Below are positions 1-64,000 of a stretch of 64,000 nt of DNA, in pieces. Numbering within the stretch: the stretch's first letter is position 1; the number at the start of each line of letters is the position of its first letter. This stretch comes from Burkholderia metallica (GTDB taxonomy: Bacteria; Pseudomonadota; Gammaproteobacteria; Burkholderiales; Burkholderiaceae). Under the pieces are notes generated by a model. The model worked only from the letters and a program-made list of their open reading frames with translations. It was not told where the DNA came from and did not search any database. A program made the position numbers and the translations under genes. The stretch spans positions 1 through 64,000 of the forward strand of contig NZ_CADFDB010000006.1 in assembly GCF_902832845.1 (NCBI RefSeq), read 5' to 3'.

Positions 1-13
1 CAACAACCCTCTT

Positions 14-128
14 TGCCTGATGACCATAGCGAGTCGGTCCCACCCCTTCCCATCCCGAACAGGACCGTGAAACGACTCTACGCCGATGATAGTGCGGATT
101 CCCGTGTGAAAGTAGGTAATCGTCAGGC
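14..128 (+). rRNA. rrf: 5S ribosomal RNA
   Basis: This is the 5S rRNA at the end of an rRNA operon whose 16S and 23S genes lie before the window. The ends TGCCTGATG and CGTCAGGC pair to form helix I. The inner segment CCCATCCCGAACAGG is the conserved loop B/helix III region of bacterial 5S rRNA. The length of about 115 nt fits the family, and a strong terminator follows directly. The exact ends may be off by one or two bases. Confidence 0.95.
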
Positions 129-143
129 TCCCTAAGCCAGAAA

Positions 144-171
144 CCCCCGCTCGAACAGGCGGGGGTTTTTG
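144..171 (+). terminator. Rho-independent terminator of the rRNA operon
   Basis: A GC-rich stem, CCCCCGC (144-150) with GCGGGGG (159-165), has an 8-nt loop and is followed by five T. It sits 15 nt after the 5S rRNA, where an rrn terminator is expected. Confidence 0.88.
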
Positions 172-371
172 CATTTCGGCGATGGAAATGCGTATGGAGT
201 ACTCAGCATGGATGCTTGTGGTGCTGCATGCGCTGATGCTCGCGATGCCGTCGAATGCCGAGAGAGCGGAACGCAACTTTTCGTCTGTTGTGACGGTTGT
301 TGACGTTACTTGAAGCGCCGCCGCAGACCATTTGCATCAAGGCGCGTGCCGAAGTGCTTCACGCCGGGCCA

Positions 372-704
372 TCACCAGACAATAGGGCGGCGCAAAGGGG
401 CCAGCGCTGCGTCTTCCAGTTCCTTATCCTCTTCTTGGGCAGCTGCACCATAGGGCTGTTCTCGCCAGTTCAGTGCGCTGTAGTCGGGCATGATGATGAC
501 CCTTCGGGAATCAAAGTTGAACCGAAGATAGACGCGATCACCCGGCTTGAATCCGAACATCTCGAAGTGCGCGTCGATGGCGCGCATCCATGGCATGTAC
601 GGTTGGCCTTCCTGGGGGAGGTCAGGCTTGTTGTCGAGGGTCAGCTCAACCTCGGGATACTGTTTGAGCTTCTTGGGACGTGACTTACTATAGGCGTTAG
701 CCAT
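372..704 (-). CDS. SymE-like toxin family protein
   Basis: A 110-residue protein resembling the SymE family, small SpoVT/AbrB-fold proteins described in E. coli as SOS-regulated type I toxins. The recognisable core is the segment PWMRAIDAHFEMFGFKPGD and the following strand VYLRFNFDSRRVIIM (about residues 38-72), which corresponds to the SymE pattern P-W-(I/L)-R-L-x-G-x-W-L-x-x-A-G-F-x-x-G. The N-terminus is basic and the C-terminus acidic. The ribosome site AGGAG lies 7 nt before the ATG. SymE-like genes are often found in Rhs/polymorphic-toxin gene neighbourhoods in Burkholderia, which fits the unrecognised gene next door and its broken copy. No antisense RNA could be established. The family call is by motif only and toxicity is inferred. 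Confidence 0.6.
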   Translation of the reverse strand: MANAYSKSRPKKLKQYPEVELTLDNKPDLPQEGQPYMPWMRAIDAHFEMFGFKPGDRVYLRFNFDSRRVIIMPDYSALNWREQPYGAAAQEEDKELEDAALAPLRRPIVW

Positions 705-914
705 CTTCCGACTCCTGGTGTGAGTTGGTTGTGGTCAGCGGGTCGTATGGGTGGCAGCCCATGCGGCCCGCGCTTTTACTGCTTTGCTCTCTTCGGTTTA
801 CCTTCTGATTTGCACTCCAGAGGGAAACGATCTTCCCTATCGCTGGCGCAATAGGAAGTTTAGTTCGTAATCCATCTCATAAATCAGCGCGGCTTCGAAC
901 TAGCCGAACGGTAG

Positions 915-1655
915 ATGCTAGATCGTCGACAAATGACGGGAATTGATGTGTCGAACTTGAAGAGAATGTTTGGCGACTTCATGGATGGGCGCCAGAGCGG
1001 GCGTGCGTCGCGAGAAGCGTTCGAGCAGCAGCGGATGGCAATTGAGGGGCTTTTCGAGGTGGATCTGACGTACTTGCGCGAGACGTTTGTAGGAACGCCG
1101 GAGACACTTCAATCGGAGTCGTTTCCGGACTATCCCGGGGCGGTATGGATTGGGGGCCTTGGCGTCAAAGCGTTCTGCGTGACGCAGGATGTCGAAGTCG
1201 AGCAGTTCCCTGCCTTCGCTGATCTTGTCGTCGCAGGCAGGGAGCGAGTGGGGCCACGCCAGTTCGCGCGAGACGGGGCAATTCATGCATTCTTTTCCGG
1301 TGTCGATCGCTACTCCGGAAAGCAGGTCAACTTGCTGTCGAACGATGTCGAGCTTGTCCGCTTAGTTTCGGCAGCCGGATTCAATCCGCCACCGCCATGG
1401 CTCGCGTGGTATGAACTCGGCGCGTTGATATACAACCTGCAGGGCGATGCGCAGTATTGGTATGAGAATGTGTGGGATCGGTATTGGGAGAGTCTGAGTC
1501 TGGCTGAGCAGGATGCTTTTATCGACGAACGGAGATCATCAGCCCGTGATTATCTGAACGAGGAGGAGTGGGTGGAATGGATCGATGCGATTCGAACGAG
1601 GGACGCTCGTTATCGAGAGAGGTTGAGGATCGAGTACCCCGGTGATGGGCGATGA
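915..1655 (+). CDS. Hypothetical protein, possible immunity-type protein
   Basis: A 246-residue protein that I do not recognise. It has no signal peptide and no membrane segment. It is acidic and rich in Trp/Tyr in its second half (residues about 160-200: PPPPWLAWYELG and QYWYENVWDRYWE), a composition common in single-domain immunity proteins of polymorphic toxins. An internally deleted second copy lies at 1901-2030, so the gene was duplicated. Third codon positions are less G/C-biased than in the core genes, suggesting transfer. The position between a SymE-like gene and a remnant supports an immunity or toxin-array origin, but this is inference. Confidence 0.6.
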   Translation: MLDRRQMTGIDVSNLKRMFGDFMDGRQSGRASREAFEQQRMAIEGLFEVDLTYLRETFVGTPETLQSESFPDYPGAVWIGGLGVKAFCVTQDVEVEQFPAFADLVVAGRERVGPRQFARDGAIHAFFSGVDRYSGKQVNLLSNDVELVRLVSAAGFNPPPPWLAWYELGALIYNLQGDAQYWYENVWDRYWESLSLAEQDAFIDERRSSARDYLNEEEWVEWIDAIRTRDARYRERLRIEYPGDGR

Positions 1656-1900
1656 GTTGCGGCCAATTGGCACGCGAGTGACAGCCGGGTGACATCAACC
1701 GGTGACGGGCGACTGTCGGGATCGATTCAATGGCAGGTTGATGGCCGTCGTATTCGGGGATGCCCGAAGCTGTTTGCTGTCCAATGGTTTGCTGATGATG
1801 GTAACAATACGACTTCTTATAACCAATAAAATAAAGCCAAAAACAATGAAACGGTTCTATCTCAAGAAGGGACATCGCTGAGAAGTGGTGAGAAGCTGCA

Positions 1901-2030
1901 GTGTCGATCTTGATGACAATGTTTGGTGATTTTATTAATGCGTGCCGGGGCGGCGTCCCTTTGAACGACGGGGAGCGGGCGGACTGGCTCGACGTGATTC
2001 GAACGAGGGGCGATCGATATCGAGAGGTGC
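1901..2030 (+). pseudogene. Internally deleted copy of the gene at 915-1655
   Basis: The reading frame starting with GTG at 1901 encodes MFGDF near its start and WLDVIRTRGDRYRE some 25 residues later. These match MFGDF near the N-terminus and WIDAIRTRDARYRE at the C-terminus of the protein at 915-1655. Similarity is visible in DNA too, for example GATTCGAACGAGGG occurs in both copies. About 190 residues of the middle are missing, so this is a deletion remnant, not a working gene. Confidence 0.7.
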
Positions 2031-2502
2031 CGCGCACAGATCGTTTAGCAAAACGGGCAAGCAACTCCGCATCGTTGCGAAAGTCGATGAACCGATGCGG
2101 TCGTGCGGCCGGTTGAACTAGTGTGGCCATCTGCAGGCCGAGCAACACTCGCGGCTGACCACGGCGCTGTCCGGTGCACTGGCCTACGAGCGAGTCGGCC
2201 GACGTACTTGCCGAAAACGGGTCCAGCGTTGCCGCACATTTCGACCTGCTGCTCGACCGGCCGGTGCCCGAACAGACCATCCTGTAGCTTGCTTTGCGCG
2301 GCCTTCCGCCGTGACTCGAATGCAACTGCACCAGATCAGTAAGCTGCGCGACTTGGACGCTAGCTATGGAGGACAAGTAATTCGATCTCTACATCGGCTA
2401 ACATCCATCTTCACACATACAATAGCGGGTACGCTGGGACCCGAATGTGGGAAATGTTAACCACGTTCGCGCGAATTTATTACAGGACTCAAAATCACTG
2501 GC
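2031..2502. other. Gene-free stretch before the defence operon
   Basis: No supported gene. The part from about 2120 to 2290 is more GC-rich than its surroundings and contains short open stretches in shifting frames, one ending at the TAG near 2287. It may be a fragment of a former core-type gene, but I could not match it to a family. The stretch from 2400 to 2502 should hold the promoter of the operon; I see no convincing -35/-10 pair. Confidence 0.4.
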
Positions 2503-4380
2503 ATGAATACTGCAACGTGGGTGGTTGAAAACTGCCAAATTCTCCTTAGGAAGGCATCGGGAGAGCGCGTGGTTCCCCCAGCGATTGACATTTTCAGGGC
2601 AGTCTTCGGCCGTCTGCGTGTCTGTGCCGATGAGGCTGTCCGGAGCCCTCTAGACGACATTTCCTCGTTGACGTTCTCACGGGCGCCGGCCCAGCCGGCA
2701 GTTCGTCTTTCGGGGAGTGATGGCCGTAACCTCCGACTCACTTTTGGTTACGCTACGGACGCGGGCTTTGTTCGAGTACATGGCGAGAGCGACCAGCTCG
2801 TTCACGACGGTCGCTGGTACCCCATCAGGGCGGACCTACTGCAGTCGGCTTTGGACTGGCTGGAGATTGCGGGAGTGAAGCCCGATGGGCTCATCACCGT
2901 TGGTGATCTAGTCGCCCTGCGAGCTCAAAAGGAGACGCCGTTTACGGTATTCGATGAAGTAGTCTTCGACGCTGCGAAATCAGTCATTGATGAGCCGCGG
3001 GCGCCGATTACGGGCTTCTCCGGAGCTCTCTACCCATACCAGTTGTCGGGCGTTGCCTTTCTGTCCCTTGTGGCTGAGCAGGGCGTTGGTTGCATCCTTG
3101 GTGACGAGATGGGATTGGGTAAGACCGCGCAGGTTATTGCGCTGCTGCAGATTGAGAAGAATGCTGGGCGTGGGCCGGCCCTTGTCGTTGCTCCAGCAAC
3201 ACTACTCGAAAACTGGCGGAGAGAGCTCGCGTCCTTTGCGCCTACGCTCACTGTCTCGCTTCACGCTGGAGCAGACCGGGCCGGCATATCCGCCCGGCTA
3301 CAGGGCACTGACATCATTCTTGTCTCTTATGACACAGCAATGCGCGACGAGGAAATACTCAGCCAGATAGCGTGGAACGTCATCGTACTTGATGAGGCAC
3401 AAGCTATTAAGAACCCCGAGGCACAACGGACAGTTACCGTAAAGCGGCTGCCTCGCAGGGTCTCGATTGCCGTAACCGGTACGCCGTTGGAGAACCGCAT
3501 TGATGACCTATGGTCTTTGGCGGACTTTGCGATGCCCGGATTACTGGGTGGACGGAACGCATTCCTTTCCCAATTTGGCAACGAGATAGAGGACGCTGTC
3601 CGGTTAGCGCCCATTGTTGCCCCGATGCTGTTGCGGCGCAAGGTGATGGACGTTGCGCAGGACCTGCCCGAGCGAATTGAAGTGCCACAGGCCTTGCAGA
3701 TGCCATTGCACCTTGCTCAGGTATATGAGGCTCTGCGTAAGCGGACTTTGGAGGAGTTTGGGCCGACGGGGGGACTGGTCGCAACGACAAGGCTTCGCAT
3801 GCTCTGCGCCCACCCTCGACTTGTTGGTAGCTGGCACGCGGATCCGTCCATCGAAATGCCTAAATACGAGCGGACGGTGGAGCTTCTAGAGGAAATCTTT
3901 AGTGGAGGGGAGAAAGCACTCATTTTCTCTACATATCAGGCTATGGCAAACCTTTTTATGTCTGATATGCCGAGGCGATTTCCGAAGGCATTCCTTGACT
4001 TTATCGATGGGCGGGTCGAGGGGACTATGCGACAGGCCGTCGTCGACCGGTTCTTTGAGCACCGGGGGTATGGCGTACTCTTCCTAAATCCGAAGGCAGC
4101 TGGGTCCGGCCTTAATATCACGACGGCCAACCACGTGATTCACTATAACCCTGAGTGGAACCCAGCACTAACAGCTCAGGCGTCGGCGCGTTCCTACAGA
4201 AGAAAGCAGACAAGGCCAGTGACGATTCATCATTTATTCTACGTCCAGACGGTAGAGGATGTGATTAGAAGCGCGGCGGCCTTCAAGCAAGACCTTGCCC
4301 GTGAAGCTGTAACTGGTCACGAGGGAGACATCGACCCCATGGCCATTGCGCAGGCGCTGCACGTTTCGCCGCTGACCTAA
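2503..4380 (+). CDS. SNF2-family DNA-dependent ATPase (helicase superfamily 2)
   Basis: A 625-residue SWI2/SNF2-type ATPase, expected to move along or remodel DNA using ATP. Residues 1-175 form an N-terminal region of unknown fold. The ATPase core shows motif I GDEMGLGKT (200-208), the DEAQ box (297-300) and motif III TGTPLENRIDDLWSL (from 325). The C-terminal lobe shows AAGSGLN (about 532-538) and a motif VI QASARSYRRKQTRP (from about 559). In that motif the usual D-R-x-x-R-I-G-Q reads A-R-S-Y-R-R-K-Q: both arginines are kept, the Asp and Gly are not. It is the first gene of the operon, 17 nt before the EcoRII-N gene. There is no clear ribosome site before the ATG and the next GTG is at codon 7, so the start is uncertain. 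Codon use is more AT-rich than in the core genes. SNF2 ATPases have been linked to MORC/R-M loci in comparative genomics (Iyer, Abhiman and Aravind 2008). Confidence 0.9.
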   Translation: MNTATWVVENCQILLRKASGERVVPPAIDIFRAVFGRLRVCADEAVRSPLDDISSLTFSRAPAQPAVRLSGSDGRNLRLTFGYATDAGFVRVHGESDQLVHDGRWYPIRADLLQSALDWLEIAGVKPDGLITVGDLVALRAQKETPFTVFDEVVFDAAKSVIDEPRAPITGFSGALYPYQLSGVAFLSLVAEQGVGCILGDEMGLGKTAQVIALLQIEKNAGRGPALVVAPATLLENWRRELASFAPTLTVSLHAGADRAGISARLQGTDIILVSYDTAMRDEEILSQIAWNVIVLDEAQAIKNPEAQRTVTVKRLPRRVSIAVTGTPLENRIDDLWSLADFAMPGLLGGRNAFLSQFGNEIEDAVRLAPIVAPMLLRRKVMDVAQDLPERIEVPQALQMPLHLAQVYEALRKRTLEEFGPTGGLVATTRLRMLCAHPRLVGSWHADPSIEMPKYERTVELLEEIFSGGEKALIFSTYQAMANLFMSDMPRRFPKAFLDFIDGRVEGTMRQAVVDRFFEHRGYGVLFLNPKAAGSGLNITTANHVIHYNPEWNPALTAQASARSYRRKQTRPVTIHHLFYVQTVEDVIRSAAAFKQDLAREAVTGHEGDIDPMAIAQALHVSPLT

Positions 4381-4397
4381 AAAGGGATTTGTGACCA

Positions 4398-4829
4398 ATG
4401 ACAGCAGAAATTCGAAAGAAGCTCAGTCCCAACGACGTTGGGACTACCGGTGGCCATCAGGCGGGTATTCTGGTTCCCAAGGAAGAGCATATTCTCTTGT
4501 TCCTTCCCGCGCTCGACAAGTCGGTGAAAAATCCGCGGATGAAGCTTGTCGTATTTGAGCGTGAAAATCGCGAACGATGGGAATTTAACTTTATATATTA
4601 CAACAACAAGCTGTTCAAAGAGGGCACGCGCAACGAATACCGCCTTACTGGAATGACTAAGTTCATGCGTGCAATTGACGCCAAGGTCGATGACGTACTT
4701 GTCTTTTCCCGCGACGAAAACGCTTCCTTTGAAGTGAATATCATCCGGTCGAACGCGTCATATGGTTCGGAAATAGACGGCAACACCCTTGTTTTGGGTG
4801 GAGGCTGGACGATTATCCAGTCGCGCTAA
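4398..4829 (+). CDS. Free-standing EcoRII N-terminal (B3-like) DNA-binding domain protein
   Basis: A 143-residue protein that corresponds to the N-terminal effector domain of the restriction enzyme EcoRII, a B3-like barrel that binds CCWGG. It keeps KLSPNDVGTTGGHQAG (residues 8-23; EcoRII has a near-identical S-x-N-D-x-G-x-T-G-G-H-Q), then YYNNKLF (67-73) and TRNEYRLT (77-84; EcoRII TRNEKRIT). EcoRII is about 400 residues and carries a PD-(D/E)XK nuclease after this domain; here the protein ends with the barrel, so no cleavage activity is expected. The following gene starts 18 nt later, so there is no split-off nuclease fragment. In the operon it could serve as the site-recognition subunit for the ATPases and the HNH nuclease. 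Domain call from remembered EcoRII sequence. Confidence 0.85.
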   Translation: MTAEIRKKLSPNDVGTTGGHQAGILVPKEEHILLFLPALDKSVKNPRMKLVVFERENRERWEFNFIYYNNKLFKEGTRNEYRLTGMTKFMRAIDAKVDDVLVFSRDENASFEVNIIRSNASYGSEIDGNTLVLGGGWTIIQSR

Positions 4830-4847
4830 CAGATTTTAGAGCATCCT

Positions 4848-6443
4848 ATGACAGAAAAACATATCAGCGTACCGCCTGACGTGGCCCGTATCAGCGAGGG
4901 CCTGCGAGATACTGGGTACGATTTCAATGCTGCCGTCGCGGACATCCTCGACAATTCGATCGCAGCAGGTGCAGATAAGATTCATGTTCGACTAGAAGTC
5001 GACTTCGCAGATAGCGTCGTGATTTCCATCATGGACAACGGCCACGGCATGAACGAAGAAGGTCTCGTCAACGCCATGAAGTACGGCTCCAGCAAGCGAG
5101 CGAATACCAAGAGCCTTGGCAAGTTTGGTTTGGGGCTTAAGACGGCTTCAACGGCCTTTTGTCGGCGTCTGTCGGTTATCTCACGTGACTCAGGCGAGTC
5201 TCCAGTGCTGCGGGCCACGTGGGACCTTGATGACATGGCAGCTTCGAATAGCTGGAACCTCGAAATTGCCGCTGCTGATGCAGCTCACAATCAACTGCTT
5301 GATGAGGTTGCGCTGGGAGCATCTGGTACGGTTGTGCTTTGGGAGAATATTGACCGAATCGCTGCACCTGAGGGGCAACCTATTCGGAAGACCGTTGAAA
5401 AGCTGGAAACTGCTCTTCGCGACCACATCGCGATTGTTTTTCAGCGCTTCCTTGACGCCAATGATGTTCGTGAGCGAAACGTTCATATCAAGCTCAATGG
5501 TGAGCCTATTGCCGCATGGGACCCGTTTTGCATTGTAGAAACCAAGGAATCAATCGCGGAAAAGAAGATGGACGTGCAGCTGCCAGATGGAACGCAGACC
5601 TCGTTCATCGTTCGAGCTTTCGTGCTACCGCGAAAAGAAGAGTTCTCGTCTGATGCGAATCGCATCGCGGCGCGTATCTCGAATGAGCGTCAGGGGCTAT
5701 ACATCTACCGGGAAAACCGGCTCATTCACGGTCCTGACTGGATGAACATGTTTAAGCAGGAACCCCACTACTCCTTGCTCCGTGTCGAGCTGTCGTTTGA
5801 CCACTCGCTTGATAACGCATTCCAGGTGGACATCAAGAAATCCCGTATCGAGCTGAATTCAGGTCTTTACGAATGGCTGCGCGACAAATTTCTTGCGGGG
5901 CCGCGGCGGGAAGCGGAAACCCGGTACCGCAAGGGGGCCGCTGGAGTTGCTAAGGGGGCGGCTGTTCTGCTCCACACCCCGGCCAGCAACGTCATCGAGC
6001 AGAAGGCCTCCGCACTCAAGACTGCAGCGGTCGCTCAGGTTGACGAAAAGACCGGCATGGTTACGGTCAACAACAATTCGGGCGTGACCACGACCACGGT
6101 TCGCTTGCTGAATTCGGATGACATTGGCAGTGCCCACGTGGTTACCAACGGAACTCTCGAGCATGGGGTACTTTGGGAGCCCACCATTGGCAAGAACAGC
6201 AAGGCGGCGGTAGCCCTTAACACGGGCCATCCCTTCTACACAAAAGCATATTTGCCCAACAAGGCCAATAGTACAGTCGTTCAGGCCATGGACTACCTGC
6301 TTTGGGCGCTTGCTCAAGCCGAACTCAACAATATCAATCCGGACAACCAGGAGGCATTTGAAGAATTTCGTATTGAAGTCTCGCGCAATCTCAAGAAGCT
6401 GGTGGCCGATTTGCCGGACCCGGTCGACAACGAGGATAGCTGA
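4848..6443 (+). CDS. GHKL ATPase, MORC/MutL-like
   Basis: A 531-residue protein with a Bergerat-fold ATPase at its N-terminus: N-box D32-I-L-D-N36-S, G1 box D63-N-G-H-G67, and G2 box GKFGLGLKTAS (91-101). This places it with the Hsp90/MutL/MORC ATPases that close like a clamp when ATP binds. An S5-like second domain probably follows (to about residue 340), then a low-complexity linker and a C-terminal region of about 150 residues that I do not recognise. The general-base Glu of the N-box (E42 in GyrB, E29 in MutL) is Asp here. MORC-type ATPases beside methylases and SNF2 proteins were described as restriction-modification components in comparative genomics. The start lies 18 nt after the EcoRII-N gene; its stop overlaps the start of the HNH gene by one base. 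Confidence 0.85.
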   Translation: MTEKHISVPPDVARISEGLRDTGYDFNAAVADILDNSIAAGADKIHVRLEVDFADSVVISIMDNGHGMNEEGLVNAMKYGSSKRANTKSLGKFGLGLKTASTAFCRRLSVISRDSGESPVLRATWDLDDMAASNSWNLEIAAADAAHNQLLDEVALGASGTVVLWENIDRIAAPEGQPIRKTVEKLETALRDHIAIVFQRFLDANDVRERNVHIKLNGEPIAAWDPFCIVETKESIAEKKMDVQLPDGTQTSFIVRAFVLPRKEEFSSDANRIAARISNERQGLYIYRENRLIHGPDWMNMFKQEPHYSLLRVELSFDHSLDNAFQVDIKKSRIELNSGLYEWLRDKFLAGPRREAETRYRKGAAGVAKGAAVLLHTPASNVIEQKASALKTAAVAQVDEKTGMVTVNNNSGVTTTTVRLLNSDDIGSAHVVTNGTLEHGVLWEPTIGKNSKAAVALNTGHPFYTKAYLPNKANSTVVQAMDYLLWALAQAELNNINPDNQEAFEEFRIEVSRNLKKLVADLPDPVDNEDS

Positions 6444-7306
6444 TGTCGGAAGGGCTTGATATTGAGGTGTTGCGGCGCAAGCTCGAAGGTAGGTTCCAAG
6501 TTGCTCTGTATTCTCAGTCAGAGACTGTTGATGGCGGGGACTTCGATGCGTTGCGTCCAGTGGAGCTGGAGCAGGGCAATGGCTTCGCCATTCTCCTCTC
6601 CAGAACGCATAGGCAGTTTGAGGCATCTTTCAAAGCCGACAATTTCGCCGGCGCGCTTCTGCGCGGCATGTCGGAGGCCAGTGACGGCCAGAAAAAGGCG
6701 TTCTTTCGTGCCCGAGCGGCTGCTGAGGCTTCAGGGGCGCAGGTTTACGTGGCCATTAACGGCAACGATGACGAGAGCTACCTTACTCGGAAGGACTCTT
6801 GGACCCGAGTGGAGATTGACGTCTCTAGCCGATTTCGTTCAGGCAAGACGGCAGACGAAATAGTGGCAACGGCCTTCCACGTCGCTTCGTCCTGCCTCGC
6901 ACTTGTTTTAGCCTTGACAGGTATTGGCGAAGAGACCGATGTGGCCCCGGATAACGCCGTCAAGGGTTTGCCAGAGGGTGCCAAGCTCCGGGTTGAGGTA
7001 AACCGCTATGAGCGCAGCCCCGTCAATCGGGCTGCCTGCATCGAGCACTACGGACTCCGATGTCAGTGCTGTGGCTTCGATTTCGCGGATTTCTACGGCG
7101 ACTTGGGGGACGGCTACATTGAGGTACACCATCGCACGCCTGTCTCGAAACTGGGAGACGATTACGTTGTCGACCCCGTCAGGGACTTGGTGCCGCTGTG
7201 CGGCAACTGTCACGCCATGGTCCACCGGACGGACCCTCCAACAGTCGTGGAGGACTTGCGTGCCCAGCTGGATGCCCGCAAAGCCGCGAGGCCGCAGGGC
7301 CACTGA
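6443..7306 (+). CDS. HNH endonuclease of the defence operon
   Basis: A 287-residue protein with a C-terminal HNH nuclease of McrA type. A zinc knuckle is formed by C207-x-C209-C210 and C253-x-x-C256, with the catalytic pair H229-H230 in IEVHHRTPVS and the final motif PLCGNCHAMVH. Residues 1-195 are an unrecognised N-terminal domain, probably for partner or DNA contact. The start codon shares its A with the stop of the MORC-like gene (TGATG), so translation is coupled and the two products probably act together. As the EcoRII catalytic domain is missing from this locus, this HNH protein is the best candidate for the DNA-cutting subunit. Confidence 0.85.
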   Translation: MSEGLDIEVLRRKLEGRFQVALYSQSETVDGGDFDALRPVELEQGNGFAILLSRTHRQFEASFKADNFAGALLRGMSEASDGQKKAFFRARAAAEASGAQVYVAINGNDDESYLTRKDSWTRVEIDVSSRFRSGKTADEIVATAFHVASSCLALVLALTGIGEETDVAPDNAVKGLPEGAKLRVEVNRYERSPVNRAACIEHYGLRCQCCGFDFADFYGDLGDGYIEVHHRTPVSKLGDDYVVDPVRDLVPLCGNCHAMVHRTDPPTVVEDLRAQLDARKAARPQGH

Positions 7307-7704
7307 AGCTTTTTGTCGGATTCCTGGCGAACTGGAGCAGGACCTGGTAAAGTGATGCAAACTTCTAGGAAAATCTTGCTGGGACGCGCCTTTGCGGTTG
7401 CAGCCGTGGGGAGAGCGAATCAGCCGGCTGCTTCAGCGTCATGAAAGTGGGTATCGCAGACAGGATAGATGTCTCTTGTTTCCATATGGAGCAGTACGCA
7501 TTCCGGCGCCGTCGCCGTGGGCTGGGTGATGCGGATGTCTGGCACGTGAAGAACGTTGTCGTTGGCAGGGCGAGGCCAGTTGGAAGTGCAGGTTCTTTGA
7601 GGCGTCCGGACAGGCTATTTGTTTTTTTTGCCAAGTGGCCGCCAGGAATCCTGGGGAATTATTTTGTCACGCTCCAGGCGATGAACAACTACTGAAAGCT
7701 ACGT
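7307..7704. other. Spacer between HNH and methylase genes, probable methylase promoter
   Basis: About 400 bp with no gene I can support. Open frames at 7441-7695 (+) and 7365-7634 (-, TTG start) encode Arg/Ser/Pro-rich sequences of no known type and lack ribosome sites. The spacer contains four CCWGG sites (7323, 7343, 7642, 7650), which is dense for 400 bp, and it most likely carries a separate promoter so that the methylase can be made without the nuclease operon. Confidence 0.45.
7642..7654. promoter_or_regulatory. Paired CCWGG sites in inverted symmetry upstream of the methylase
   Basis: CCAGG-AAT-CCTGG is symmetrical in its arms and ends 50 bp before the methylase start codon. CCWGG is the predicted target of both the methylase and the EcoRII-N protein, so this may be a site through which methylation state or protein binding feeds back on methylase expression. 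Function is inferred. Confidence 0.4.
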
Positions 7705-8799
7705 ATGGCAGTTCCAAAATTCACCTTCATCGACCTCTTTGCCGGCATTGGTGGCATCAGAAGAGGATTTGAATATATCGGCGGAAAGTGTGTCTTTACC
7801 AGCGAGTGGGACAAATTTGCCCGTATTACCTACGCAGCCAACCATAACGAGACGGAAGCAGACATCGCAGGGGATATCTGGTCTGTTCCGCTTGACGTCA
7901 TTCCTGACCATGACGTCTTGGTGGGCGGGTTCCCTTGTCAGCCATTTTCGCTGGCTGGCGTTTCGAAGAAGAACGCGCTGGGTCGGACTCATGGATTCGC
8001 TTGTGACGCGCAAGGCACCTTATTTTTCCGTGTTGCTGAAATTCTGAAGGAAAAACGTCCAGCAGCCTTCATGCTGGAGAACGTGAAGAACCTCGTTTCC
8101 CACAACAAGGGACATACCTTCCGTGTCATTCAGCACGTGCTGGAAAAGGAACTTGGCTATCACATCAGTTGGAAGGTCATCGATGGCAAGCGATGGACGC
8201 CGCAGCATCGTGAGCGGATTTATATCGTGGGTTTTCGTGAGGATGTTGGGTTCGAATGGCCCGATGAGTCTGCATGGCCAGAACCGGGTTCTGTCAAGTT
8301 GGGTTCCATCTTGGAGCCGGAGGAAAAAGTCGACGCGAAATATATCCTCACCGACAAGCTTTGGAATTACCTGCAGGCCTATCGGGACAAGCATTCCAAG
8401 GCAGGTAATGGTTTTGGTTGTTCTGTTGTGACGCGCAACGAGACGACCCGGACCCTGTCGGCCCGCTATCATAAGGACGGCTCAGAGATTCTCGTGCATC
8501 GTGGCCCAGGCCTCAATCCACGTCGCCTTACCCCTCGTGAATGCGCACGACTCATGGGTTTTGAGGACAGCTTTGTGTTGCCTGTCTCCGACACTCAGTT
8601 GTATCGACAATTTGGCAATTCCGTGGTTGTACCCGCAGTCGAGGCGGTCGCCAGTGCCATGGAACCCTATCTGAGGCTGGCTCTCAAGATGAACGGGAAG
8701 GCCTCGGGTGTGGCAAAGACCCCCGAGAAGCCAGCGGCAATTCTGAAGGGTACCCCGAACCTGCCGTCGCGGCCCGTTAAAATTCCAGTAGTGGCTTAG
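7705..8799 (+). CDS. DNA (cytosine-5) methyltransferase, Dcm/EcoRII type
   Basis: A 364-residue m5C methyltransferase that should protect the host DNA. Motifs in order: [11 protein letters not shown] (8-17), IV PCQPFS with catalytic C78 (77-82), VI ENV (125-127), [14 protein letters not shown] (about 168-177), [16 protein letters not shown] and [10 protein letters not shown]. The target-recognition region between VIII and IX contains [33 protein letters not shown] and [18 protein letters not shown]. These are very close to E. coli Dcm and M.EcoRII, so the predicted product is C(m5C)WGG. The N-terminal extension of about 80 residues found in Dcm and M.EcoRII is missing; the protein begins directly at motif I. 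The Vsr gene follows at once, as in the E. coli dcm-vsr pair. Confidence 0.93.
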
Positions 8800-8808
8800 G
8801 TATTGGGT

Positions 8809-9255
8809 ATGACGGACATCACAGACGTGGCGACGCGTAGTCGGATGATGTCAGGTATTCGGGGTAAAAATACAAAACCCGAGCTGGTTGTCCGGAAGGC
8901 ATTGTACGAGCGGGGTCTTCGCTACCGACTGCATGTCCGCAGTCTGGCCGGCACCCCTGACCTCGTCTTCCCGCGCTACAAAGCAGTCGTATTCGTCCAT
9001 GGGTGCTTCTGGCATCGGCACAATTGTGCTCTATTCAAGATGCCATCATCTCGTCCAGAGTTCTGGAGGGAGAAACTGGACCGGAATCGGGAGAGGGACC
9101 GTGAACACATGACTAAGCTGCTGCAAGACGGTTGGAGGATTGCTGTCGTGTGGGAATGCTCCTTGCGAACAGCCATCAAGTCAAATGACGAGAGCTTTTT
9201 CAATCGACTTGCCGACTGGATAAAAGCCCAAGAGTTGACCTCAATTGAGCTTTAA
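8809..9255 (+). CDS. vsr: Very short patch repair endonuclease Vsr
   Basis: Vsr nicks beside T:G mismatches that arise when 5-methylcytosine in a CCWGG context deaminates. With the ATG at 8809 the 148-residue protein numbers exactly like E. coli Vsr: E25, D51 (GTPDLVF), H64 and H69 (HGCFWHRHNC) all fall at the same positions, so the active site is intact. A TTG six bases upstream (8803) is in frame but less likely. It lies 9 nt after the methylase stop. Its presence supports the predicted CCWGG methylation. In a defence locus it could alternatively serve as a nickase. Confidence 0.93.
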   Translation: MTDITDVATRSRMMSGIRGKNTKPELVVRKALYERGLRYRLHVRSLAGTPDLVFPRYKAVVFVHGCFWHRHNCALFKMPSSRPEFWREKLDRNRERDREHMTKLLQDGWRIAVVWECSLRTAIKSNDESFFNRLADWIKAQELTSIEL

Positions 9256-9406
9256 ATGCGCTAGGGTGAAACAACGCCGCTGACCGGCTCGGATCGTCAA
9301 CGTATCTTTTGATGCCCCACCGTGTGCCCGGCACCCTATCTTTGGAACAGCGTTAGTGCCCCGAAACCTGACGGAGGGGCTACGGCTCTTGCAGTTGCCA
9401 TCGCGC

Positions 9407-10147
9407 TCAGCTCATCGCGGCAATATGGGTCGCAAGCTTGTTTCGGAGGGCGAGCCGTTCCTTTCCGAAATGGAGCTCGCGATGACAGCGGGGGCATAGT
9501 GCGGCCGCATTGGCCATAGTGTCGTCGCCGTCTTCGCTCAATGGGGTCACATGGTGTACTTCCAAGTATGTGGCGCCGTCTTCTTTCTCGAACAACTCGC
9601 ATTTGCACCCCGGCATCTCGCACTTTCCCGCTGAGCGCAGTATCGCGCCTCGTACAACGTAGGGGTTTCGGGCGAAGTCATTTCGCCGTATCTCTTGCTT
9701 TTCTGGTTTCCCCTTTGCCTCTTTTGCGCGCTCGAGGACGGTCTTCTTGTCTGCGCGCGCCACTACCTCGGCTGTTATAGCTGTGACGGATTTTGGTGCG
9801 GCTTTGGTCTTAATTGCGAACAGTTGCGCCCCGACACTCCCAATGACAACTTCGTCACCTTGGTTGAGCCATGAACTGATGATTTCGTGGCCCATACGTG
9901 CTTCGGGAGCGCGATCTGCTGCGGACGAGCGCTCGGCATAGTAGTAGGACGACTTAATTGATTTGACGTTCGTGTCGAACAGTACGAGGATGACGAATTC
10001 CGGCGCTGGCCGCCCTTTAGCGGGCTCGATGCCAGATGATTCGATTGCCGCGCGCTGGTCCTTGTTTGGTACGTATGCGTTCTTTTTCTTGTCTGTTGCC
10101 GTAACCGTCTTTGTGCCGTAAGTATCAAAGATGCTGCCCCAATCCAT
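9407..10147 (-). CDS. HNH endonuclease, convergent to the methylase-vsr pair
   Basis: A 246-residue protein (248 if the ATG at 10153 is used; the ATG at 10147 has the better spacing to AAGGAG). The C-terminal quarter is an HNH nuclease: C-x4-C (CEMPGC), LEVHHVTPLSEDGDD and C-x2-C (CPRCHRELHF). The N-terminal 150 residues are unrecognised and are followed by a Lys/Glu-rich linker. It is transcribed toward vsr, with 151 bp between the stops. Its codon use is AT-richer like the operon, so it probably arrived with the island. It may be a second effector or a separate McrA-like restriction enzyme. Confidence 0.8.
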   Translation of the reverse strand: MDWGSIFDTYGTKTVTATDKKKNAYVPNKDQRAAIESSGIEPAKGRPAPEFVILVLFDTNVKSIKSSYYYAERSSAADRAPEARMGHEIISSWLNQGDEVVIGSVGAQLFAIKTKAAPKSVTAITAEVVARADKKTVLERAKEAKGKPEKQEIRRNDFARNPYVVRGAILRSAGKCEMPGCKCELFEKEDGATYLEVHHVTPLSEDGDDTMANAAALCPRCHRELHFGKERLALRNKLATHIAAMS

Positions 10148-10237
10148 TGCCATTCTCTCCTTGCTAACCTCAGCCTGTTGTTCTTAGGGTGCGCGCCTAC
10201 CGGCGTCGCCAACGGCGCCTCCTGCTCACCAAAGACA

Positions 10238-10260
10238 ACGCCCGGTGTCCCGGGCGTTTT
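10238..10260 (-). terminator. Hairpin downstream of gyrB
   Basis: The perfect 8-bp stem ACGCCCGG/CCGGGCGT (10238-10245 with 10250-10257) has a 4-nt loop. On the minus strand it lies about 100 nt after the gyrB stop with a moderate T-rich tail; on the plus strand it is followed by TTTT. It marks the boundary between the island and the core genes. Confidence 0.6.
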
Positions 10261-10357
10261 GATTCTCAGCGGCAGTCAGATTTTTCACCGACTGCGGAAG
10301 CAATTTTTCACTTGTCCAGCACAGTTTTCACTTTCTGTGACATCCGAAAATGCAGAT

Positions 10358-14132
<3,775 letters not shown>

Positions 14133-14249
14133 AGAGTTCCTTCGTTGAGTAACGGCCTGCAGCGCAGCAGCCTCGCAGCGCCCCGCCAGCCGGGCTCTTG
14201 GCCCGCCACCACCGGGGCGGTCAAACCAGTATTGTGCCTCAAAACCGAA

Positions 14250-14272
14250 CCGCCCCCCTTAAATTGGGGCGG
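14250..14272 (-). other. Hairpin between dnaA and dnaN
   Basis: CCGCCCC (14250-14256) pairs with GGGGCGG (14266-14272). On the minus strand a T-rich stretch (GGTTCGGTTTT) follows only after a few bases, so it may be a weak terminator or an mRNA stability element rather than a full terminator. Confidence 0.4.
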
Positions 14273-14300
14273 AGGCCGAATTATCAAGCGCGCCGCGCGC

Positions 14301-15872
14301 TCAGCCCTTCAGCGTCTGCTCCAGCACGTGCAGCTCGTGGTTGAGCTGCGCGTCCTTGCTGCGCTCGTCGGCGATCTTGCGCACCGCGTGCAGCACGGTG
14401 GTGTGATCGCGCCCGCCGAACAGCTCGCCGATTTCCGGCAGGCTCTTCTGCGTGAGTTCCTTCGCGAGATACATCGCGATCTGCCGCGGCCGCGCGATGT
14501 TCGCGGGACGCTTCTTCGAATACATGTCGGCGACCTTGATGTTGTAGAAGTCGGCGACGGTCTTCTGGATGTTCTCGACCGAAATCTGCCGGTTCTGCAC
14601 GGTCAGCAGGTCCTTCAGCGCTTCCTTGGTCAGCTCGATCGAGATCTCGCGGCCGTGGAACTTCGAATACGCGAGGATCTTGCGCAGCGCGCCTTCGAGC
14701 TCGCGCACGTTCGAGCGCAGGTGCTTCGCGACGAAGAACGCGACGTCTTCCGACAGGTTCACGCCTTCCGACTGCGCCTTGCGCATCAGGATCGCGACGC
14801 GCATTTCCAGCTCGGGCGGCTCGATCGCGACGGTGAGGCCCGAGTCGAAGCGCGAGATCAGCCGATCGTCGATGCCCGAGATTTCCTTCGGATACGTGTC
14901 GCTGGTGATGATCACCTGCGCCTTGTTCGCGACCAGCGCCTCGAACGCGTAGAAGAATTCCTCTTGCGTGCGCGACTTGCCGGAGAAGAACTGGATATCG
15001 TCGATCAGCAGCAGGTCGAGCGAGTGGTAGTAGCGCTTGAAGTCGTCGAACGCCTTGCGCTGGTACGCCTTCACCACGTCGGACACGTACTGCTCGGCGT
15101 GGATGTAGCGGATTCGCGCGCCGGCCTTGTCGAGCAGCAGCTGGTTGCCGATCGCGTGGATCAGGTGGGTCTTGCCGAGGCCGACGCCGCCGTACAGGAA
15201 CAGCGGGTTGTACGAGATGCCCGGGTTGTCCGCGACCTGGATCGCGGCGGCGCGCGCGAGCTGGTTCGCCTTGCCGGTCACGAAGTTGTCGAACGTGAGC
15301 ACCGGGTTCAGCTTCGAGCGTTCGTACATCGAATCGGCTTCGCCGCCGTTCGCGGGCGCCGCACCGGGGCCCGGCCGCCACGTGCGGCGGCCGGCGGCGG
15401 CTTCGTGCGCGGGCAGGCTCGGCAGGTCGATGTCGGCGTCGTCGGCGTTCAGGTGATGCGCGGCGGCTGCCGACGGCGTCATCGGCACGTCGGCCGGCGC
15501 GGCGGGCGCAGTCGCGGCATTCGCGGTCAGGTTCGCGGCGATCGCGGCCACCGTGGCGGCCGGGCCGCCCGGTTGCAGCGGCGCACGCGGCGCGCCTGCA
15601 CTCGGTGCGGCGCTGCGCATGCCAGCCTTCGGATCGAGGACGAACTGGACTTCGATCGGCGTGTTCCAGAATTCACGGGCCAGATCGGAGATCCGACCCG
15701 AAAACTGGCTCTTGACCCAGTCCAGCTTGAAACGGTTCGGCGCGGCGATGGACAGCGTGTTCGCCGACGCATCGAAGGCCACCGGGGCCAAGGGTTTGAT
15801 CCACGTCACGTACTGCTGGGGCGTCAGCTCGCGCTCCAGCAGTGCGGAACAGTGTTGCCAGAAATCGTTCAT
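14301..15872 (-). CDS. dnaA: Chromosomal replication initiator protein DnaA
   Basis: The AAA+ initiator of chromosome replication, 523 residues. Domain I begins [20 protein letters not shown], a conserved start that settles the start codon at 15872 although the frame is open further up. A long Ala/Pro-rich domain II linker (about residues 85-180) is typical for Burkholderia. Domain III has Walker [11 protein letters not shown] and Walker [10 protein letters not shown]. The C-terminal domain IV has the DnaA-box-binding helix [16 protein letters not shown] perfect DnaA box lies 203 bp upstream, consistent with autoregulation. Confidence 0.98.
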
Positions 15873-16074
15873 CAAGTAGCTGTCGTTTTTTGCATGCACA
15901 GCGCGGCTCGCCGGCGCCCTTGTCGCGGTCACGCAACAAGGCCCGAAGCGGTCGTGCGAGCGTGCCTCGGACGCCTGCGTCACAGTCGTGGAGAGGCAGG
16001 CGGGAGCCGAAGCGGCGTGCGGGATTCTTGGAGATAAGGCGAGATTCTAACGCCAAACGCGGCCACAGCGGGAC

Positions 16075-16083
16075 TTATCCACA
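16075..16083 (+). promoter_or_regulatory. DnaA box upstream of dnaA
   Basis: TTATCCACA is a perfect match to the strong DnaA-box consensus. It lies in the 420-bp dnaA-rpmH gap. I found no second perfect box there; TTATCTCCA at 16029-16037 (minus strand) is only a weak resemblance. A single box supports dnaA autoregulation but is not enough to call oriC. Confidence 0.65.
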
Positions 16084-16149
16084 GGCCGGAAGGGTGGGTC
16101 GCGGGGCCGGATCGGCGCGGGCCGGCACAGGCGCGTGACGCGTAAAGTA

Positions 16150-16178
16150 TTGACCGTCAAGAGAAAAACGGTTTAAAT
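16150..16178 (+). promoter_or_regulatory. Sigma-70-type promoter of the rpmH operon
   Basis: TTGACC (16150-16155) and TTAAAT (16173-16178) are separated by exactly 17 bp, 115 bp before rpmH. It should drive rpmH-rnpA-yidD-yidC. Confidence 0.7.
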
Positions 16179-16293
16179 AGCGGGTTCCGCGAAAACCAAT
16201 CCTGTATTCCCGGCGATTGCGTTCGCCCGAATGCCTCCGGTTAAGGGCACGCGGTCCCCTGAATTTCGACATTCTCGAACAAGTGAGAACATC

Positions 16294-16428
16294 ATGAAAC
16301 GTACTTACCAACCGTCCGTGACGCGCCGCAAGCGCACCCATGGCTTCCGTGTCCGCATGAAGACGGCAGGTGGCCGCAAGGTCATCAACGCTCGCCGCGC
16401 GAAGGGCCGCAAGCGCCTCGCCATCTAA
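16294..16428 (+). CDS. rpmH: 50S ribosomal protein L34
   Basis: A 44-residue, very basic ribosomal protein of the large subunit. The whole sequence is diagnostic: [18 protein letters not shown] at the start and GRKRLAI at the end. The start is the internal ATG at 16294, since the upstream extension of the frame is not conserved. It is the first gene of the rpmH-rnpA-yidD-yidC operon. Confidence 0.99.
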
Positions 16429-16434
16429 GGCAGG

Positions 16435-16905
16435 TTGCGCGCTGTGTCCGCCGTCCGCAGTGGTGCGGAAGGTGCCGTCGAGCCGGGTGCGAATCCGTCG
16501 CAGACGAAAGCCGCCTTCCCGAAAGCTGCGCGACTTCTGAAAACGGATGAATTTTCATCCGTTTTTCGTTTGCGCCCCTGGCGGCGCTCCGCGCACTTCG
16601 TGATTTACGGCAAGCCGACCGGTCAGCCTGCACGTCTGGGGCTCGTCATCGGCAAGAAGTATGCGCCGCGAGCGGTAACCCGTAATCTCGTGAAGCGGCT
16701 GGCGCGCGATGCGTTTCGCCTGCGCCGGGCCGAATTCGCCGGTTACGACCTGCTGCTGCGGCAGCACACGCGCTTCGACAAGAAAGCGCTGCCGAGCGCG
16801 GCTTCCGCCCCGCTCGCGGCGATGTGCGCGGCCGAGATCCGCGAACTGCTCGACAGGGCAGTCCGGGAAATCGCCCGCCGCGCGTCGAAGCCCGCGTCCG
16901 AGTGA
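16435..16905 (+). CDS. rnpA: Ribonuclease P protein component
   Basis: The protein subunit of RNase P, which binds the catalytic RNA and matures tRNA 5' ends. The 156-residue frame has the conserved [13 protein letters not shown] entry, the RNR-type motif [19 protein letters not shown] and basic character. It begins 6 nt after rpmH. The start is uncertain: TTG at 16435 and GTG at 16444 are in frame, while family similarity begins only near residue 28 (FPKAARLL). The first 25 residues may be non-conserved or partly untranslated. Confidence 0.93.
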
Positions 16906-16980
16906 CGCATCCGTGCCCGGCGCGGCGTTCGCGCCCGTCCGGCCGGTTTTGACGCGGCGTCGTACGGCGCCGCCCAAGGT

Positions 16981-17247
16981 ATGAAAACGGTATTGATCGC
17001 CTTGCTGCGCTTCTACAAGGTTGCCGTGAGCCCGATGCTCGGCAACCGTTGCCGTTTTTATCCTTCCTGTTCGGATTACGCGCGCGAGGCAATCCAGTAT
17101 CATGGCGCCGCGCGCGGCACGTATCTCGCCGTCAGGCGCGTGTGCCGATGCCATCCGTTTTCCGCGGGCGGCATCGACCTCGTCCCGCCGCCCAACTCCG
17201 ACACTCGCGCTCGCGGCGAAGCCGACGCGCGGTCCCATCGACTCTGA
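16981..17247 (+). CDS. yidD: Membrane protein insertion efficiency factor YidD
   Basis: A small 88-residue protein that assists YidC-dependent membrane insertion. The family core is complete: [31 protein letters not shown], then [18 protein letters not shown]. Three Cys/His-rich spots (CRFYPSC, CRCHP) are typical. It lies between rnpA and yidC as in most bacteria; its stop is 8 nt before the yidC start. Confidence 0.97.
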
Positions 17248-17255
17248 GACAACGC

Positions 17256-18920
17256 ATGGATATCAAACGCACCGTCCTATGGGTGATCTTCTTCATGTCA
17301 GCTGTCATGCTGTACGACAACTGGCAGCGCTCCCATGGACGCCCGTCGATGTTCTTCCCGAGCGCCACGCAATCGGCCCCCGCGGCCGCTGCAGGCGGTG
17401 CATCGGGCACGGGCGCGACGACGACCGCAGGTGAAGTGCCTGCCGCCGCAGCCGGCGCCGCACCGTCGACGACGGCACCGGCCGCCCAGGCGCAGCTCGT
17501 GAAGTTCTCCACCGACGTGTACGACGGTGAAATCGACACGCGCGGCGGCACGCTCGCGAAGCTGACGCTGAAGAAGCAGGGCGACGGCAAGCAGCCCGAC
17601 CTGTACATCACGCTGTTCGACCACACGGCCGGCCACACGTATCTCGCGCGCTCGGGCCTGCTCGGCGGCGATTTCCCGAACCACAACGACGTCTACACGC
17701 AGCTGAACCCCGGCTCGACGTCGCTGACGGGTGACCAGAATGCGCTGAAGCTGTCGTTCGAATCGCCGGTGAAGGGCGGCGTGAAGGTCGTGAAGACCTA
17801 CACGTTCACGCGCGGCAGCTATGTGATCGGCGTCGACACCAAGATCGACAACGTCGGCACGACGCCTGTCACGCCGACGGTCTACATGGAACTCGTGCGC
17901 GACAACACGGCCGTCGAAACGCCGATGTTCTCGCACACGTTCCTCGGGCCGGCGGTCTATACCGACGCGAAGCACTTCCAGAAGATCAACTTCAGCGACC
18001 TCGACAAGAACAAGGCCGACTACGTGACCTCCGCCGACAACGGCTGGGTCGCGATGGTGCAGCACTACTTCGCGTCGGCGTGGATTCCGCAGCAGGGCGT
18101 GAAGCGCGACATCTACGCGGAGAAGATCGATCCGACGCTGTACCGCGTCGGCGTGAAGCAGCCGGTCGCCGCGATCGCGCCGGGCCAGTCGGCCGACGTG
18201 CAGGCGCGCCTGTTCGCCGGTCCGGAAGAAGAGCGCATGCTCGAAGGCATCGCGCCGGGCCTGGAGCTCGTGAAGGACTATGGCTGGGTGACGATCATCG
18301 CGAAGCCGCTGTTCTGGCTGCTCGAGAAGATCCACGGCTACATCGGCAACTGGGGCTGGTCGATCGTGCTGCTGACGATCCTGATCAAGGCCGTGTTCTT
18401 CCCGCTGTCGGCTGCGAGCTACAAGTCGATGGCGCGGATGAAGGAAATCACGCCGCGCATGCAGGCGCTGCGCGAACGCTTCAAGAGCGATCCGCAGAAG
18501 ATGAACGCCGCGCTGATGGAGCTGTACAAGACTGAGAAGGTCAATCCGTTCGGCGGCTGCCTGCCGGTCGTGATCCAGATCCCGGTGTTCATCTCACTGT
18601 ACTGGGTGCTGCTCGCATCGGTCGAAATGCGCGGCGCGCCGTGGGTGCTGTGGATTCACGACCTGTCGCAGCGCGATCCGTTCTTTATCCTGCCGGTGCT
18701 GATGGCCGTGTCGATGTACGTGCAGACGAGCCTGAACCCGACCCCGCCGGACCCGGTCCAGGCGAAGATGATGAAGTTCATGCCGATCGCGTTCTCGGTG
18801 ATGTTCTTCTTCTTCCCGGCCGGCCTCGTGCTGTACTACGTCGTGAACAACGTGCTGTCGATCGCACAGCAGTACTACATCACGCGCAAGCTCGGCGGGG
18901 CCAAGAAGAAACCGGCCTGA
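17256..18920 (+). CDS. yidC: Membrane protein insertase YidC
   Basis: The Oxa1/YidC-family insertase of the inner membrane, 554 residues. The start [19 protein letters not shown] is the N-terminal membrane segment. A Pro/Ala/Thr-rich linker and the large periplasmic domain (about residues 75-350) follow, then the conserved five-helix core with [42 protein letters not shown] and a lysine-rich tail. The start at 17256 was chosen because the open frame further upstream only overlaps yidD. A bidirectional terminator follows. Confidence 0.98.
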
Positions 18921-18962
18921 CGCCCGTTGCGCTCGCGGGCGGCTCGCCGCCCGCGACGCACG

Positions 18963-18998
18963 AAAAAAAGCCGCATGGTTCGCCCATGCGGCTTTTTG
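18963..18998. terminator. Bidirectional terminator between yidC and the XRE gene
   Basis: AGCCGCATGG (18969-18978) and CCATGCGGCT (18984-18993) form a perfect 10-bp stem, preceded by seven A and followed by TTTTT. It can stop transcription from yidC (+) and from the convergent regulator gene (-). Confidence 0.92.
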
Positions 18999-19028
18999 CT
19001 TTTTGCCTGCCGCGGTTGCGGTGCGGGT

Positions 19029-19460
19029 TCAGCCCTTCTTCGCGTCGCTCGCGTCGCCGTAGAACTCCTCGACCAGTTCCTGCACGAGATAACGATGATG
19101 CGGCGCCAGCGCTTCGATCTTCGACGCGAGTTCGATCGTCTCGGGTGTCGGCGGATAGCGTGCGTCGCGCGGCAGCGGTTGCGGCGTCGGGTGTTCGATC
19201 ACGCTCGGCGACGGGCCGTAATGCAACCAGTGAAGTTCGACGCGCAGCCATTCGGCGAGCGTTGCGAGTTTGTCCGATGTCGGAATCGTCCGCCCCGTCA
19301 GCCATTTATGCGCGGTTTGCGGCGAAACGGGCTGGGCTCCGCGGTGACGCAGATTGAATCGGTTCGCCAGCTCGGTCGCGCCGGTGACCTTCTCCGGGCT
19401 GCGCCGCAGGGCGAATTTCAGGCGTTCCGAGAACGCGGCTTTTTCTTCGGGTGTCGGCAT
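19029..19460 (-). CDS. XRE-like helix-turn-helix regulator
   Basis: A 143-residue protein with an N-terminal helix-turn-helix of the lambda-repressor/XRE kind: ATELANRFNLRHRGAQPVS followed by the recognition segment PQTAHKWLTGRTIPTSDKL (about residues 28-65), then LAEWLRVELHWLHYG. The rest (80-143) is Pro-rich then helical and may dimerise. No known target. The perfect inverted repeat GTTTA-GGA-TAAAC 42 bp before its start suggests that it controls itself. Convergent with yidC. Confidence 0.78.
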   Translation of the reverse strand: MPTPEEKAAFSERLKFALRRSPEKVTGATELANRFNLRHRGAQPVSPQTAHKWLTGRTIPTSDKLATLAEWLRVELHWLHYGPSPSVIEHPTPQPLPRDARYPPTPETIELASKIEALAPHHRYLVQELVEEFYGDASDAKKG

Positions 19461-19501
19461 GGGGGAGATTGTGCAATTCTACCGGCGCGTTTCAGACAAC
19501 C

Positions 19502-19514
19502 GTTTAGGATAAAC
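19502..19514. promoter_or_regulatory. Candidate operator of the XRE-like regulator
   Basis: GTTTA-GGA-TAAAC is a perfect inverted repeat of 5-bp arms with a 3-bp centre, in an AT-richer pocket upstream of the regulator. Two TTCAGAC repeats flank it (about 19493 and 19523). The rest of the 335-bp gap up to mnmE shows nothing I can name. Confidence 0.45.
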
Positions 19515-19795
19515 ATAGCTCGTTCAGACGAATCCCGGTCCTGATCAGGTTGGGAGTGGAATTGAGGGGCGTAGCGTTGGGCTGCTCCAGCAGCCATACT
19601 CGTCCGAAACGGGGGCTGCGAAATGACGCTCGACTGATGTCTGGCTTATCCCCGGCGGGATAAATTCGGGCGCGTCCGAATCCCGTGCGGCGGCCGGTGG
19701 CGCGTGTGCCGGCACGCTACAATGCCGGCGTTCCGATGCACGAACTGTTGCGCGGGCGCACCATATTCTCCGATCACCCGATTCATCCGATTCCC

Positions 19796-21190
19796 ATGCT
19801 CGCTACCGATTCCGATCCGATCGTCGCTATTGCCACTGCTGCCGGCCGCGGAGGCATCGGGGTCGTCCGCGTGTCGTTCGGGCGCGGCGGCGAAGCGGCC
19901 GCGTTGCCGCTGATCGACGCGTTGTGCGGACAGAAGCTCGCGCCGCGCCATGCGAGCTACGTGCCGTTTCTCGATGAGCACGGCGCGCCGCTCGACCGCG
20001 GGATCGCGCTGTATTTCCCGGCGCCGCATTCGTACACCGGCGAGCACGTGCTCGAGTTGCAGGGGCATGGCGGGCCGATCGTGATGCAACTGCTGCTGCA
20101 GCGCTGCCTCGATGCGGGTCGCGGCTTCGGGCTCAGGCTCGCGGAGCCCGGCGAATTCACGCGGCGCGCGTTCCTGAACGACAAGCTCGATCTCGCACAG
20201 GCCGAGGCCGTTGCCGACCTGATCGAAGCCAGCACCGAAGCTGCGGCGCGTTCGGCCGGCCGTTCGCTCGACGGGGCGTTTTCGCGGCAGATCCATGCGC
20301 TCGTCGACGACGTGATCACGCTGCGGATGCTGGTCGAGGCGACGCTCGATTTCCCCGAAGAAGAGATCGATTTCCTGGAAGCGGCCGACGCGCGCGGCAA
20401 GCTCGCGAAGATCCGCGCGCAACTCGCGCACGTGCTCGGCGATGCGCGGCAGGGCGCGCTGTTGCGCGAGGGGTTGTCGGTCGTGCTCGCGGGGCAGCCG
20501 AACGTCGGCAAGTCGTCGTTGCTGAATGCGCTGGCCGGTGCGGAACTGGCGATCGTCACGCCGATCGCGGGCACGACGCGCGACAAGGTTGCGCAGACGA
20601 TCCAGGTCGAAGGGATTCCGCTGCACATCATCGATACGGCCGGGTTGCGCGAGACGGAGGACGAGGTCGAGCGGATCGGCATCGCGCGCACGTGGAGCGA
20701 GATCGAGCGTGCGGACGTCGTGCTGCATCTGCTGGATTCGCGCACCGGGATGACGGCGGACGACGAGACGATCGCGGCGCGGTTTCCGGGCGGCGTGCCG
20801 GTGGTACGCGTGCTGAACAAGACGGATCTGACCGGCGTGGCGGCGTGTGTCGAACATCCGGCCGCGGAAGGCGATCTGACGGAGGTGCATCTGTCGGCGA
20901 AGCGCGGTGACGGGATCGACATGCTGCGTGCGGAGTTGCTGCGGATCGCCGGGTGGCAGGCGGGGGCCGAAGGCGTGTATCTCGCGCGCGAGCGGCATCT
21001 GATCGCGTTGCGGGCCGCGCAGGAGCATCTGGCGCAGGCGGCGGATCATGCTGATCAGCGCGCGCAGTCGCTCGATCTGTTTGCCGAGGAGCTTCGGCTC
21101 GCGCAGGAACAGCTCAATGCGATTACCGGGGAGTTCACTTCGGACGATCTGCTGGGGGTGATTTTCAGCAGGTTTTGTATCGGGAAATAG
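19796..21190 (+). CDS. mnmE: tRNA uridine-5-carboxymethylaminomethyl modification GTPase MnmE
   Basis: A GTPase that works with MnmG to modify the wobble uridine of tRNAs. 464 residues; the start [22 protein letters not shown] is the conserved one, the frame being open further up. The N-terminal tetrahydrofolate-binding domain contains SYTGEDVxE-like [16 protein letters not shown]. The G domain has G1 [10 protein letters not shown]2 [10 protein letters not shown]3 DTAG and G4 NKTD. The C-terminus FCIGK carries the essential cysteine. It follows the rpmH-yidC cluster as in many bacteria. Confidence 0.98.
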
Positions 21191-21291
21191 AAGCGAAAAG
21201 GATTGCGGGGCGGGAATGGCACAGCTATCGCCCGGCAATAGAACGTGCCTGCATCCGCGTGACGACTGCCAGTCAGATTGACACTGTGGTT

Positions 21292-21666
21292 TTACAGATG
21301 CGGACGGGCCGCTAGCACCCGATCGATAAACGATGGCGGCAGCGACACATATACAGAATCATCTCCGCCGTCACCTTTTGAAAATGAGACGTAGGCCTCG
21401 CTATAACTATTCCAGGAAATTGCGGGAGTCGGTGTACTGAATGTGTGCTGGGCTATTAACCTCCCAGTTTGTGCGATGTATACGCGGCCAACATACCGTG
21501 AATCTCCACCTGGAACCCAATCTAAAAGGCACAGGTCGGCAAGATACATTCCATCCGGAGATATCGACGTTCTGCACTCTTCCCCTCGAGGCGTTCTGTC
21601 AAAGGCAAAGGTGCCAATCAGTGCCGTGGCGAGCAGTGTATAAGTAATTTTCAAAGAAATTGTCAT
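21292..21666 (-). CDS. Small exported or anchored protein, immunity-like
   Basis: A 124-residue protein with an N-terminal hydrophobic segment (residues 4-22, KITYTLLATALIGTFAF) that may be a signal peptide or anchor. The remainder is related to the C-terminal half of the protein at 23375-23902: both have S-P-x-G-x-Y, a G-R/ER-L-x-A-x-x-T strand and end with LPP-S/T-x-x-D-R-x-x-A-R/A-x-P. It starts 19 nt after the DUF6402-type gene and is in the same direction, the usual order of an effector and its immunity gene. I do not know the family. The role is inferred from position and from the duplication. Confidence 0.6.
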   Translation of the reverse strand: MTISLKITYTLLATALIGTFAFDRTPRGEECRTSISPDGMYLADLCLLDWVPGGDSRYVGRVYIAQTGRLIAQHTFSTPTPAISWNSYSEAYVSFSKGDGGDDSVYVSLPPSFIDRVLAARPHL

Positions 21667-21685
21667 GATTTATTGTTGAATTTGA

Positions 21686-22903
21686 TCATAGTGAAATTTC
21701 TATGGGAGGGGAGATTGGGATGAATTTTTTGTCAGAGTAGATGATAAAGTCTCCGCCTCTGCCATGTATCTCGGACCATTTTCTAAAATCAATATTTTCT
21801 ACCGGATAGTGGACGTTTTCCTTGACGAGTGAATCACCTCTGGCGACGGCATATTTGACATATGGGATATGCTCGGAGTTCGAGAATGCAGCGATTCCAC
21901 TATATGGAACAATGATGACGCCGTCGCTACTCCAATGCCCTAAGTATTGGGATCGCTCATGAGATTTGTCGGTGAATGTATAGTTGTCTTTCACATATAC
22001 CCACACTCCGGTCACTTCAGCTATTGTTCTGTGTGAATCCACGTCCCACGAGAAGCGCGCGCTTCCGAGCGCCGCATAGATATTGAAGGATCCGAGTGCT
22101 CCGGATAGGTCGTCAGGCACACCATTGTTGCGAAGTTGTGCATCTAATTGAGTTTCGATTTTTTGCCCAAACGTGCTGTCTACTTTTGAGTATTGAAATT
22201 GGAATCTTCGGTGCAAATCCCGAAGATCATTGCCACATATGTCGTCGGTGTAGAGTCGCGCTGCGCAGTCTTTATGCGGGATCAATAGTTTGTAAAGCTC
22301 GACTCTGGATTTGGATGAGCGAATCATTTTATTAATAAGGTGGTCGAATTGCCGCTTCGCTCGGGGGAAGCGCATAATCCAATCCAATTTAATAGTGGAC
22401 ATGTCATACATGTCGGATGGATATGGTTTTCCATCTTGATTGATTTCTAGCGATTCATCCGAGGAAGTCCGTGAATAATTTAACTTTCCAGAGAACCATC
22501 GCTCCATAAGTTTGGCAGATGTCGGGAGGTACATTTTACGCATTGCTGCGGGAATCTCTTGAATATCGAACGCTGGTACAGAATCGCTCTTTTTTAGTTT
22601 CACGATGGCGGGTTTGGGAGGGGCGGAGGCATTTAGCCAAACTTGAAAGCGTGCCAGCGCCTTGCCGGCCTTTTCCAAGTCATCAACCATTTTGTCAAGC
22701 GAGTCGCGCTTGGGCGTGGCGGAGGAATGTTTGAGTTCGGTTGCGTTCGATTTTTGTTGCACCGGAAGCGGCGACGCAGGTTTATCCATGGATAACGAGA
22801 TATTTGGAACAATCTTGCATCCATCGGCGCCATCGTGAAGTTTCCACTTCCAGAAAATTTTATTTATCGTGAAATAGGGAATTTTTTCATTGTTCGATGC
22901 CAT
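21686..22903 (-). CDS. DUF6402-type protein, putative polymorphic/T6SS-associated effector
   Basis: A 405-residue protein. The central and C-terminal parts resemble DUF6402 proteins as I remember them: EIPAAMRKMYLPTSAKLMERWFSG (about 110-133; note the family's I-P-x-A-M-R-K-M...A-x-L-M-x-R-W-F), VWVYVKDNYTF, then HYPVENIDFRKW and EIHGRGGDFIIYSD near the end. Such genes cluster in Proteobacteria with Rhs, VgrG and T6SS accessory genes; no biochemical function is known to me. There is no signal peptide. The gene is AT-rich compared with its neighbours, which suggests transfer. A broken copy of its last third lies just upstream on the other strand. Confidence 0.65.
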   Translation of the reverse strand: MASNNEKIPYFTINKIFWKWKLHDGADGCKIVPNISLSMDKPASPLPVQQKSNATELKHSSATPKRDSLDKMVDDLEKAGKALARFQVWLNASAPPKPAIVKLKKSDSVPAFDIQEIPAAMRKMYLPTSAKLMERWFSGKLNYSRTSSDESLEINQDGKPYPSDMYDMSTIKLDWIMRFPRAKRQFDHLINKMIRSSKSRVELYKLLIPHKDCAARLYTDDICGNDLRDLHRRFQFQYSKVDSTFGQKIETQLDAQLRNNGVPDDLSGALGSFNIYAALGSARFSWDVDSHRTIAEVTGVWVYVKDNYTFTDKSHERSQYLGHWSSDGVIIVPYSGIAAFSNSEHIPYVKYAVARGDSLVKENVHYPVENIDFRKWSEIHGRGGDFIIYSDKKFIPISPPIEISL

Positions 22904-22992
22904 TTCTATTTGGGATCCGGTGATGTTGGGTGGTATGCGCGATGCCTGTTACGCTAGCGTGACCGCACCCGTAAAATCAATCGGACTAGTTC

Positions 22993-23343
22993 GAAATCGT
23001 TGCTAATGTGACTGAGTTTTGGGTCAAATATTCCTGGGGTTTTATTGGTCGTCTAAGCGCACCGGGATCTTGAGGCCGTCGATAGGTGTGCAGATACTCA
23101 AAGGGGTTGTGACTTTTTATTTTTCTCGCCAAGGTAGCAGGTCGGGCGTTAGCTATCATTGTCCTGGTGCCAACGGTGGCCGGTGCAGCGGATATTCCAT
23201 GGGTAGAATATCCCGTTGCGGTGGGTGATGTACGAGTCGCGGGGAATGTCTATTACCCGGTTCGGAATAATTCATTTCGCGAGTGGCAGCAACGTCATCG
23301 TCGAGGTGGCGATTTCGTTATTTTTCAGATCACCGCTATATAA
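22993..23343 (+). pseudogene. Degraded DUF6402-type gene, C-terminal part
   Basis: Plus-strand frame starting at 22993 reads EIVANVTEFWVKYSWGF, similar to TIAEVTGVWVYVKDNYTF of the intact gene at 21686-22903. After three in-frame stops (TGA, TAG, TGA) the same frame resumes with IIVLVP, IPWVEYPVAVGD and FREWQQRHRRGGDFVIF before a TAA at 23341. These match IIVPYSG, IPYVKYAVARGD and FRKWSEIHGRGGDFIIY in the same order. The N-terminal two thirds are missing. It is directly followed by the immunity-like gene at 23375. Confidence 0.75.
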
Positions 23344-23374
23344 CGTTGCGAGAACCCATTAGGCTTCGATTCGC

Positions 23375-23902
23375 ATGAATGTGAATATTAATGAGTCGGG
23401 CATATGGTTGGCGCTCGCTCTTCTGGCGATAGTATTGCCCGTTATCGTGCTCGCTTCGATAGTGCGGTTGCTAAACTCTTTCTTGTCTGGCTCAGGAAGT
23501 TGGGCTGATGTTGTTGCGAAGGAGGTTTGGATTTTCATTCGACGCGCATTCGTTTCGGCTGCCGTCGTCACTGTCCTCGGGTTTGGCTGGAGCTACTGGA
23601 AAGACGTACAACTGCGCGCGATTTGCGATTCACGCACGCAAAAAATCGAACGCTCCCCGCACGGAGGCTATTGGGCACGATACTGCTATTTTGGAGATAC
23701 GATCGTTCTCAGGCTTTACGACAGGGAGGGCGAGCGTCTCGTTGCCGAGCGAACGTATCGGGACGGGTCTCGCATACCCGTTGAGCTTCATTGGGCGAAG
23801 GAGGCATTGATGTACCCCCAAGGGCTCGAGTTCGGCGAAACATTTGGCGAAATCAGTTTGCCACCGACTCTTCTTGACCGGATGATGGCGCGGCTTCCCT
23901 AG
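23375..23902 (+). CDS. Membrane-anchored protein, immunity-like
   Basis: A 175-residue protein with a strong hydrophobic helix at residues 10-34 and a second hydrophobic stretch at about 58-72, followed by a soluble domain. That domain (from C87) is related to the protein at 21292-21666: SPHGGYWARYC against SPDGMYLADLC, and LPPTLLDRMMARLP against LPPSFIDRVLAARP. It follows the DUF6402 remnant by 31 bp in the same direction, so it was probably the partner of a lost effector. Family unknown; role inferred. Confidence 0.6.
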   Translation: MNVNINESGIWLALALLAIVLPVIVLASIVRLLNSFLSGSGSWADVVAKEVWIFIRRAFVSAAVVTVLGFGWSYWKDVQLRAICDSRTQKIERSPHGGYWARYCYFGDTIVLRLYDREGERLVAERTYRDGSRIPVELHWAKEALMYPQGLEFGETFGEISLPPTLLDRMMARLP

Positions 23903-24036
23903 CAGATCACGTTCGACGCCCATGCTTCGCCAGCACATCGCGCTCAAGGGAGGGGACGCCTGATTGAGTTGCGGTCCGGATCATCGATCCAGCATGGGCG
24001 AGCATGCCAATCAAACCATCCGGACCCCCATCCGCC

Positions 24037-24156
24037 TCAATCCCAATGATGGTGATGGTAATACCCGCCACCACCGTAGTACCCGCCGTCCGGCACCACG
24101 ATACAGCCGCTCAATAGCACGGCGACGCTGGCAATCAGCAAAAGGGTTTTCTTCAT
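24037..24156 (-). CDS. Tiny glycine/tyrosine-rich lipoprotein
   Basis: A 39-residue gene. It encodes MKKTLLLIASVAVLLSGC, a textbook lipoprotein signal with lipobox LLSGC, and then a 21-residue mature part IVVPDGGYYGGGGYYHHHHW-D. The ribosome site AGGTGG lies 6 nt before the ATG. The mature peptide would sit on the outer or inner membrane; its His/Tyr cluster could bind metal. Similar very short Gly/Tyr lipoproteins are common in Burkholderia but have no known role. Confidence 0.75.
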   Translation of the reverse strand: MKKTLLLIASVAVLLSGCIVVPDGGYYGGGGYYHHHHWD

Positions 24157-24305
24157 CGCGTCCACCTGCACGGGTTCAATGTGAAACCCAGCATAGCGAG
24201 CGCCCGCAACACCGGCTGTAAGCGATCGTTTCCCTGCTCCGCAATCCGTAACGGCGGATTATTCCGGTCACAATGACCGTAACAATTAGCCAAACAGCAG
24301 ACATT

Positions 24306-25664
24306 TCAGGCGACGACGACCCGGTTTCGCCCCGCATCCTTCGCACGATACAGCGCGGCGTCGGCGGCTTCGATCAACGCATCGGGCGTCGACAGGTCGT
24401 CGGCCGACACGGTCGCGCAGCCAACGCTGACGCTCACGCGTCCAGCCGGCGAGTCGGGCATCGCGAGATCGAGCCGCAGCACGGCTTCGCGCGCTTCGTC
24501 GGCCACGACCCGCGCGCCGCGCGCGCCCGTGTTCGGCAGCACGATCGCGAACTCTTCGCCGCCGTAACGCGCGACGATGTCGGCGGGCCGCCGCACCGCG
24601 CTCGCGAGCGCATTCGCGACCGCGATCAGGCATGCGTCACCCTTCACGTGACCGAACGCGTCGTTGTATGCCTTGAAGTGATCGACGTCGACCATCAGCA
24701 GCGACAGCGGTTCGCCTTGCCGTCGCGCCTGCAGGAACAGCATGTGAAAGTGATCGTTGAAGTGGCTGCGGTTGAACGCGCCCGTCAGGCCGTCGCGCGC
24801 GGACGAACGGATCAGCGTCGCGTGCGCCTCGAACAGCCGCTGGTACAGCATCGTCACTTCCCACGCGAGCACGCACACGAGCACGCCCGGCGTGAACATG
24901 CTGAACACGCGTGCGAGATACCAGCCGACCGTGAAGCGATTCGTGCTCATCAGGTTCAGCGTCGTGTCGGTGAGGCATGCAAGCACCGCGATCGCGAGCC
25001 ACAGGTCGAGCGTCGTGCGCAGCCGGCCGGTGGCGAGCACCGCGACGAGCGCCAGCGCATTGAGCAGCCACACGACGAGCGCGACGCCGTTGACGGGCAG
25101 CAGCGCCGCGTCGCCCGGCGGATGAAACGCGGGCGGCAGCGACACGTTCAGCGCGAACAGGCACAGCAGCCCGGCGGCGACAGCCGGCCCGCCGATCAGC
25201 GCGAGCGTCCACCAGCGTGTCTGCCGCGCGCCGATCGGGGCGCGCGCCAGCCGCTCGCGCGCAAGCAGCGCAACCATCACGAAACCCGGGAAGCCGGCGT
25301 GCCAGAAGATCCACATCCACGCGGCGCTTTGCGGTTGCGCGCCGAACAGCCCGTGCGGCGCGAATACGCCGGGAAAGGTGAGCAGTTGCAGCGCGACGGC
25401 CAGCGCAGTGAACGCGTAGGCGCCGCCGAGCGCACCGAGCACCGGCTGGCGCGTCACGGTGAACTGCGCGCCGAGAAAGAATGCCGCGATGCTCGCGGTC
25501 GTGAACACGGTGAGCGCGCACATCGGCATGAACGGCTCGACGGCCGGCAGCGCGACGTTCGCGTGCGGCGCGGCGATCCCGAGCGCAAGCAGGATGACGA
25601 GCGCCGTCAGCGCGCCGAACCAGAGCTGACGTTGCGTCGTGTGCTGGATCAGGATGCCTTCCAT
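24306..25664 (-). CDS. Diguanylate cyclase with MASE4-type membrane sensor
   Basis: A 452-residue enzyme that makes the second messenger cyclic di-GMP. Residues 1-275 form a membrane sensor with about eight helices. The segment TFPGVFAPHGLFGAQPQSAAW and FWHAGFPGFV resemble the MASE4 family. The C-terminal GGDEF domain begins near DGLTGAFNR (about 290); the active site is GGEEF and the product-inhibition site RPAD lies five residues before it, so the enzyme should be active and feedback-inhibited. It stands alone, with no obvious operon partner. Confidence 0.9.
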   Translation of the reverse strand: MEGILIQHTTQRQLWFGALTALVILLALGIAAPHANVALPAVEPFMPMCALTVFTTASIAAFFLGAQFTVTRQPVLGALGGAYAFTALAVALQLLTFPGVFAPHGLFGAQPQSAAWMWIFWHAGFPGFVMVALLARERLARAPIGARQTRWWTLALIGGPAVAAGLLCLFALNVSLPPAFHPPGDAALLPVNGVALVVWLLNALALVAVLATGRLRTTLDLWLAIAVLACLTDTTLNLMSTNRFTVGWYLARVFSMFTPGVLVCVLAWEVTMLYQRLFEAHATLIRSSARDGLTGAFNRSHFNDHFHMLFLQARRQGEPLSLLMVDVDHFKAYNDAFGHVKGDACLIAVANALASAVRRPADIVARYGGEEFAIVLPNTGARGARVVADEAREAVLRLDLAMPDSPAGRVSVSVGCATVSADDLSTPDALIEAADAALYRAKDAGRNRVVVA

Positions 25665-25774
25665 GGCGTTCCCCGGTCACGTAGGCGAAAACGCCCGATC
25701 TTTGCGTCGGGCGACAGGCAACCGGCCGCGATGCGACCGGTGCGGCCTGATCCTATCGCGTTATGGGTGCGCGC

Positions 25775-26023
25775 TCAAACCCCGAGGCCGGGACCGAAGT
25801 TGCCGGCGACCCAGCGGGTGACGGCGTCGACGTCCCCGTAGTCCTGCTCGGGCAGGCCGTCGAGCATCGACAGCACGTCGTTGCTGGCGCCGGCGTCGCG
25901 CGCGGCATCGACGATCGCGTCCTTGTTGGCCGGATAGCGGACGGCTGCCAGCACGTCGGCGATCTGCAGGTCGATCGTTTCGCTAGGAATGTCGTGCGGC
26001 GGCGGGTCGGGCTGGTCGTTCAC
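25775..26023 (-). CDS. DUF2795 family protein
   Basis: An 82-residue acidic protein if translation starts at the GTG at 26023; the frame stays open to 26236, but that extension is Arg/Ser-rich and not typical. The DUF2795 pattern is visible in IADVLAAVRYPANKDAIVDAA and LDGLPEQDYGDVDAVTRWV. The family is short, helical and of unknown function. The start is uncertain as no strong ribosome site is present. Confidence 0.75.
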   Translation of the reverse strand: MNDQPDPPPHDIPSETIDLQIADVLAAVRYPANKDAIVDAARDAGASNDVLSMLDGLPEQDYGDVDAVTRWVAGNFGPGLGV

Positions 26024-26180
26024 GGCGGCGTCTCGCGGAGTGAGCGGGTTGAGCAGGTCGAACCGGTAACGGATCGAGGCGGAATCCGGGTGCGGAATGG
26101 GGCGCGCAACAGCGCGCGTCACGCGTTCACGTGCCGAAGCAGCCGGGCCGGCGCACCGTGCGGATGAACGGTGCCCGGAC

Positions 26181-26351
26181 TCAATGCCCGCGTCGCACGC
26201 GGCGCCACGGATGCTTCCAGTCGATATGCGGTGCATTGTCGTCGCGCGGATGCTGGCGCCGATGTTCCTGCCAAAGCTCGTCGGAAAACAGCGCCGCGAC
26301 GATCACGAGCGGCAGCACGAGGAATATACCGAGTATCACTTGCTCGATCAC
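26181..26351 (-). CDS. Small single-pass membrane protein
   Basis: A 56-residue gene starting with GTG. The perfect ribosome site AAGGAGG lies 5 nt before it, which decides the start. Residues 4-21 (QVILGIFLVLPLVIVAAL) form a membrane helix; the rest is charged and ends with DWKHPWRRVRRGH. Lys/Arg on the C-terminal side puts this part in the cytoplasm. I know no function. Confidence 0.7.
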   Translation of the reverse strand: MIEQVILGIFLVLPLVIVAALFSDELWQEHRRQHPRDDNAPHIDWKHPWRRVRRGH

Positions 26352-26490
26352 GATAGCCTCCTTGCGGTGGCAGGAACCCTTGCTCCCATTCTAGGCTCTG
26401 AACTTCGCCCGCGTTCAATTTCTTACAGCGCGGAACAGGCCCGGATGCGGCCGTGCCGCCCGTGCGCCGGCATCAAAAAAGGACATGAAC

Positions 26491-27033
26491 ATGCAACTCC
26501 AGAACGATACCCACACGCTCGCGCTGCGGCCGCTGGAGCGCCAGGACCTGCGCTTCGTCCACGAACTGAACAACGACGCCAAGATCATGCGCTACTGGTT
26601 CGAGGAGCCGTACGAAACCTTCTCGGAACTGTCCCAACTGTACGACCGCCACGTGCACGACCAGCGTGAGCGCCGTTTCGTCGCGGTCGATGCGCAAGGC
26701 GAGCTGGTCGGCCTCGTCGAGCTGATCGAGCTCGATTACATCCATCGACGCGGCGAGTTCCAGATCATCATCGCGCCGCAGTGCCAGGGGCGCGGCTATG
26801 CGGGGCAGGCGACGCGCCTCGCGATCGAGTACGCGTTCAAGGTGCTGAACATGCGCAAGCTGTACCTGATCGTCGACACGTCGAACGCGGCGGCGATTCA
26901 CGTGTACGAGAAATGCGGATTCCAGCACGAGGCCGAATTGAAGGAAGAATTTTTCGGAAACGGCGCGTATCACAACGCTTTTCGGATGTGCATTTTTCAG
27001 CGCGATTATTTCGAGCGCGAGCAATCCGCCTGA
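26491..27033 (+). CDS. speG: Spermidine N1-acetyltransferase
   Basis: A GNAT-fold enzyme that acetylates spermidine/spermine to limit polyamine toxicity. 180 residues from the ATG at 26491, or 182 from the ATG at 26485; AAGGA is better spaced for the second. Long matches to E. coli SpeG are visible: [27 protein letters not shown], the acetyl-CoA loop [11 protein letters not shown], and [20 protein letters not shown]. It is a single gene, with no polyamine genes beside it. Confidence 0.93.
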
Positions 27034-27534
27034 ATCCGCCGGGTAAAAAACATCGATGAATGCCGCCCGCGGCGGGGCTTACATGGGCACCGGATGCATG
27101 CGGGGAAGTACGGATAAATACTGATTCGCTTATACCTGGCATTTTTCTTGTATCAGGTAAATGCGATTCCGCGTTGCGGTAAAGTCGAATCGTTTCGGAT
27201 GACTTTATGTGCAACGCATCAAAATGATCCGGATAGCGAAATGGATTATCCAAACCGTTCAATTGCCCCGTTGTAAATTTGATGAAAGCCTTGCTGGGCA
27301 ACGCTTTCCAACCGGCGGCGCGGGCCCTTCGGCTATACGGCCCGCATCGATGCGCGGGCGCATCGCGCAAAAAACGGGCTGCGCACGGGGTGCGACAATC
27401 CGCCGCTATTGCGGTCGCACAACAAATGTGCTTGCTATCGCTTGCCGGTCTTCTAAAGTGAAAAACGCGGGTTCACGATCATCTTTAAACGCATAGCTAA
27501 CCCAGCCTGGTGCCCGCAAGCCTGGAGACAGAAC
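27034..27534. other. AT-richer gene-free stretch
   Basis: About 500 bp without a supported gene. A 6-bp inverted repeat TACCTG/CAGGTA lies near 27135-27162. A promoter for the next gene is likely in the last 100 bp, near TTGCTATCG...TCTAAAG, but spacing cannot be fixed. No coding pattern is seen on either strand. Confidence 0.4.
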
Positions 27535-27882
27535 ATGATGAAGCGTACCGGTATCCTTTTTGCCCTCGTCGGCGCATTTTGCGCGGTGTCGATTGCCCAA
27601 GCCGGCGGCGATTCGGCCGTCAAGCCGAAGCAGGAAATCCAGTTGACGAAGAACGCATGGGGCTGCCTGTCGAAAGACAATCTGGACTCCGTACTGAATC
27701 ACGAGCGTGACGGCAAGTCGCAGGCGAAGCAGCAATACTTCGACGACTACCGTTGCCTGTCGGTGCCGGAAGGCCAGCGCTTCCGCGTGGTGTCGGTCGA
27801 TCAGGGCGACGTGCAGTTCGTCAGTGCCGACAACAGCGACCAGCAGGGTCTCTGGACCGATTCGCGCTTCGTCAAGCAGTAA
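27535..27882 (+). CDS. Small periplasmic protein, unknown function
   Basis: A 115-residue protein with a clean Sec signal peptide (MKRTGILFALVGAFCAVSIA then QAGG, cleavage near residue 23). The mature part of about 92 residues has two cysteines (GCLSK and YRCLS) that may form a disulfide and is otherwise hydrophilic; it ends DSRFVKQ. I do not recognise the family. A hairpin follows the gene. Confidence 0.75.
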   Translation: MMKRTGILFALVGAFCAVSIAQAGGDSAVKPKQEIQLTKNAWGCLSKDNLDSVLNHERDGKSQAKQQYFDDYRCLSVPEGQRFRVVSVDQGDVQFVSADNSDQQGLWTDSRFVKQ

Positions 27883-27967
27883 CCCGAGCAGCGACTGTCC
27901 GTTCATCGCGCCGTCGCACGACGCGCGCGAGCGCACCGGCCCGATCGGCCGGCGGCGCGAACCGAAC

Positions 27968-27991
27968 ACGGCCCGGCCCATGCCGGGCCGT
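27968..27991 (+). terminator. Hairpin after the periplasmic protein gene
   Basis: ACGGCCCGGC (27968-27977) and GCCGGGCCGT (27982-27991) form a perfect 10-bp stem with the loop CCAT. There is no T-run, so termination is likely but not certain. Confidence 0.5.
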
Positions 27992-28093
27992 TGCGCTGTG
28001 GGGCGCCGGGGCGCACATGACACGCGCCGGACGGCGCGCATTCGGTATCATCACGGCCCGACCGAACCGAATGCCCGCCCGGGCCGACTCCGC

Positions 28094-28648
28094 ATGGCGC
28101 TGAAATCCACGATCTATAAAGCCGAACTGCAAATCGCCGACATGGATCGGCATTACTACGCCGATCACGCGCTCACGGTGGCGCGCCATCCGTCGGAAAC
28201 CGACGACCGGATGATGGTGCGCATCGTCGCGTTCGCGCTCTTTGCGCACGAGCGGCTCGAATTCTGCAAGGGGCTGTCGGACGTCGACGAGCCCGACCTG
28301 TGGCAGAAGGATCTGACGGGCGCGATCGACGTGTGGATCGAGGCCGGCCAGCCCGACGAACGGCGCATCTCGAAGGCGGCCGGCCGCGCCGGGCAGGTCA
28401 CGGTGATCGCGTACGGCGGCAAGACGTCGGAGATCTGGTGGCAGGGCGTGCGCAGCAAGGTCGAGCGGCTGCGCAACGTGCAGGTGCTGTCGCTGGGCGA
28501 CGGCGTCGCGGCCGCGCTCGGGCGGCTCGCGGAGCGCACGATGCGCCTGCAGTGCACGGTGCAGGACGGCGCCGCGTGGATCTCGAGCGCCGACCACGAT
28601 CCGGTGGCGGTCGAATGGACGGTATTGAAGGCGCGCGCGGACGCGTAA
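28094..28648 (+). CDS. YaeQ family protein
   Basis: A 184-residue protein of the YaeQ family, whose fold is related to PD-(D/E)XK nucleases but whose role is unsettled. Typical segments: MALKSTIYKAELQIADMDRHYYADHALTVARHPSE is characteristic of the N-terminus (shown here only in part: STIYKAELQIADMDR), then MMVRIVAFALFAHERLEF and WQKDLTGAIDVWIEAGQPDE. The ATG at 28094 gives the family length. It is a single gene between a secreted protein gene and a convergent VOC gene. Confidence 0.9.
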   Translation: MALKSTIYKAELQIADMDRHYYADHALTVARHPSETDDRMMVRIVAFALFAHERLEFCKGLSDVDEPDLWQKDLTGAIDVWIEAGQPDERRISKAAGRAGQVTVIAYGGKTSEIWWQGVRSKVERLRNVQVLSLGDGVAAALGRLAERTMRLQCTVQDGAAWISSADHDPVAVEWTVLKARADA

Positions 28649-28669
28649 CGGCCCGCGCGCCGGCCGCGC

Positions 28670-29083
28670 TCAGCCGACGGCGGCCGGCGGCCCCTTGAAT
28701 TCGACCATGTTGCCTTCCGGGTCGAACAGGTAGATCGACGGCCCGTAGCCGCCGGCGCCGTAGCGTTCCGCGGGCGCGCCCGGCCGGGCGCCGTGTGCGG
28801 CGAAATGGGCGATCAGCGCGTCGGGATCGAACGGCTCGACGCGCAGGCACAGGTGATCGAGGTTGCGCCCGGTGCCGGGCGGCCCGCTGTCGGGCCGGTC
28901 GATCGGGCCGCCGACCGTCAGCAGGTCGATCAGCGCGTCGCCGGCGCGCAACTGCACGAGGCCCAGATCGGGCTGCTCCTTCTCCACATGGCAGCCGACG
29001 GCGTCGCAGTAAAAGCGCGTCATCGCCGCCATGTCGGTCACGCGCAGCACGATGTGATCGATCCCGCGGATGGTGGGCTTCAT
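28670..29083 (-). CDS. VOC family protein (glyoxalase/dioxygenase superfamily)
   Basis: A 137-residue protein of the vicinal oxygen chelate fold. Two paired beta-alpha-beta-beta-beta units are visible: IDHIVLRVTDMAAMTRFYCDAVG at the start and LDHLCLRVEPFDPDALIAHF in the middle. Metal ligands would be H9, H82 or nearby and the Glu of GNMVEFKGP near the C-terminus. The substrate is not evident; relatives include lactoylglutathione lyase-like proteins and virulence-annotated VOC proteins. It is convergent with yaeQ. Confidence 0.88.
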   Translation of the reverse strand: MKPTIRGIDHIVLRVTDMAAMTRFYCDAVGCHVEKEQPDLGLVQLRAGDALIDLLTVGGPIDRPDSGPPGTGRNLDHLCLRVEPFDPDALIAHFAAHGARPGAPAERYGAGGYGPSIYLFDPEGNMVEFKGPPAAVG

Positions 29084-29170
29084 GAACGGATACTCCTTCG
29101 CAGTCGACGAGCATCGAGTGTAGCCGCATCGCGCCTGCGCCGCCGGCCGGCCCGTGGCACGATCGACGGA

Positions 29171-29207
29171 CGAAAAAAAGCCCGTTCACGCAGAGCGGAA
29201 CGGGCTT
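29171..29207 (-). terminator. Minus-strand terminator without an obvious gene in front
   Basis: On the minus strand the stem AAGCCCGTTC/GAACGGGCTT (29207-29178) is followed by CTTTTTTTC. It would end a minus-strand transcript coming from 29210-29510, where no minus-strand gene is recognisable. It may belong to an unannotated small RNA, or insulate the VOC gene. Confidence 0.65.
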
Positions 29208-29227
29208 AATCCATATCAGGAGGAGAC

Positions 29228-29350
29228 ATGGAGGAGACAGTTCCAACTATACACACGGCGATGGTGCGACGCAATATTCCGAATGCAAAAAAACGTCAGG
29301 ACGGCGATTTGTCGCATCCGCAGTGCAGCAAAATGGTGACGGGACGATGA
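29228..29350 (+). CDS. Possible small ORF, 40 residues
   Basis: AGGAGG (29218-29223) lies 4 nt before an ATG that opens a 40-codon frame ending TGA at 29348. The product begins MEETVPTIHTAMVRRNIPN and is basic; no family is known to me. The ribosome site is the strongest in the surrounding gap, which is the main support. It could be a leader peptide or translated small mRNA. Coding character is weak. Confidence 0.4.
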   Translation: MEETVPTIHTAMVRRNIPNAKKRQDGDLSHPQCSKMVTGR

Positions 29351-29515
29351 CGAAAACGGCGCCGGAGCAGCCGGCGCGCGCGTTTTGCCGGATTTATTTT
29401 CAGTGGATGCGCCCCTGATTATCCCGGGCGAATCACAGAGCAAGATTCAGGGCGCGACGGCACGTGCCGATGTCTAGAGTAGGCACCATCTACACTACAG
29501 AGTGCGAGGGTTCCG

Positions 29516-30607
29516 ATGAAAACCGCCTATCCGACCGACGATGCCCGCTGGGGCGCCATCACCAAGCGCGATCCGCATGCGGACGGCGCGTTCTTCTATG
29601 CGGTGCGCACGACCGGCGTGTTCTGCCGTCCGACCTGCGCGTCGCGGCTGCCGCGTCGCGAGAACGTGTCCTTCTTCGCCGATCCGGCGGCCGCCCGCGC
29701 AGCCGGTTTCCGGCCGTGCAAACGCTGCCAGCCGGAAGGGCTGCCGCGCGAGCTCGAGATCGTCAACCGCGCGTGCGCGGTGCTCGATGCGCATGCCGAA
29801 CGCATTACGCTTCAGGCACTGAGCGATGCCGTGCACGTGAGCCCGTTTCACCTGCAGCGGCTCTTCAAGCGGGTGGTCGGCGTGTCGCCGCGGCAGTACC
29901 AGGCCGCGCAGCGCGGCGCCGCGCTGCGGCAGGCGCTGCAAAGCGGGCAGCCGGTCACGCAGGCGGCCGTCGACGCGGGCTTCAACTCGCCGTCGCGGCT
30001 CTATGCGTCGGTGCCGCGCGAACTCGGGATGGCGCCGTCCGCGTTTCGCCGCCAGGGGGCCGGCTTGCGGATCGACTATGCGACCGCTGCGACGCCGCTC
30101 GGCACGGTGCTCGTCGCCGCGACCGGGCAAGGCATCTGCCGGATCGCGTTCGGCGACGAACCGGCGGCGCTCGTCGGCGAGCTGAAGGACGCGTTCGCAC
30201 GCGCCGAGCTGGTCGAGGCGCCCGCGCGGCTCGCGCCGTTCGTCGAGCAGATCCGCGCGTATCTCGACGGCACGCGGCATGCGTTCGACCTGCCGCTCGA
30301 CATCGCGCCGACCGCATTCCAGCAGCGCGTGTGGGAAGCGCTGACGCATATTCCGTACGGCGAAACGCGCAGCTACTCGGAGATCGCCGAGGCGCTGGGT
30401 GCGCCGCGGGCGGTGCGCGCGGTGGCGTCGGCCTGCGCGTCGAACCCGGTCGCGCTGGCGATCCCGTGCCATCGCGTCGTACAGAAGGGCGGCGCGCTTT
30501 CAGGGTATCGTTGGGGCGTGCGCCGCAAGGCGACGCTGCTCGCGTCCGAAGCGCGTCATGTGCACGACGATCAAACCGAATCCGTAGTGGAGGGCAGCGC
30601 AGTTTGA
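29516..30607 (+). CDS. ada: Bifunctional Ada: methylphosphotriester/O6-methylguanine-DNA methyltransferase and activator
   Basis: Suicide repair protein and activator of the adaptive response to alkylation, 363 residues. The N-terminal zinc domain has FCRPTC (C37, C41) and PCKRC (about C67-C71); the first of these cysteines accepts methyl from phosphotriesters. An AraC-type helix-turn-helix follows (SDAVHVSPFHLQRLFKRVVG and AAVDAGFNSPSRLYASV). The C-terminal methyltransferase has IPCHRVV with acceptor C318. The stop overlaps the alkA start, so both repair genes are co-expressed. Confidence 0.96.
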   Translation: MKTAYPTDDARWGAITKRDPHADGAFFYAVRTTGVFCRPTCASRLPRRENVSFFADPAAARAAGFRPCKRCQPEGLPRELEIVNRACAVLDAHAERITLQALSDAVHVSPFHLQRLFKRVVGVSPRQYQAAQRGAALRQALQSGQPVTQAAVDAGFNSPSRLYASVPRELGMAPSAFRRQGAGLRIDYATAATPLGTVLVAATGQGICRIAFGDEPAALVGELKDAFARAELVEAPARLAPFVEQIRAYLDGTRHAFDLPLDIAPTAFQQRVWEALTHIPYGETRSYSEIAEALGAPRAVRAVASACASNPVALAIPCHRVVQKGGALSGYRWGVRRKATLLASEARHVHDDQTESVVEGSAV

Positions 30608-31563
30608 GCATCGCAAAAACGACGATTACATCCATCGTGAACGGCGGCCCTGTGCCGCCGTCCGCGCAAATGGAACTGCGCTTCAATGCGCCTTACGACT
30701 GGGCGCGCGTGCTGCGCTTCTTCAGCGGGCGTGCGATTCCGGGCGTCGAGCAGGTGGCGGGCGGCGTGTATCGCCGCATCGTCGACCTGCATGGCGACGC
30801 GGGCCGGCTCACGGTCGCGAAACATCCGCGCAAGCATTGCCTGGTCGCGACGGTCGAAGGCGCGATCGTGCGTCATGTCGACGACGCGTTCGCGATGCGC
30901 GTCGCGACGATGTTCGACCTCGGCGCCGATCCGGCCGCCATCGGCAGCGGGCTGGCGCGCGATCCGTGGTTCGCGCCGCTCGTCGAGGCCGCGCCGGGGC
31001 TGCGTGTGCCGGGCGCATGGTCGGGGTTCGAGCTGGCCGTGCGCGCGATCGTCGGCCAGCAGGTGAGCGTGAAGGCCGCGACGACGATCGTCGGGCGGCT
31101 CGTCGAGCGGGCCGGCGAGCGTGTGATTCCGGACGACGACGGCGCGCCCGCGTGGCGCTTCCCGACGCCCGACGCGCTGGCCGCGTGCGACCTCGACAAG
31201 ATCGGGATGCCCGGCAAGCGGGTGGCGGCGTTGACGGGCGTGGCACGCGCGGTGGCGGCCGGCGACGTGCCCGTCGATCGCGAGCATGCCGATCTCCCGA
31301 CGCTGCGCAGCGCGTGGCTCGATTTGCCCGGCATCGGCCCGTGGACCGTCGAATACATCGCGATGCGTGCCTGGCGCGATCCGGACGCGTGGCCGGCGTC
31401 CGATCTCGTGCTGATGCAGTCGATCGCCGCGCGCGATCCGGCGCTCGACCGGCTCACGGCCCAGAAGCATCGCACCGAAGGCTGGCGGCCGTGGCGCGCC
31501 TACGCGGCGCTGCATTTGTGGAACGACGTGGCCGACCGGGCGGGTGCCGCGCGCGGCGGGTGA
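30604..31563 (+). CDS. alkA: DNA-3-methyladenine glycosylase II
   Basis: Base-excision enzyme that removes alkylated purines. The helix-hairpin-helix LPGIGPWTVEYIAMRAW and the catalytic Asp in PASDLVLM mark the HhH-GPD fold; the N-terminal domain resembles AlkA (ELRFNAPYDWARVLRFFSGRA). The frame is open from upstream. I chose the TTG at 30604, which overlaps the ada stop (TTGA) and has GGAGG 10 nt upstream, giving 319 residues. The ATG at 30670 is the alternative. Pairing with ada fits the adaptive response operon. Confidence 0.92.
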   Translation: MSIAKTTITSIVNGGPVPPSAQMELRFNAPYDWARVLRFFSGRAIPGVEQVAGGVYRRIVDLHGDAGRLTVAKHPRKHCLVATVEGAIVRHVDDAFAMRVATMFDLGADPAAIGSGLARDPWFAPLVEAAPGLRVPGAWSGFELAVRAIVGQQVSVKAATTIVGRLVERAGERVIPDDDGAPAWRFPTPDALAACDLDKIGMPGKRVAALTGVARAVAAGDVPVDREHADLPTLRSAWLDLPGIGPWTVEYIAMRAWRDPDAWPASDLVLMQSIAARDPALDRLTAQKHRTEGWRPWRAYAALHLWNDVADRAGAARGG

Positions 31564-32022
31564 CGGAGGCGGGCGATCGTCGACGCCCGCGGCCGGGTGC
31601 GACCTGACGAGGCCGCGATGCAACCCGTTGCGCAGGTCGTGCCGACATCCGCAGGCCGCCCGCGCCATTCAGCGCACCCATCGCCCGTCGAAAACCGGCC
31701 GGGCGACGCACACATCCCCGTCATTCTCCGCTCGATCACGCCGCACGGTTGCACCTGTCGCCGTCCGTTTGTGCATCGCGTTCCGTCGGACGAATGCGCA
31801 TGACCGGCATGCCCGTTGCCGCCGCATGGAACCGGTGGCAGACGCGGCGAGCGCCGCGACCGGCCCGTCCGGCGGGCCGCTGCGGCCCGCGCACGCTGCC
31901 CGGAGCCACCTCAAGCGCGGGTTTCGGCGAGATGTTAAAGTGCCCGCTACCAACGAAGCGACCAACAATCCAGCCGGTCGCGCGCGGCATTCTGCGCGCG
32001 GCCGTCACGCACTTGCGTCTCC
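31564..32022. other. Gene-free stretch before gshA
   Basis: About 460 bp of high GC. Several open frames exist on both strands, but all are Arg/Ala/Pro-rich GC artefacts without ribosome sites or recognisable motifs. I see no terminator or promoter I could defend. Confidence 0.45.
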
Positions 32023-33636
32023 ATGTCGAACACCATGACTCACCGCCAGTCCGAACTGCTGCTGAAACGCCTCGACGCGCTGAGCTCGGGCCCGACGCGG
32101 CAGCATCTGCCCGACGGCCTGCGCGGCATCGAAAGGGAAAGCCTGCGCGTGACGCGCGACGGGATGATCGCGTTCACGCCGCATCCGCGCGCGCTCGGCT
32201 CGGCGCTCACGCATCCGGCGCTGACGACCGACTATTCCGAAGCGCTGATCGAACTGATCACGCCGGCGGAAGGCGACGCCGCGATCACGCTCGAACGCCT
32301 CGACGATCTGCATCGCTACGTGTACGCGTCGCTCGGCGACGAGATGCTGTGGAACGACTCGATGCCGGGCCTGCTGCCGGCCGACGACGAGATTCCGATC
32401 GCCGACTACGGCACGTCGAACATCGGCCGCCTGAAGACGGTGTACCGGCGCGGTCTCGCGTATCGCTACGGCCGCACGATGCAGTGCATCGCCGGCATCC
32501 ACTACAACTACTCGCTGCACGAGGAAGTGTGGCGGCGCCTGCATGCGGAAGAAGGCTCGACGGCCACGCTCGTCGACTACCAGTCGGAGCGCTATCTCGC
32601 GCAGATCCGCAACTTCCGCCGCCGCAGCTGGCTGCTGATGTACCTGTTCGGCGCGTCGCCGGCGCTCGACACGAAGTTCCTGCGCGGCAAGCCGCACCGG
32701 CTCGACACGTTCGACGCCGATACGCTGTACCTGCCGCACGCGACCAGCCTGCGGATGAGCGATCTCGGCTACTCGAACACGACCGCCCAGGCCGCGCTGC
32801 ACGTCGACTACAACACGCTGCCCGGCTATCTCGACGCGTTGTCGAAAGCCGTGAGCGAACCGTATCCGGCGTACGAGGCGATCGGCACGCATCGCGACGG
32901 CGAGTGGATCCAGATCAACACGAACGTGCTGCAGATCGAGAACGAGTTCTACTCGACGATCCGGCCGAAGCGCGTCACGTATTCGGGCGAGCGGCCGCTG
33001 CATGCGCTCGCGTCGCGCGGCGTGCAGTACATCGAAGTGCGTTGTCTCGACATCGATCCGTTCGAGCCGACCGGCATCGCGCTGGAAACCGCACGCTTCA
33101 TCGACGCGTTCCTGCTCGCGTGCGCGCTTGACGAGAGCCCGGCGCTCGACTGTCCCGCGTACAAGGAAGCGAACGCGAACTTCGGCAGCGTGACGATGGA
33201 AGGCCGCAAGCCGGGGCTCACGCTCACGCGTGACGGCCAGCCGGTCACCCTGCAGGCGTGGGCCGACGAACTGATGGCCGATATCGAAACCGTCGGCCGC
33301 CGTCTCGACGAAATTCGCGGCGGCGACGAGCATGCGCGCGCGATCGCCGCGCAGCGCGAGAAGCTCGCCGATCCGGAGCGCACGCCGTCCGCGCGCGTGC
33401 TGCGCACGATGCGCGAGAACGGCCAGTCGTTCCTCGCGTTCGGTCTCGCGCAGAGCGCAGCGCATGCCGCGCATTTCCGCGCGCGTCCGCCGTCGGCGGA
33501 CACGCTGCGCACCGAGCAGGCGCTCGCCGCGAAGTCGCTGGCCGAGCAGGCCGAGCTCGAAGCGAAGGAGGCCGGATCGTTCGACGCGTTCGTCGCGGCC
33601 TATCGTGCGTATACGCTGAACCGCTTCAGCGTGTGA
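32023..33636 (+). CDS. gshA: Glutamate-cysteine ligase
   Basis: First enzyme of glutathione synthesis (Glu + Cys + ATP), E. coli GshA type, 537 residues. Conserved points: GLRGIERESLRVT near the start, LTTDYSEALIELITPA, MQCIAGIHYNYS and NFRRRSWLLMYLFGASPAL. The start could be the ATG at 32023 or the second at 32035 (MTHRQSELL). It stands alone; gshB is not in the window. Confidence 0.96.
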   Translation: MSNTMTHRQSELLLKRLDALSSGPTRQHLPDGLRGIERESLRVTRDGMIAFTPHPRALGSALTHPALTTDYSEALIELITPAEGDAAITLERLDDLHRYVYASLGDEMLWNDSMPGLLPADDEIPIADYGTSNIGRLKTVYRRGLAYRYGRTMQCIAGIHYNYSLHEEVWRRLHAEEGSTATLVDYQSERYLAQIRNFRRRSWLLMYLFGASPALDTKFLRGKPHRLDTFDADTLYLPHATSLRMSDLGYSNTTAQAALHVDYNTLPGYLDALSKAVSEPYPAYEAIGTHRDGEWIQINTNVLQIENEFYSTIRPKRVTYSGERPLHALASRGVQYIEVRCLDIDPFEPTGIALETARFIDAFLLACALDESPALDCPAYKEANANFGSVTMEGRKPGLTLTRDGQPVTLQAWADELMADIETVGRRLDEIRGGDEHARAIAAQREKLADPERTPSARVLRTMRENGQSFLAFGLAQSAAHAAHFRARPPSADTLRTEQALAAKSLAEQAELEAKEAGSFDAFVAAYRAYTLNRFSV

Positions 33637-33741
33637 TGCATCACGCATCGTGCATCGCGCCGGTCGGCGCGGTGGGCGATGCGTGCCTCCCGTCGCCGGC
33701 CGGGGCGCGCCGTTGTGCGCTCGAGCCGGTTCGATCGGTCG

Positions 33742-34056
33742 TCAGTGATGCGCGTACGTGTCGCGATCGATCGCGGGCGGCAGCGCGGGCTTGCCCGATT
33801 CCACGTGTGCCGCCGCGCTTTCGCTGCCGTAGCCGGCGCGGTCGCCGCGTGCCTGTGCGGCACGGCGCATGATCGCTTGCATGTTGTCCGGAAAGTCGGG
33901 ACTGCTTGCGAGGCTCGTCCGGTAGCCGGCGGCCTGCAATTCCACGAGTTCCTGGCGAACCTCGGCACGCGTCAGCGTCGACGCGGCCTGCGCATGGGCG
34001 GCGAAGGCCGCGCCGATCAGCACGCAGGCGCAGGTCGCCAGTTTGATCGTCTTCAT
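33742..34056 (-). CDS. DUF4148 domain periplasmic protein
   Basis: A 104-residue protein with a Sec signal peptide (MKTIKLATCACVLIGAAFAAHA) and the DUF4148 signature LTRAEVRQELVELQAAGYR directly after it, followed by a hydrophilic tail. The family is abundant and multi-copy in Burkholderia; its function is unknown. It is convergent with gshA. Confidence 0.88.
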   Translation of the reverse strand: MKTIKLATCACVLIGAAFAAHAQAASTLTRAEVRQELVELQAAGYRTSLASSPDFPDNMQAIMRRAAQARGDRAGYGSESAAAHVESGKPALPPAIDRDTYAHH

Positions 34057-34540
34057 CGTGTTCGCTCCGTGAGATTCCGGTGCCGCGCCGTGGCCGGCGC
34101 GGGCGGAATCGATGCGACCAGTCTAGGCTTCGGACGCCAAACGAAACATCCCGCGGGTCGTCACGCACCTTTGCCGCATGCGCAACATTGCGCGGGGGGC
34201 GACGTTGGGTTTCGCCGGTGAGCCGCCGGCATGCCGCGGGTGACGGGTTGCATGGCGGGCGCGACAGCGGCCGGACAGGTTCCGGTCAGCATGTGCGGCC
34301 GATCCGTATCGGGTCGTCACGCATCGGGCTTGTCCCCCTTGTACAAGCGCCGCACGCCTCCTAACCTCTTTTAAGCGACCGATCGGTTGGCCGCGCAACG
34401 TCGTTGCGTGCGCAAGCGCCCGGCCGGGGTCGTGATGGGAGAGTGAGGAGGTGACGCGAATCCGGGGAGGATGAAGTGCTAACTCGGGTTGCTCGAATGA
34501 GGTGTGGGATCAGAGATAGCGTTGGAGCGCTTACCTTACC
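34057..34540. other. Gene-free stretch before the lactate permease leader
   Basis: No gene is supported. The 14-mer CGGGTCGTCACGCA occurs twice (near 34152 and 34311). The last part (34474-34540) contains degenerate half-units of the hairpin repeat that follows: AGTGCTAACTC near 34477 and AGCGCTTAC near 34526. Confidence 0.5.
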
Positions 34541-34680
34541 TAACCACGGCATGGGGGCTGAGTAAGCGCTGAAGCGCTAACTCCGGCCGACCGCCGTGGG
34601 GGTGGAGTAAGCGCTGAAGCGCTAACTCCACCCAGCCACGCCATGGGACCAGAGTAAGCGCTAAAGCGCTAACTCTGGTC
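34541..34680 (+). repeat. Three tandem hairpin repeats in the lctP leader
   Basis: Three units of about 46 bp. Each has the core AGTAAGCG-CTRAAG-CGCTAACT, starting at 34561, 34606 and 34653, that folds into a stem with one A-A mismatch and a C(UGAA/UAAA)G-type loop. The outer arms differ between units but stay self-complementary: GGTGG with CCACC in unit 2, GACCAG with CTGGTC in unit 3, imperfect in unit 1. The linkers share CCACGGCATGGGGG / CCACGCCATGGGA. Unit 3 ends 13 nt before the permease ATG, directly before the ribosome site AGGAG. The pattern indicates selection for structure and makes a regulatory role in RNA or DNA likely. Confidence 0.85.
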
Positions 34681-34693
34681 GACAGGAGACAAG

Positions 34694-36334
34694 ATGAACC
34701 CAACCGAAGCCCTACCGCCCGGCATCGTCTTCGCGCAGCCGTTGACGCCCGTCGCCCATTCGCTGCTTCTGTCCTTCCTCGTCGCAGCCCTCCCGATCGT
34801 GGTCGCGCTGATCGCGCTCGGCGTGCTGCGCCGCCCTGCGTGGCAGGCGTCGCTCGCCGGCCTCGTCGCGGGCCTTGCGGTCGCGATCGGCGCATGGGGC
34901 ATGCCGGCCGGGCTCGCGTTCAACGCGGTCGGCGCGGGGATGGCGCTCGCGGTCGTGCCGGTCATGTGGATCGTCTTCAACGCGCTGCTGCTGTACAACA
35001 TCGCGGTGAAATCGGGCCGCTTCGACCAGTTCCGGCAGTGGATGCTCGACAACCTGCCCGACGACCGCCGCCTCGTGCTGCTCGTCGTCGCGTTCTCGTT
35101 CGGCTGCCTGCTCGAAGGGATCTCGGGATTCGGCACGCCGGTCGCGATCACGAGCGCACTGCTGATCGCGCTCGGCTTTCCCGCGCTCGAAGCGCTCACC
35201 TATACGCTGCTGTTCAACACGGCGCCGGTCGCGTTCGGCGCGCTCGGCGTGCCGATCACCGTGCTCGGCGCGGTCACGTCGCTGCCGCCCGCGACGCTCG
35301 CGCAGATGGTCGGCCGCCAGTTGCCGTTCTTCGCGCTGCTGCTGCCGTTCTACGTGGTCGGCGCATACGGTGGGCTGCGCTCCATCTCGAAGCTATGGCC
35401 TGCGCTGCTCGTGTCGGGCGCCAGCTTCGCGCTCGCTCAGTTCGTCACGTCGAACTTCCTCGGCTACCAGCTCACCGACGTGCTGTCGTCGCTCACGTCG
35501 CTGATCGTCACGATCGGCTTCCTGCAGGTGTGGAAGCCGCAGCCCGATCCGCAATACGCGCTCGCGCGCAGCGTGCCGGCCGCGGCCGGCGCCGCGCGCG
35601 CGGGCTTCGGCGGCTGGCTGCCTTGGCTCGTCGTGTCGGTGGTCGTGATCGTGTGGGTGCACGCGAACATCGCGGCGATCGGCGACGTGAAGATCAAGTG
35701 GCCAGGGCTGCACAATGCCGTGTTCGTGTCGCTGTACCACAAGCCGTATGCGGCGATCTGGGACTTCCAGCCGCTCGGCACGGGCACCGCGATCCTGGTG
35801 TCGGCGATCGTCACGGCGGCGTTGACGCGCACCGGCGTCGGCGCGTTCCTCGAATGCGTGGTGAAGACCTGGCGGCAAACATGGATCGCGATCGTCACCG
35901 TGATGATGATCGTCGGGCTCGCGTACCTGCTCAACTATTCGGGCATCAGCTACACGCTCGGCACCGGCGTCGCGTCGACCGGCGCGCTGTTCCCGCTGGT
36001 CTCCGCGTCGCTCGGCTGGATCGCGGTGTTCCTGTCCGGCAGCGACACGTCGGGCAACGCGCTGTTCGGCAACCTGCAGGTCGTCGCCGCGCGCCAGCTC
36101 GGCCTCGATCCGGTGCTGATGGCCGCGACCAACTCGTCGGGCGGCGTGATGGGCAAGATGATCTCGCCGCAGAACATCGCCACGGGCGTATCGACGACGG
36201 ACCTGAAGGGGCAGGAGGGCGTCGTGTTCGCCCGCACGTTCTGGCACAGCGTGATCCTCACGCTGCTGCTCGGCGTGCTGGTGTTCCTGCAGCAGCACGT
36301 ATTGACGTGGATGATTCCGGCACTGCCGAAATGA
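34694..36334 (+). CDS. lctP: L-lactate permease (LctP family)
   Basis: A 546-residue inner-membrane permease for lactate (and often glycolate), with about 13 membrane helices. Typical: SFGCLLEGISGFGTPVAI, NTAPVAFGALGVPI, VFLSGSDTSGNALFGNLQ and NSSGGVMGKMISPQNIA. The ribosome site AGGAG lies 8 nt before the ATG. No lactate dehydrogenase gene is adjacent. Three hairpin repeats fill its leader and are likely to affect its expression. Confidence 0.95.
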   Translation: MNPTEALPPGIVFAQPLTPVAHSLLLSFLVAALPIVVALIALGVLRRPAWQASLAGLVAGLAVAIGAWGMPAGLAFNAVGAGMALAVVPVMWIVFNALLLYNIAVKSGRFDQFRQWMLDNLPDDRRLVLLVVAFSFGCLLEGISGFGTPVAITSALLIALGFPALEALTYTLLFNTAPVAFGALGVPITVLGAVTSLPPATLAQMVGRQLPFFALLLPFYVVGAYGGLRSISKLWPALLVSGASFALAQFVTSNFLGYQLTDVLSSLTSLIVTIGFLQVWKPQPDPQYALARSVPAAAGAARAGFGGWLPWLVVSVVVIVWVHANIAAIGDVKIKWPGLHNAVFVSLYHKPYAAIWDFQPLGTGTAILVSAIVTAALTRTGVGAFLECVVKTWRQTWIAIVTVMMIVGLAYLLNYSGISYTLGTGVASTGALFPLVSASLGWIAVFLSGSDTSGNALFGNLQVVAARQLGLDPVLMAATNSSGGVMGKMISPQNIATGVSTTDLKGQEGVVFARTFWHSVILTLLLGVLVFLQQHVLTWMIPALPK

Positions 36335-36376
36335 CGTGAGCGCAACGACGCACGGAACCGGCGAACGCGCGGCAGT

Positions 36377-37294
36377 TCAGCGCGCGTTCGCCCGCCGTGC
36401 CGTGGGGCCGGCTTCATCGGCACCGGCGGTGTCGCTGCCGTCCGGCAGGATGCACGCGAGAAACGCGTCGATCGCGGGACTCTGGCGGCGCGCCTTCAGG
36501 TAGTACACGTATTCGTCTATCGTCGTATCGACGCCGCGCAGCACGATCACGCGCAGGTCTGGATGCCGCTCGGCCTCGCCGAGCGGAAAGAGGCTGCCGC
36601 CCACGCCATGCAGGATCGCCTCGCGAATCGCTTCGCGGCTGCCGATTTCGGCGACCGATACGGCCGAAACGCCCGCGGTTTCGAGAATCGTCTCCGTGCA
36701 GCGGCGCGTGACCGAGCCTTCCTCGCGAATCAGCAGCCGTACGTCGGCGAGCTGCGCCGGCTCGATCGCGTCGAAACGCGCGAGCGGATGCGAGCGATGC
36801 ACGACCAGCACGAGCGGATCGGTCGAGATCACCTTGCGTTCGAGGCCGTCGGCATCATTGCGCTGCGACGACACCGCGAGATCGATGCGGAACTCCTGCA
36901 GCGCCTGCAGGATTTCCTCGGAGTTGCCGATCCGGCACGTGAGCGCGATCGACGGATGCGCACTCGAGAAGCGGCCGACCGCATCCATGATGTAGTACGG
37001 GCCCGTCGCGCCGATCCGCAGGTGGCCTTCGAACAGCCCGCCGACATTGCGCAGCATGATGTCGGCCTGCGCTTCGAGCGCGATCATCTTCTCGACGAGC
37101 GGCAGCAGCTCGATGCCCGTGTCGGTCACCTCGAGCTTGCGGCCGCTGCGGTAGAACAGCTCGACGCCGTACACCTGCTCGACCTGCCGGATCTGCGCGG
37201 CGATCGTCGGCTGGCTCACGCCCAGGTGGCGCGCGGCGCGCGTGATGCTGCCCTGCCGGACGGTCGCGTGGAACGCCTTCAGCTGATCGAACAC
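36377..37294 (-). CDS. LysR-type regulator associated with aminoethylphosphonate genes
   Basis: A 305-residue LysR-type activator if translation begins at the GTG at 37294 (VFDQLKAFHATVRQGS); the frame runs further but without similarity. The winged helix is GSITRAARHLGVSQPTIAAQ with QVEQVYGVELFYRSGR. The effector domain starts HLRIGATGPYYIMDAVGRF. This resembles the LysR group that accompanies AEP catabolism genes (TIGRFAM phn_lysR, from memory). It is divergent from the phospholipase gene and belongs by position to the phosphonate locus. Target sites were not identified. Confidence 0.82.
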   Translation of the reverse strand: MFDQLKAFHATVRQGSITRAARHLGVSQPTIAAQIRQVEQVYGVELFYRSGRKLEVTDTGIELLPLVEKMIALEAQADIMLRNVGGLFEGHLRIGATGPYYIMDAVGRFSSAHPSIALTCRIGNSEEILQALQEFRIDLAVSSQRNDADGLERKVISTDPLVLVVHRSHPLARFDAIEPAQLADVRLLIREEGSVTRRCTETILETAGVSAVSVAEIGSREAIREAILHGVGGSLFPLGEAERHPDLRVIVLRGVDTTIDEYVYYLKARRQSPAIDAFLACILPDGSDTAGADEAGPTARRANAR

Positions 37295-37524
37295 GACTCG
37301 GCTTCTCCCCTCTGTATCGCGCGTCAGCGTAGCGCACGCGTATGACCGCCGGATGAAAGGCGCGTCGTGCGCCGCTTCGAAAAAATTCCTGTGGGTCACC
37401 CAAAGAAACCTGCGGTAACCGGTCACGGCCGGGACATGCCGGTGCGGGGTAATAACGGGCAACGCATCACCGCCGGCCCCGCTCGACCGGCGCCCCCACT
37501 TCTACCGACAACAGGGTTCTCTTC

Positions 37525-39696
37525 ATGTCCTCGAACAATCGACGCGATTTCCTGCGCCTCGCCGCGCAGTCGGCCGGCGCGATGGCCGCCTACGCGGGCT
37601 TCCCGCCCGCGATCCGCAATGCGCTGGCGATGCCGGCCGCCTATCGCACGGGCACGATCCGCGACGTCGAACACGTCGTGATCTTCATGCAGGAAAACCG
37701 TTCGTTCGACCATTACTTTGGCGGGTTGCGCGGCGTGCGCGGCTTCAACGACCCGCGCCCGCACCTGCTGCCGAGCGGCGCGCCGGTGTGGCAGCAGCCG
37801 CCGGCGTCGGTGTTCACGAAGAACTACCATTCGCGCGGCCTCGATCCGTCGGCGCCGTACGTGCTGCCGTTCTACCTCGATCCGAAGCAGACGACCGAAT
37901 TCCAGCCGGGCACCAACCACGGCTGGAGCAGCGGCCACCTGTCCTGGAACAACGGCCAGTGGGACCAGTGGGTGAACCAGAAGCAGGACGTGCTGACGAT
38001 GGGCTACCTGAAGCGCCAGGACCTCACGTACCACTACGCGCTGGCCGACGCGTTCACGATCTGCGATTCGTACTTCTGTTCCGCGCACGCCGACACGGCG
38101 CCGAACCGCATCTACCTGTGGACCGGCACGGTCGACTCGCGCAACATCTACGGCAACCCGCCGAACGGCCCGGGCATCGGCGAGCGCGACGACGTGAACG
38201 GCTACACGTGGACGACCTATGCGGAACGCCTCGAGAACGCGAAGATCAGCTGGAAGGTGTACCAGGGCGGCACCGGCATCCCGGGCGATCCGACCGACAA
38301 CTACACCGACAACTCGCTGATGTTCTTCAAGCGCTTCCAGGTGAAGGAAGGCGCCAGCGGCCCGCTGGTCGACAAGGGCGCGTCGGATCACACGCTCGCC
38401 GAACTGAAGGCCGACGTGCAGGCGAACCGGCTGCCGCAGGTGTCGTGGATCGTGGCGCCGTACAAGTACAGCGAGCACCCGCAGGCGTCGCCGACCGACG
38501 GCGCGTTCTACATCAACATGGTGCTCGAGGCGCTGACGTCGAACCCGGAGGTCTGGGCGAAGACGGTGTTCATCCTCAACTACGACGAGAACGACGGGCT
38601 GTTCGACCACGTGGTGCCGCCGGTGCCGCCGGTCACGAGCGGCGTGGGCGGCCAGGGCATCGTGTCGTCGAACCTGCTGTCGAATCTCGGCGACGAGCTG
38701 CTCGACCTGAACAAGTACCCGGGCGAAATGAGCCCGCTCGTGCCGGGCGCGGACCCGGGCGGCATCCAGCCGATCGGCCTCGGGCCGCGCGTGCCGCTGA
38801 TCATCATTTCGCCGTGGACGAAGGGCGGCTGGGTCTGCTCGGAGACGTTCGACCATACGTCGGTGCTGCGTTTCCTCGAAGCGCGTTTCGGCGTGAAGGA
38901 GCCGAACATCAGCGCATGGCGCCGGTCGATCTGCGGCGACCTGACGTCCGCGTTCGACTTCTCCGCGCGCCCCGATACGCGCACGGTGAGCTTCACGGTG
39001 CCGCAGCACATCGCCACCGCCGGCCACGCGTACCAGGTGCCCGCGCAGCAGTCGATGCCCGTGCAGGAGCCCGGCACGCGGCCCGCGCGTGCGCTGCCGT
39101 ACGAGCTGTTCGTGCACAGCCGCGTGAGCGGGCACGACGACACCGTGTCGCTCGACTTCGCGAACACCGGCGACGCCGGCGCGGCGTTCTACGTGTACGA
39201 CCGCCGCAACCCGGCGACGCCGCCGCGCCGCTACGCGGTGTCCGCGCACGACCGCTTCGTCGACACGTGGAACACGTCGGCCGCGCGCGGCGACTACCAT
39301 CTCGCGGCATACGGCCCGAACGGCTATCTGTGCGAGTTCCAGGGCAACACGCGGCTCGCCGTGGACGGCCGCCACGCGAACCCGGAGGCGAAGATCGGTT
39401 ACGACGTGCGCAACCGCCACGTGTATCTGCAACTGCGCAACAGCGGGCGCGCGACGTGCCGCGTGACGGTCGACAACGCATACAGCCATGCGCCTGCGCG
39501 CACCTACACGCTGGAGCCGGGCGAGCGCGTCGAGGGGCACTTCGAGCTGTCGTCGAGTCACGGCTGGTACGATCTGACGATTACCGCGACGACGCTGCGC
39601 GGCGACGACGACAAGGTCGTGCGCCGCTTCGCCGGCCACGTCGAGACCGGCCGGCCGAGCCAAAGCGATCCGGGGCCGGTGAAGCAGACGGCCTGA
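37525..39696 (+). CDS. plcN: Phosphocholine-specific phospholipase C
   Basis: An exported enzyme that cleaves phosphatidylcholine and related lipids to release phosphocholine, a phosphate source. 723 residues. A Tat signal with RRDFLRL (6-12) opens the protein. The phosphoesterase domain begins HVVIFMQENRSFDHYFGGL (about 50-68), and later has DENDGLFDHV and RVPLIIISPWTKGGWV. Two C-terminal domains of the bacterial PLC type follow (from about 505). Placement beside phosphonate genes suggests a shared phosphate-scavenging role. Symbol by similarity to the non-haemolytic enzyme of Pseudomonas. Confidence 0.92.
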   Translation: MSSNNRRDFLRLAAQSAGAMAAYAGFPPAIRNALAMPAAYRTGTIRDVEHVVIFMQENRSFDHYFGGLRGVRGFNDPRPHLLPSGAPVWQQPPASVFTKNYHSRGLDPSAPYVLPFYLDPKQTTEFQPGTNHGWSSGHLSWNNGQWDQWVNQKQDVLTMGYLKRQDLTYHYALADAFTICDSYFCSAHADTAPNRIYLWTGTVDSRNIYGNPPNGPGIGERDDVNGYTWTTYAERLENAKISWKVYQGGTGIPGDPTDNYTDNSLMFFKRFQVKEGASGPLVDKGASDHTLAELKADVQANRLPQVSWIVAPYKYSEHPQASPTDGAFYINMVLEALTSNPEVWAKTVFILNYDENDGLFDHVVPPVPPVTSGVGGQGIVSSNLLSNLGDELLDLNKYPGEMSPLVPGADPGGIQPIGLGPRVPLIIISPWTKGGWVCSETFDHTSVLRFLEARFGVKEPNISAWRRSICGDLTSAFDFSARPDTRTVSFTVPQHIATAGHAYQVPAQQSMPVQEPGTRPARALPYELFVHSRVSGHDDTVSLDFANTGDAGAAFYVYDRRNPATPPRRYAVSAHDRFVDTWNTSAARGDYHLAAYGPNGYLCEFQGNTRLAVDGRHANPEAKIGYDVRNRHVYLQLRNSGRATCRVTVDNAYSHAPARTYTLEPGERVEGHFELSSSHGWYDLTITATTLRGDDDKVVRRFAGHVETGRPSQSDPGPVKQTA

Positions 39697-39767
39697 CGAG
39701 GAGGCCGAGATCGCGCGGTCCGGCGTGTGCGCGCCGGCCGCGCGATTGAACTTTGGAAACTGAAAAC

Positions 39768-39798
39768 TGTTGACAATCTGGTCGGGCGAGGGTATACA
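39768..39798 (+). promoter_or_regulatory. Promoter and candidate operator of the GntR gene
   Basis: TTGACA (39770-39775) and TATACA (39793-39798) are 17 bp apart, a near-consensus sigma-70 promoter 60 bp before the start codon. The 12-mer TGTTGACAATCT (39768-39779) overlaps the -35 box and recurs at 47454 between phnS and phnA. TGT-TG-ACA is symmetrical, as expected for a FadR-type GntR operator. Confidence 0.65.
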
Positions 39799-39857
39799 AC
39801 GATCATTCGCCGATATGGCGCCCTCGTTTTCACCGCAGCTGCGCTGCCTGCCCGACC

Positions 39858-40583
39858 ATGACCGCCCCGAACGCACTCACCGCCATCGAACTCCTGCAAA
39901 GCCAGTCGCTCGCGATGATCGTCCAGGACATGCTCGAGCGGGCGATCGTGTCAGGCGAGTACGCGCCCGGCGAGAAGCTCAACGAAGTCGATATCGCGAC
40001 GAAGCTGAACGTGTCGCGCGGCCCGGTGCGCGAGGCATTCCGCGCGCTCGAGCAGGCCGGGCTGCTGCGCAACGAGAAGAACCGCGGCGTGACCGTGCGC
40101 GTCGTGCCGCTGCGCGAGGCCGAGGAGATCTACGAAGTGCGCGCGATGCTCGACGAGTCGGTCGCGCGCGCGCTCGCGAAGCGCATCTCGCCCGACACGC
40201 TGAAAGTGCTGAAGGGCATCATCCAGTCGATGAAGGACGCCGCGAAGACGCACGACGTCACGCGCTATACCGAGCTGAACGTGCAGTTTCACGACGCGAT
40301 GGTGGTCGGCGTCGGCAATACGCATCTCACTGATACCTATCGCCGGCTCGTGCGCCAGCTCGGGCTGCTGCGCCAGGCGGCGATCGAGGCCGAGGAGGAT
40401 GCGATCGCGGTGTCGGCGGCCGAGCACGACAAGATCGTGCAGGCGCTCGCGGCCGGCGACGAGGAAAAGGCCGTCGCGCTCGTGCGCGAGCACGTCGCAC
40501 ACGGCCTCGCGCGGATGCGCCGCACGCACGAGCAGGGGCTGCCGGTGGCGGGGAAGGCGGCGCGGGAGAAAGCGGGGGCGTGA
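39858..40583 (+). CDS. phnR: GntR (FadR subfamily) regulator of phosphonate use
   Basis: A 241-residue regulator. The winged helix is at residues 18-80 with VSGEYAPGEKLNEVDIATKLNVS, RGPVREAFRALEQAGLL and KNRGVTVR. The FCD effector domain follows, with metal-binding residues likely in ARALAKR, NVQFHDAMV and EHDKIVQALAAGD. It matches the Burkholderia PhnR type found beside AEP genes (from memory of TIGRFAM phnR_burk). It is likely to repress or sense in response to a phosphonate intermediate, and its own promoter carries the putative operator. Confidence 0.83.
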   Translation: MTAPNALTAIELLQSQSLAMIVQDMLERAIVSGEYAPGEKLNEVDIATKLNVSRGPVREAFRALEQAGLLRNEKNRGVTVRVVPLREAEEIYEVRAMLDESVARALAKRISPDTLKVLKGIIQSMKDAAKTHDVTRYTELNVQFHDAMVVGVGNTHLTDTYRRLVRQLGLLRQAAIEAEEDAIAVSAAEHDKIVQALAAGDEEKAVALVREHVAHGLARMRRTHEQGLPVAGKAAREKAGA

Positions 40584-40699
40584 GTCACCGCGTGCGTTGT
40601 CGCCGCACATAGACGACACTGGTTCGCCGGGCAGATAGCTGCGCCGAAGCGAGCGTCACGACAACCGTCTCGACGACATCCAGTCCGTCTCATCACACC

Positions 40700-42088
40700 T
40701 CAAGCCTTATCCGCCTTCCCCGCCGCACTCGCAAACTTCGCGAGCCACCTATCGACAATCGCCGGCTGCCGGTTCTCGTCCTCCGCGCGCTCCTTGCGGC
40801 GGATCGCGTTCCGCACCACGTGCGCACCGACATATCGGATCGGCTCCGGCGGGAACGATCCGAGCGGGCCGCGCGCGATCGGGCTGCGTGTCCACGCGTT
40901 GTCGAGGCCGAGCACGAGCGACGACAGGATCTGCCCGCCCATATACGTCGGCCCGACGCCGTTGCCCGAATAGCCGAAGCCGTAGAACACGTTCGGCGCG
41001 TCGTCGAGGCGGCCGAAGAACGGGAAGCCCGTCACCGAGCGGTCCGACGGCCCGTTCCAGCTCGCCGTGATCGGCACACCGGAAAGCGACGGGAAGAATT
41101 CGCGCAGGCTCCGCGTGAGCTGCGCCTCGTATGGCGAGCGACGGTCGAACACCGGCGCGATGCGGCTGCGCCACGAAAACGTGTTGCCGCCCTTGCCGAG
41201 CATCAGCCGCCCGTCGGCGGTGGTGCGGTAGTAGTAGACGAAGATCCGCGAATCGAGCACCGATATGCCGTCCACGAGCCCGGTCCGCTCCAGCAGCTCC
41301 GGGCATTTCTCGGTGATGACCATGTCGCTCGACACGACCGCGATCGTGCGTTCGAACTGCGGGAAGCGGCTCGCCATCCACGCATTGATCGCGAACACGA
41401 GCTTGCCCGCCCGCACGCTGCCGGACGGCGTGCGCACGACGGCCGGCTGCCCGGGCGTGAAGTCGAGCAGCGGCGTGCGTTCGTAGATCCGGATGCCCAT
41501 CGCGAGCGCGACGCGGCGCAGCCCGCGCACGAGCTTGCCCGGGTGCACGGTCGCGGCGATCGGCGAGTAGACGCCGTCGAGATTGCGCGCGGAACCCGAG
41601 CGGCGCGCGACTTCGGCGGGCGGCAACGGCTCGTAGCTGTGGATTCCGCAGGCGGCGAGCGCGTCGAGCACCGGCGCGAGCGTGCCGACCTGCGCGCGCG
41701 ACGTCGCTGTGTACAGCGTGCCGTCGAGCCGCAGCTCGGCATCGATGTCGTGCGTGCGGCAGAAATCGGCGATGTGCTGCACGGCCGCTTCGGATGCCTT
41801 CACGAGCCGGATCGCCTCGGCTTCGCCGAATAGCCGCCGCAGCGTCAAAAATTTCGCGGACCACGTGAGCAGGCAGCCGCCGTTGCGGCCGCTCGCGCCG
41901 GCGCCGCACAGGTCGGCCTCGACGATCGCGATGTCGAGCGCGGGGTTCTGCTGCTTCGTCTGGATCGCGGTCCAGAGCCCGGTGAAGCCGCCGCCGACGA
42001 TGCACACGTCGGCCCGCGTCTCGCCTTGCAGCGCGGGGGCGAGATCGCCGTCGTTGAACAACGCGTGTTCGATCCAGAAGGGTCGCAT
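40700..42088 (-). CDS. FAD-dependent aminophosphonate oxidoreductase (putative)
   Basis: A 462-residue flavoenzyme of the D-amino acid oxidase/glycine oxidase fold. The dinucleotide-binding motif is VCIVGGGFTGLWTAIQT (about 28-44), then LCGAGASGRNGGCLLTWS, and a C-terminal FAD contact YGFGYSGNGVGPTYMGG. It resembles the group always found with AEP transport and degradation genes (TIGRFAM Phn_aa_oxid, from memory); members are thought to oxidise N-alkylated or related aminophosphonates and feed the PhnW pathway. It is the last gene of the minus-strand phn operon. The start at 42088 was chosen from the domain start. Confidence 0.82.
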   Translation of the reverse strand: MRPFWIEHALFNDGDLAPALQGETRADVCIVGGGFTGLWTAIQTKQQNPALDIAIVEADLCGAGASGRNGGCLLTWSAKFLTLRRLFGEAEAIRLVKASEAAVQHIADFCRTHDIDAELRLDGTLYTATSRAQVGTLAPVLDALAACGIHSYEPLPPAEVARRSGSARNLDGVYSPIAATVHPGKLVRGLRRVALAMGIRIYERTPLLDFTPGQPAVVRTPSGSVRAGKLVFAINAWMASRFPQFERTIAVVSSDMVITEKCPELLERTGLVDGISVLDSRIFVYYYRTTADGRLMLGKGGNTFSWRSRIAPVFDRRSPYEAQLTRSLREFFPSLSGVPITASWNGPSDRSVTGFPFFGRLDDAPNVFYGFGYSGNGVGPTYMGGQILSSLVLGLDNAWTRSPIARGPLGSFPPEPIRYVGAHVVRNAIRRKERAEDENRQPAIVDRWLAKFASAAGKADKA

Positions 42089-42122
42089 GGAAGAGTTCGT
42101 CGAAAAGGGGGCGTGCCGCGCA

Positions 42123-42195
42123 CGGCCCGCCAACACGGGCCGCCGCATGCGAACGTGCATGCGGCGGGGTACGTCACGTCACGTCACGTCATGTC
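42123..42195 (-). repeat. Two hairpins and an ACGTC pentamer repeat between phnW and the oxidoreductase gene
   Basis: CGGCCCG/CGGGCCG (42123-42142) and CCGCCGCATG/CATGCGGCGG (42140-42167) are adjacent stems. Next to them ACGTC is repeated four times (42171-42190), with a fifth imperfect unit. They may lower expression of the last gene or stabilise the mRNA end. Confidence 0.5.
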
Positions 42196-42208
42196 GTCGT
42201 GCGTGACG

Positions 42209-43339
42209 TCAGGCGGCCGCTTCGGCCGACACGCGGCGCACGCCCATCGCGTTCAGCGTATCGGCGATCGCTGCGACCGCACCGGGAATCCCGGCTTCGC
42301 CGAAGTGGCCGATGCAGCCCACGCGGAACGTGTCGACCTCGGTCAGCTTGCCCGGATACAGGATGTAGCCGCGCTGCTTCACTTCCTGGTAGAACCGCTT
42401 GAAGTCGTAGTTCGGATCGTCCGGCGCATGGAACGTGACGATGATCGGCGCCTGGATCGCCGGATCGAGAAACGGCCGGAAGCCGAGCGCGCGCATCCCG
42501 TCGATCAGCGCGCGATAGTTGCGCTGGTAGCGGCCGCCGCGCGCGGCGAGCCCGCCTTCGTCGATGTATTGCGCAACCGCCGCATCGAGCGCCGCGACCA
42601 CGTGCGTCGGCGGCGTGAAGCGCCACTGCGTCGTGCGCTGCATGTAGACCCACTGGTCGTACAGGTCCATCGCGAGCGAGTGGCTGTTGCCCTCGCAGCG
42701 TTCGAGCGCGCTGCGCTTCGCGATCACGAAGCCGAGGCCCGGCACGCCTTCGAGGCATTTGCCGGACGCCGCGATCACCGCGTCGAACGGCGTCGTGCGC
42801 GCGTCGATGTCGATCGCGCCGAACGAGCTCATCGCATCGACGATCAGCGCGCGGCCGTGCCGCGCGACGACCTGCGCGATGTCGTGCAGCGGGTTCAGCA
42901 CGCCGGCGCCGGTTTCGCAGTGCACAAGCGCGACATGCGTGATCGACGGGTCGGCCGCGAGCGCGCGCTCGACGTCGGCCGGTTCGACGCGGCGGTCCTC
43001 GCTGTAGTCGATCGTCGTCAGCGTGCGGCCGAGCACGCGGCAGATCTTCGCGAGGCGCGCGCAGTACGCGCCGTTGTTCGGCACGAGCACGTGGCCGTCG
43101 CGCGGCACGAGCGTGCCGATCGCCGCTTCGACCGAGAACGTGCCGCTGCCTTGCAGCGGCACGCATTCGTGCGTGCCTGCGCCGTGCACGATCTGCAGCA
43201 GGCGTTCGCGCAGCCGCGCGGTGATCGCGTTGAAGTCGCTGTCCCACGATCCCCAGTCGCGCAGCATCGCGTCGCGCGTGGTGTCGGAGGTCGTCAGGGG
43301 GCCGGGGGTGAGCAGGATGGGCTGGGCGGCGAGCGTCAT
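42209..43339 (-). CDS. phnW: 2-aminoethylphosphonate-pyruvate transaminase
   Basis: PLP enzyme that moves the amino group of AEP to pyruvate, giving phosphonoacetaldehyde and alanine. 376 residues from the ATG at 43339 ([19 protein letters not shown]). Conserved: [31 protein letters not shown] with the PLP-contacting Asp, and [15 protein letters not shown] with the PLP lysine. The genes for PhnY and PhnA stand on the divergent operon, so this is the PhnWYA route and not the PhnWX route. Confidence 0.95.
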
Positions 43340-43387
43340 GGTGTCTCCTCGATGAAGTCGGGACGTCACGTGAATACGGTCGGAAAA

Positions 43388-45115
43388 TCAACGGCGATGC
43401 GGGTGGCGCCACGCCTGCGTGCGGCGCAGCAGACGGTGCGAGATGCACGCGAACAGCACGCACGCGAACGACGACGTCGCGAGCACGAGCGTGGCCATCG
43501 CGGCGGCCGGACCCATCTGGCCCGCGTCGTCGAGGTTCAGGATCGCGACCGATGCGGGCTGCGTGTCGGGCGAGTAGAGGAACGCGACGGCAGAGACTGT
43601 CGTCATCCCGTTGACGAACAGGTAGCGCGCGATCAGCAGGATCGCGGGCAGGCACACGGGCACGGTCACGCGCACGAAGGTCTTGTAGAACGGCACCTTC
43701 AGCGAGGCGGACACGGCCTCGAACTCGCTGTCGATCTGCCTGAGCGCGGTGACGGCGGTGAGGTGGCTCGACGCGTAGTAGTGGACGACCGTGACGATCG
43801 CGAGCAGCCACAGCGACCCGTACAGCCCGTTTAGCGGATTGCCGGGCGCGTTGAACAGGAAGATGTAGCTGATGCCGAGCACGAGCCCCGGCACGCCCAT
43901 CGGCAGGATCGCGCACAGCGCGATGAAGCCGCGCAGCCAGCGCGCGCCGCGGGTCTTCTCGATCAGGTACGCACCGCCGAACACGACGATCGTGCCGCCG
44001 AGCGCGACGGTCGCGGCCATCCGCAGGCTGTTCTTGTACGCATCGAAGATGCCGGCGCCGATCAGCCCCATCTCGTAGTGCTGCAGCCCGACGCTCATCT
44101 GGTACGGCCAGAACTTCACGAACGATGCGAACACCGAGATGCCGACCACCGCGACGAAGAACGCGCACACGAGCGCGCAGTACGCGAGCATCGCGGCGTC
44201 GAAGCCGCGCGACGGCTTCGGCTGGTACGGCGTCGAGCGCGCGCCGAGCTGCGACTGCTGGCGACGGCGGACGAAGAAGTCGACGCCGAACGCGACGAGG
44301 GCGGGGCACAGCAGCATCAGGCTCACGACCGCGCTGCGGTTGAAGTCCTGCAGCCCGATGATCAGCTTGTAGATGTCGGTCGACAGCACGTTGTACGAGC
44401 CGCCGATCACGACCGGCACGCCGAAGTCGTTGATGCACATCGTGAACGCGACCATCGTCGCGCTGATCAGCCCGTACTTCGCACCGGGCAGCGTGATCGT
44501 GAAGAACTTGCGGATGCGGCGCGTGCCCATCGCGTCGGCGGCCTCGTAGAGCCGGCCGTCGGCGAGCGACAGCGCGGTGACGAGGATCATCAGCACGTGC
44601 GGGAACGATGCGTACACCATGCTCAGCACGATGCCCGGCAGCCCGTAGATCGAATGGCCGTGCAGCAGCGGCTTGAGCAGCCCCGCGTTGCCGAACCAGT
44701 AGATGAACGACACCGCGGACAGCAGCGTGGGCGCGAGCAGCGGCAGCAGCGCGATCGTGCGCGCCGCGTTCTTCAGCGGCATGCACGAGCGCGTCAGCGC
44801 ATACGCGAACGTGAACGCCATCGGCACGACGATCGACGTGACGAGCGCGCCGACCGTCAGCGAATGCAGCATCGAGCGCAGCACGCCGCTGTCCTCGAGA
44901 TACTCGACGAAGTTGTGCGCGCCGACGAAACGCCCGTCCGCGTCGACGAAGCATTTCTGCACGACGAGCGCGAGCGGCAGCAGCAGGAACGTCGACATCA
45001 GCGCGGCCATCGCGACGAGCGCGAGCTGCGCGATGCGGTCGTGCCAGTGCGTGATCTGCCGCACGTCGGCGGGGGCGCAGGCGCCGCGGCGGCGCTCGGT
45101 GAGGACGGTGCTCAT
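43388..45115 (-). CDS. AEP ABC transporter permease, fused two-domain type
   Basis: A 575-residue inner-membrane protein with two permease halves of the binding-protein-dependent type in a single chain. Each half has about six helices and an EAA-like loop: YEAADAMGTRRIRKFFTITLPG in the first half and FEAVSASLKVPFYKTFVRVTVP in the second. Fused permeases of this type accompany the PhnS/PhnT-like transporters of AEP loci. Its start overlaps the end of the ATPase gene by 4 nt (ATGA), so the subunits are translationally coupled. Confidence 0.9.
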   Translation of the reverse strand: MSTVLTERRRGACAPADVRQITHWHDRIAQLALVAMAALMSTFLLLPLALVVQKCFVDADGRFVGAHNFVEYLEDSGVLRSMLHSLTVGALVTSIVVPMAFTFAYALTRSCMPLKNAARTIALLPLLAPTLLSAVSFIYWFGNAGLLKPLLHGHSIYGLPGIVLSMVYASFPHVLMILVTALSLADGRLYEAADAMGTRRIRKFFTITLPGAKYGLISATMVAFTMCINDFGVPVVIGGSYNVLSTDIYKLIIGLQDFNRSAVVSLMLLCPALVAFGVDFFVRRRQQSQLGARSTPYQPKPSRGFDAAMLAYCALVCAFFVAVVGISVFASFVKFWPYQMSVGLQHYEMGLIGAGIFDAYKNSLRMAATVALGGTIVVFGGAYLIEKTRGARWLRGFIALCAILPMGVPGLVLGISYIFLFNAPGNPLNGLYGSLWLLAIVTVVHYYASSHLTAVTALRQIDSEFEAVSASLKVPFYKTFVRVTVPVCLPAILLIARYLFVNGMTTVSAVAFLYSPDTQPASVAILNLDDAGQMGPAAAMATLVLATSSFACVLFACISHRLLRRTQAWRHPHRR

Positions 45116-46203
45116 TGCAGTCGCTCCTTCGCGCTCGGGAACACGCGGACATGCTCGCGATCGAGCGCGAGGTCGATGCGCGCGCCGGCCTGCACGCCGG
45201 TGCGGTCGACGTCGTGATACGACAGGTCGGCGACGATTTCCTGGCCGTCGAGCCCGTCGATCCGGAAGCTCACGCGGCAGAACGCGCCGAGGAATTCGAG
45301 CTTTTCGACACGGCCGGCCAGCACGTTGTCGGCCGTCTCGCCCGGCACGCGAATGCGCAGGTCCTCGGGGCGCACGTACACCGATACCGCCGCGCCCTGC
45401 GCAGGCCGTGTCGCGTCGTGGCGGCAGTCGAGGCCGACCGCGCCCGCGCGCAGCGTGCCGTCCTGCGCGACTTCGGCGGGAATCGTGTTGACGCGGCCGA
45501 TGAAGTCCGCGACGAACGGCGACGCGGGCTGCCGGTAGATTTCGAGCGGCGTGCCGATCTGCTCGATCACGCCGTGGTTCATCACGACGATGCGGTCGGC
45601 CATCGACAGCGCTTCTTCCTGGTCGTGCGTGACCATGATCGTCGTCACGCCGAGCCGCTGCTGCAGCGCGCGGATTTCCTGGCGCAGCCGCACGCGCACG
45701 CGCGCATCGAGCGCCGACAGCGGCTCGTCGAGCAGCAGCAGACCGGGAGAGGTGGCGAGCGCGCGCGCGAGCGCGATGCGCTGCTGCTGGCCGCCGGACA
45801 ACTGGCCCGGATGCTTGCGATGGCTGTCGGGCAGGCCGACGAGCGCGAGCAGCGTGTGCACGCGCTCGTGGATCGCGTCGCGCTTCATCCTGCGGTTCAC
45901 GAGCCCGTACGCGACGTTGTCGTACACGGTGAGGTTCGGGAACAGCGCATACGACTGGAACACGATCCCGTAGTCGCGCAGTTGCGGCGGCAGACGCGAG
46001 ATGTCGCGGCCGTCCTGCATGATGTGGCCGGCGTTCTGCGTCTCGAGCCCCGCGATGATCCGCAGCAGCGTGGTCTTCCCGCAGCCGGACGGCCCGAGGA
46101 AGCAGATCATTTCGCCCTTCATCACGCTCAGGTTGATGTCGGTGAGGACCTGCGTGTCGTTGTACCGCTTCTCGATGCGTTCTACGCTCAGATAAGGTGC
46201 CAT
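45112..46203 (-). CDS. phnT: AEP ABC transporter ATP-binding protein
   Basis: A 363-residue ATPase that powers AEP uptake. Walker A GPSGCGKTTLLR, signature LSGGQQQRIALARAL, Walker B LLLLDEPLSALD and the switch His in MVTHDQEEAL are intact. A C-terminal TOBE domain follows (from about 280). The ATG at 46203 has GGAGG 5 nt upstream and is preferred over 46215. The symbol is by type and position. Confidence 0.92.
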   Translation of the reverse strand: MAPYLSVERIEKRYNDTQVLTDINLSVMKGEMICFLGPSGCGKTTLLRIIAGLETQNAGHIMQDGRDISRLPPQLRDYGIVFQSYALFPNLTVYDNVAYGLVNRRMKRDAIHERVHTLLALVGLPDSHRKHPGQLSGGQQQRIALARALATSPGLLLLDEPLSALDARVRVRLRQEIRALQQRLGVTTIMVTHDQEEALSMADRIVVMNHGVIEQIGTPLEIYRQPASPFVADFIGRVNTIPAEVAQDGTLRAGAVGLDCRHDATRPAQGAAVSVYVRPEDLRIRVPGETADNVLAGRVEKLEFLGAFCRVSFRIDGLDGQEIVADLSYHDVDRTGVQAGARIDLALDREHVRVFPSAKERLQ

Positions 46204-46300
46204 GCGCGCCTCCATGCTGGGGCGGCCCGGGGGCCGGATTCCACGAAGAAAAGGGGGGCGCGGGGCGGCGCGCGGCGCGGCCCCGCTGCCGGTCGCGGCA

Positions 46301-47356
46301 TTACTGCTGCGCTTTCGCGCCGTAGCGCTTCTGCCACGTATCGAGAATCGACTGGCGGTTCTTCGCCGACCATACGAAGTCGTTCTTCACGAGCAGGTCC
46401 GCGTAGTTGTCGGGAATGCCCGCGAGCTTGCGCGCGACGCCCGGGTACGCGACGATCGCCCACCAGCGCGCGGTGATCTGGTTCGCGTCCTTGCTCGCCA
46501 TGAAGTCGGCGAGTTTCTTCGCGGCATCGGGCTGCTTCGTCGTCTTCATGATCGCCGTGCCCTCCATGTCCCAGCCGAGCCCTTCCTTCGGGAACACGAG
46601 ATCGATCGGCGCGCCTTGCGACTGCAACTCGTGGCCGCGGAACTCGAACGAGATGCCGATCGGGAATTCGCCGGTGCCGGCGAGCGTGCAGGGCTTCGAG
46701 CCCGAATGCACGTACTGCGCCACGTTCTTGTCGAGCGCGTCCATGAATTTCCAGCCCTTGTCGTCGCCGAAGGTCTGCAGCCATGCTGTCACGTCGAGAT
46801 AGCCGGTGCCGGACGAAACCGGGCTCGGCATCACGATCGCGCCTTTGTAGACGGGCTTCGTCAGGTCTTCCCACGACGTCGGTTTCGGAATGCCCTTCGC
46901 CTGTGCGGCGACGCGGTTGTAGCAGATCGTCGCGCCCCACACGTCCATGCCGACCCAGTGCGGCGGCGTGTTCGCATCGCTGTACTTGCGCGTGAGCTGG
47001 TCGAAGCCCTTCGGCGCGTACGGCAGCAGCATGCCCTGCAGGTCGAGCAGCGTGAGGCTCGACGCGGCGAGGCCGAGCACGACGTCCGCGCGCGGGTTGT
47101 TCTTCTCCGCGAGCAGCTTCGCGGTGACCGAGCCGGTCGAGTCGCGCACCCAGCGGATCTCGATATCGGGGTTCGCTTTCTCGAACGCGTCCTTGTAGGG
47201 CTTCATCGCCTCGTCTTCCAGCGCGGTATAGACGAGCAGCGACGTCTTCGCGTGCGCCGCCTGCGCGGCGCCGAGCGCGACCGCCGCGGCCAGCGCGACG
47301 CGCACGGCACCCGCCGCCCATGCATTCAAACGCTTGTTTACCGGCACTTCGTTCAT
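46301..47356 (-). CDS. phnS: AEP ABC transporter substrate-binding protein
   Basis: A 351-residue periplasmic protein with a signal peptide (cleavage near AQAAHA-KTS, residue 36). The mature protein LLVYTALEDEAMKPYKDAFEK and WVRDSTGSVTAKLLAEKNNPRADV has the pattern of iron/phosphonate-type family 1 binding proteins. First gene of the minus operon phnS-phnT-permease-phnW-oxidoreductase. Its promoter region is shared with divergent phnA and holds the TGTTGACAATCT element. Confidence 0.9.
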   Translation of the reverse strand: MNEVPVNKRLNAWAAGAVRVALAAAVALGAAQAAHAKTSLLVYTALEDEAMKPYKDAFEKANPDIEIRWVRDSTGSVTAKLLAEKNNPRADVVLGLAASSLTLLDLQGMLLPYAPKGFDQLTRKYSDANTPPHWVGMDVWGATICYNRVAAQAKGIPKPTSWEDLTKPVYKGAIVMPSPVSSGTGYLDVTAWLQTFGDDKGWKFMDALDKNVAQYVHSGSKPCTLAGTGEFPIGISFEFRGHELQSQGAPIDLVFPKEGLGWDMEGTAIMKTTKQPDAAKKLADFMASKDANQITARWWAIVAYPGVARKLAGIPDNYADLLVKNDFVWSAKNRQSILDTWQKRYGAKAQQ

Positions 47357-47371
47357 CTTCAGACCCCTTGA

Positions 47372-48802
<1,431 letters not shown>

Positions 48803-48831
48803 TGCAGTTGCACCCTCGAGGGGACACACTC

Positions 48832-50286
48832 ATGAACGCCATTGCAGAACCGACGGCCGCCACCGACATCCGACGCGAAGCACTGCGAATCGACGGCGAG
48901 CGCATTCATCGCGACGCGGTGATCGAAGTGCGCAACCCGTACGACGGCGCGCTGGTCGGCACCGTGCCGAAGGCGACGCTGGACGACGTGCGGCGCGCAT
49001 TCGCCGCCGCGCGTGCGTACCGGCCGACGCTCACGCGCCACGATCGCGCGGCGATCCTGCGCCGCGCGGCCGACATCGTGCGTGCGCGCACCGCCGAGAT
49101 TGCCGCGCTGATCACCGCCGAGTCCGGCCTGTGCATCAAGGATTCGACGTACGAGGCCGGCCGCGTGGCCGACGTGCTGACGTTCGGCGCCGGCGAAGTG
49201 CTGAAGGACGACGGGCAGATCTTCTCGTGCGACCTGACCCCGCACGGCAAGAAGCGCCGCGTGTACACGCAGCGCGACCCGCTGCTCGGTGTGATTTCCG
49301 CGATCACGCCGTTCAACCATCCGATGAACCAGGTCGCGCACAAGATCGTGCCGTCGGTCGCGACCAACAACCGGATCGTCGTGAAGCCGTCGGAGAAGGT
49401 GCCGCTGTCGTGCTACCTGTTCGCGGACATCCTGTACGAAGCCGGCCTGCCGCCGCAGATGCTGCAGGTGGTGACCGGCGACCCGAAGGAAATCGCCGAC
49501 GAACTGATCACGAACCCGGCGATCGACCTGATCACGTTCACGGGCGGCGTGTCGATCGGCAAGTCGATCGCGTCGCGCATGGGCTACCGGCGCGCGGTGC
49601 TCGAACTCGGCGGCAACGATCCGATCATCGTGATGGAAGACGCCGATCTCGACGAAGCGAGCACGCTCGCGGTGTCGGGTTCGTACAAGAATTCGGGGCA
49701 GCGCTGCACCGCGATCAAGCGGATGCTCGTGCACGAGTCGGTAGCCGATCGCTTCACCGAGCTTGTGGTCGAGAAGACGCGCGCGTGGTCGTACGGCAAC
49801 CCGTCCGATCCGGCAGTGGACATGGGCACGGTGATCGACGAGGCGGCCGCGAAGTTCTGCGAACAGCAGGTGAACGATGCGATCGCGCGCGGCGCGCGGC
49901 TGCTGGTCGGCAACGTGCGCGACGGCGCGCTGTATGCGCCGACGGTGATCGACCGCGTGACGCCCGACATGCCGGTCGTGAAATACGAGACCTTCGGCCC
50001 GGTGTCGCCGATCATGCGCTTTCGCGACATCGACGACGCGATCCGGATGTCGAACAGCACCGATTATGCGCTGTCGTCGTCGGTCTGCACGAATCGCTTC
50101 GACCACATCACGCGCTTCATCACCGAGCTGGAAGTCGGCAGCGTGAACGTGCGCGAGGTGCCCGGCTACCGGCTCGAACTGACGCCGTTCGGCGGCGTGA
50201 AGGATTCGGGGCTCGGGTACAAGGAAGGCGTGCAGGAAGCGATGAAGAGCTTCACGAATACGAAGACGTATTCGCTGCCGTGGTAA
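48832..50286 (+). CDS. phnY: Phosphonoacetaldehyde dehydrogenase
   Basis: NAD-dependent aldehyde dehydrogenase that turns phosphonoacetaldehyde into phosphonoacetate. 484 residues. Conserved aldehyde dehydrogenase points: ITPFNHPMNQVAHKIVPSVA, ITFTGGVSIGK, VLELGGNDPIIVMEDADLD with the general-base Glu, and SGQRCTAIKRMLV with the catalytic Cys. The arginine-rich contact region NSGQRCTAIKR fits PhnY. It closes the PhnW-PhnY-PhnA pathway encoded by the two divergent operons. Confidence 0.92.
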   Translation: MNAIAEPTAATDIRREALRIDGERIHRDAVIEVRNPYDGALVGTVPKATLDDVRRAFAAARAYRPTLTRHDRAAILRRAADIVRARTAEIAALITAESGLCIKDSTYEAGRVADVLTFGAGEVLKDDGQIFSCDLTPHGKKRRVYTQRDPLLGVISAITPFNHPMNQVAHKIVPSVATNNRIVVKPSEKVPLSCYLFADILYEAGLPPQMLQVVTGDPKEIADELITNPAIDLITFTGGVSIGKSIASRMGYRRAVLELGGNDPIIVMEDADLDEASTLAVSGSYKNSGQRCTAIKRMLVHESVADRFTELVVEKTRAWSYGNPSDPAVDMGTVIDEAAAKFCEQQVNDAIARGARLLVGNVRDGALYAPTVIDRVTPDMPVVKYETFGPVSPIMRFRDIDDAIRMSNSTDYALSSSVCTNRFDHITRFITELEVGSVNVREVPGYRLELTPFGGVKDSGLGYKEGVQEAMKSFTNTKTYSLPW

Positions 50287-50300
50287 GTGGGGCATAAGCC

Positions 50301-50337
50301 GCGCGCACCGGTTTCTCGGCCGGTGCGCGCGTTATTC
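50301..50337 (+). terminator. Terminator after phnY
   Basis: GCGCGCACCGG (50301-50311) and CCGGTGCGCGC (50320-50330) form an 11-bp perfect stem, followed by the weak tail GTTATTC. Confidence 0.7.
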
Positions 50338-50465
50338 GATCGGCTCATATCGTTAGCCGATTTGCGTTTTTGCCGGGCCTCGACGCGTCGGTAGAATTCG
50401 CGGACCTCTCGAACGGCATGCACGTGCCGCGGGATCATTCCCTCCAATCATTCGGGGTCCGCACC

Positions 50466-51248
50466 ATGAAATTCCTTCGCTCCATCCTGGTCGTCGCAGC
50501 GCTGCAGGCCGTTGCGGTCACGAGCGCACTCGCCGCCGACGACCTGTCGCAGATCAAGTCGTCCGGCGTGTTCCGGGTCGGTACCGAAGGCACCTACGCG
50601 CCGTTCACGTATCACGACGAAACCGGCAAGCTGACGGGCTTCGACGTCGATATCGCCAGCGCGATCGCGCAGCGTCTCGGCGTGAAGCCGCAGTTCGTCG
50701 AAGGCAAGTGGGACGGGCTGATCGCGGGCCTCGACGTGAACCGCTACGACGCGGTCGTCAACGAAGTGTCGATCACCGATGCGCGCAAGGCGAAATACGA
50801 TTTCTCGACGCCGTACATCACGTCGCACGCGGTGCTGATCGTACGCGCGGACAACACGACGATCCGCTCGTTCGACGACCTCAAGGGCAAGAAATCCGCG
50901 AACACGTTGACCAGCAATTTCGGCAAGCTCGCGGCCGCGCACGGCGCGGACGTCGTGCCGGTGCAGGGCTTCAACGAATCGATCGACCTGCTGAGCTCGG
51001 GGCGCGTCGACGCGACGATCAACGATTCGCTGTCGTACCTCGATTTCCGCAAGCACAAGCCGGACGCGAAACTGAAGATCGCGGCGACCGACACGGGCGG
51101 CGCCGGCGACGCATCGGGCGTGCTGCTGCGCAAGGGCAGCCCCGCGCTGGTGGCCGCGATTGACAAGGCGCTCGCGGACATCAAGGCCGACGGCACGTAC
51201 GCGAAGATCTCGCAGAAGTATTTCGGCCGCGACGTGTCGCAGCCGTGA
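50466..51248 (+). CDS. Polar amino acid ABC transporter substrate-binding protein
   Basis: A 260-residue periplasmic binding protein of family 3. The signal peptide is about 23 residues (MKFLRSILVVAALQ to ALA-ADD). The signature GTEGTYAPFTYHDETGKLTGFDVDI and YDAVVNEVSITDARKAKYDFS are typical. Sequence style is close to cystine/glutamine binders such as FliY/TcyJ. It is the first of three genes, followed by permease and ATPase. Substrate inferred only by family. Confidence 0.92.
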   Translation: MKFLRSILVVAALQAVAVTSALAADDLSQIKSSGVFRVGTEGTYAPFTYHDETGKLTGFDVDIASAIAQRLGVKPQFVEGKWDGLIAGLDVNRYDAVVNEVSITDARKAKYDFSTPYITSHAVLIVRADNTTIRSFDDLKGKKSANTLTSNFGKLAAAHGADVVPVQGFNESIDLLSSGRVDATINDSLSYLDFRKHKPDAKLKIAATDTGGAGDASGVLLRKGSPALVAAIDKALADIKADGTYAKISQKYFGRDVSQP

Positions 51249-51262
51249 CGCGAGGCTGAACG

Positions 51263-51943
51263 ATGCCGGCCTGGCTTCACCTGATGGCGGAATCGCTGCG
51301 GCCCCTGCTCGTCGCGGGGCTCGTGTTCACGGTACCGCTCACGCTTGCGTCGTTCGCGATCGGCCTGCTGCTCGCCTTCGGCGCGGCGCTCGTGCGGCTG
51401 TTCGGGCCGCGCTGTGCGCAGGCCGTCGTGCGTGGCTATATCTGGCTGTTTCGCGGCTCGCCGCTGCTCGTGCAGCTGTTCGTGATTTTCTACGGCCTGC
51501 CGAGCGTCGGCATCGTGCTCGATCCGCTGACGGCCGCCGTGATCGGCTTCTCGCTGAACGTCGGCGCGTACAACGCCGAGGTGATCCGCGGCGTGATCGA
51601 ATCGATCCCGAAGGGGCAGTGGGAAGCCGCATACTCGATGGCGATGACGCGCGCGCAGGCGCTGCGCCGCGCGATCCTGCCGCAAGCCGCGCGCGTTGCG
51701 CTGCCGGCCCTGTCGAATTCGTTCATTTCGCTCGTGAAGGACACGTCGCTCGCGGCCGTGCTGACCGTACCGGAAATCTTCCAGGCCGCGCAGCGGATCG
51801 CGGCCGTGACCTACGAGCCGATGATTCTCTATACGGAAGCCGCGCTGATCTATCTGCTGCTCAGCTCGGTGCTGTCCACGCTGCAGCGTCGCCTCGAAGC
51901 CCGTTTCGGCCGTCACGCGATGTTCCAGGCGGAGTGGCGATGA
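51263..51943 (+). CDS. Amino acid ABC transporter permease
   Basis: A 226-residue inner-membrane permease of the HisM/TcyL type with about five helices. Markers are FRGSPLLVQLFVIFYGLP, NVGAYNAEVIRGVIESIPKGQ and the ATPase-contact loop GQWEAAYSMAMTRAQALRR. It starts 14 nt after the binding-protein gene and overlaps the ATPase gene by 4 nt (ATGA). Confidence 0.93.
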   Translation: MPAWLHLMAESLRPLLVAGLVFTVPLTLASFAIGLLLAFGAALVRLFGPRCAQAVVRGYIWLFRGSPLLVQLFVIFYGLPSVGIVLDPLTAAVIGFSLNVGAYNAEVIRGVIESIPKGQWEAAYSMAMTRAQALRRAILPQAARVALPALSNSFISLVKDTSLAAVLTVPEIFQAAQRIAAVTYEPMILYTEAALIYLLLSSVLSTLQRRLEARFGRHAMFQAEWR

Positions 51944-52698
51944 TCCGGCTCGAACGCATCGACAAGTCGTTCGGCGCGCAGCGTGTATTGCACGGGATCG
52001 ACCTCGCGTTGCAGCCCGGCAGCGTGACCGCGCTGATCGGGCCGTCCGGCAGCGGCAAGAGCACGCTGCTGCGCTGCGTGAACCTGCTCGAAGTGCCCGA
52101 GGCGGGCTCGCTGACGGTCGGCGACACGCGTATCGATTTCTCGCCGGCGCACCGGCCGCCGCGCGACGCGGTGTTCGCGGTGCGGCGCCAGACCGGTATG
52201 GTGTTCCAGAATTTTCAGCTGTTTCCGCACCTGAGCGTCGTGCAGAACGTGATGGAAGGGCTCGTCACCGTGCAGCGCTGGCCGCGCGAACGGGCGCGCG
52301 AACGCGCGCTCGCGCTGCTCGAGAAGGTCGGCATCGCGGACAAGGCCGACGCGTGGCCGGGCACGCTGTCGGGCGGCCAGCAGCAACGCGTCGCGATCGC
52401 GCGTGCGCTCGCGCCGTCGCCGCAGGTGCTGCTGTGCGACGAGCCGACGTCGGCGCTCGATCCGGAGCTCTCCGTCGAGGTCGTCGAAGTGCTGCGCCAG
52501 CTCGCGCGCGAAGGCACGACGATGCTGATGGCGACGCACGACCTGCGCCTCGCCGCGTCGATCGCGCACGACGCGGTGTTTCTCGCGCAGGGGCGCGTGG
52601 TCGAGGCCGGTGCGTCGCGCGACCTGTTCGGCGACCCGCGCGATCCGCGCACCGCGAAGTTCATCTCGACGCTCGCGCAGCGCGTGCCGGTGTTCTGA
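51940..52698 (+). CDS. Amino acid ABC transporter ATP-binding protein
   Basis: A 252-residue ATPase of the polar amino acid uptake group. Walker A GPSGSGKSTLLRC, Q-loop MVFQNFQLFPH, signature LSGGQQQRVAIARAL, Walker B VLLCDEPTSALD and switch ATHDL are intact. ATGA overlap with the permease gene shows translational coupling. Confidence 0.95.
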   Translation: MIRLERIDKSFGAQRVLHGIDLALQPGSVTALIGPSGSGKSTLLRCVNLLEVPEAGSLTVGDTRIDFSPAHRPPRDAVFAVRRQTGMVFQNFQLFPHLSVVQNVMEGLVTVQRWPRERARERALALLEKVGIADKADAWPGTLSGGQQQRVAIARALAPSPQVLLCDEPTSALDPELSVEVVEVLRQLAREGTTMLMATHDLRLAASIAHDAVFLAQGRVVEAGASRDLFGDPRDPRTAKFISTLAQRVPVF

Positions 52699-52721
52699 CG
52701 CGGCATGCGGTACGGCGGCCG

Positions 52722-53537
52722 TCAGCCTTGCCCTGCCCCGTCGAGCACTGCCGCGACGATCGCCTCCGGCGCATCTTCCTGCACCAGATGGCCCGCGCGC
52801 GGCACCCGGATCAACCGGCCGTTCGCGATGCGATCGGCCAGCGCCTGCCCCTGTTCGAGCGGAATCCACGCGTCGTCCTCGCCCCACACGATGCGCACCG
52901 GAAAGTCCGGCGGCGCGTAACGGGCCTCGGCTTCCTCGATGTAGCGCTGGCGCATCTGCGCGATCTGGCGATAGAACGCTGCCTGACCGGCCGGCGTGAG
53001 CCACGGTGCGCGGTAGATCGACAGCGCGTCGTCGCTCAGCGGCCGGGCGACCGCATTGCCGAGATAGGCCGACACGAGCGCGTGATGCGCATACGCGGGC
53101 AATCCGGTGAATGCGGCTTCGTGCTGCGCGACGTGGCGCACGAACGGCGAACCCTGCGGCGCGATCGCGACCGGATTCACGAGCGTGAGGTCCGCATACG
53201 CGATGCCGTCGAGGAAGTGCGCGCGCAGCACGGTCGCGCCGCCGTAGTCGTGCGCGAGCACGCGCGGACGCGAAATGCGCCATGCGTCGAGCAGCGCGCC
53301 GAACAGTCCGTTCTGGCGGCCGAGCGACACGTCGGCGTCGGGCATGTCGGATTGACCGTAGCCGAGCAGGTCATAGAAGAACACACGATGACGCCGCGCA
53401 AGCCACGGTGCGATCCGGCGCCACACCTGCGACGAGAACGGCGTGCCGTGCACGAGCACGAGCGGGGGGCCTTCGCCGATCGTGCCCCACGCGATCCGGT
53501 GACCTTCGAAAATGAAGCGGTTGGCGAGTTCGAGCAT
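52722..53537 (-). CDS. Alpha/beta hydrolase with Asp nucleophile (dehalogenase/epoxide hydrolase-like)
   Basis: A 271-residue alpha/beta hydrolase. The oxyanion strand is LVLVHGTPFSSQVW; the nucleophile elbow reads AHDYGG, with Asp where esterases have Ser. This is the pattern of haloalkane dehalogenases and epoxide hydrolases. The acid is probably in WGEDDAWIP and the base is the His in RAGHLVQEDAP. The substrate is unknown. It is divergent from the CGNR regulator, with a 27-bp palindrome between the two, so that regulator probably controls it. Confidence 0.88.
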   Translation of the reverse strand: MLELANRFIFEGHRIAWGTIGEGPPLVLVHGTPFSSQVWRRIAPWLARRHRVFFYDLLGYGQSDMPDADVSLGRQNGLFGALLDAWRISRPRVLAHDYGGATVLRAHFLDGIAYADLTLVNPVAIAPQGSPFVRHVAQHEAAFTGLPAYAHHALVSAYLGNAVARPLSDDALSIYRAPWLTPAGQAAFYRQIAQMRQRYIEEAEARYAPPDFPVRIVWGEDDAWIPLEQGQALADRIANGRLIRVPRAGHLVQEDAPEAIVAAVLDGAGQG

Positions 53538-53551
53538 CGGTATCTCCGTGC

Positions 53552-53578
53552 TAACCTGTTTTGGTTGTTAACAGGTTA
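53552..53578. promoter_or_regulatory. 27-bp palindromic operator between hydrolase and CGNR regulator
   Basis: TAACCTGTT (53552-53560), a 9-bp spacer and AACAGGTTA (53570-53578) form a perfect inverted repeat in the 81-bp gap between divergent genes. It lies 15 bp from the hydrolase start and 41 bp from the regulator start, a good place for repression of both. Confidence 0.65.
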
Positions 53579-53618
53579 CGCCGGATTTCCCGGGATTGAA
53601 ACCTATAGGTGGAAATAA

Positions 53619-54233
53619 ATGGTTACTCGACACGCGCCCGTGCCACCTGCGCACGAATGGACGGCAGCCGATTTCGTCGGCGGCCATCCTGCGCTCGACT
53701 TCCTCAACACGGTGGCCGACACGGGCAAGACGCGCGATGCGGACAAGCTCGTCGACTGGCCGCACGTGCATGCATGGGCGGAACGAGCGGGGCTGCTGGC
53801 GCCGGCCGATCTGGCGCGGCTGCTGCGTCACGCGCGGCAGGACGACGCCGATGCGCTGGCGGCGCTGCACGATTTTCGCGAGGACGCTTACACCGCGGTC
53901 GCGTACCTGACGGCCGGAGGCGGCGGCACGGCCGGCGCGCGCGCGGCGCAGCGGCTTGCCGCTGCGATTCGCGACGCGATCGGGCGCAGCGCGTTCGATG
54001 CGGTCGACGGCCGCTTCGCGTGGCGGCCCGATGCGCGCGCCGCGTCGCGCTGGGTCGATGCGGCCGCACTCGGCTTCGAGCAACTGCTGCGCAGCGACGA
54101 TTTCGCGCGCGTGCGGCAGTGCGGCCGGTGCACGTGGTTCTTCGTCGATCGCGGCCGCGGCGTCGGGCGGCGCTGGTGCGACATGCGCACGTGCGGAAAT
54201 CGCGCGAAGGTAGAGGCGTTCAGGGAGCGGTGA
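53619..54233 (+). CDS. CGNR zinc-finger regulator with ABATE domain
   Basis: A 204-residue regulator. The N-terminal ABATE-type domain begins FVGGHPALDFLNTVAD and binds an unknown ligand. The C-terminal CGNR zinc finger has RQCGRCTWFFVDRGRG, then RRWCDMRTCGNRAKV with four cysteines (C-x2-C and C-x4-C). Such proteins regulate neighbouring enzyme genes. The divergent alpha/beta hydrolase and the palindrome between them make it a local regulator. Confidence 0.9.
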   Translation: MVTRHAPVPPAHEWTAADFVGGHPALDFLNTVADTGKTRDADKLVDWPHVHAWAERAGLLAPADLARLLRHARQDDADALAALHDFREDAYTAVAYLTAGGGGTAGARAAQRLAAAIRDAIGRSAFDAVDGRFAWRPDARAASRWVDAAALGFEQLLRSDDFARVRQCGRCTWFFVDRGRGVGRRWCDMRTCGNRAKVEAFRER

Positions 54234-54249
54234 CGCGCGCGTCGTCGAG

Positions 54250-55164
54250 TCAGTGGGCGGCTTCGTGCGGCGGGGGTTCCGGCCACAGCGTCGCGGCGAT
54301 GAACAGCCCGGCCGCGAGGAACGGCGCGCCGATCGCGAACAGGATGGCCGTGAGGCTCCAGTGATCCCAGAAGCGGTCGACGACTGCGCGCTCCGGTGTG
54401 ACGGGGTCGTACAGCACGTTGACCGCGTCGCCTTCGCGCAGGCCCGGATGCGACGACGCCGAGCCCTGGGCGAACGTGACCTGGCGTCCGCTGTCGGTCG
54501 TGAAGGCGACGATCGCCGAATACGGCGACGTGCGCGAGCGGGACGTGCGCGCGGTTTGGGCGATCTCGACGACATGGCCGGTCGAGCGCGCGTAGTGATG
54601 GACGATCTGCCACTGACGCAGGCCGGCCGCGCCGGCGCCGGCGACGAAGCCCGTGCCGATCGCGATCGGAATCAGCACGATCGCGATGTCCCAGCGGCCG
54701 CGCGCGCGCTTGCGGGCGGGGTGGGCGGGGTGGGCCGGCGGCGGCGCGGATGCGCGGCGGCGGCGCGCGCTGCCGATCAGGAGGCCGCCGATCGAGAACG
54801 CGACGATCGCGAACAGCGCCGACACGGCGGCCGGCAGCCAGCGCTGCGCGAAATCGTCGATCAGCGCGGGGCGTTCGGGGTGACGGGGGTCGAGCCATAT
54901 CTCGACGTTCTCGCCGATGTCGTAGGCGGGGACGGGCGAGGCGGTATTGCCGGCGACTTCGCGGCGCTGGCCGTCGTTCGCGAGATACGCGACGATCGGC
55001 CGATACGCGCGCAGCGCGTCGCTGTCCTGCACGATGCGTACGACCGTGCCCGGCGTACGGACCAGCTGACCGGTCGCCTGGCTGGCCGTGACGGCGAGCA
55101 TGCCGGCCAGCACGAGCAACACGACGCCCAGCACCATCGCGACGAGCGCGTCCTTACCCGGCAT
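54250..55164 (-). CDS. DUF3592 membrane protein with duplicated domain
   Basis: An inner-membrane protein of 304 residues from the ATG at 55164; the frame is open to an ATG at 55308 (352 residues), and neither has a strong ribosome site. Two DUF3592 units are seen, each a helix followed by a beta domain with P-x-V-x-Y/F and a G-E/D-x-V-x-V/I-x-Y/L-D-P motif: IGENVEIWLDPRHPE and LREGDAVNVLYDPVTPE. Four membrane helices alternate with the beta domains. Function of the family is unknown. Confidence 0.78.
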   Translation of the reverse strand: MPGKDALVAMVLGVVLLVLAGMLAVTASQATGQLVRTPGTVVRIVQDSDALRAYRPIVAYLANDGQRREVAGNTASPVPAYDIGENVEIWLDPRHPERPALIDDFAQRWLPAAVSALFAIVAFSIGGLLIGSARRRRASAPPPAHPAHPARKRARGRWDIAIVLIPIAIGTGFVAGAGAAGLRQWQIVHHYARSTGHVVEIAQTARTSRSRTSPYSAIVAFTTDSGRQVTFAQGSASSHPGLREGDAVNVLYDPVTPERAVVDRFWDHWSLTAILFAIGAPFLAAGLFIAATLWPEPPPHEAAH

Positions 55165-55308
55165 GGCCTGAGCCAGTTCGTGCGTCGCACGGCGGATGTC
55201 GGCGTGATCGGGGGAGCGGCTCGTCGCGACGGACTGGCCGATGCCGGCGCGACCTGGCTCTCCGAACGGTCGCGTCTCGATTACATGCTTCCATGTCTGA
55301 CGTCCCAT

Positions 55309-55739
55309 GTTCTCTCAGTGCCGGCGGGCAAGCGGCAGTGCCTGCGCCGGTCGTGTGATATTTGTCGGACGATTCTAGCGGAAACCGTGCGCAACATGCG
55401 CGTTGTGGCGCGTGGCGACAGGATCTGCGCCGCGAGGGTGGTGTGGGGTAACGAGAAGGCCGGTCGGTTTTCGCCGGCTGGCCTTTGGGATGCGTGATGG
55501 GTTTGGGGCTGGATAGGGAAGGGCGGTTCCCGAGGAATCGCTTCGTGTGAATGTTCAGCAGCGACTGGTAGAGCAATGGCGATGTATTGTCGGCAATCGC
55601 GGTGGAACTGCCGAATGGGACGCGGTGAGGGAGGTGGCCGGAAAGATCGGGGCGGGAGCGTCGCGTGACGCCGTGCGCTGATGGAGGCGCCGCCTACAGA
55701 GCCCTGCCGACGCAATCGACCGGAACGAAAGACTCCGGA
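55309..55739. other. Gene-free stretch before tRNA-Lys
   Basis: About 430 bp without a supported gene. Open frames here lack ribosome sites and family features. The stretch 55490-55640 is less GC-rich than the surroundings. Nothing else is seen. Confidence 0.45.
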
Positions 55740-55777
55740 CAAAGGAAAAAGCCCGGTCAGCTTTCGCTGACCGGGCT
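55740..55777 (-). terminator. Terminator of tRNA-Lys
   Basis: On the minus strand AGCCCGGTCAGC and GCTGACCGGGCT (55777-55750) form a perfect 12-bp stem with loop GAAA, followed by TTTTTCCTTT. Confidence 0.92.
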
Positions 55778-55787
55778 TCGAAATTCC

Positions 55788-55863
55788 TGGTGGGGCGTGA
55801 GTGACTCGAACACTCGACCTACGGATTAAGAGTCCGCTGCTCTACCAACTGAGCTAACGCCCC
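55788..55863 (-). tRNA. tRNA-Lys (anticodon CUU)
   Basis: On the minus strand a 76-nt cloverleaf begins GGGGCGTTAGCTCAGTTGGT, has the D-arm AGCTCAGTTGGTAGAGC, an anticodon loop CTCTTAA (anticodon CTT), the T-arm with GTTCGAGTC and ends ACGCCCC-A-CCA with encoded CCA. The seven acceptor pairs are perfect. It reads the Lys codon AAG. Confidence 0.97.
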
Positions 55864-56052
55864 CAACAGAAGAAAGATTATGCACGGGTATTTCGACCTT
55901 GGCAAGCCTTTTCTGCGAATTTCGTCGAAATATTTCGACGCGACAACGGCGGCTGTCGGCAGGATGACGAGCGATCGCAGTTGGCCCGCTCCCGGTATGA
56001 TGACGTCCAACTGTTGCGCGGCGGTCGCGCAACGTTTTCTGGACATTCGAAG

Positions 56053-56457
56053 ATGGACGAAAACGCAGTCCGCGAATTGCTGGATCGCCTGCTGGCCCCG
56101 TGGGTCCGCTCGCTGGGTCTGGTCCCCGTGTCGATCGGCGACGACAGCGTCACGCTGCGCCTGCCGTTTTCCGGCGAGTTCCGCCATTCGGGCGGCATCA
56201 TCTGCGGGCAGGTGTTCACGGCGGCCGCCGATACCGCGATGGTGGTCGCGATCTCGGCCGCGCTCGGCGAATTCCGGCCGATGACGACGGTATCGCTGAA
56301 CACGAACTTCATGCGCCCCGTGCGCAAGGGCGACGTGCTCGTCACCGCGCGCGTGCTGCGGATGGGGCGCAACCTCGTGTTCGGCGAAGTCGAGCTGTTC
56401 GACGAGGACGGCAAGATGGCCGTCCACGCGACGTCGACCTACGCGCTCGTCAGCTGA
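56053..56457 (+). CDS. PaaI-type hotdog-fold thioesterase
   Basis: A 134-residue acyl-CoA thioesterase-like protein. The hotdog pattern is visible: FRHSGGIICGQVFTAAADTA (with the usual H-x-G-x-hydrophobic-x-G/D) and TTVSLNTNFMRPVRKGDVL, then VFGEVELFDEDGKMAVHAT. The ATG at 56053 has AGA-type weak spacing, but fits the family start. It is followed after 8 nt by the patatin gene, so they may share lipid or acyl-CoA metabolism. Confidence 0.88.
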   Translation: MDENAVRELLDRLLAPWVRSLGLVPVSIGDDSVTLRLPFSGEFRHSGGIICGQVFTAAADTAMVVAISAALGEFRPMTTVSLNTNFMRPVRKGDVLVTARVLRMGRNLVFGEVELFDEDGKMAVHATSTYALVS

Positions 56458-56465
56458 GCAGCGCG

Positions 56466-57332
56466 ATGTTCGACCAGATCGTCTTCGCGGGCGGCGGCAA
56501 CCGCTGCTGGTGGCAGGCCGGCTTCTGGGACGTCGCGCAGCCGGCCCTCGACCTGCGCCCGCGCGTGATCACCGGCATCTCGGCCGGCGCGGCGACTGCC
56601 TGCATGTTGTATACACGCGATGCCGCATGGGTGATGCGCTATTACGAAGAGGCGCTGCGCCACAACCGCAAGAACGCGTACTGGGGCAACCTGTTCGGCC
56701 GCGAGCCCGTGTTTCCGCACTACCGGATCTACCGTCAGGCGCTGCTCGACATCTACGGCGAGCCGTTCGCGAAGCTCGCGACGGCGCCGGAGATCCGCAT
56801 CGGCGTGTCGCACGTGCCGCGCTGGCTCGGCGCGCGCAGCGCGGTCGCGGCCGGCCTCGTCGCGTACAACATCGAGAAGTACGTGCGCAAGACGCTGCAT
56901 CCGACGCTCGGGCGCACGCTCGGTTTCCGGCCCGAATTCGTGCGGGCGCAGGCCTGCACGCAAGTCGACGAACTCGCCGACCTGATCCTGCAGTCGTCGT
57001 GCACGCCGCCGTTCACGCCGGTATTGCGGCGCGGCGGTCGGCCGGTGCTTGACGGCGGAATGGTCGACAACGTGCCGGTCGACGCGCTCGACCCGACGCC
57101 CGGCGACGTTCTGGTGCTGGTCACGCGGCTGTATCCGCGCCCGCAGATGTTCACGGTCGCGCATGGCGAGCAGCGGCGGCTGTACGTGCAGCCGTCGAGC
57201 AAGGTGCCGATTTCGAGCTGGGATTACACGAGCCCGTCGCAGATGCGGCATGCATACGATCTCGGGCGGCGCGACGGCGAGCATTTCCTCACGCGCGTCG
57301 GCGCGATGACGGGCAGCCGCGTGGCCGCCTGA
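56466..57332 (+). CDS. Patatin-like phospholipase
   Basis: A 288-residue lipid acyl hydrolase of the patatin family. The glycine-rich oxyanion loop is FAGGGNRCWWQAGFW, the nucleophile elbow is GISAG (Ser about 40), and the dyad Asp lies in VLDGGMVDNVPVDAL. There is no signal peptide, so it works in the cytoplasm or is exported by other means. It forms an apparent two-gene operon with the thioesterase. Confidence 0.9.
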   Translation: MFDQIVFAGGGNRCWWQAGFWDVAQPALDLRPRVITGISAGAATACMLYTRDAAWVMRYYEEALRHNRKNAYWGNLFGREPVFPHYRIYRQALLDIYGEPFAKLATAPEIRIGVSHVPRWLGARSAVAAGLVAYNIEKYVRKTLHPTLGRTLGFRPEFVRAQACTQVDELADLILQSSCTPPFTPVLRRGGRPVLDGGMVDNVPVDALDPTPGDVLVLVTRLYPRPQMFTVAHGEQRRLYVQPSSKVPISSWDYTSPSQMRHAYDLGRRDGEHFLTRVGAMTGSRVAA

Positions 57333-57376
57333 AGACGGGAGTCGGGAAGCGGGGCCGCGCGCGCGGCCCGCAGCGC

Positions 57377-58390
57377 TCAGCGCACGCGGCGCGGCGCCAG
57401 CGCTTCCGGGTTGGCGACGCTCGACATGTCGCCCTGGTCGAACGCCAGAATGTTGCGGAATGCCGCGCTGAAGTAGAGCTCGTAGCTTTCGCGCTCGACG
57501 TAGCCGATGTGCGGCGTGCAGATCACGTTTTCCATCCGCAGCAGGCTGTAGCCCTGCAGGATCGGCTCGCTTTCGAACACGTCGATCGCGACCATCCCCG
57601 GACGGTTGTGCGACAGCGCGTTGACGAGCGCGTTTTCCTCGAGCAGCTCGGCGCGGCTCGTGTTGACGAGCAGCGACGTCGGCTTCATCCGCATCAGGTC
57701 TTCCTGTTTCACGATCCCGCGCGTGTCGTCGTGCAGGCGCAGGTGCAGCGACAGCACGTCGCTCTGCTCGAACAGCGCTTCGCGGCTGTCGGCAGCCGTG
57801 TAGCCGTCGGCGCGCGCGGCCTCCAGCGAATGCTCGCGGCCCCAGATCAGCACGTTCATCCCGAACGCCTTGCCGTAGCCGGCGACGAGCCGGCCGATCT
57901 TGCCGTAGCCCCAGATGCCGAGCGTCTGGCCGCGCAGCACCTGACCGAGACCGAAGTTCGGCGGCATCGCCGACGTCTTCAGGCCCGACTGCTGCCACGC
58001 GCCCTGCTTCAGGTTCGCGACGTACTGCGGAATGCGGCGCTGCGCGGCCATCACGAGCGCCCAGGTCAGCTCTGCCGGGGCGACCGGCGAACCCGTACCT
58101 TCGAGCACCGCGATGCCGCGTTCGGTACATGCTTCGAGATCGATGTGGCTGGAAATACGACCGGTCTGGCTGATCATGCGCAGGTTCGGCAGCTTGGCGA
58201 GCAGTTGCGACGAAATCGGCGTCCGTTCGCGAATCAGCACGAGCGCCTCGACTTCCGCCAGACGGCTCGCGAGTTGTCCCAACCCGCGCACCGTATTGTT
58301 GAAGACCTTCACGTCGTGGTCGGCAAGCATGTCGAAGCAGTTCAGCTTGCGGACGGCGTCCTGGTAGTCGTCGAGGATGGCAATTTTCAT
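57377..58390 (-). CDS. D-2-hydroxyacid dehydrogenase family protein
   Basis: A 337-residue NAD-dependent enzyme of the phosphoglycerate/formate dehydrogenase group. Start MKIAILDDYQDAVRKL; NAD-binding motif LGIWGYGKIGRLVAGYG (about 150-166); catalytic region LVNTSRAELLEENAL with Arg, VFESEPI with Glu, and the His of CTPHIGYVE. The substrate is unknown. It is divergent from the LysR regulator at 58820, a frequent arrangement in which the regulator controls the enzyme gene. Confidence 0.92.
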   Translation of the reverse strand: MKIAILDDYQDAVRKLNCFDMLADHDVKVFNNTVRGLGQLASRLAEVEALVLIRERTPISSQLLAKLPNLRMISQTGRISSHIDLEACTERGIAVLEGTGSPVAPAELTWALVMAAQRRIPQYVANLKQGAWQQSGLKTSAMPPNFGLGQVLRGQTLGIWGYGKIGRLVAGYGKAFGMNVLIWGREHSLEAARADGYTAADSREALFEQSDVLSLHLRLHDDTRGIVKQEDLMRMKPTSLLVNTSRAELLEENALVNALSHNRPGMVAIDVFESEPILQGYSLLRMENVICTPHIGYVERESYELYFSAAFRNILAFDQGDMSSVANPEALAPRRVR

Positions 58391-58653
58391 GGTGAGCGGG
58401 TGTCGCACGTTGAAAGCGGCGGCGGTCGCGGCGGCGCACGTTGCGCGCCCGTCCCGCCCGGCCGGGGCCGACATGATGCTACGCCGGCCGCCTTTTTGGT
58501 GTCTTTTTAACAGGTTGTTACGCTCCGCCGCAATCGGCGGCAGCCTGACCCGGTGCCGCTCGCGCGACGTGCGCAGGGGTGCGCTGTTGTGTCGCATCAA
58601 ATACGTCCTTCCTGATTCGGCCGCTTCCTCGACGAGGTTCACCCAATTGTTGC

Positions 58654-58672
58654 TCCAATCAGAATAATTGGA
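58654..58672. promoter_or_regulatory. Candidate LysR operator between the dehydrogenase and LysR genes
   Basis: TCCAAT-N7-ATTGGA is a perfect inverted repeat of the T-N11-A class bound by LysR regulators, overlapped by CCAATT-N17-AATTGG (58643-58671). It lies in the AT-rich part of the 429-bp divergent gap, 147 bp before the LysR start. The remaining gap holds no gene. Confidence 0.5.
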
Positions 58673-58819
58673 TCAACTATCCGCATAAGCCGAGGATTTT
58701 TGACTATTTTTATCGTCAACCGGCCCCTTGTTGAGCAACTCTGCATCATTTCCGCTGTCGTAGGAGAATTACGCATTTGCTTCATCTTTTTGAAGTTGTA
58801 ACAGCGGCAGGAGTCGTTT

Positions 58820-59869
58820 ATGGATCATTTGCAGTCGATGCGTGTATTCGTCAAGGTTGCAGATCTCGGCAGTTTCGCGCGGGCCGCGAGTGCAATGGAT
58901 ATCTCCAACGCGGTCGCGACGCGTCACGTCGCCGATCTGGAAGGCCGGCTCGGCACGCGTTTGCTGAACCGCACCACGCGCAGCCTTTCCCTGACGGAGT
59001 CGGGCCAGGTCTATCTGGAGCGTGCTCGCCAGATCCTCGATGAACTCGAGGACGTCGAGCAGATGGTCGTCGCGCGCAATCACGAGCCGGTCGGCACGCT
59101 GCGCATCGTCGCGCCGGTGGTGTTCGGGCTCCATAACCTCGCGCCCGTGTTGCAGTCGTACACCGAGAATTTCCCGAAAGTGGTGCCGGATCTCACGCTG
59201 GTCGACCGGCAGGTCGATCTGGTCGAGGAAGGCTTCGACGTCGGTATCGTCGTCACGCGCCAGATGCGCAGCGCGAGCATCGTCACGCGGCGCCTGACCA
59301 CCGGCTGCATGACCGTCTGCGCGACGCCGAGCTATCTGGAGAAGCACGGCGTGCCGACTCATCCGGAGCATCTTGCCGAGCACCCGAGCCTGAGCCTGCC
59401 GACCGAATACTGGGGCGACGAGCGCGTGTTCACGGGGCCGGACGGCGAAGTGCGCGTGCGCCCGACCAACGTGATCGTCGCGAACAACACCGCGATGCTG
59501 CGCCAGTTCGCGCTGCTCGGGATGGGCGTCGCGATCCTGCCGAGCTACCTGATCGGCGGCGACATCGCGCGCGGCGCGCTCGTGCGGCTGCTGCCGGATT
59601 TCCGGCTGCCGCAGGTCGAAATCAACATCGCTTACCCGAGCCGGCGCCATCTGCCCGCGAAGGTGCGCACGTTCATCGACCACCTCGTCGAGCATTTCAG
59701 CCACTCGACCGACGCGACGATGGGCGAGCAATGGGCCGCGCAGGGTTCCGCGCTCGCGCCGATCGGTGTCGAGACGCGTGCCGAGCAGCCGGAATCGGCC
59801 GACCCGAACCTGTCGCCGCGCCTGCCGCGTTCGCCGCGCACGCGCGTTGCGGTACCGTCGCCGCTGTAA
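58820..59869 (+). CDS. LysR family transcriptional regulator
   Basis: A 349-residue LysR-type regulator. The winged helix is MDHLQSMRVFVKVADLGSFA, RAASAMDISNAVATRHVADL and RLLNRTTRSLSLTESG. The effector domain runs from about residue 90 to 300 (GTLRIVAPVVFG at its start). A Pro/Arg-rich tail of about 45 residues after VEHFS is longer than usual. It probably regulates the divergent dehydrogenase. Confidence 0.93.
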   Translation: MDHLQSMRVFVKVADLGSFARAASAMDISNAVATRHVADLEGRLGTRLLNRTTRSLSLTESGQVYLERARQILDELEDVEQMVVARNHEPVGTLRIVAPVVFGLHNLAPVLQSYTENFPKVVPDLTLVDRQVDLVEEGFDVGIVVTRQMRSASIVTRRLTTGCMTVCATPSYLEKHGVPTHPEHLAEHPSLSLPTEYWGDERVFTGPDGEVRVRPTNVIVANNTAMLRQFALLGMGVAILPSYLIGGDIARGALVRLLPDFRLPQVEINIAYPSRRHLPAKVRTFIDHLVEHFSHSTDATMGEQWAAQGSALAPIGVETRAEQPESADPNLSPRLPRSPRTRVAVPSPL

Positions 59870-59911
59870 CGGCGCGACGCCCGCGCGGCGGTTGCCGCCG
59901 CCGGCACAAAG

Positions 59912-59947
59912 AAAAACGCGGATCGAGCAATCGATCCGCGTTTTTTT
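59912..59947. terminator. Bidirectional terminator between LysR and topB
   Basis: AAAAACGCGGATCGA (59912-59926) and TCGATCCGCGTTTTT (59931-59945) form a long perfect stem with loop GCAA; T-runs follow on both strands. Confidence 0.92.
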
Positions 59948-60001
59948 ACGGCTGCGCGCCGGCGCCTGGCGTGGCCGGGGAGAACCCCGGCTGCCGGAGC
60001 G

Positions 60002-62599
60002 TTACGAGCCCGTCTTGCGCGCCGTCGTCTTGCGGGCGGCAGTCTTGCGAGCCGGTGCCGGTTTCTCTTCGGCGCCTTCCGTCACGGTTTCCGTATCCTT
60101 CGTCGCCGATTTCGCCGTCTTCTTCGCGGCGGCGGCCTTCGGCTCCTTCTTCTCGAATTCGAAGCCGATCTTGCCGTCCGGCTGCTTGACGAGGAATGCC
60201 TTGAAGTTGCGGCCCGTCCGCGACGACTTGAAGTTCGGCAGCAGATCCGTGCGGCCGTCGGCAAGCAGCTTGCCCATCTGTTCGCGCGTGATTTCCTGCT
60301 GCAGGATCACCTTGCCCGAGCGGAAGTCGCAGGTCTTCGGGTTCGCGACCGAGTGCTCGCAGACGTAGCTCATCCCGTGCTCGAACACGCGGCCCTTGCA
60401 CTTCGGGCACGCACCGACCGGCTCCTGCGCGGAGAAGTCGGGCGCCTCGCCTTCCTCGCCGCCCGTATCCTGGCCGAAATCGAATTCGAGCTTGTAGTTC
60501 TTCGTCTCGTCGTCGAACGACAGCTTGAGGATCGCCGAGAACGGGCGGCCCATCTTGCTGCGGAAGCCGGACAGCGGGCCGATCGTCTTCTCCCGCAGCA
60601 GCTCCTCGACTTCCGCGATCTCGAACTGCCGGCTGCCCGGGATCTTCGAGATCGAGAACTCGCACTTCGTGCACGCGAAGCGGCGGTAGTTTTCCTTCAC
60701 CTGGCCGCCGCAGTTCGGGCACGGCGTCTCGAGCGTCGCGTAATCGCCGGGGATCGTGTCGGAATCGTATTCCTTCGCGCGCTTGACGATCTGCTGAGTC
60801 ATGCGGGCGATTTCCTGCATGAACGCTTCGCGCCCGAGGTTGCCGCGCTCCATCTGCGACAGCTTGTATTCCCATTCGCCGGTGAGCTCGGGCGCGGTGA
60901 GTTCCTTCACGCCGAGCCCGCGCAGCAGCGTCATCAACTGGAATGCCTTCGCGGTCGGGATCAGTTCGCGGCCTTCGCGCACCAGGTATTTCTCGCCGAG
61001 CAGGCCTTCGATGATCGCCGCGCGCGTGGCCGGCGTGCCGAGGCCCTTCGCGGCCATCGCCTCGCGCAGTTCGTCGTCCTCGACGAGCTTGCCCGCGCCT
61101 TCCATCGCGGACAGCAGCGTCGCTTCCGAGTAGCGTGCGGGCGGCTTCGTGACGAGCGCGACGGCGGCGATTTCGTCCGTCTTCACCTTCTCGTTCTTCT
61201 GCACCGGCACGAGGTTCGCATCCGCGCCTTCGGCGTCGCGGCCGTACACCTGCAGCCAGCCCGGCTCGACGAGCACCTTGCCTTCGGTCTTGAAGTGATG
61301 ACCGGCGACTTCGGTGATCCGCGTCGTGACGCGGAATTCGGCAGCCGGGAAGAACACCGCGAGGAAGCGCTTAACGACCATGTCGTACAGCTTCTGCTCC
61401 GGCTCGGACAGCGACTTCGGCGCCTGCAGCGTCGGGATGATTGCAAAGTGGTCGCTGATTTTCGAGTTGTCGAAGATCCGCTTGTTCGGCTTCACCCAGC
61501 CCTTGTCGAGCACCTGCTTCGCATGCGGCAGGTAGTTGTGGCTCTCCTTGAGCATCTCGAGCGTGGACTGCACCGTCGCCAGGTAATCCTCCGGCAGCGC
61601 GCGCGCGTCGGTACGCGGGTAGGTCAGCACCTTGTGCTTTTCATACAGCGCCTGCGCGAGACCGAGCGTGTTCTTCGCGGAGAAGCCGAAGCGGCTGTTC
61701 GCTTCGCGCTGCAGGCTCGTCAGGTCGAACAGCAGCGGCGACAGTTGCGTCGACGGCTTCGATTCCTCCGAGACCGTACCGACCTGGTCGCGGCACGCGG
61801 CGACGATCGTTTCGGCAGCCGGCAGGCTCCACAGGCGCGAGTCGCGCTTTTCCGGATCGAATTCGTCGCGCTTGAATTTCGGGTCGAACCACTTGCCTTC
61901 GTAGAAGCCGCCCGCGCACGCGAATTCGGCCTTCACTTCCCAGTAGTCGCGCGGGACGAAGCGGCGGATTTTCTCTTCACGTTCGACGACGATCGACAAC
62001 GTTGGCGTCTGAACGCGGCCAACCGTCGTCAGGAAGAAGCCGCCGCCCTTGCTGTTGAACGCGGTCATCGCGCGGGTGCCGTTGATCCCGACGAGCCAGT
62101 CGGCCTCCGAGCGGCAGCGGGCGGCGTCGGCAAGCGGCTGCATGTCGGTGTCGCTGCGCAGGTTCGCGAAACCGTCGCGGATCGCCTGCGGAGTCATCGA
62201 CTGCAGCCACAGGCGCTGGACCGGCTGCTTCGCTTTCGCGTGCTGCGCGATCAGGCGGAAAATCAGTTCGCCCTCGCGCCCCGCGTCACATGCGTTGATC
62301 AGGCGGTCGACGTCCTTGCGCTTCATCAGCTTCGTGAGCACTTTCAGGCGCGACTCGCTTTTTGCGATCGGGTTCAGGTCGAAATGCGGGGGGATGACGG
62401 GCAGATGCGCGAAGCTCCATTTCCCGCGCTTGACCTCGTATTCTTCCGGGGCGGCGATTTCCAGCAGGTGGCCGACAGCGGACGAAAGGACGAAATCGTC
62501 GCTCTCGTAATACTCGTCATGCTTGGTAAAGCCGCCCAAAGCGCGTGCGATGTCGTTCGCGACAGAAGGCTTTTCCGCAATGATCAGTGCTTTGGACAT
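60002..62599 (-). CDS. topB: DNA topoisomerase III
   Basis: A type IA topoisomerase that decatenates and relaxes DNA, 865 residues. The TOPRIM domain opens with KALIIAEKPSVANDIARALGG and has NACDAGREGELIFR. Core motifs are TTVGRVQTPTLSIVVERE and the active-site Tyr in LTYPRTDARALPEDY. Two zinc ribbons are seen in the C-terminal part (CPNCGG...CTKC and CPKCKG...CEHSVANPKTC), then a Lys/Ala/Thr-rich basic tail. It is E. coli TopB-like but longer, as common in Burkholderia. Confidence 0.96.
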   Translation of the reverse strand: MSKALIIAEKPSVANDIARALGGFTKHDEYYESDDFVLSSAVGHLLEIAAPEEYEVKRGKWSFAHLPVIPPHFDLNPIAKSESRLKVLTKLMKRKDVDRLINACDAGREGELIFRLIAQHAKAKQPVQRLWLQSMTPQAIRDGFANLRSDTDMQPLADAARCRSEADWLVGINGTRAMTAFNSKGGGFFLTTVGRVQTPTLSIVVEREEKIRRFVPRDYWEVKAEFACAGGFYEGKWFDPKFKRDEFDPEKRDSRLWSLPAAETIVAACRDQVGTVSEESKPSTQLSPLLFDLTSLQREANSRFGFSAKNTLGLAQALYEKHKVLTYPRTDARALPEDYLATVQSTLEMLKESHNYLPHAKQVLDKGWVKPNKRIFDNSKISDHFAIIPTLQAPKSLSEPEQKLYDMVVKRFLAVFFPAAEFRVTTRITEVAGHHFKTEGKVLVEPGWLQVYGRDAEGADANLVPVQKNEKVKTDEIAAVALVTKPPARYSEATLLSAMEGAGKLVEDDELREAMAAKGLGTPATRAAIIEGLLGEKYLVREGRELIPTAKAFQLMTLLRGLGVKELTAPELTGEWEYKLSQMERGNLGREAFMQEIARMTQQIVKRAKEYDSDTIPGDYATLETPCPNCGGQVKENYRRFACTKCEFSISKIPGSRQFEIAEVEELLREKTIGPLSGFRSKMGRPFSAILKLSFDDETKNYKLEFDFGQDTGGEEGEAPDFSAQEPVGACPKCKGRVFEHGMSYVCEHSVANPKTCDFRSGKVILQQEITREQMGKLLADGRTDLLPNFKSSRTGRNFKAFLVKQPDGKIGFEFEKKEPKAAAAKKTAKSATKDTETVTEGAEEKPAPARKTAARKTTARKTGS

Positions 62600-62791
62600 G
62601 ACAGGTGTGTGTTGGTAGACCGGGTTCGCCGGTGTGGGTCCCTTTTACGACCGCTTTATAGCACACGCCGAAGCGACGGCGGCCCAGCGTGTAAAAAGCG
62701 GCTCATCATAGAGGGGGGGCGCAACGGCGGCAAGCGCCCGGCGCGGCGGCGCGTGCAAACGCACGCCAAATCACCGGGCCGGCCCGCGAAT

Positions 62792-63172
62792 TCAGGCTTC
62801 GACGGCCAGGACGTTGCGCAATTTCGGGGCGTGCGGCGCGCCGGGTACCGCGCTCAGGTCGGACAGCATCCGCTCGACGATCGCCGCATGCGGCAGCACC
62901 GTGCCGAAGAAGCGCGCGGTATGGGAATCTTCGATCAGGATCGTCGGGAAGTTCTCGACGTCGAGGTCGTCGAGCTGGTCGGCATGCGTTTCGATGTCGA
63001 TCCAGGCGAAGCAGGCGTCCGGATGCGCGTCGGCGAGCTGGTCGAAGGCCGTCCGGTAGTCGCGGCACGTGCCGCACCACTCGGCGCACAGGCAGGCGAC
63101 GAGCAACGTGCCGGGATCGGCGAGGCGCTCGGCGATCCGATCCGCATCGGTGTCGAGATTCAGCGCGGGCAT
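62792..63172 (-). CDS. Thioredoxin-fold protein
   Basis: A 126-residue cytoplasmic thioredoxin-like protein. The redox motif is AEWCGTCRDY (C32-G-T-C35 approximately) in place of W-C-G-P-C, and the cis-Pro loop is VENFPTILIE. The Pro-to-Thr change in the CXXC motif should raise its redox potential compared with thioredoxin 1. It lies 36 nt downstream of the dprA stop region and before topB, all on the minus strand. Confidence 0.85.
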   Translation of the reverse strand: MPALNLDTDADRIAERLADPGTLLVACLCAEWCGTCRDYRTAFDQLADAHPDACFAWIDIETHADQLDDLDVENFPTILIEDSHTARFFGTVLPHAAIVERMLSDLSAVPGAPHAPKLRNVLAVEA

Positions 63173-63208
63173 GGGTTTCCTTGGATTGCGTCGGCGGCGT
63201 GGCCGCTC

Positions 63209-64000
63209 CTATGCGGGGAAATGTAGCACGCCATGCACGGGCGGGGTGCGCGCCGCGTCAAGCCGCGCGAAGCGTCCGCCGGGAAGGCTGGCGACGCGGC
63301 CGGCCAGTTCCAGGGTAAGCAGCGCGCGGTGCAGCACGTCGTCGGACAGGCCGCTGTGCTCGGCGAGCCATTCATAGGTGACGGGGCCGTATCCCAATGC
63401 GGCAAGCAGGGCCTGTTCGGACGGGCTGTCGGGCAGCGGGTGGGCGGGCGACGGCGACGAGGCATCGTCGCGAGCGGGCGCGGTGCCCGCAGCGGTGCTG
63501 TCAGCCCGCACGACGCCGGCAGCGGCACCGGCACCGGCAGCGGCACGCGGGGCGGCGGCTTCGGATTCGCGGAGGTCGCCGGCGCTCGTGCCCGCCGCGC
63601 CGCCTTTCGGTTCGCCCAGCCCGTATTCGTCGAGCACGTCGAGCGGCGTGGCCGTGAGCTTCGCGCCGTCGCGGATCAGCGCGTGGCAGCCCTGCGCAAG
63701 CGGCGCGTGGATCGAGCCCGGCATCGCGAACACGTCGCGCCCGAGCTCGTTCGCGAGCCGCGCGGTGATCAGCGAGCCGGAGCGCGGCGCGGCCTCGACG
63801 ACGAGCACGCCGATCGCGAGCGCGGCGATCAGCCGGTTGCGCTGCGGGAAGTACGCGGCGCGGGCCGGCGTGCCGAGCGGCCATTCCGACACGATGGCGC
63901 CATGGGCGGCGATTTCGTGGGCGAGCGCGCGGTGCCGCGCCGGATAGACGAGATCGGCGCCGGTCGCGATGACCGCGATCGTGCCCGAGCGGCCGTCGAG
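63209..64000 (-). CDS. dprA: DNA processing protein DprA, C-terminal part (cut by window end)
   Basis: DprA loads RecA on incoming single-stranded DNA during transformation. Only the C-terminal 263 residues are in the window; the N-terminus lies beyond position 64000. The Rossmann-like core is visible in IAVIATGADLVYPARHRAL, SEWPLGTPARAAYFPQRNRLI and EAAPRSGSLITARLANE with GRDVFAMPGSIH. An Ala/Pro-rich linker and a C-terminal winged helix (YEWLAEHSGLSDDVLHRALLTLEL) follow, as in many betaproteobacterial DprA proteins. Confidence 0.93.
   Translation of the reverse strand, partial: LDGRSGTIAVIATGADLVYPARHRALAHEIAAHGAIVSEWPLGTPARAAYFPQRNRLIAALAIGVLVVEAAPRSGSLITARLANELGRDVFAMPGSIHAPLAQGCHALIRDGAKLTATPLDVLDEYGLGEPKGGAAGTSAGDLRESEAAAPRAAAGAGAAAGVVRADSTAAGTAPARDDASSPSPAHPLPDSPSEQALLAALGYGPVTYEWLAEHSGLSDDVLHRALLTLELAGRVASLPGGRFARLDAARTPPVHGVLHFPA

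What the first reader, a model, noticed from the sequence alone, without database searches (positions are those of the whole stretch)
2503..9255. A taken-apart EcoRII-like restriction system: CCWGG methylase, Vsr and EcoRII-N reader, with SNF2 + MORC-like ATPase + HNH replacing the nuclease domain
Seen: a tight plus-strand operon SNF2 ATPase, EcoRII-N domain protein, GHKL ATPase, HNH nuclease (gaps 17 and 18 nt, then 1-nt overlap), followed by a Dcm-like methylase and Vsr. Known: Dcm, Vsr and EcoRII-N all act at CCWGG; MORC-like ATPases with SNF2 proteins and methylases have been described in silico as R-M components (Iyer, Abhiman and Aravind 2008). Inferred: the EcoRII-N protein finds unmethylated CCWGG, the SNF2 motor and the clamp-like ATPase assemble or move there, and HNH cuts. 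This ATP-dependent split design differs from classical EcoRII and is not DISARM or BREX.
Basis: partly seen in the sequence, partly recalled or inferred. Interest (0 to 1): 0.85.

Follow-up and report, generated by a model that had tools for sequence, protein, structure and literature searches.

The report
Portable CCWGG-reading restriction cassette with MORC
Bacteria carry a four-gene DNA-cutting kit, made of a small sequence reader, a motor, a clamp-like ATPase and a nuclease, that travels as one unit and plugs into different copies of one kind of DNA-methylating enzyme; it was predicted on paper in 2008, I found no published test of it, and it could now be tested simply in ordinary laboratory E. 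coli.

Summary
Iyer, Abhiman and Aravind (2008) already predicted this kind of system with all six parts, so it is a new member of a known, apparently untested kind. The interpretation needs correcting. The SNF2-EcoRII-N-MORC-HNH core behaves as one co-inherited unit (distance correlations 0.84-0.93), complete in 12 phyla. The methylase hardly follows it (0.02-0.20), yet all 46 well-flanked genome loci have a Dcm-type methylase. An EcoRII-C enzyme sits near the core in 21 of those 46, comes and goes at least 16 times on the MORC tree, and follows the methylase (0.61). So the core is not EcoRII taken apart but a separate module that works instead of, or beside, EcoRII at the same presumed site. 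In the window's genome no EcoRII-C was detected and the window's methylase is the only clear C5 methylase. Best model: the B3 reader finds unmethylated CCWGG, SNF2 and MORC load there with ATP, and HNH cuts. CglI/NgoAVII is the nearest tested mechanism. Cleavage and defence remain inferred.

The parts
2503..4380 (+). SNF2 ATPase (625 aa), motor
   Evidence: Pfam SNF2-rel_dom 9e-53 and Helicase_C 4.3e-14; nearest PADLOC model ZorD, 394 bits, C-terminal part of that model only; MGLGKT in 90 of 90 full-length family members
4398..4829 (+). stand-alone EcoRII-N / B3 protein (143 aa), presumed CCWGG reader
   Evidence: Pfam EcoRII-N 2.7e-16; family profile matches EcoRII structures 3hqf 9.4e-15 and 1na6 1.1e-13; H20, N45, P46, Y68, N69, G76, R78, E80, R82 unchanged in 84 of 84
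4848..6443 (+). MORC GHKL ATPase (531 aa), presumed DNA clamp
6443..7306 (+). HNH nuclease (287 aa) with an N-terminal domain of unknown role
7307..7704 (.). 398-bp gap holding 5 CCWGG sites, among them CCAGGAATCCTGG at 7642-7654
   Evidence: partly conserved in four near relatives
7705..8799 (+). Dcm-type C5 methylase (364 aa), without the N-terminal extension of E. coli Dcm
   Evidence: DNA_methylase 4.8e-82; best solved match 3lx6/3me5 at 355 bits against 185 for HhaI; tree
8803..9255 (+). Vsr mismatch endonuclease (150 aa)
   Evidence: TIGR00632 2.9e-45; E. coli Vsr 1cw0 1.5e-40

Best explanation
An ATP-dependent restriction-modification system for CCWGG. The Dcm-type methylase marks the host's CCWGG sites and Vsr repairs the T:G mismatches that 5mC deamination leaves. 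The other four proteins are one portable restriction unit. The stand-alone EcoRII-N (B3) protein is the specificity subunit and binds CCWGG when it is unmethylated. Binding licenses the SNF2 ATPase, and the MORC ATPase closes on the DNA as a clamp and holds or assembles the complex. The HNH protein then nicks or cuts near or beyond the site. Shown here: the parts, intact catalytic motifs, conserved reader residues, co-inheritance of the four, repeated exchange of methylase partners within one methylase family, no detected EcoRII-C in this genome.
For: Core four together in 45 of 46 well-flanked genome loci, 6 of 6 viral and 7 of 7 plasmid ones; Dcm-type methylase in 46 of 46, 6 of 6 and 7 of 7. 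Core distances correlate at 0.84-0.93, but with the methylase only at 0.02-0.20 (0.77-0.89 against 0.22-0.29 within one gene order). E. coli Dcm and an M.EcoRII-like enzyme nest among the cassette methylases on a tree (the partner of that enzyme matches EcoRII end to end). Of 23 sister MORC-like loci fetched, 0 have EcoRII-N, SNF2 or HNH of this family at E 0.001, and the 20 with a C5 methylase have quite different ones, 37-102 bits. Reader residues invariant. In this genome the only clear C5 methylase is the window's (276.6 bits; a second hit of 22.3 bits just passes the cut-off of 22) and no EcoRII-C was found. At the same chromosomal slot one same-genus genome has an EcoRII-C/Vsr/Dcm set without the core and another has the core in the other gene order. 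CglI/NgoAVII, with a B3 reader, an SF2 ATPase and a 5mC methylase, does cut DNA with ATP.
Against: No activity of any part is shown. The most divergent partner methylases (L079, L094, L115 at 429-437 bits against 568 for Dcm) may not read CCWGG. The methylase-core link is weak but above chance within one gene order (Mantel 1-6 of 1000) and for SNF2 over all loci (1 of 1000). The divergent methylase of Vibrio L021, whose locus has no reader of this type, also falls among the cassette methylases, on a long branch of unsure place. One full-length core-type MORC, L148, stands alone with none of the partners. The HNH N-terminal domain has no confident fold match.
Confidence: 0.62

Rival explanations
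1. MZA-like anti-phage system: the parts serve defence, but the trigger is a phage structure or infection state and the outcome is abortive; CCWGG methylation only keeps it quiet.
For: The MORC protein's best PADLOC model is MzaB (171 bits); many sister loci carry a C5 methylase and Vsr too, and L149, the one tested, also MzaC, MzaD and MzaE.
Against: A sequence-specific B3 reader is fixed in this family and absent from all 23 sister loci fetched; MzaC, MzaD and MzaE are not among the rows shown for nine window proteins.
Confidence: 0.15
2. The core is a helper of EcoRII: reader, motor and clamp bring extra CCWGG sites to an EcoRII-C enzyme that needs several sites; where EcoRII-C is missing the core is left over or uses HNH alone.
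For: EcoRII-C in 21 of 46 genome loci and 7 of 9 plasmid loci; EcoRII needs two or three sites (review passage).
Against: Not seen in 25 of 46 loci and not detected in the window's genome with the core motifs intact; at least 16 gains or losses; its distances do not follow the core's (0.16-0.19).
Confidence: 0.08
3. Methylation-dependent (type IV-like) attack: the reader binds methylated CCWGG and the cassette cuts DNA methylated by others.
For: The HNH half resembles the modification-dependent EcoKMcrA and a PADLOC type IV model (34.8 bits).
Against: 46 of 46 well-flanked loci carry their own Dcm-type methylase, which would be suicidal.
Confidence: 0.05
4. A repair or chromosome-structure system around 5mC, with Vsr and a MutL/MORC-like ATPase, not restriction.
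For: MORC, MutL and Vsr kinship; the GHKL-Vsr link is argued in Iyer 2008 (passages).
Against: Vsr is not found in 8 of 46 loci while the core stays; patchy spread (3 of 61 genomes, the window's own included), plasmids and viral contigs, and a slot rich in defence systems fit defence.
Confidence: 0.05

Closest known systems
Iyer-Abhiman-Aravind 2008 group-2 neighbourhoods (MORC + SWI2/SNF2, PMC2292703)
   Same: SWI2/SNF2, MORC, HNH or EcoRII-like nuclease, a VP1/RAV (B3) DNA-binding protein, mostly cytosine methylases and Vsr, all named as parts
   Different: Prediction only. In the two sections read: no fixed four-gene core, no Dcm-type link, no co-inheritance test, no statement that EcoRII coexists with the core at one locus (the figure was not seen)
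CglI / NgoAVII (PMC4267653)
   Same: 5mC methylase, B3 domain as sequence reader, separate SF2 ATPase, ATP-dependent cutting
EcoRII (type IIE)
   Same: N-terminal B3 domain of the same family, Dcm-type methylase partner, presumed site CCWGG
MZA (MzaABCDE)
   Same: MORC-like MzaB; C5 methylase and Vsr near most sister loci
   Different: MzaC, MzaD and MzaE proteins; no EcoRII-N reader in the sister loci
Zorya (ZorD, ZorE)
   Same: SNF2 nearest to ZorD; ZorE is an HNH protein whose action includes single-strand breaks (passages)
   Different: No ZorA/ZorB in the rows shown for nine window proteins

Membership tests
Iyer 2008 MORC/SWI2-SNF2 R-M kind | MORC by the GhXhhpXXRhl motif of its S5 domain | tested here: met
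Iyer 2008 MORC/SWI2-SNF2 R-M kind | SWI2/SNF2 helicase in the same operon | tested here: met
   core in 45 of 46 flanked loci
Iyer 2008 MORC/SWI2-SNF2 R-M kind | HNH or EcoRII-like nuclease, B3 DNA-binding protein, cytosine methylase, Vsr | tested here: met
   PF02362 B3 also hit at 1.7e-6, 28.3 bits, just under its 30.1 cut-off
Iyer 2008 MORC/SWI2-SNF2 R-M kind | restricts foreign DNA | not testable with these tools
   needs bench work
EcoRII (type IIE) | EcoRII-C nuclease domain | tested here: not met
   not in the window's six proteins; not detected in the genome (the search finds it in G021 at 2.2e-71)
EcoRII (type IIE) | EcoRII-N domain | tested here: met
MZA | MzaC, MzaD and MzaE beside MzaB | tested here: not met
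   only MzaB in the rows shown for nine window proteins; MzaB, C, D and E found in L149 as control
DISARM / BREX | DrmA/DrmB, or BrxC/PglZ | tested here: not met
   none in the rows shown for nine window proteins (25 of 36 and 25 of 59 rows shown for SNF2 and methylase); DrmD, BrxH and DrmMII rows are general SNF2 and methylase kinship
CCWGG methylase (Dcm/M.EcoRII) | sequence kinship with both known CCWGG methylases | tested here: met
   both nest among the cassette methylases
CCWGG methylase (Dcm/M.EcoRII) | methylates CCWGG | not testable with these tools
   no methylation data

The most novel reading that the evidence does not exclude
The four-gene core is a self-sufficient, portable restriction machine that needs no methylase of its own. 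Its stand-alone B3 reader makes it compatible with any host whose CCWGG sites are methylated, so resident Dcm (even that of E. coli K-12) would license it. Selection on the shared site, not co-inheritance, keeps it next to Dcm-type methylases. The bacterial MORC in it is a DNA clamp set off by missing 5mC, which would give the MORC-5mC link of eukaryotes a bacterial counterpart with a known address.
Probability: 0.42. Interest if true: 0.82.

Novelty: new member of a known kind. Interest (0 to 1): 0.6.

Why it matters
Bacterial MORC proteins were tied to restriction on paper in 2008, and I found no published test of this gene set in the library searched. This cassette supplies a predicted DNA address and a predicted off-switch (Dcm methylation) that E. 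coli laboratories hold as a strain pair. It would also show restriction specificity kept apart from both nuclease and methylase, and two unlike nucleases sharing one methylase at the same site.

Tried and rejected
EcoRII as ancestor taken apart: rejected as a general reading because EcoRII-C coexists with the core and follows the methylase, not the core.

CCWGG cluster before the methylase gene as an operator: 5 of the 10 CCWGG sites of window 1-10357 lie in the 398-bp gap, and M.EcoRII is reported to repress its own gene when its sites are methylated (review passage). But over 83 loci the excess in the 100 bp upstream is 34 against 15.6, shrinking to 14 against 7.3 after thinning to 42 loci (39 of 2000 random draws as high) while unrelated motifs such as CTWAG (2.5-fold) and ACWGT (1.83-fold) rise as well. 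Kept as a lead only.

A first profile comparison of the second B3 type with the core reader (probability 99.4) was flawed: its alignment mixed both types. Redone with the second type alone it is 79.0, E 1.6e-5, against 0.3 for shuffled columns; the notebook entry still holds the old figure.
Full report
OBSERVATION. Six plus-strand genes lie at window 2503-9255 as described, including the 17-nt and 18-nt gaps and the 1-nt overlap. Pfam, NCBIfam and PADLOC agree on the families, except that NCBIfam has no model for the EcoRII-N protein. The 143-aa EcoRII-N protein has no nuclease domain. The methylase is nearest to the Dcm structures 3lx6/3me5 (355 bits; HhaI 185; the name Dcm for these two is mine, the records say cytosine-specific methyltransferase), lacks the N-terminal extension of E. 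coli Dcm, and the PCQ, ENV/I/P and QxRxR motifs are kept in 83 of 83 full-length cassette methylases. Vsr matches E. coli Vsr over 139 residues.

WHAT WAS KNOWN. Sections 4 and 5 of Iyer et al. 2008 (PMC2292703; [quoted passage not shown] That is this gene set. Full-text searches of the CC-licensed library listed no experiment on it; subscription papers are not held, so this is a limited negative. Of later papers I saw passages only (PMC8011034, PMC12137116, PMC11890865, PMC4081073, PMC12707154) and one section (PMC9523054 section 11).

SURVEY. A scan of genome contigs with an eight-sequence EcoRII-N alignment kept the best 80 of 97 relatives, in 13 phyla, 50 of 80 in Pseudomonadota; the full core is seen in 12 phyla. 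Of these 80, 68 show a Dcm-type methylase, 54 a Vsr, 28 an EcoRII-C enzyme. All 12 without methylase have less than 6.5 kb on one side. Among the 46 with at least 6.5 kb on both sides: methylase 46 (430 bits or more), full core 45 (L088 lacks HNH), Vsr 38, EcoRII-C 21. Viral contigs: 9 loci, 6 with flanks, all six with core, methylase and Vsr; none of the 9 with EcoRII-C. Plasmids: the 9 records whose EcoRII-N match covers at least 80% all have core, methylase and Vsr, 7 of 9 with EcoRII-C (Pfam EcoRII-C at 1e-61 or better in the three checked; L016 has it broken). Two gene orders exist, SNF2-EcoRIIN-MORC-HNH (57 of 80) and the circular permutation MORC-HNH-SNF2-EcoRIIN (15 of 80); the other 8 are incomplete.

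ONE UNIT, MANY PARTNERS. On a quick tree of 78 MORC proteins (16 of 75 inner branches open, some long branches) the gene order changes at least 2 times, while presence of EcoRII-C changes at least 16 times among 59 scored loci and Vsr 7 times among 65. In 47 thinned of 67 loci with all six genes (L016, L035, L037 with split genes left out), distances of the four core proteins correlate at 0.84-0.93; core against methylase 0.02-0.20; core against Vsr 0.30-0.33. In 20 loci with EcoRII-C, it correlates with the methylase at 0.61 and with the core at 0.16-0.19. Within the first gene order alone (36 loci) the core stays at 0.77-0.89 and the methylase at 0.22-0.29, weak but above chance, and Vsr at 0.46-0.53. 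So methylases have been exchanged repeatedly, each time seen here for one of the same family. The simplest cause is a shared recognition site; that is inference.

WHICH SITE. E. coli K-12 Dcm and an M.EcoRII-like methylase (its partner matches EcoRII 1na6 over all 404 residues) fall inside the cassette methylases, in a 14-row clade with support 100. The window's methylase scores 613 bits on the family profile, Dcm 568, M.EcoRII-like 578 (the window is among the seven seeds of that profile). The most divergent ones score near 430, and the Vibrio L021 methylase (354 bits) also falls inside on a long branch, so CCWGG is less sure there. That R94, E96 and R98 contact the site is recalled from Golovenko 2009, which was not held. 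The review passage does state that EcoRII's N-terminal domains bind further copies of its site.

CONTROL. A MORC-anchored search of 398 genomes of the window's phylum gave 27 with a match: three at 679 bits or more, then a gap down to 284. I fetched 20 of the other 26 (the six weakest were left) and had five more sisters. Of these 25, two are full-length: G628 has the whole set and G060 (L148) a solitary MORC gene, an exception I cannot explain. The other 23 are sister loci: none has EcoRII-N or this SNF2/HNH, and 20 have a C5 methylase, at 37-102 bits on the Dcm profile. One of them, L149, is MZA-like by MzaB, C, D and E; the rest were not scanned for that.

A SECOND READER. Of 34 EcoRII-C enzymes longer than 380 aa found in the fetched loci, 12 have an N-terminal domain of the core/EcoRII type and 22 a different one (motif LSAVEA...SNQHE), remotely like the core reader (hhalign probability 79.0, E 1.6e-5; shuffled columns 0.3). 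The second type also occurs alone, as a 131-150 aa protein, in L022, L045, L091, L102 and L112, in none of which EcoRII-C was found, and as 114 aa in L021.

SETTING. The island lies downstream of gyrB. In 20 of 24 same-genus genomes I read the same slot (not read: G002, G009, G014, G015; one of the 20, L194, gives only 1 kb); the ORF layouts differ. Of 19 loci in which I scanned one large protein (two in L188), nine hit known defence families strongly: type I R-M (L169, L172, L189), DISARM (L180, L185), Ssp (L171, L198), type III R-M (L186), HKD+Snf2 (L192); L181, L188 and L191 gave partial hits, L190 a TnsB transposase, and L173, L187, L193, L195, L196 and L197 none at 1e-20. By my own profiles G018 (L181) holds this core in the other gene order there, and G021 (L187) holds EcoRII-C, Vsr and Dcm without the core. 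The host is probably a Burkholderia: G009, given as same genus, holds the cassette on a 32,028-base contig that matches the contig of Burkholderia sp. Bp8963 in length and place. That is an inference.

MECHANISM. See Best explanation. CglI/NgoAVII (abstract, passages and section 22 read) is the tested precedent: B3 reading, a separate SF2 ATPase, 5mC methylase, ATP-dependent cutting. The MORC clamp and HNH are what this cassette adds.

Noticed in passing
window 9407-10357, downstream of gyrB; L169, L171-L173, L180, L181, L185-L198: The gyrB 3' side looks like a defence-island hotspot in this genus: nine of 19 loci scanned (one or two large proteins each) hold a strong known defence-family hit, with differing cargo; GC of the first 6 kb is 0.50-0.61.
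   Followed up: partly
L022 16162-16560, L045 12976-13371, L091 10606-11001, L102 11097-11549, L112 9588-9992, L021 4297-4641: A second stand-alone B3 protein (LSAVEA...SNQHE type) near the core or its kin, with no EcoRII-C attached or found in the locus.
   Followed up: partly
L148 9521-11077: A full-length core-type MORC gene standing alone, without reader, SNF2, HNH or methylase in the 19.9 kb read.
   Followed up: no
window 7307-7704: Five CCWGG sites in 398 bp before the methylase gene, including an inverted repeat CCAGGAATCCTGG that is conserved in part in four near relatives; the methylase here lacks the N-terminal extension (HTH-like by eye) that the one in L187 has.
   Followed up: partly
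window 9407-10153, minus strand: A second McrA-like HNH protein (248 aa; Pfam HNH 3.1e-10), convergent with Vsr, only weakly like the cassette HNH (33 bits).
   Followed up: no
window 21001-24000: A second low-GC patch (0.47-0.53) with a DUF6402 protein at 21686-22903, minus strand.
   Followed up: no
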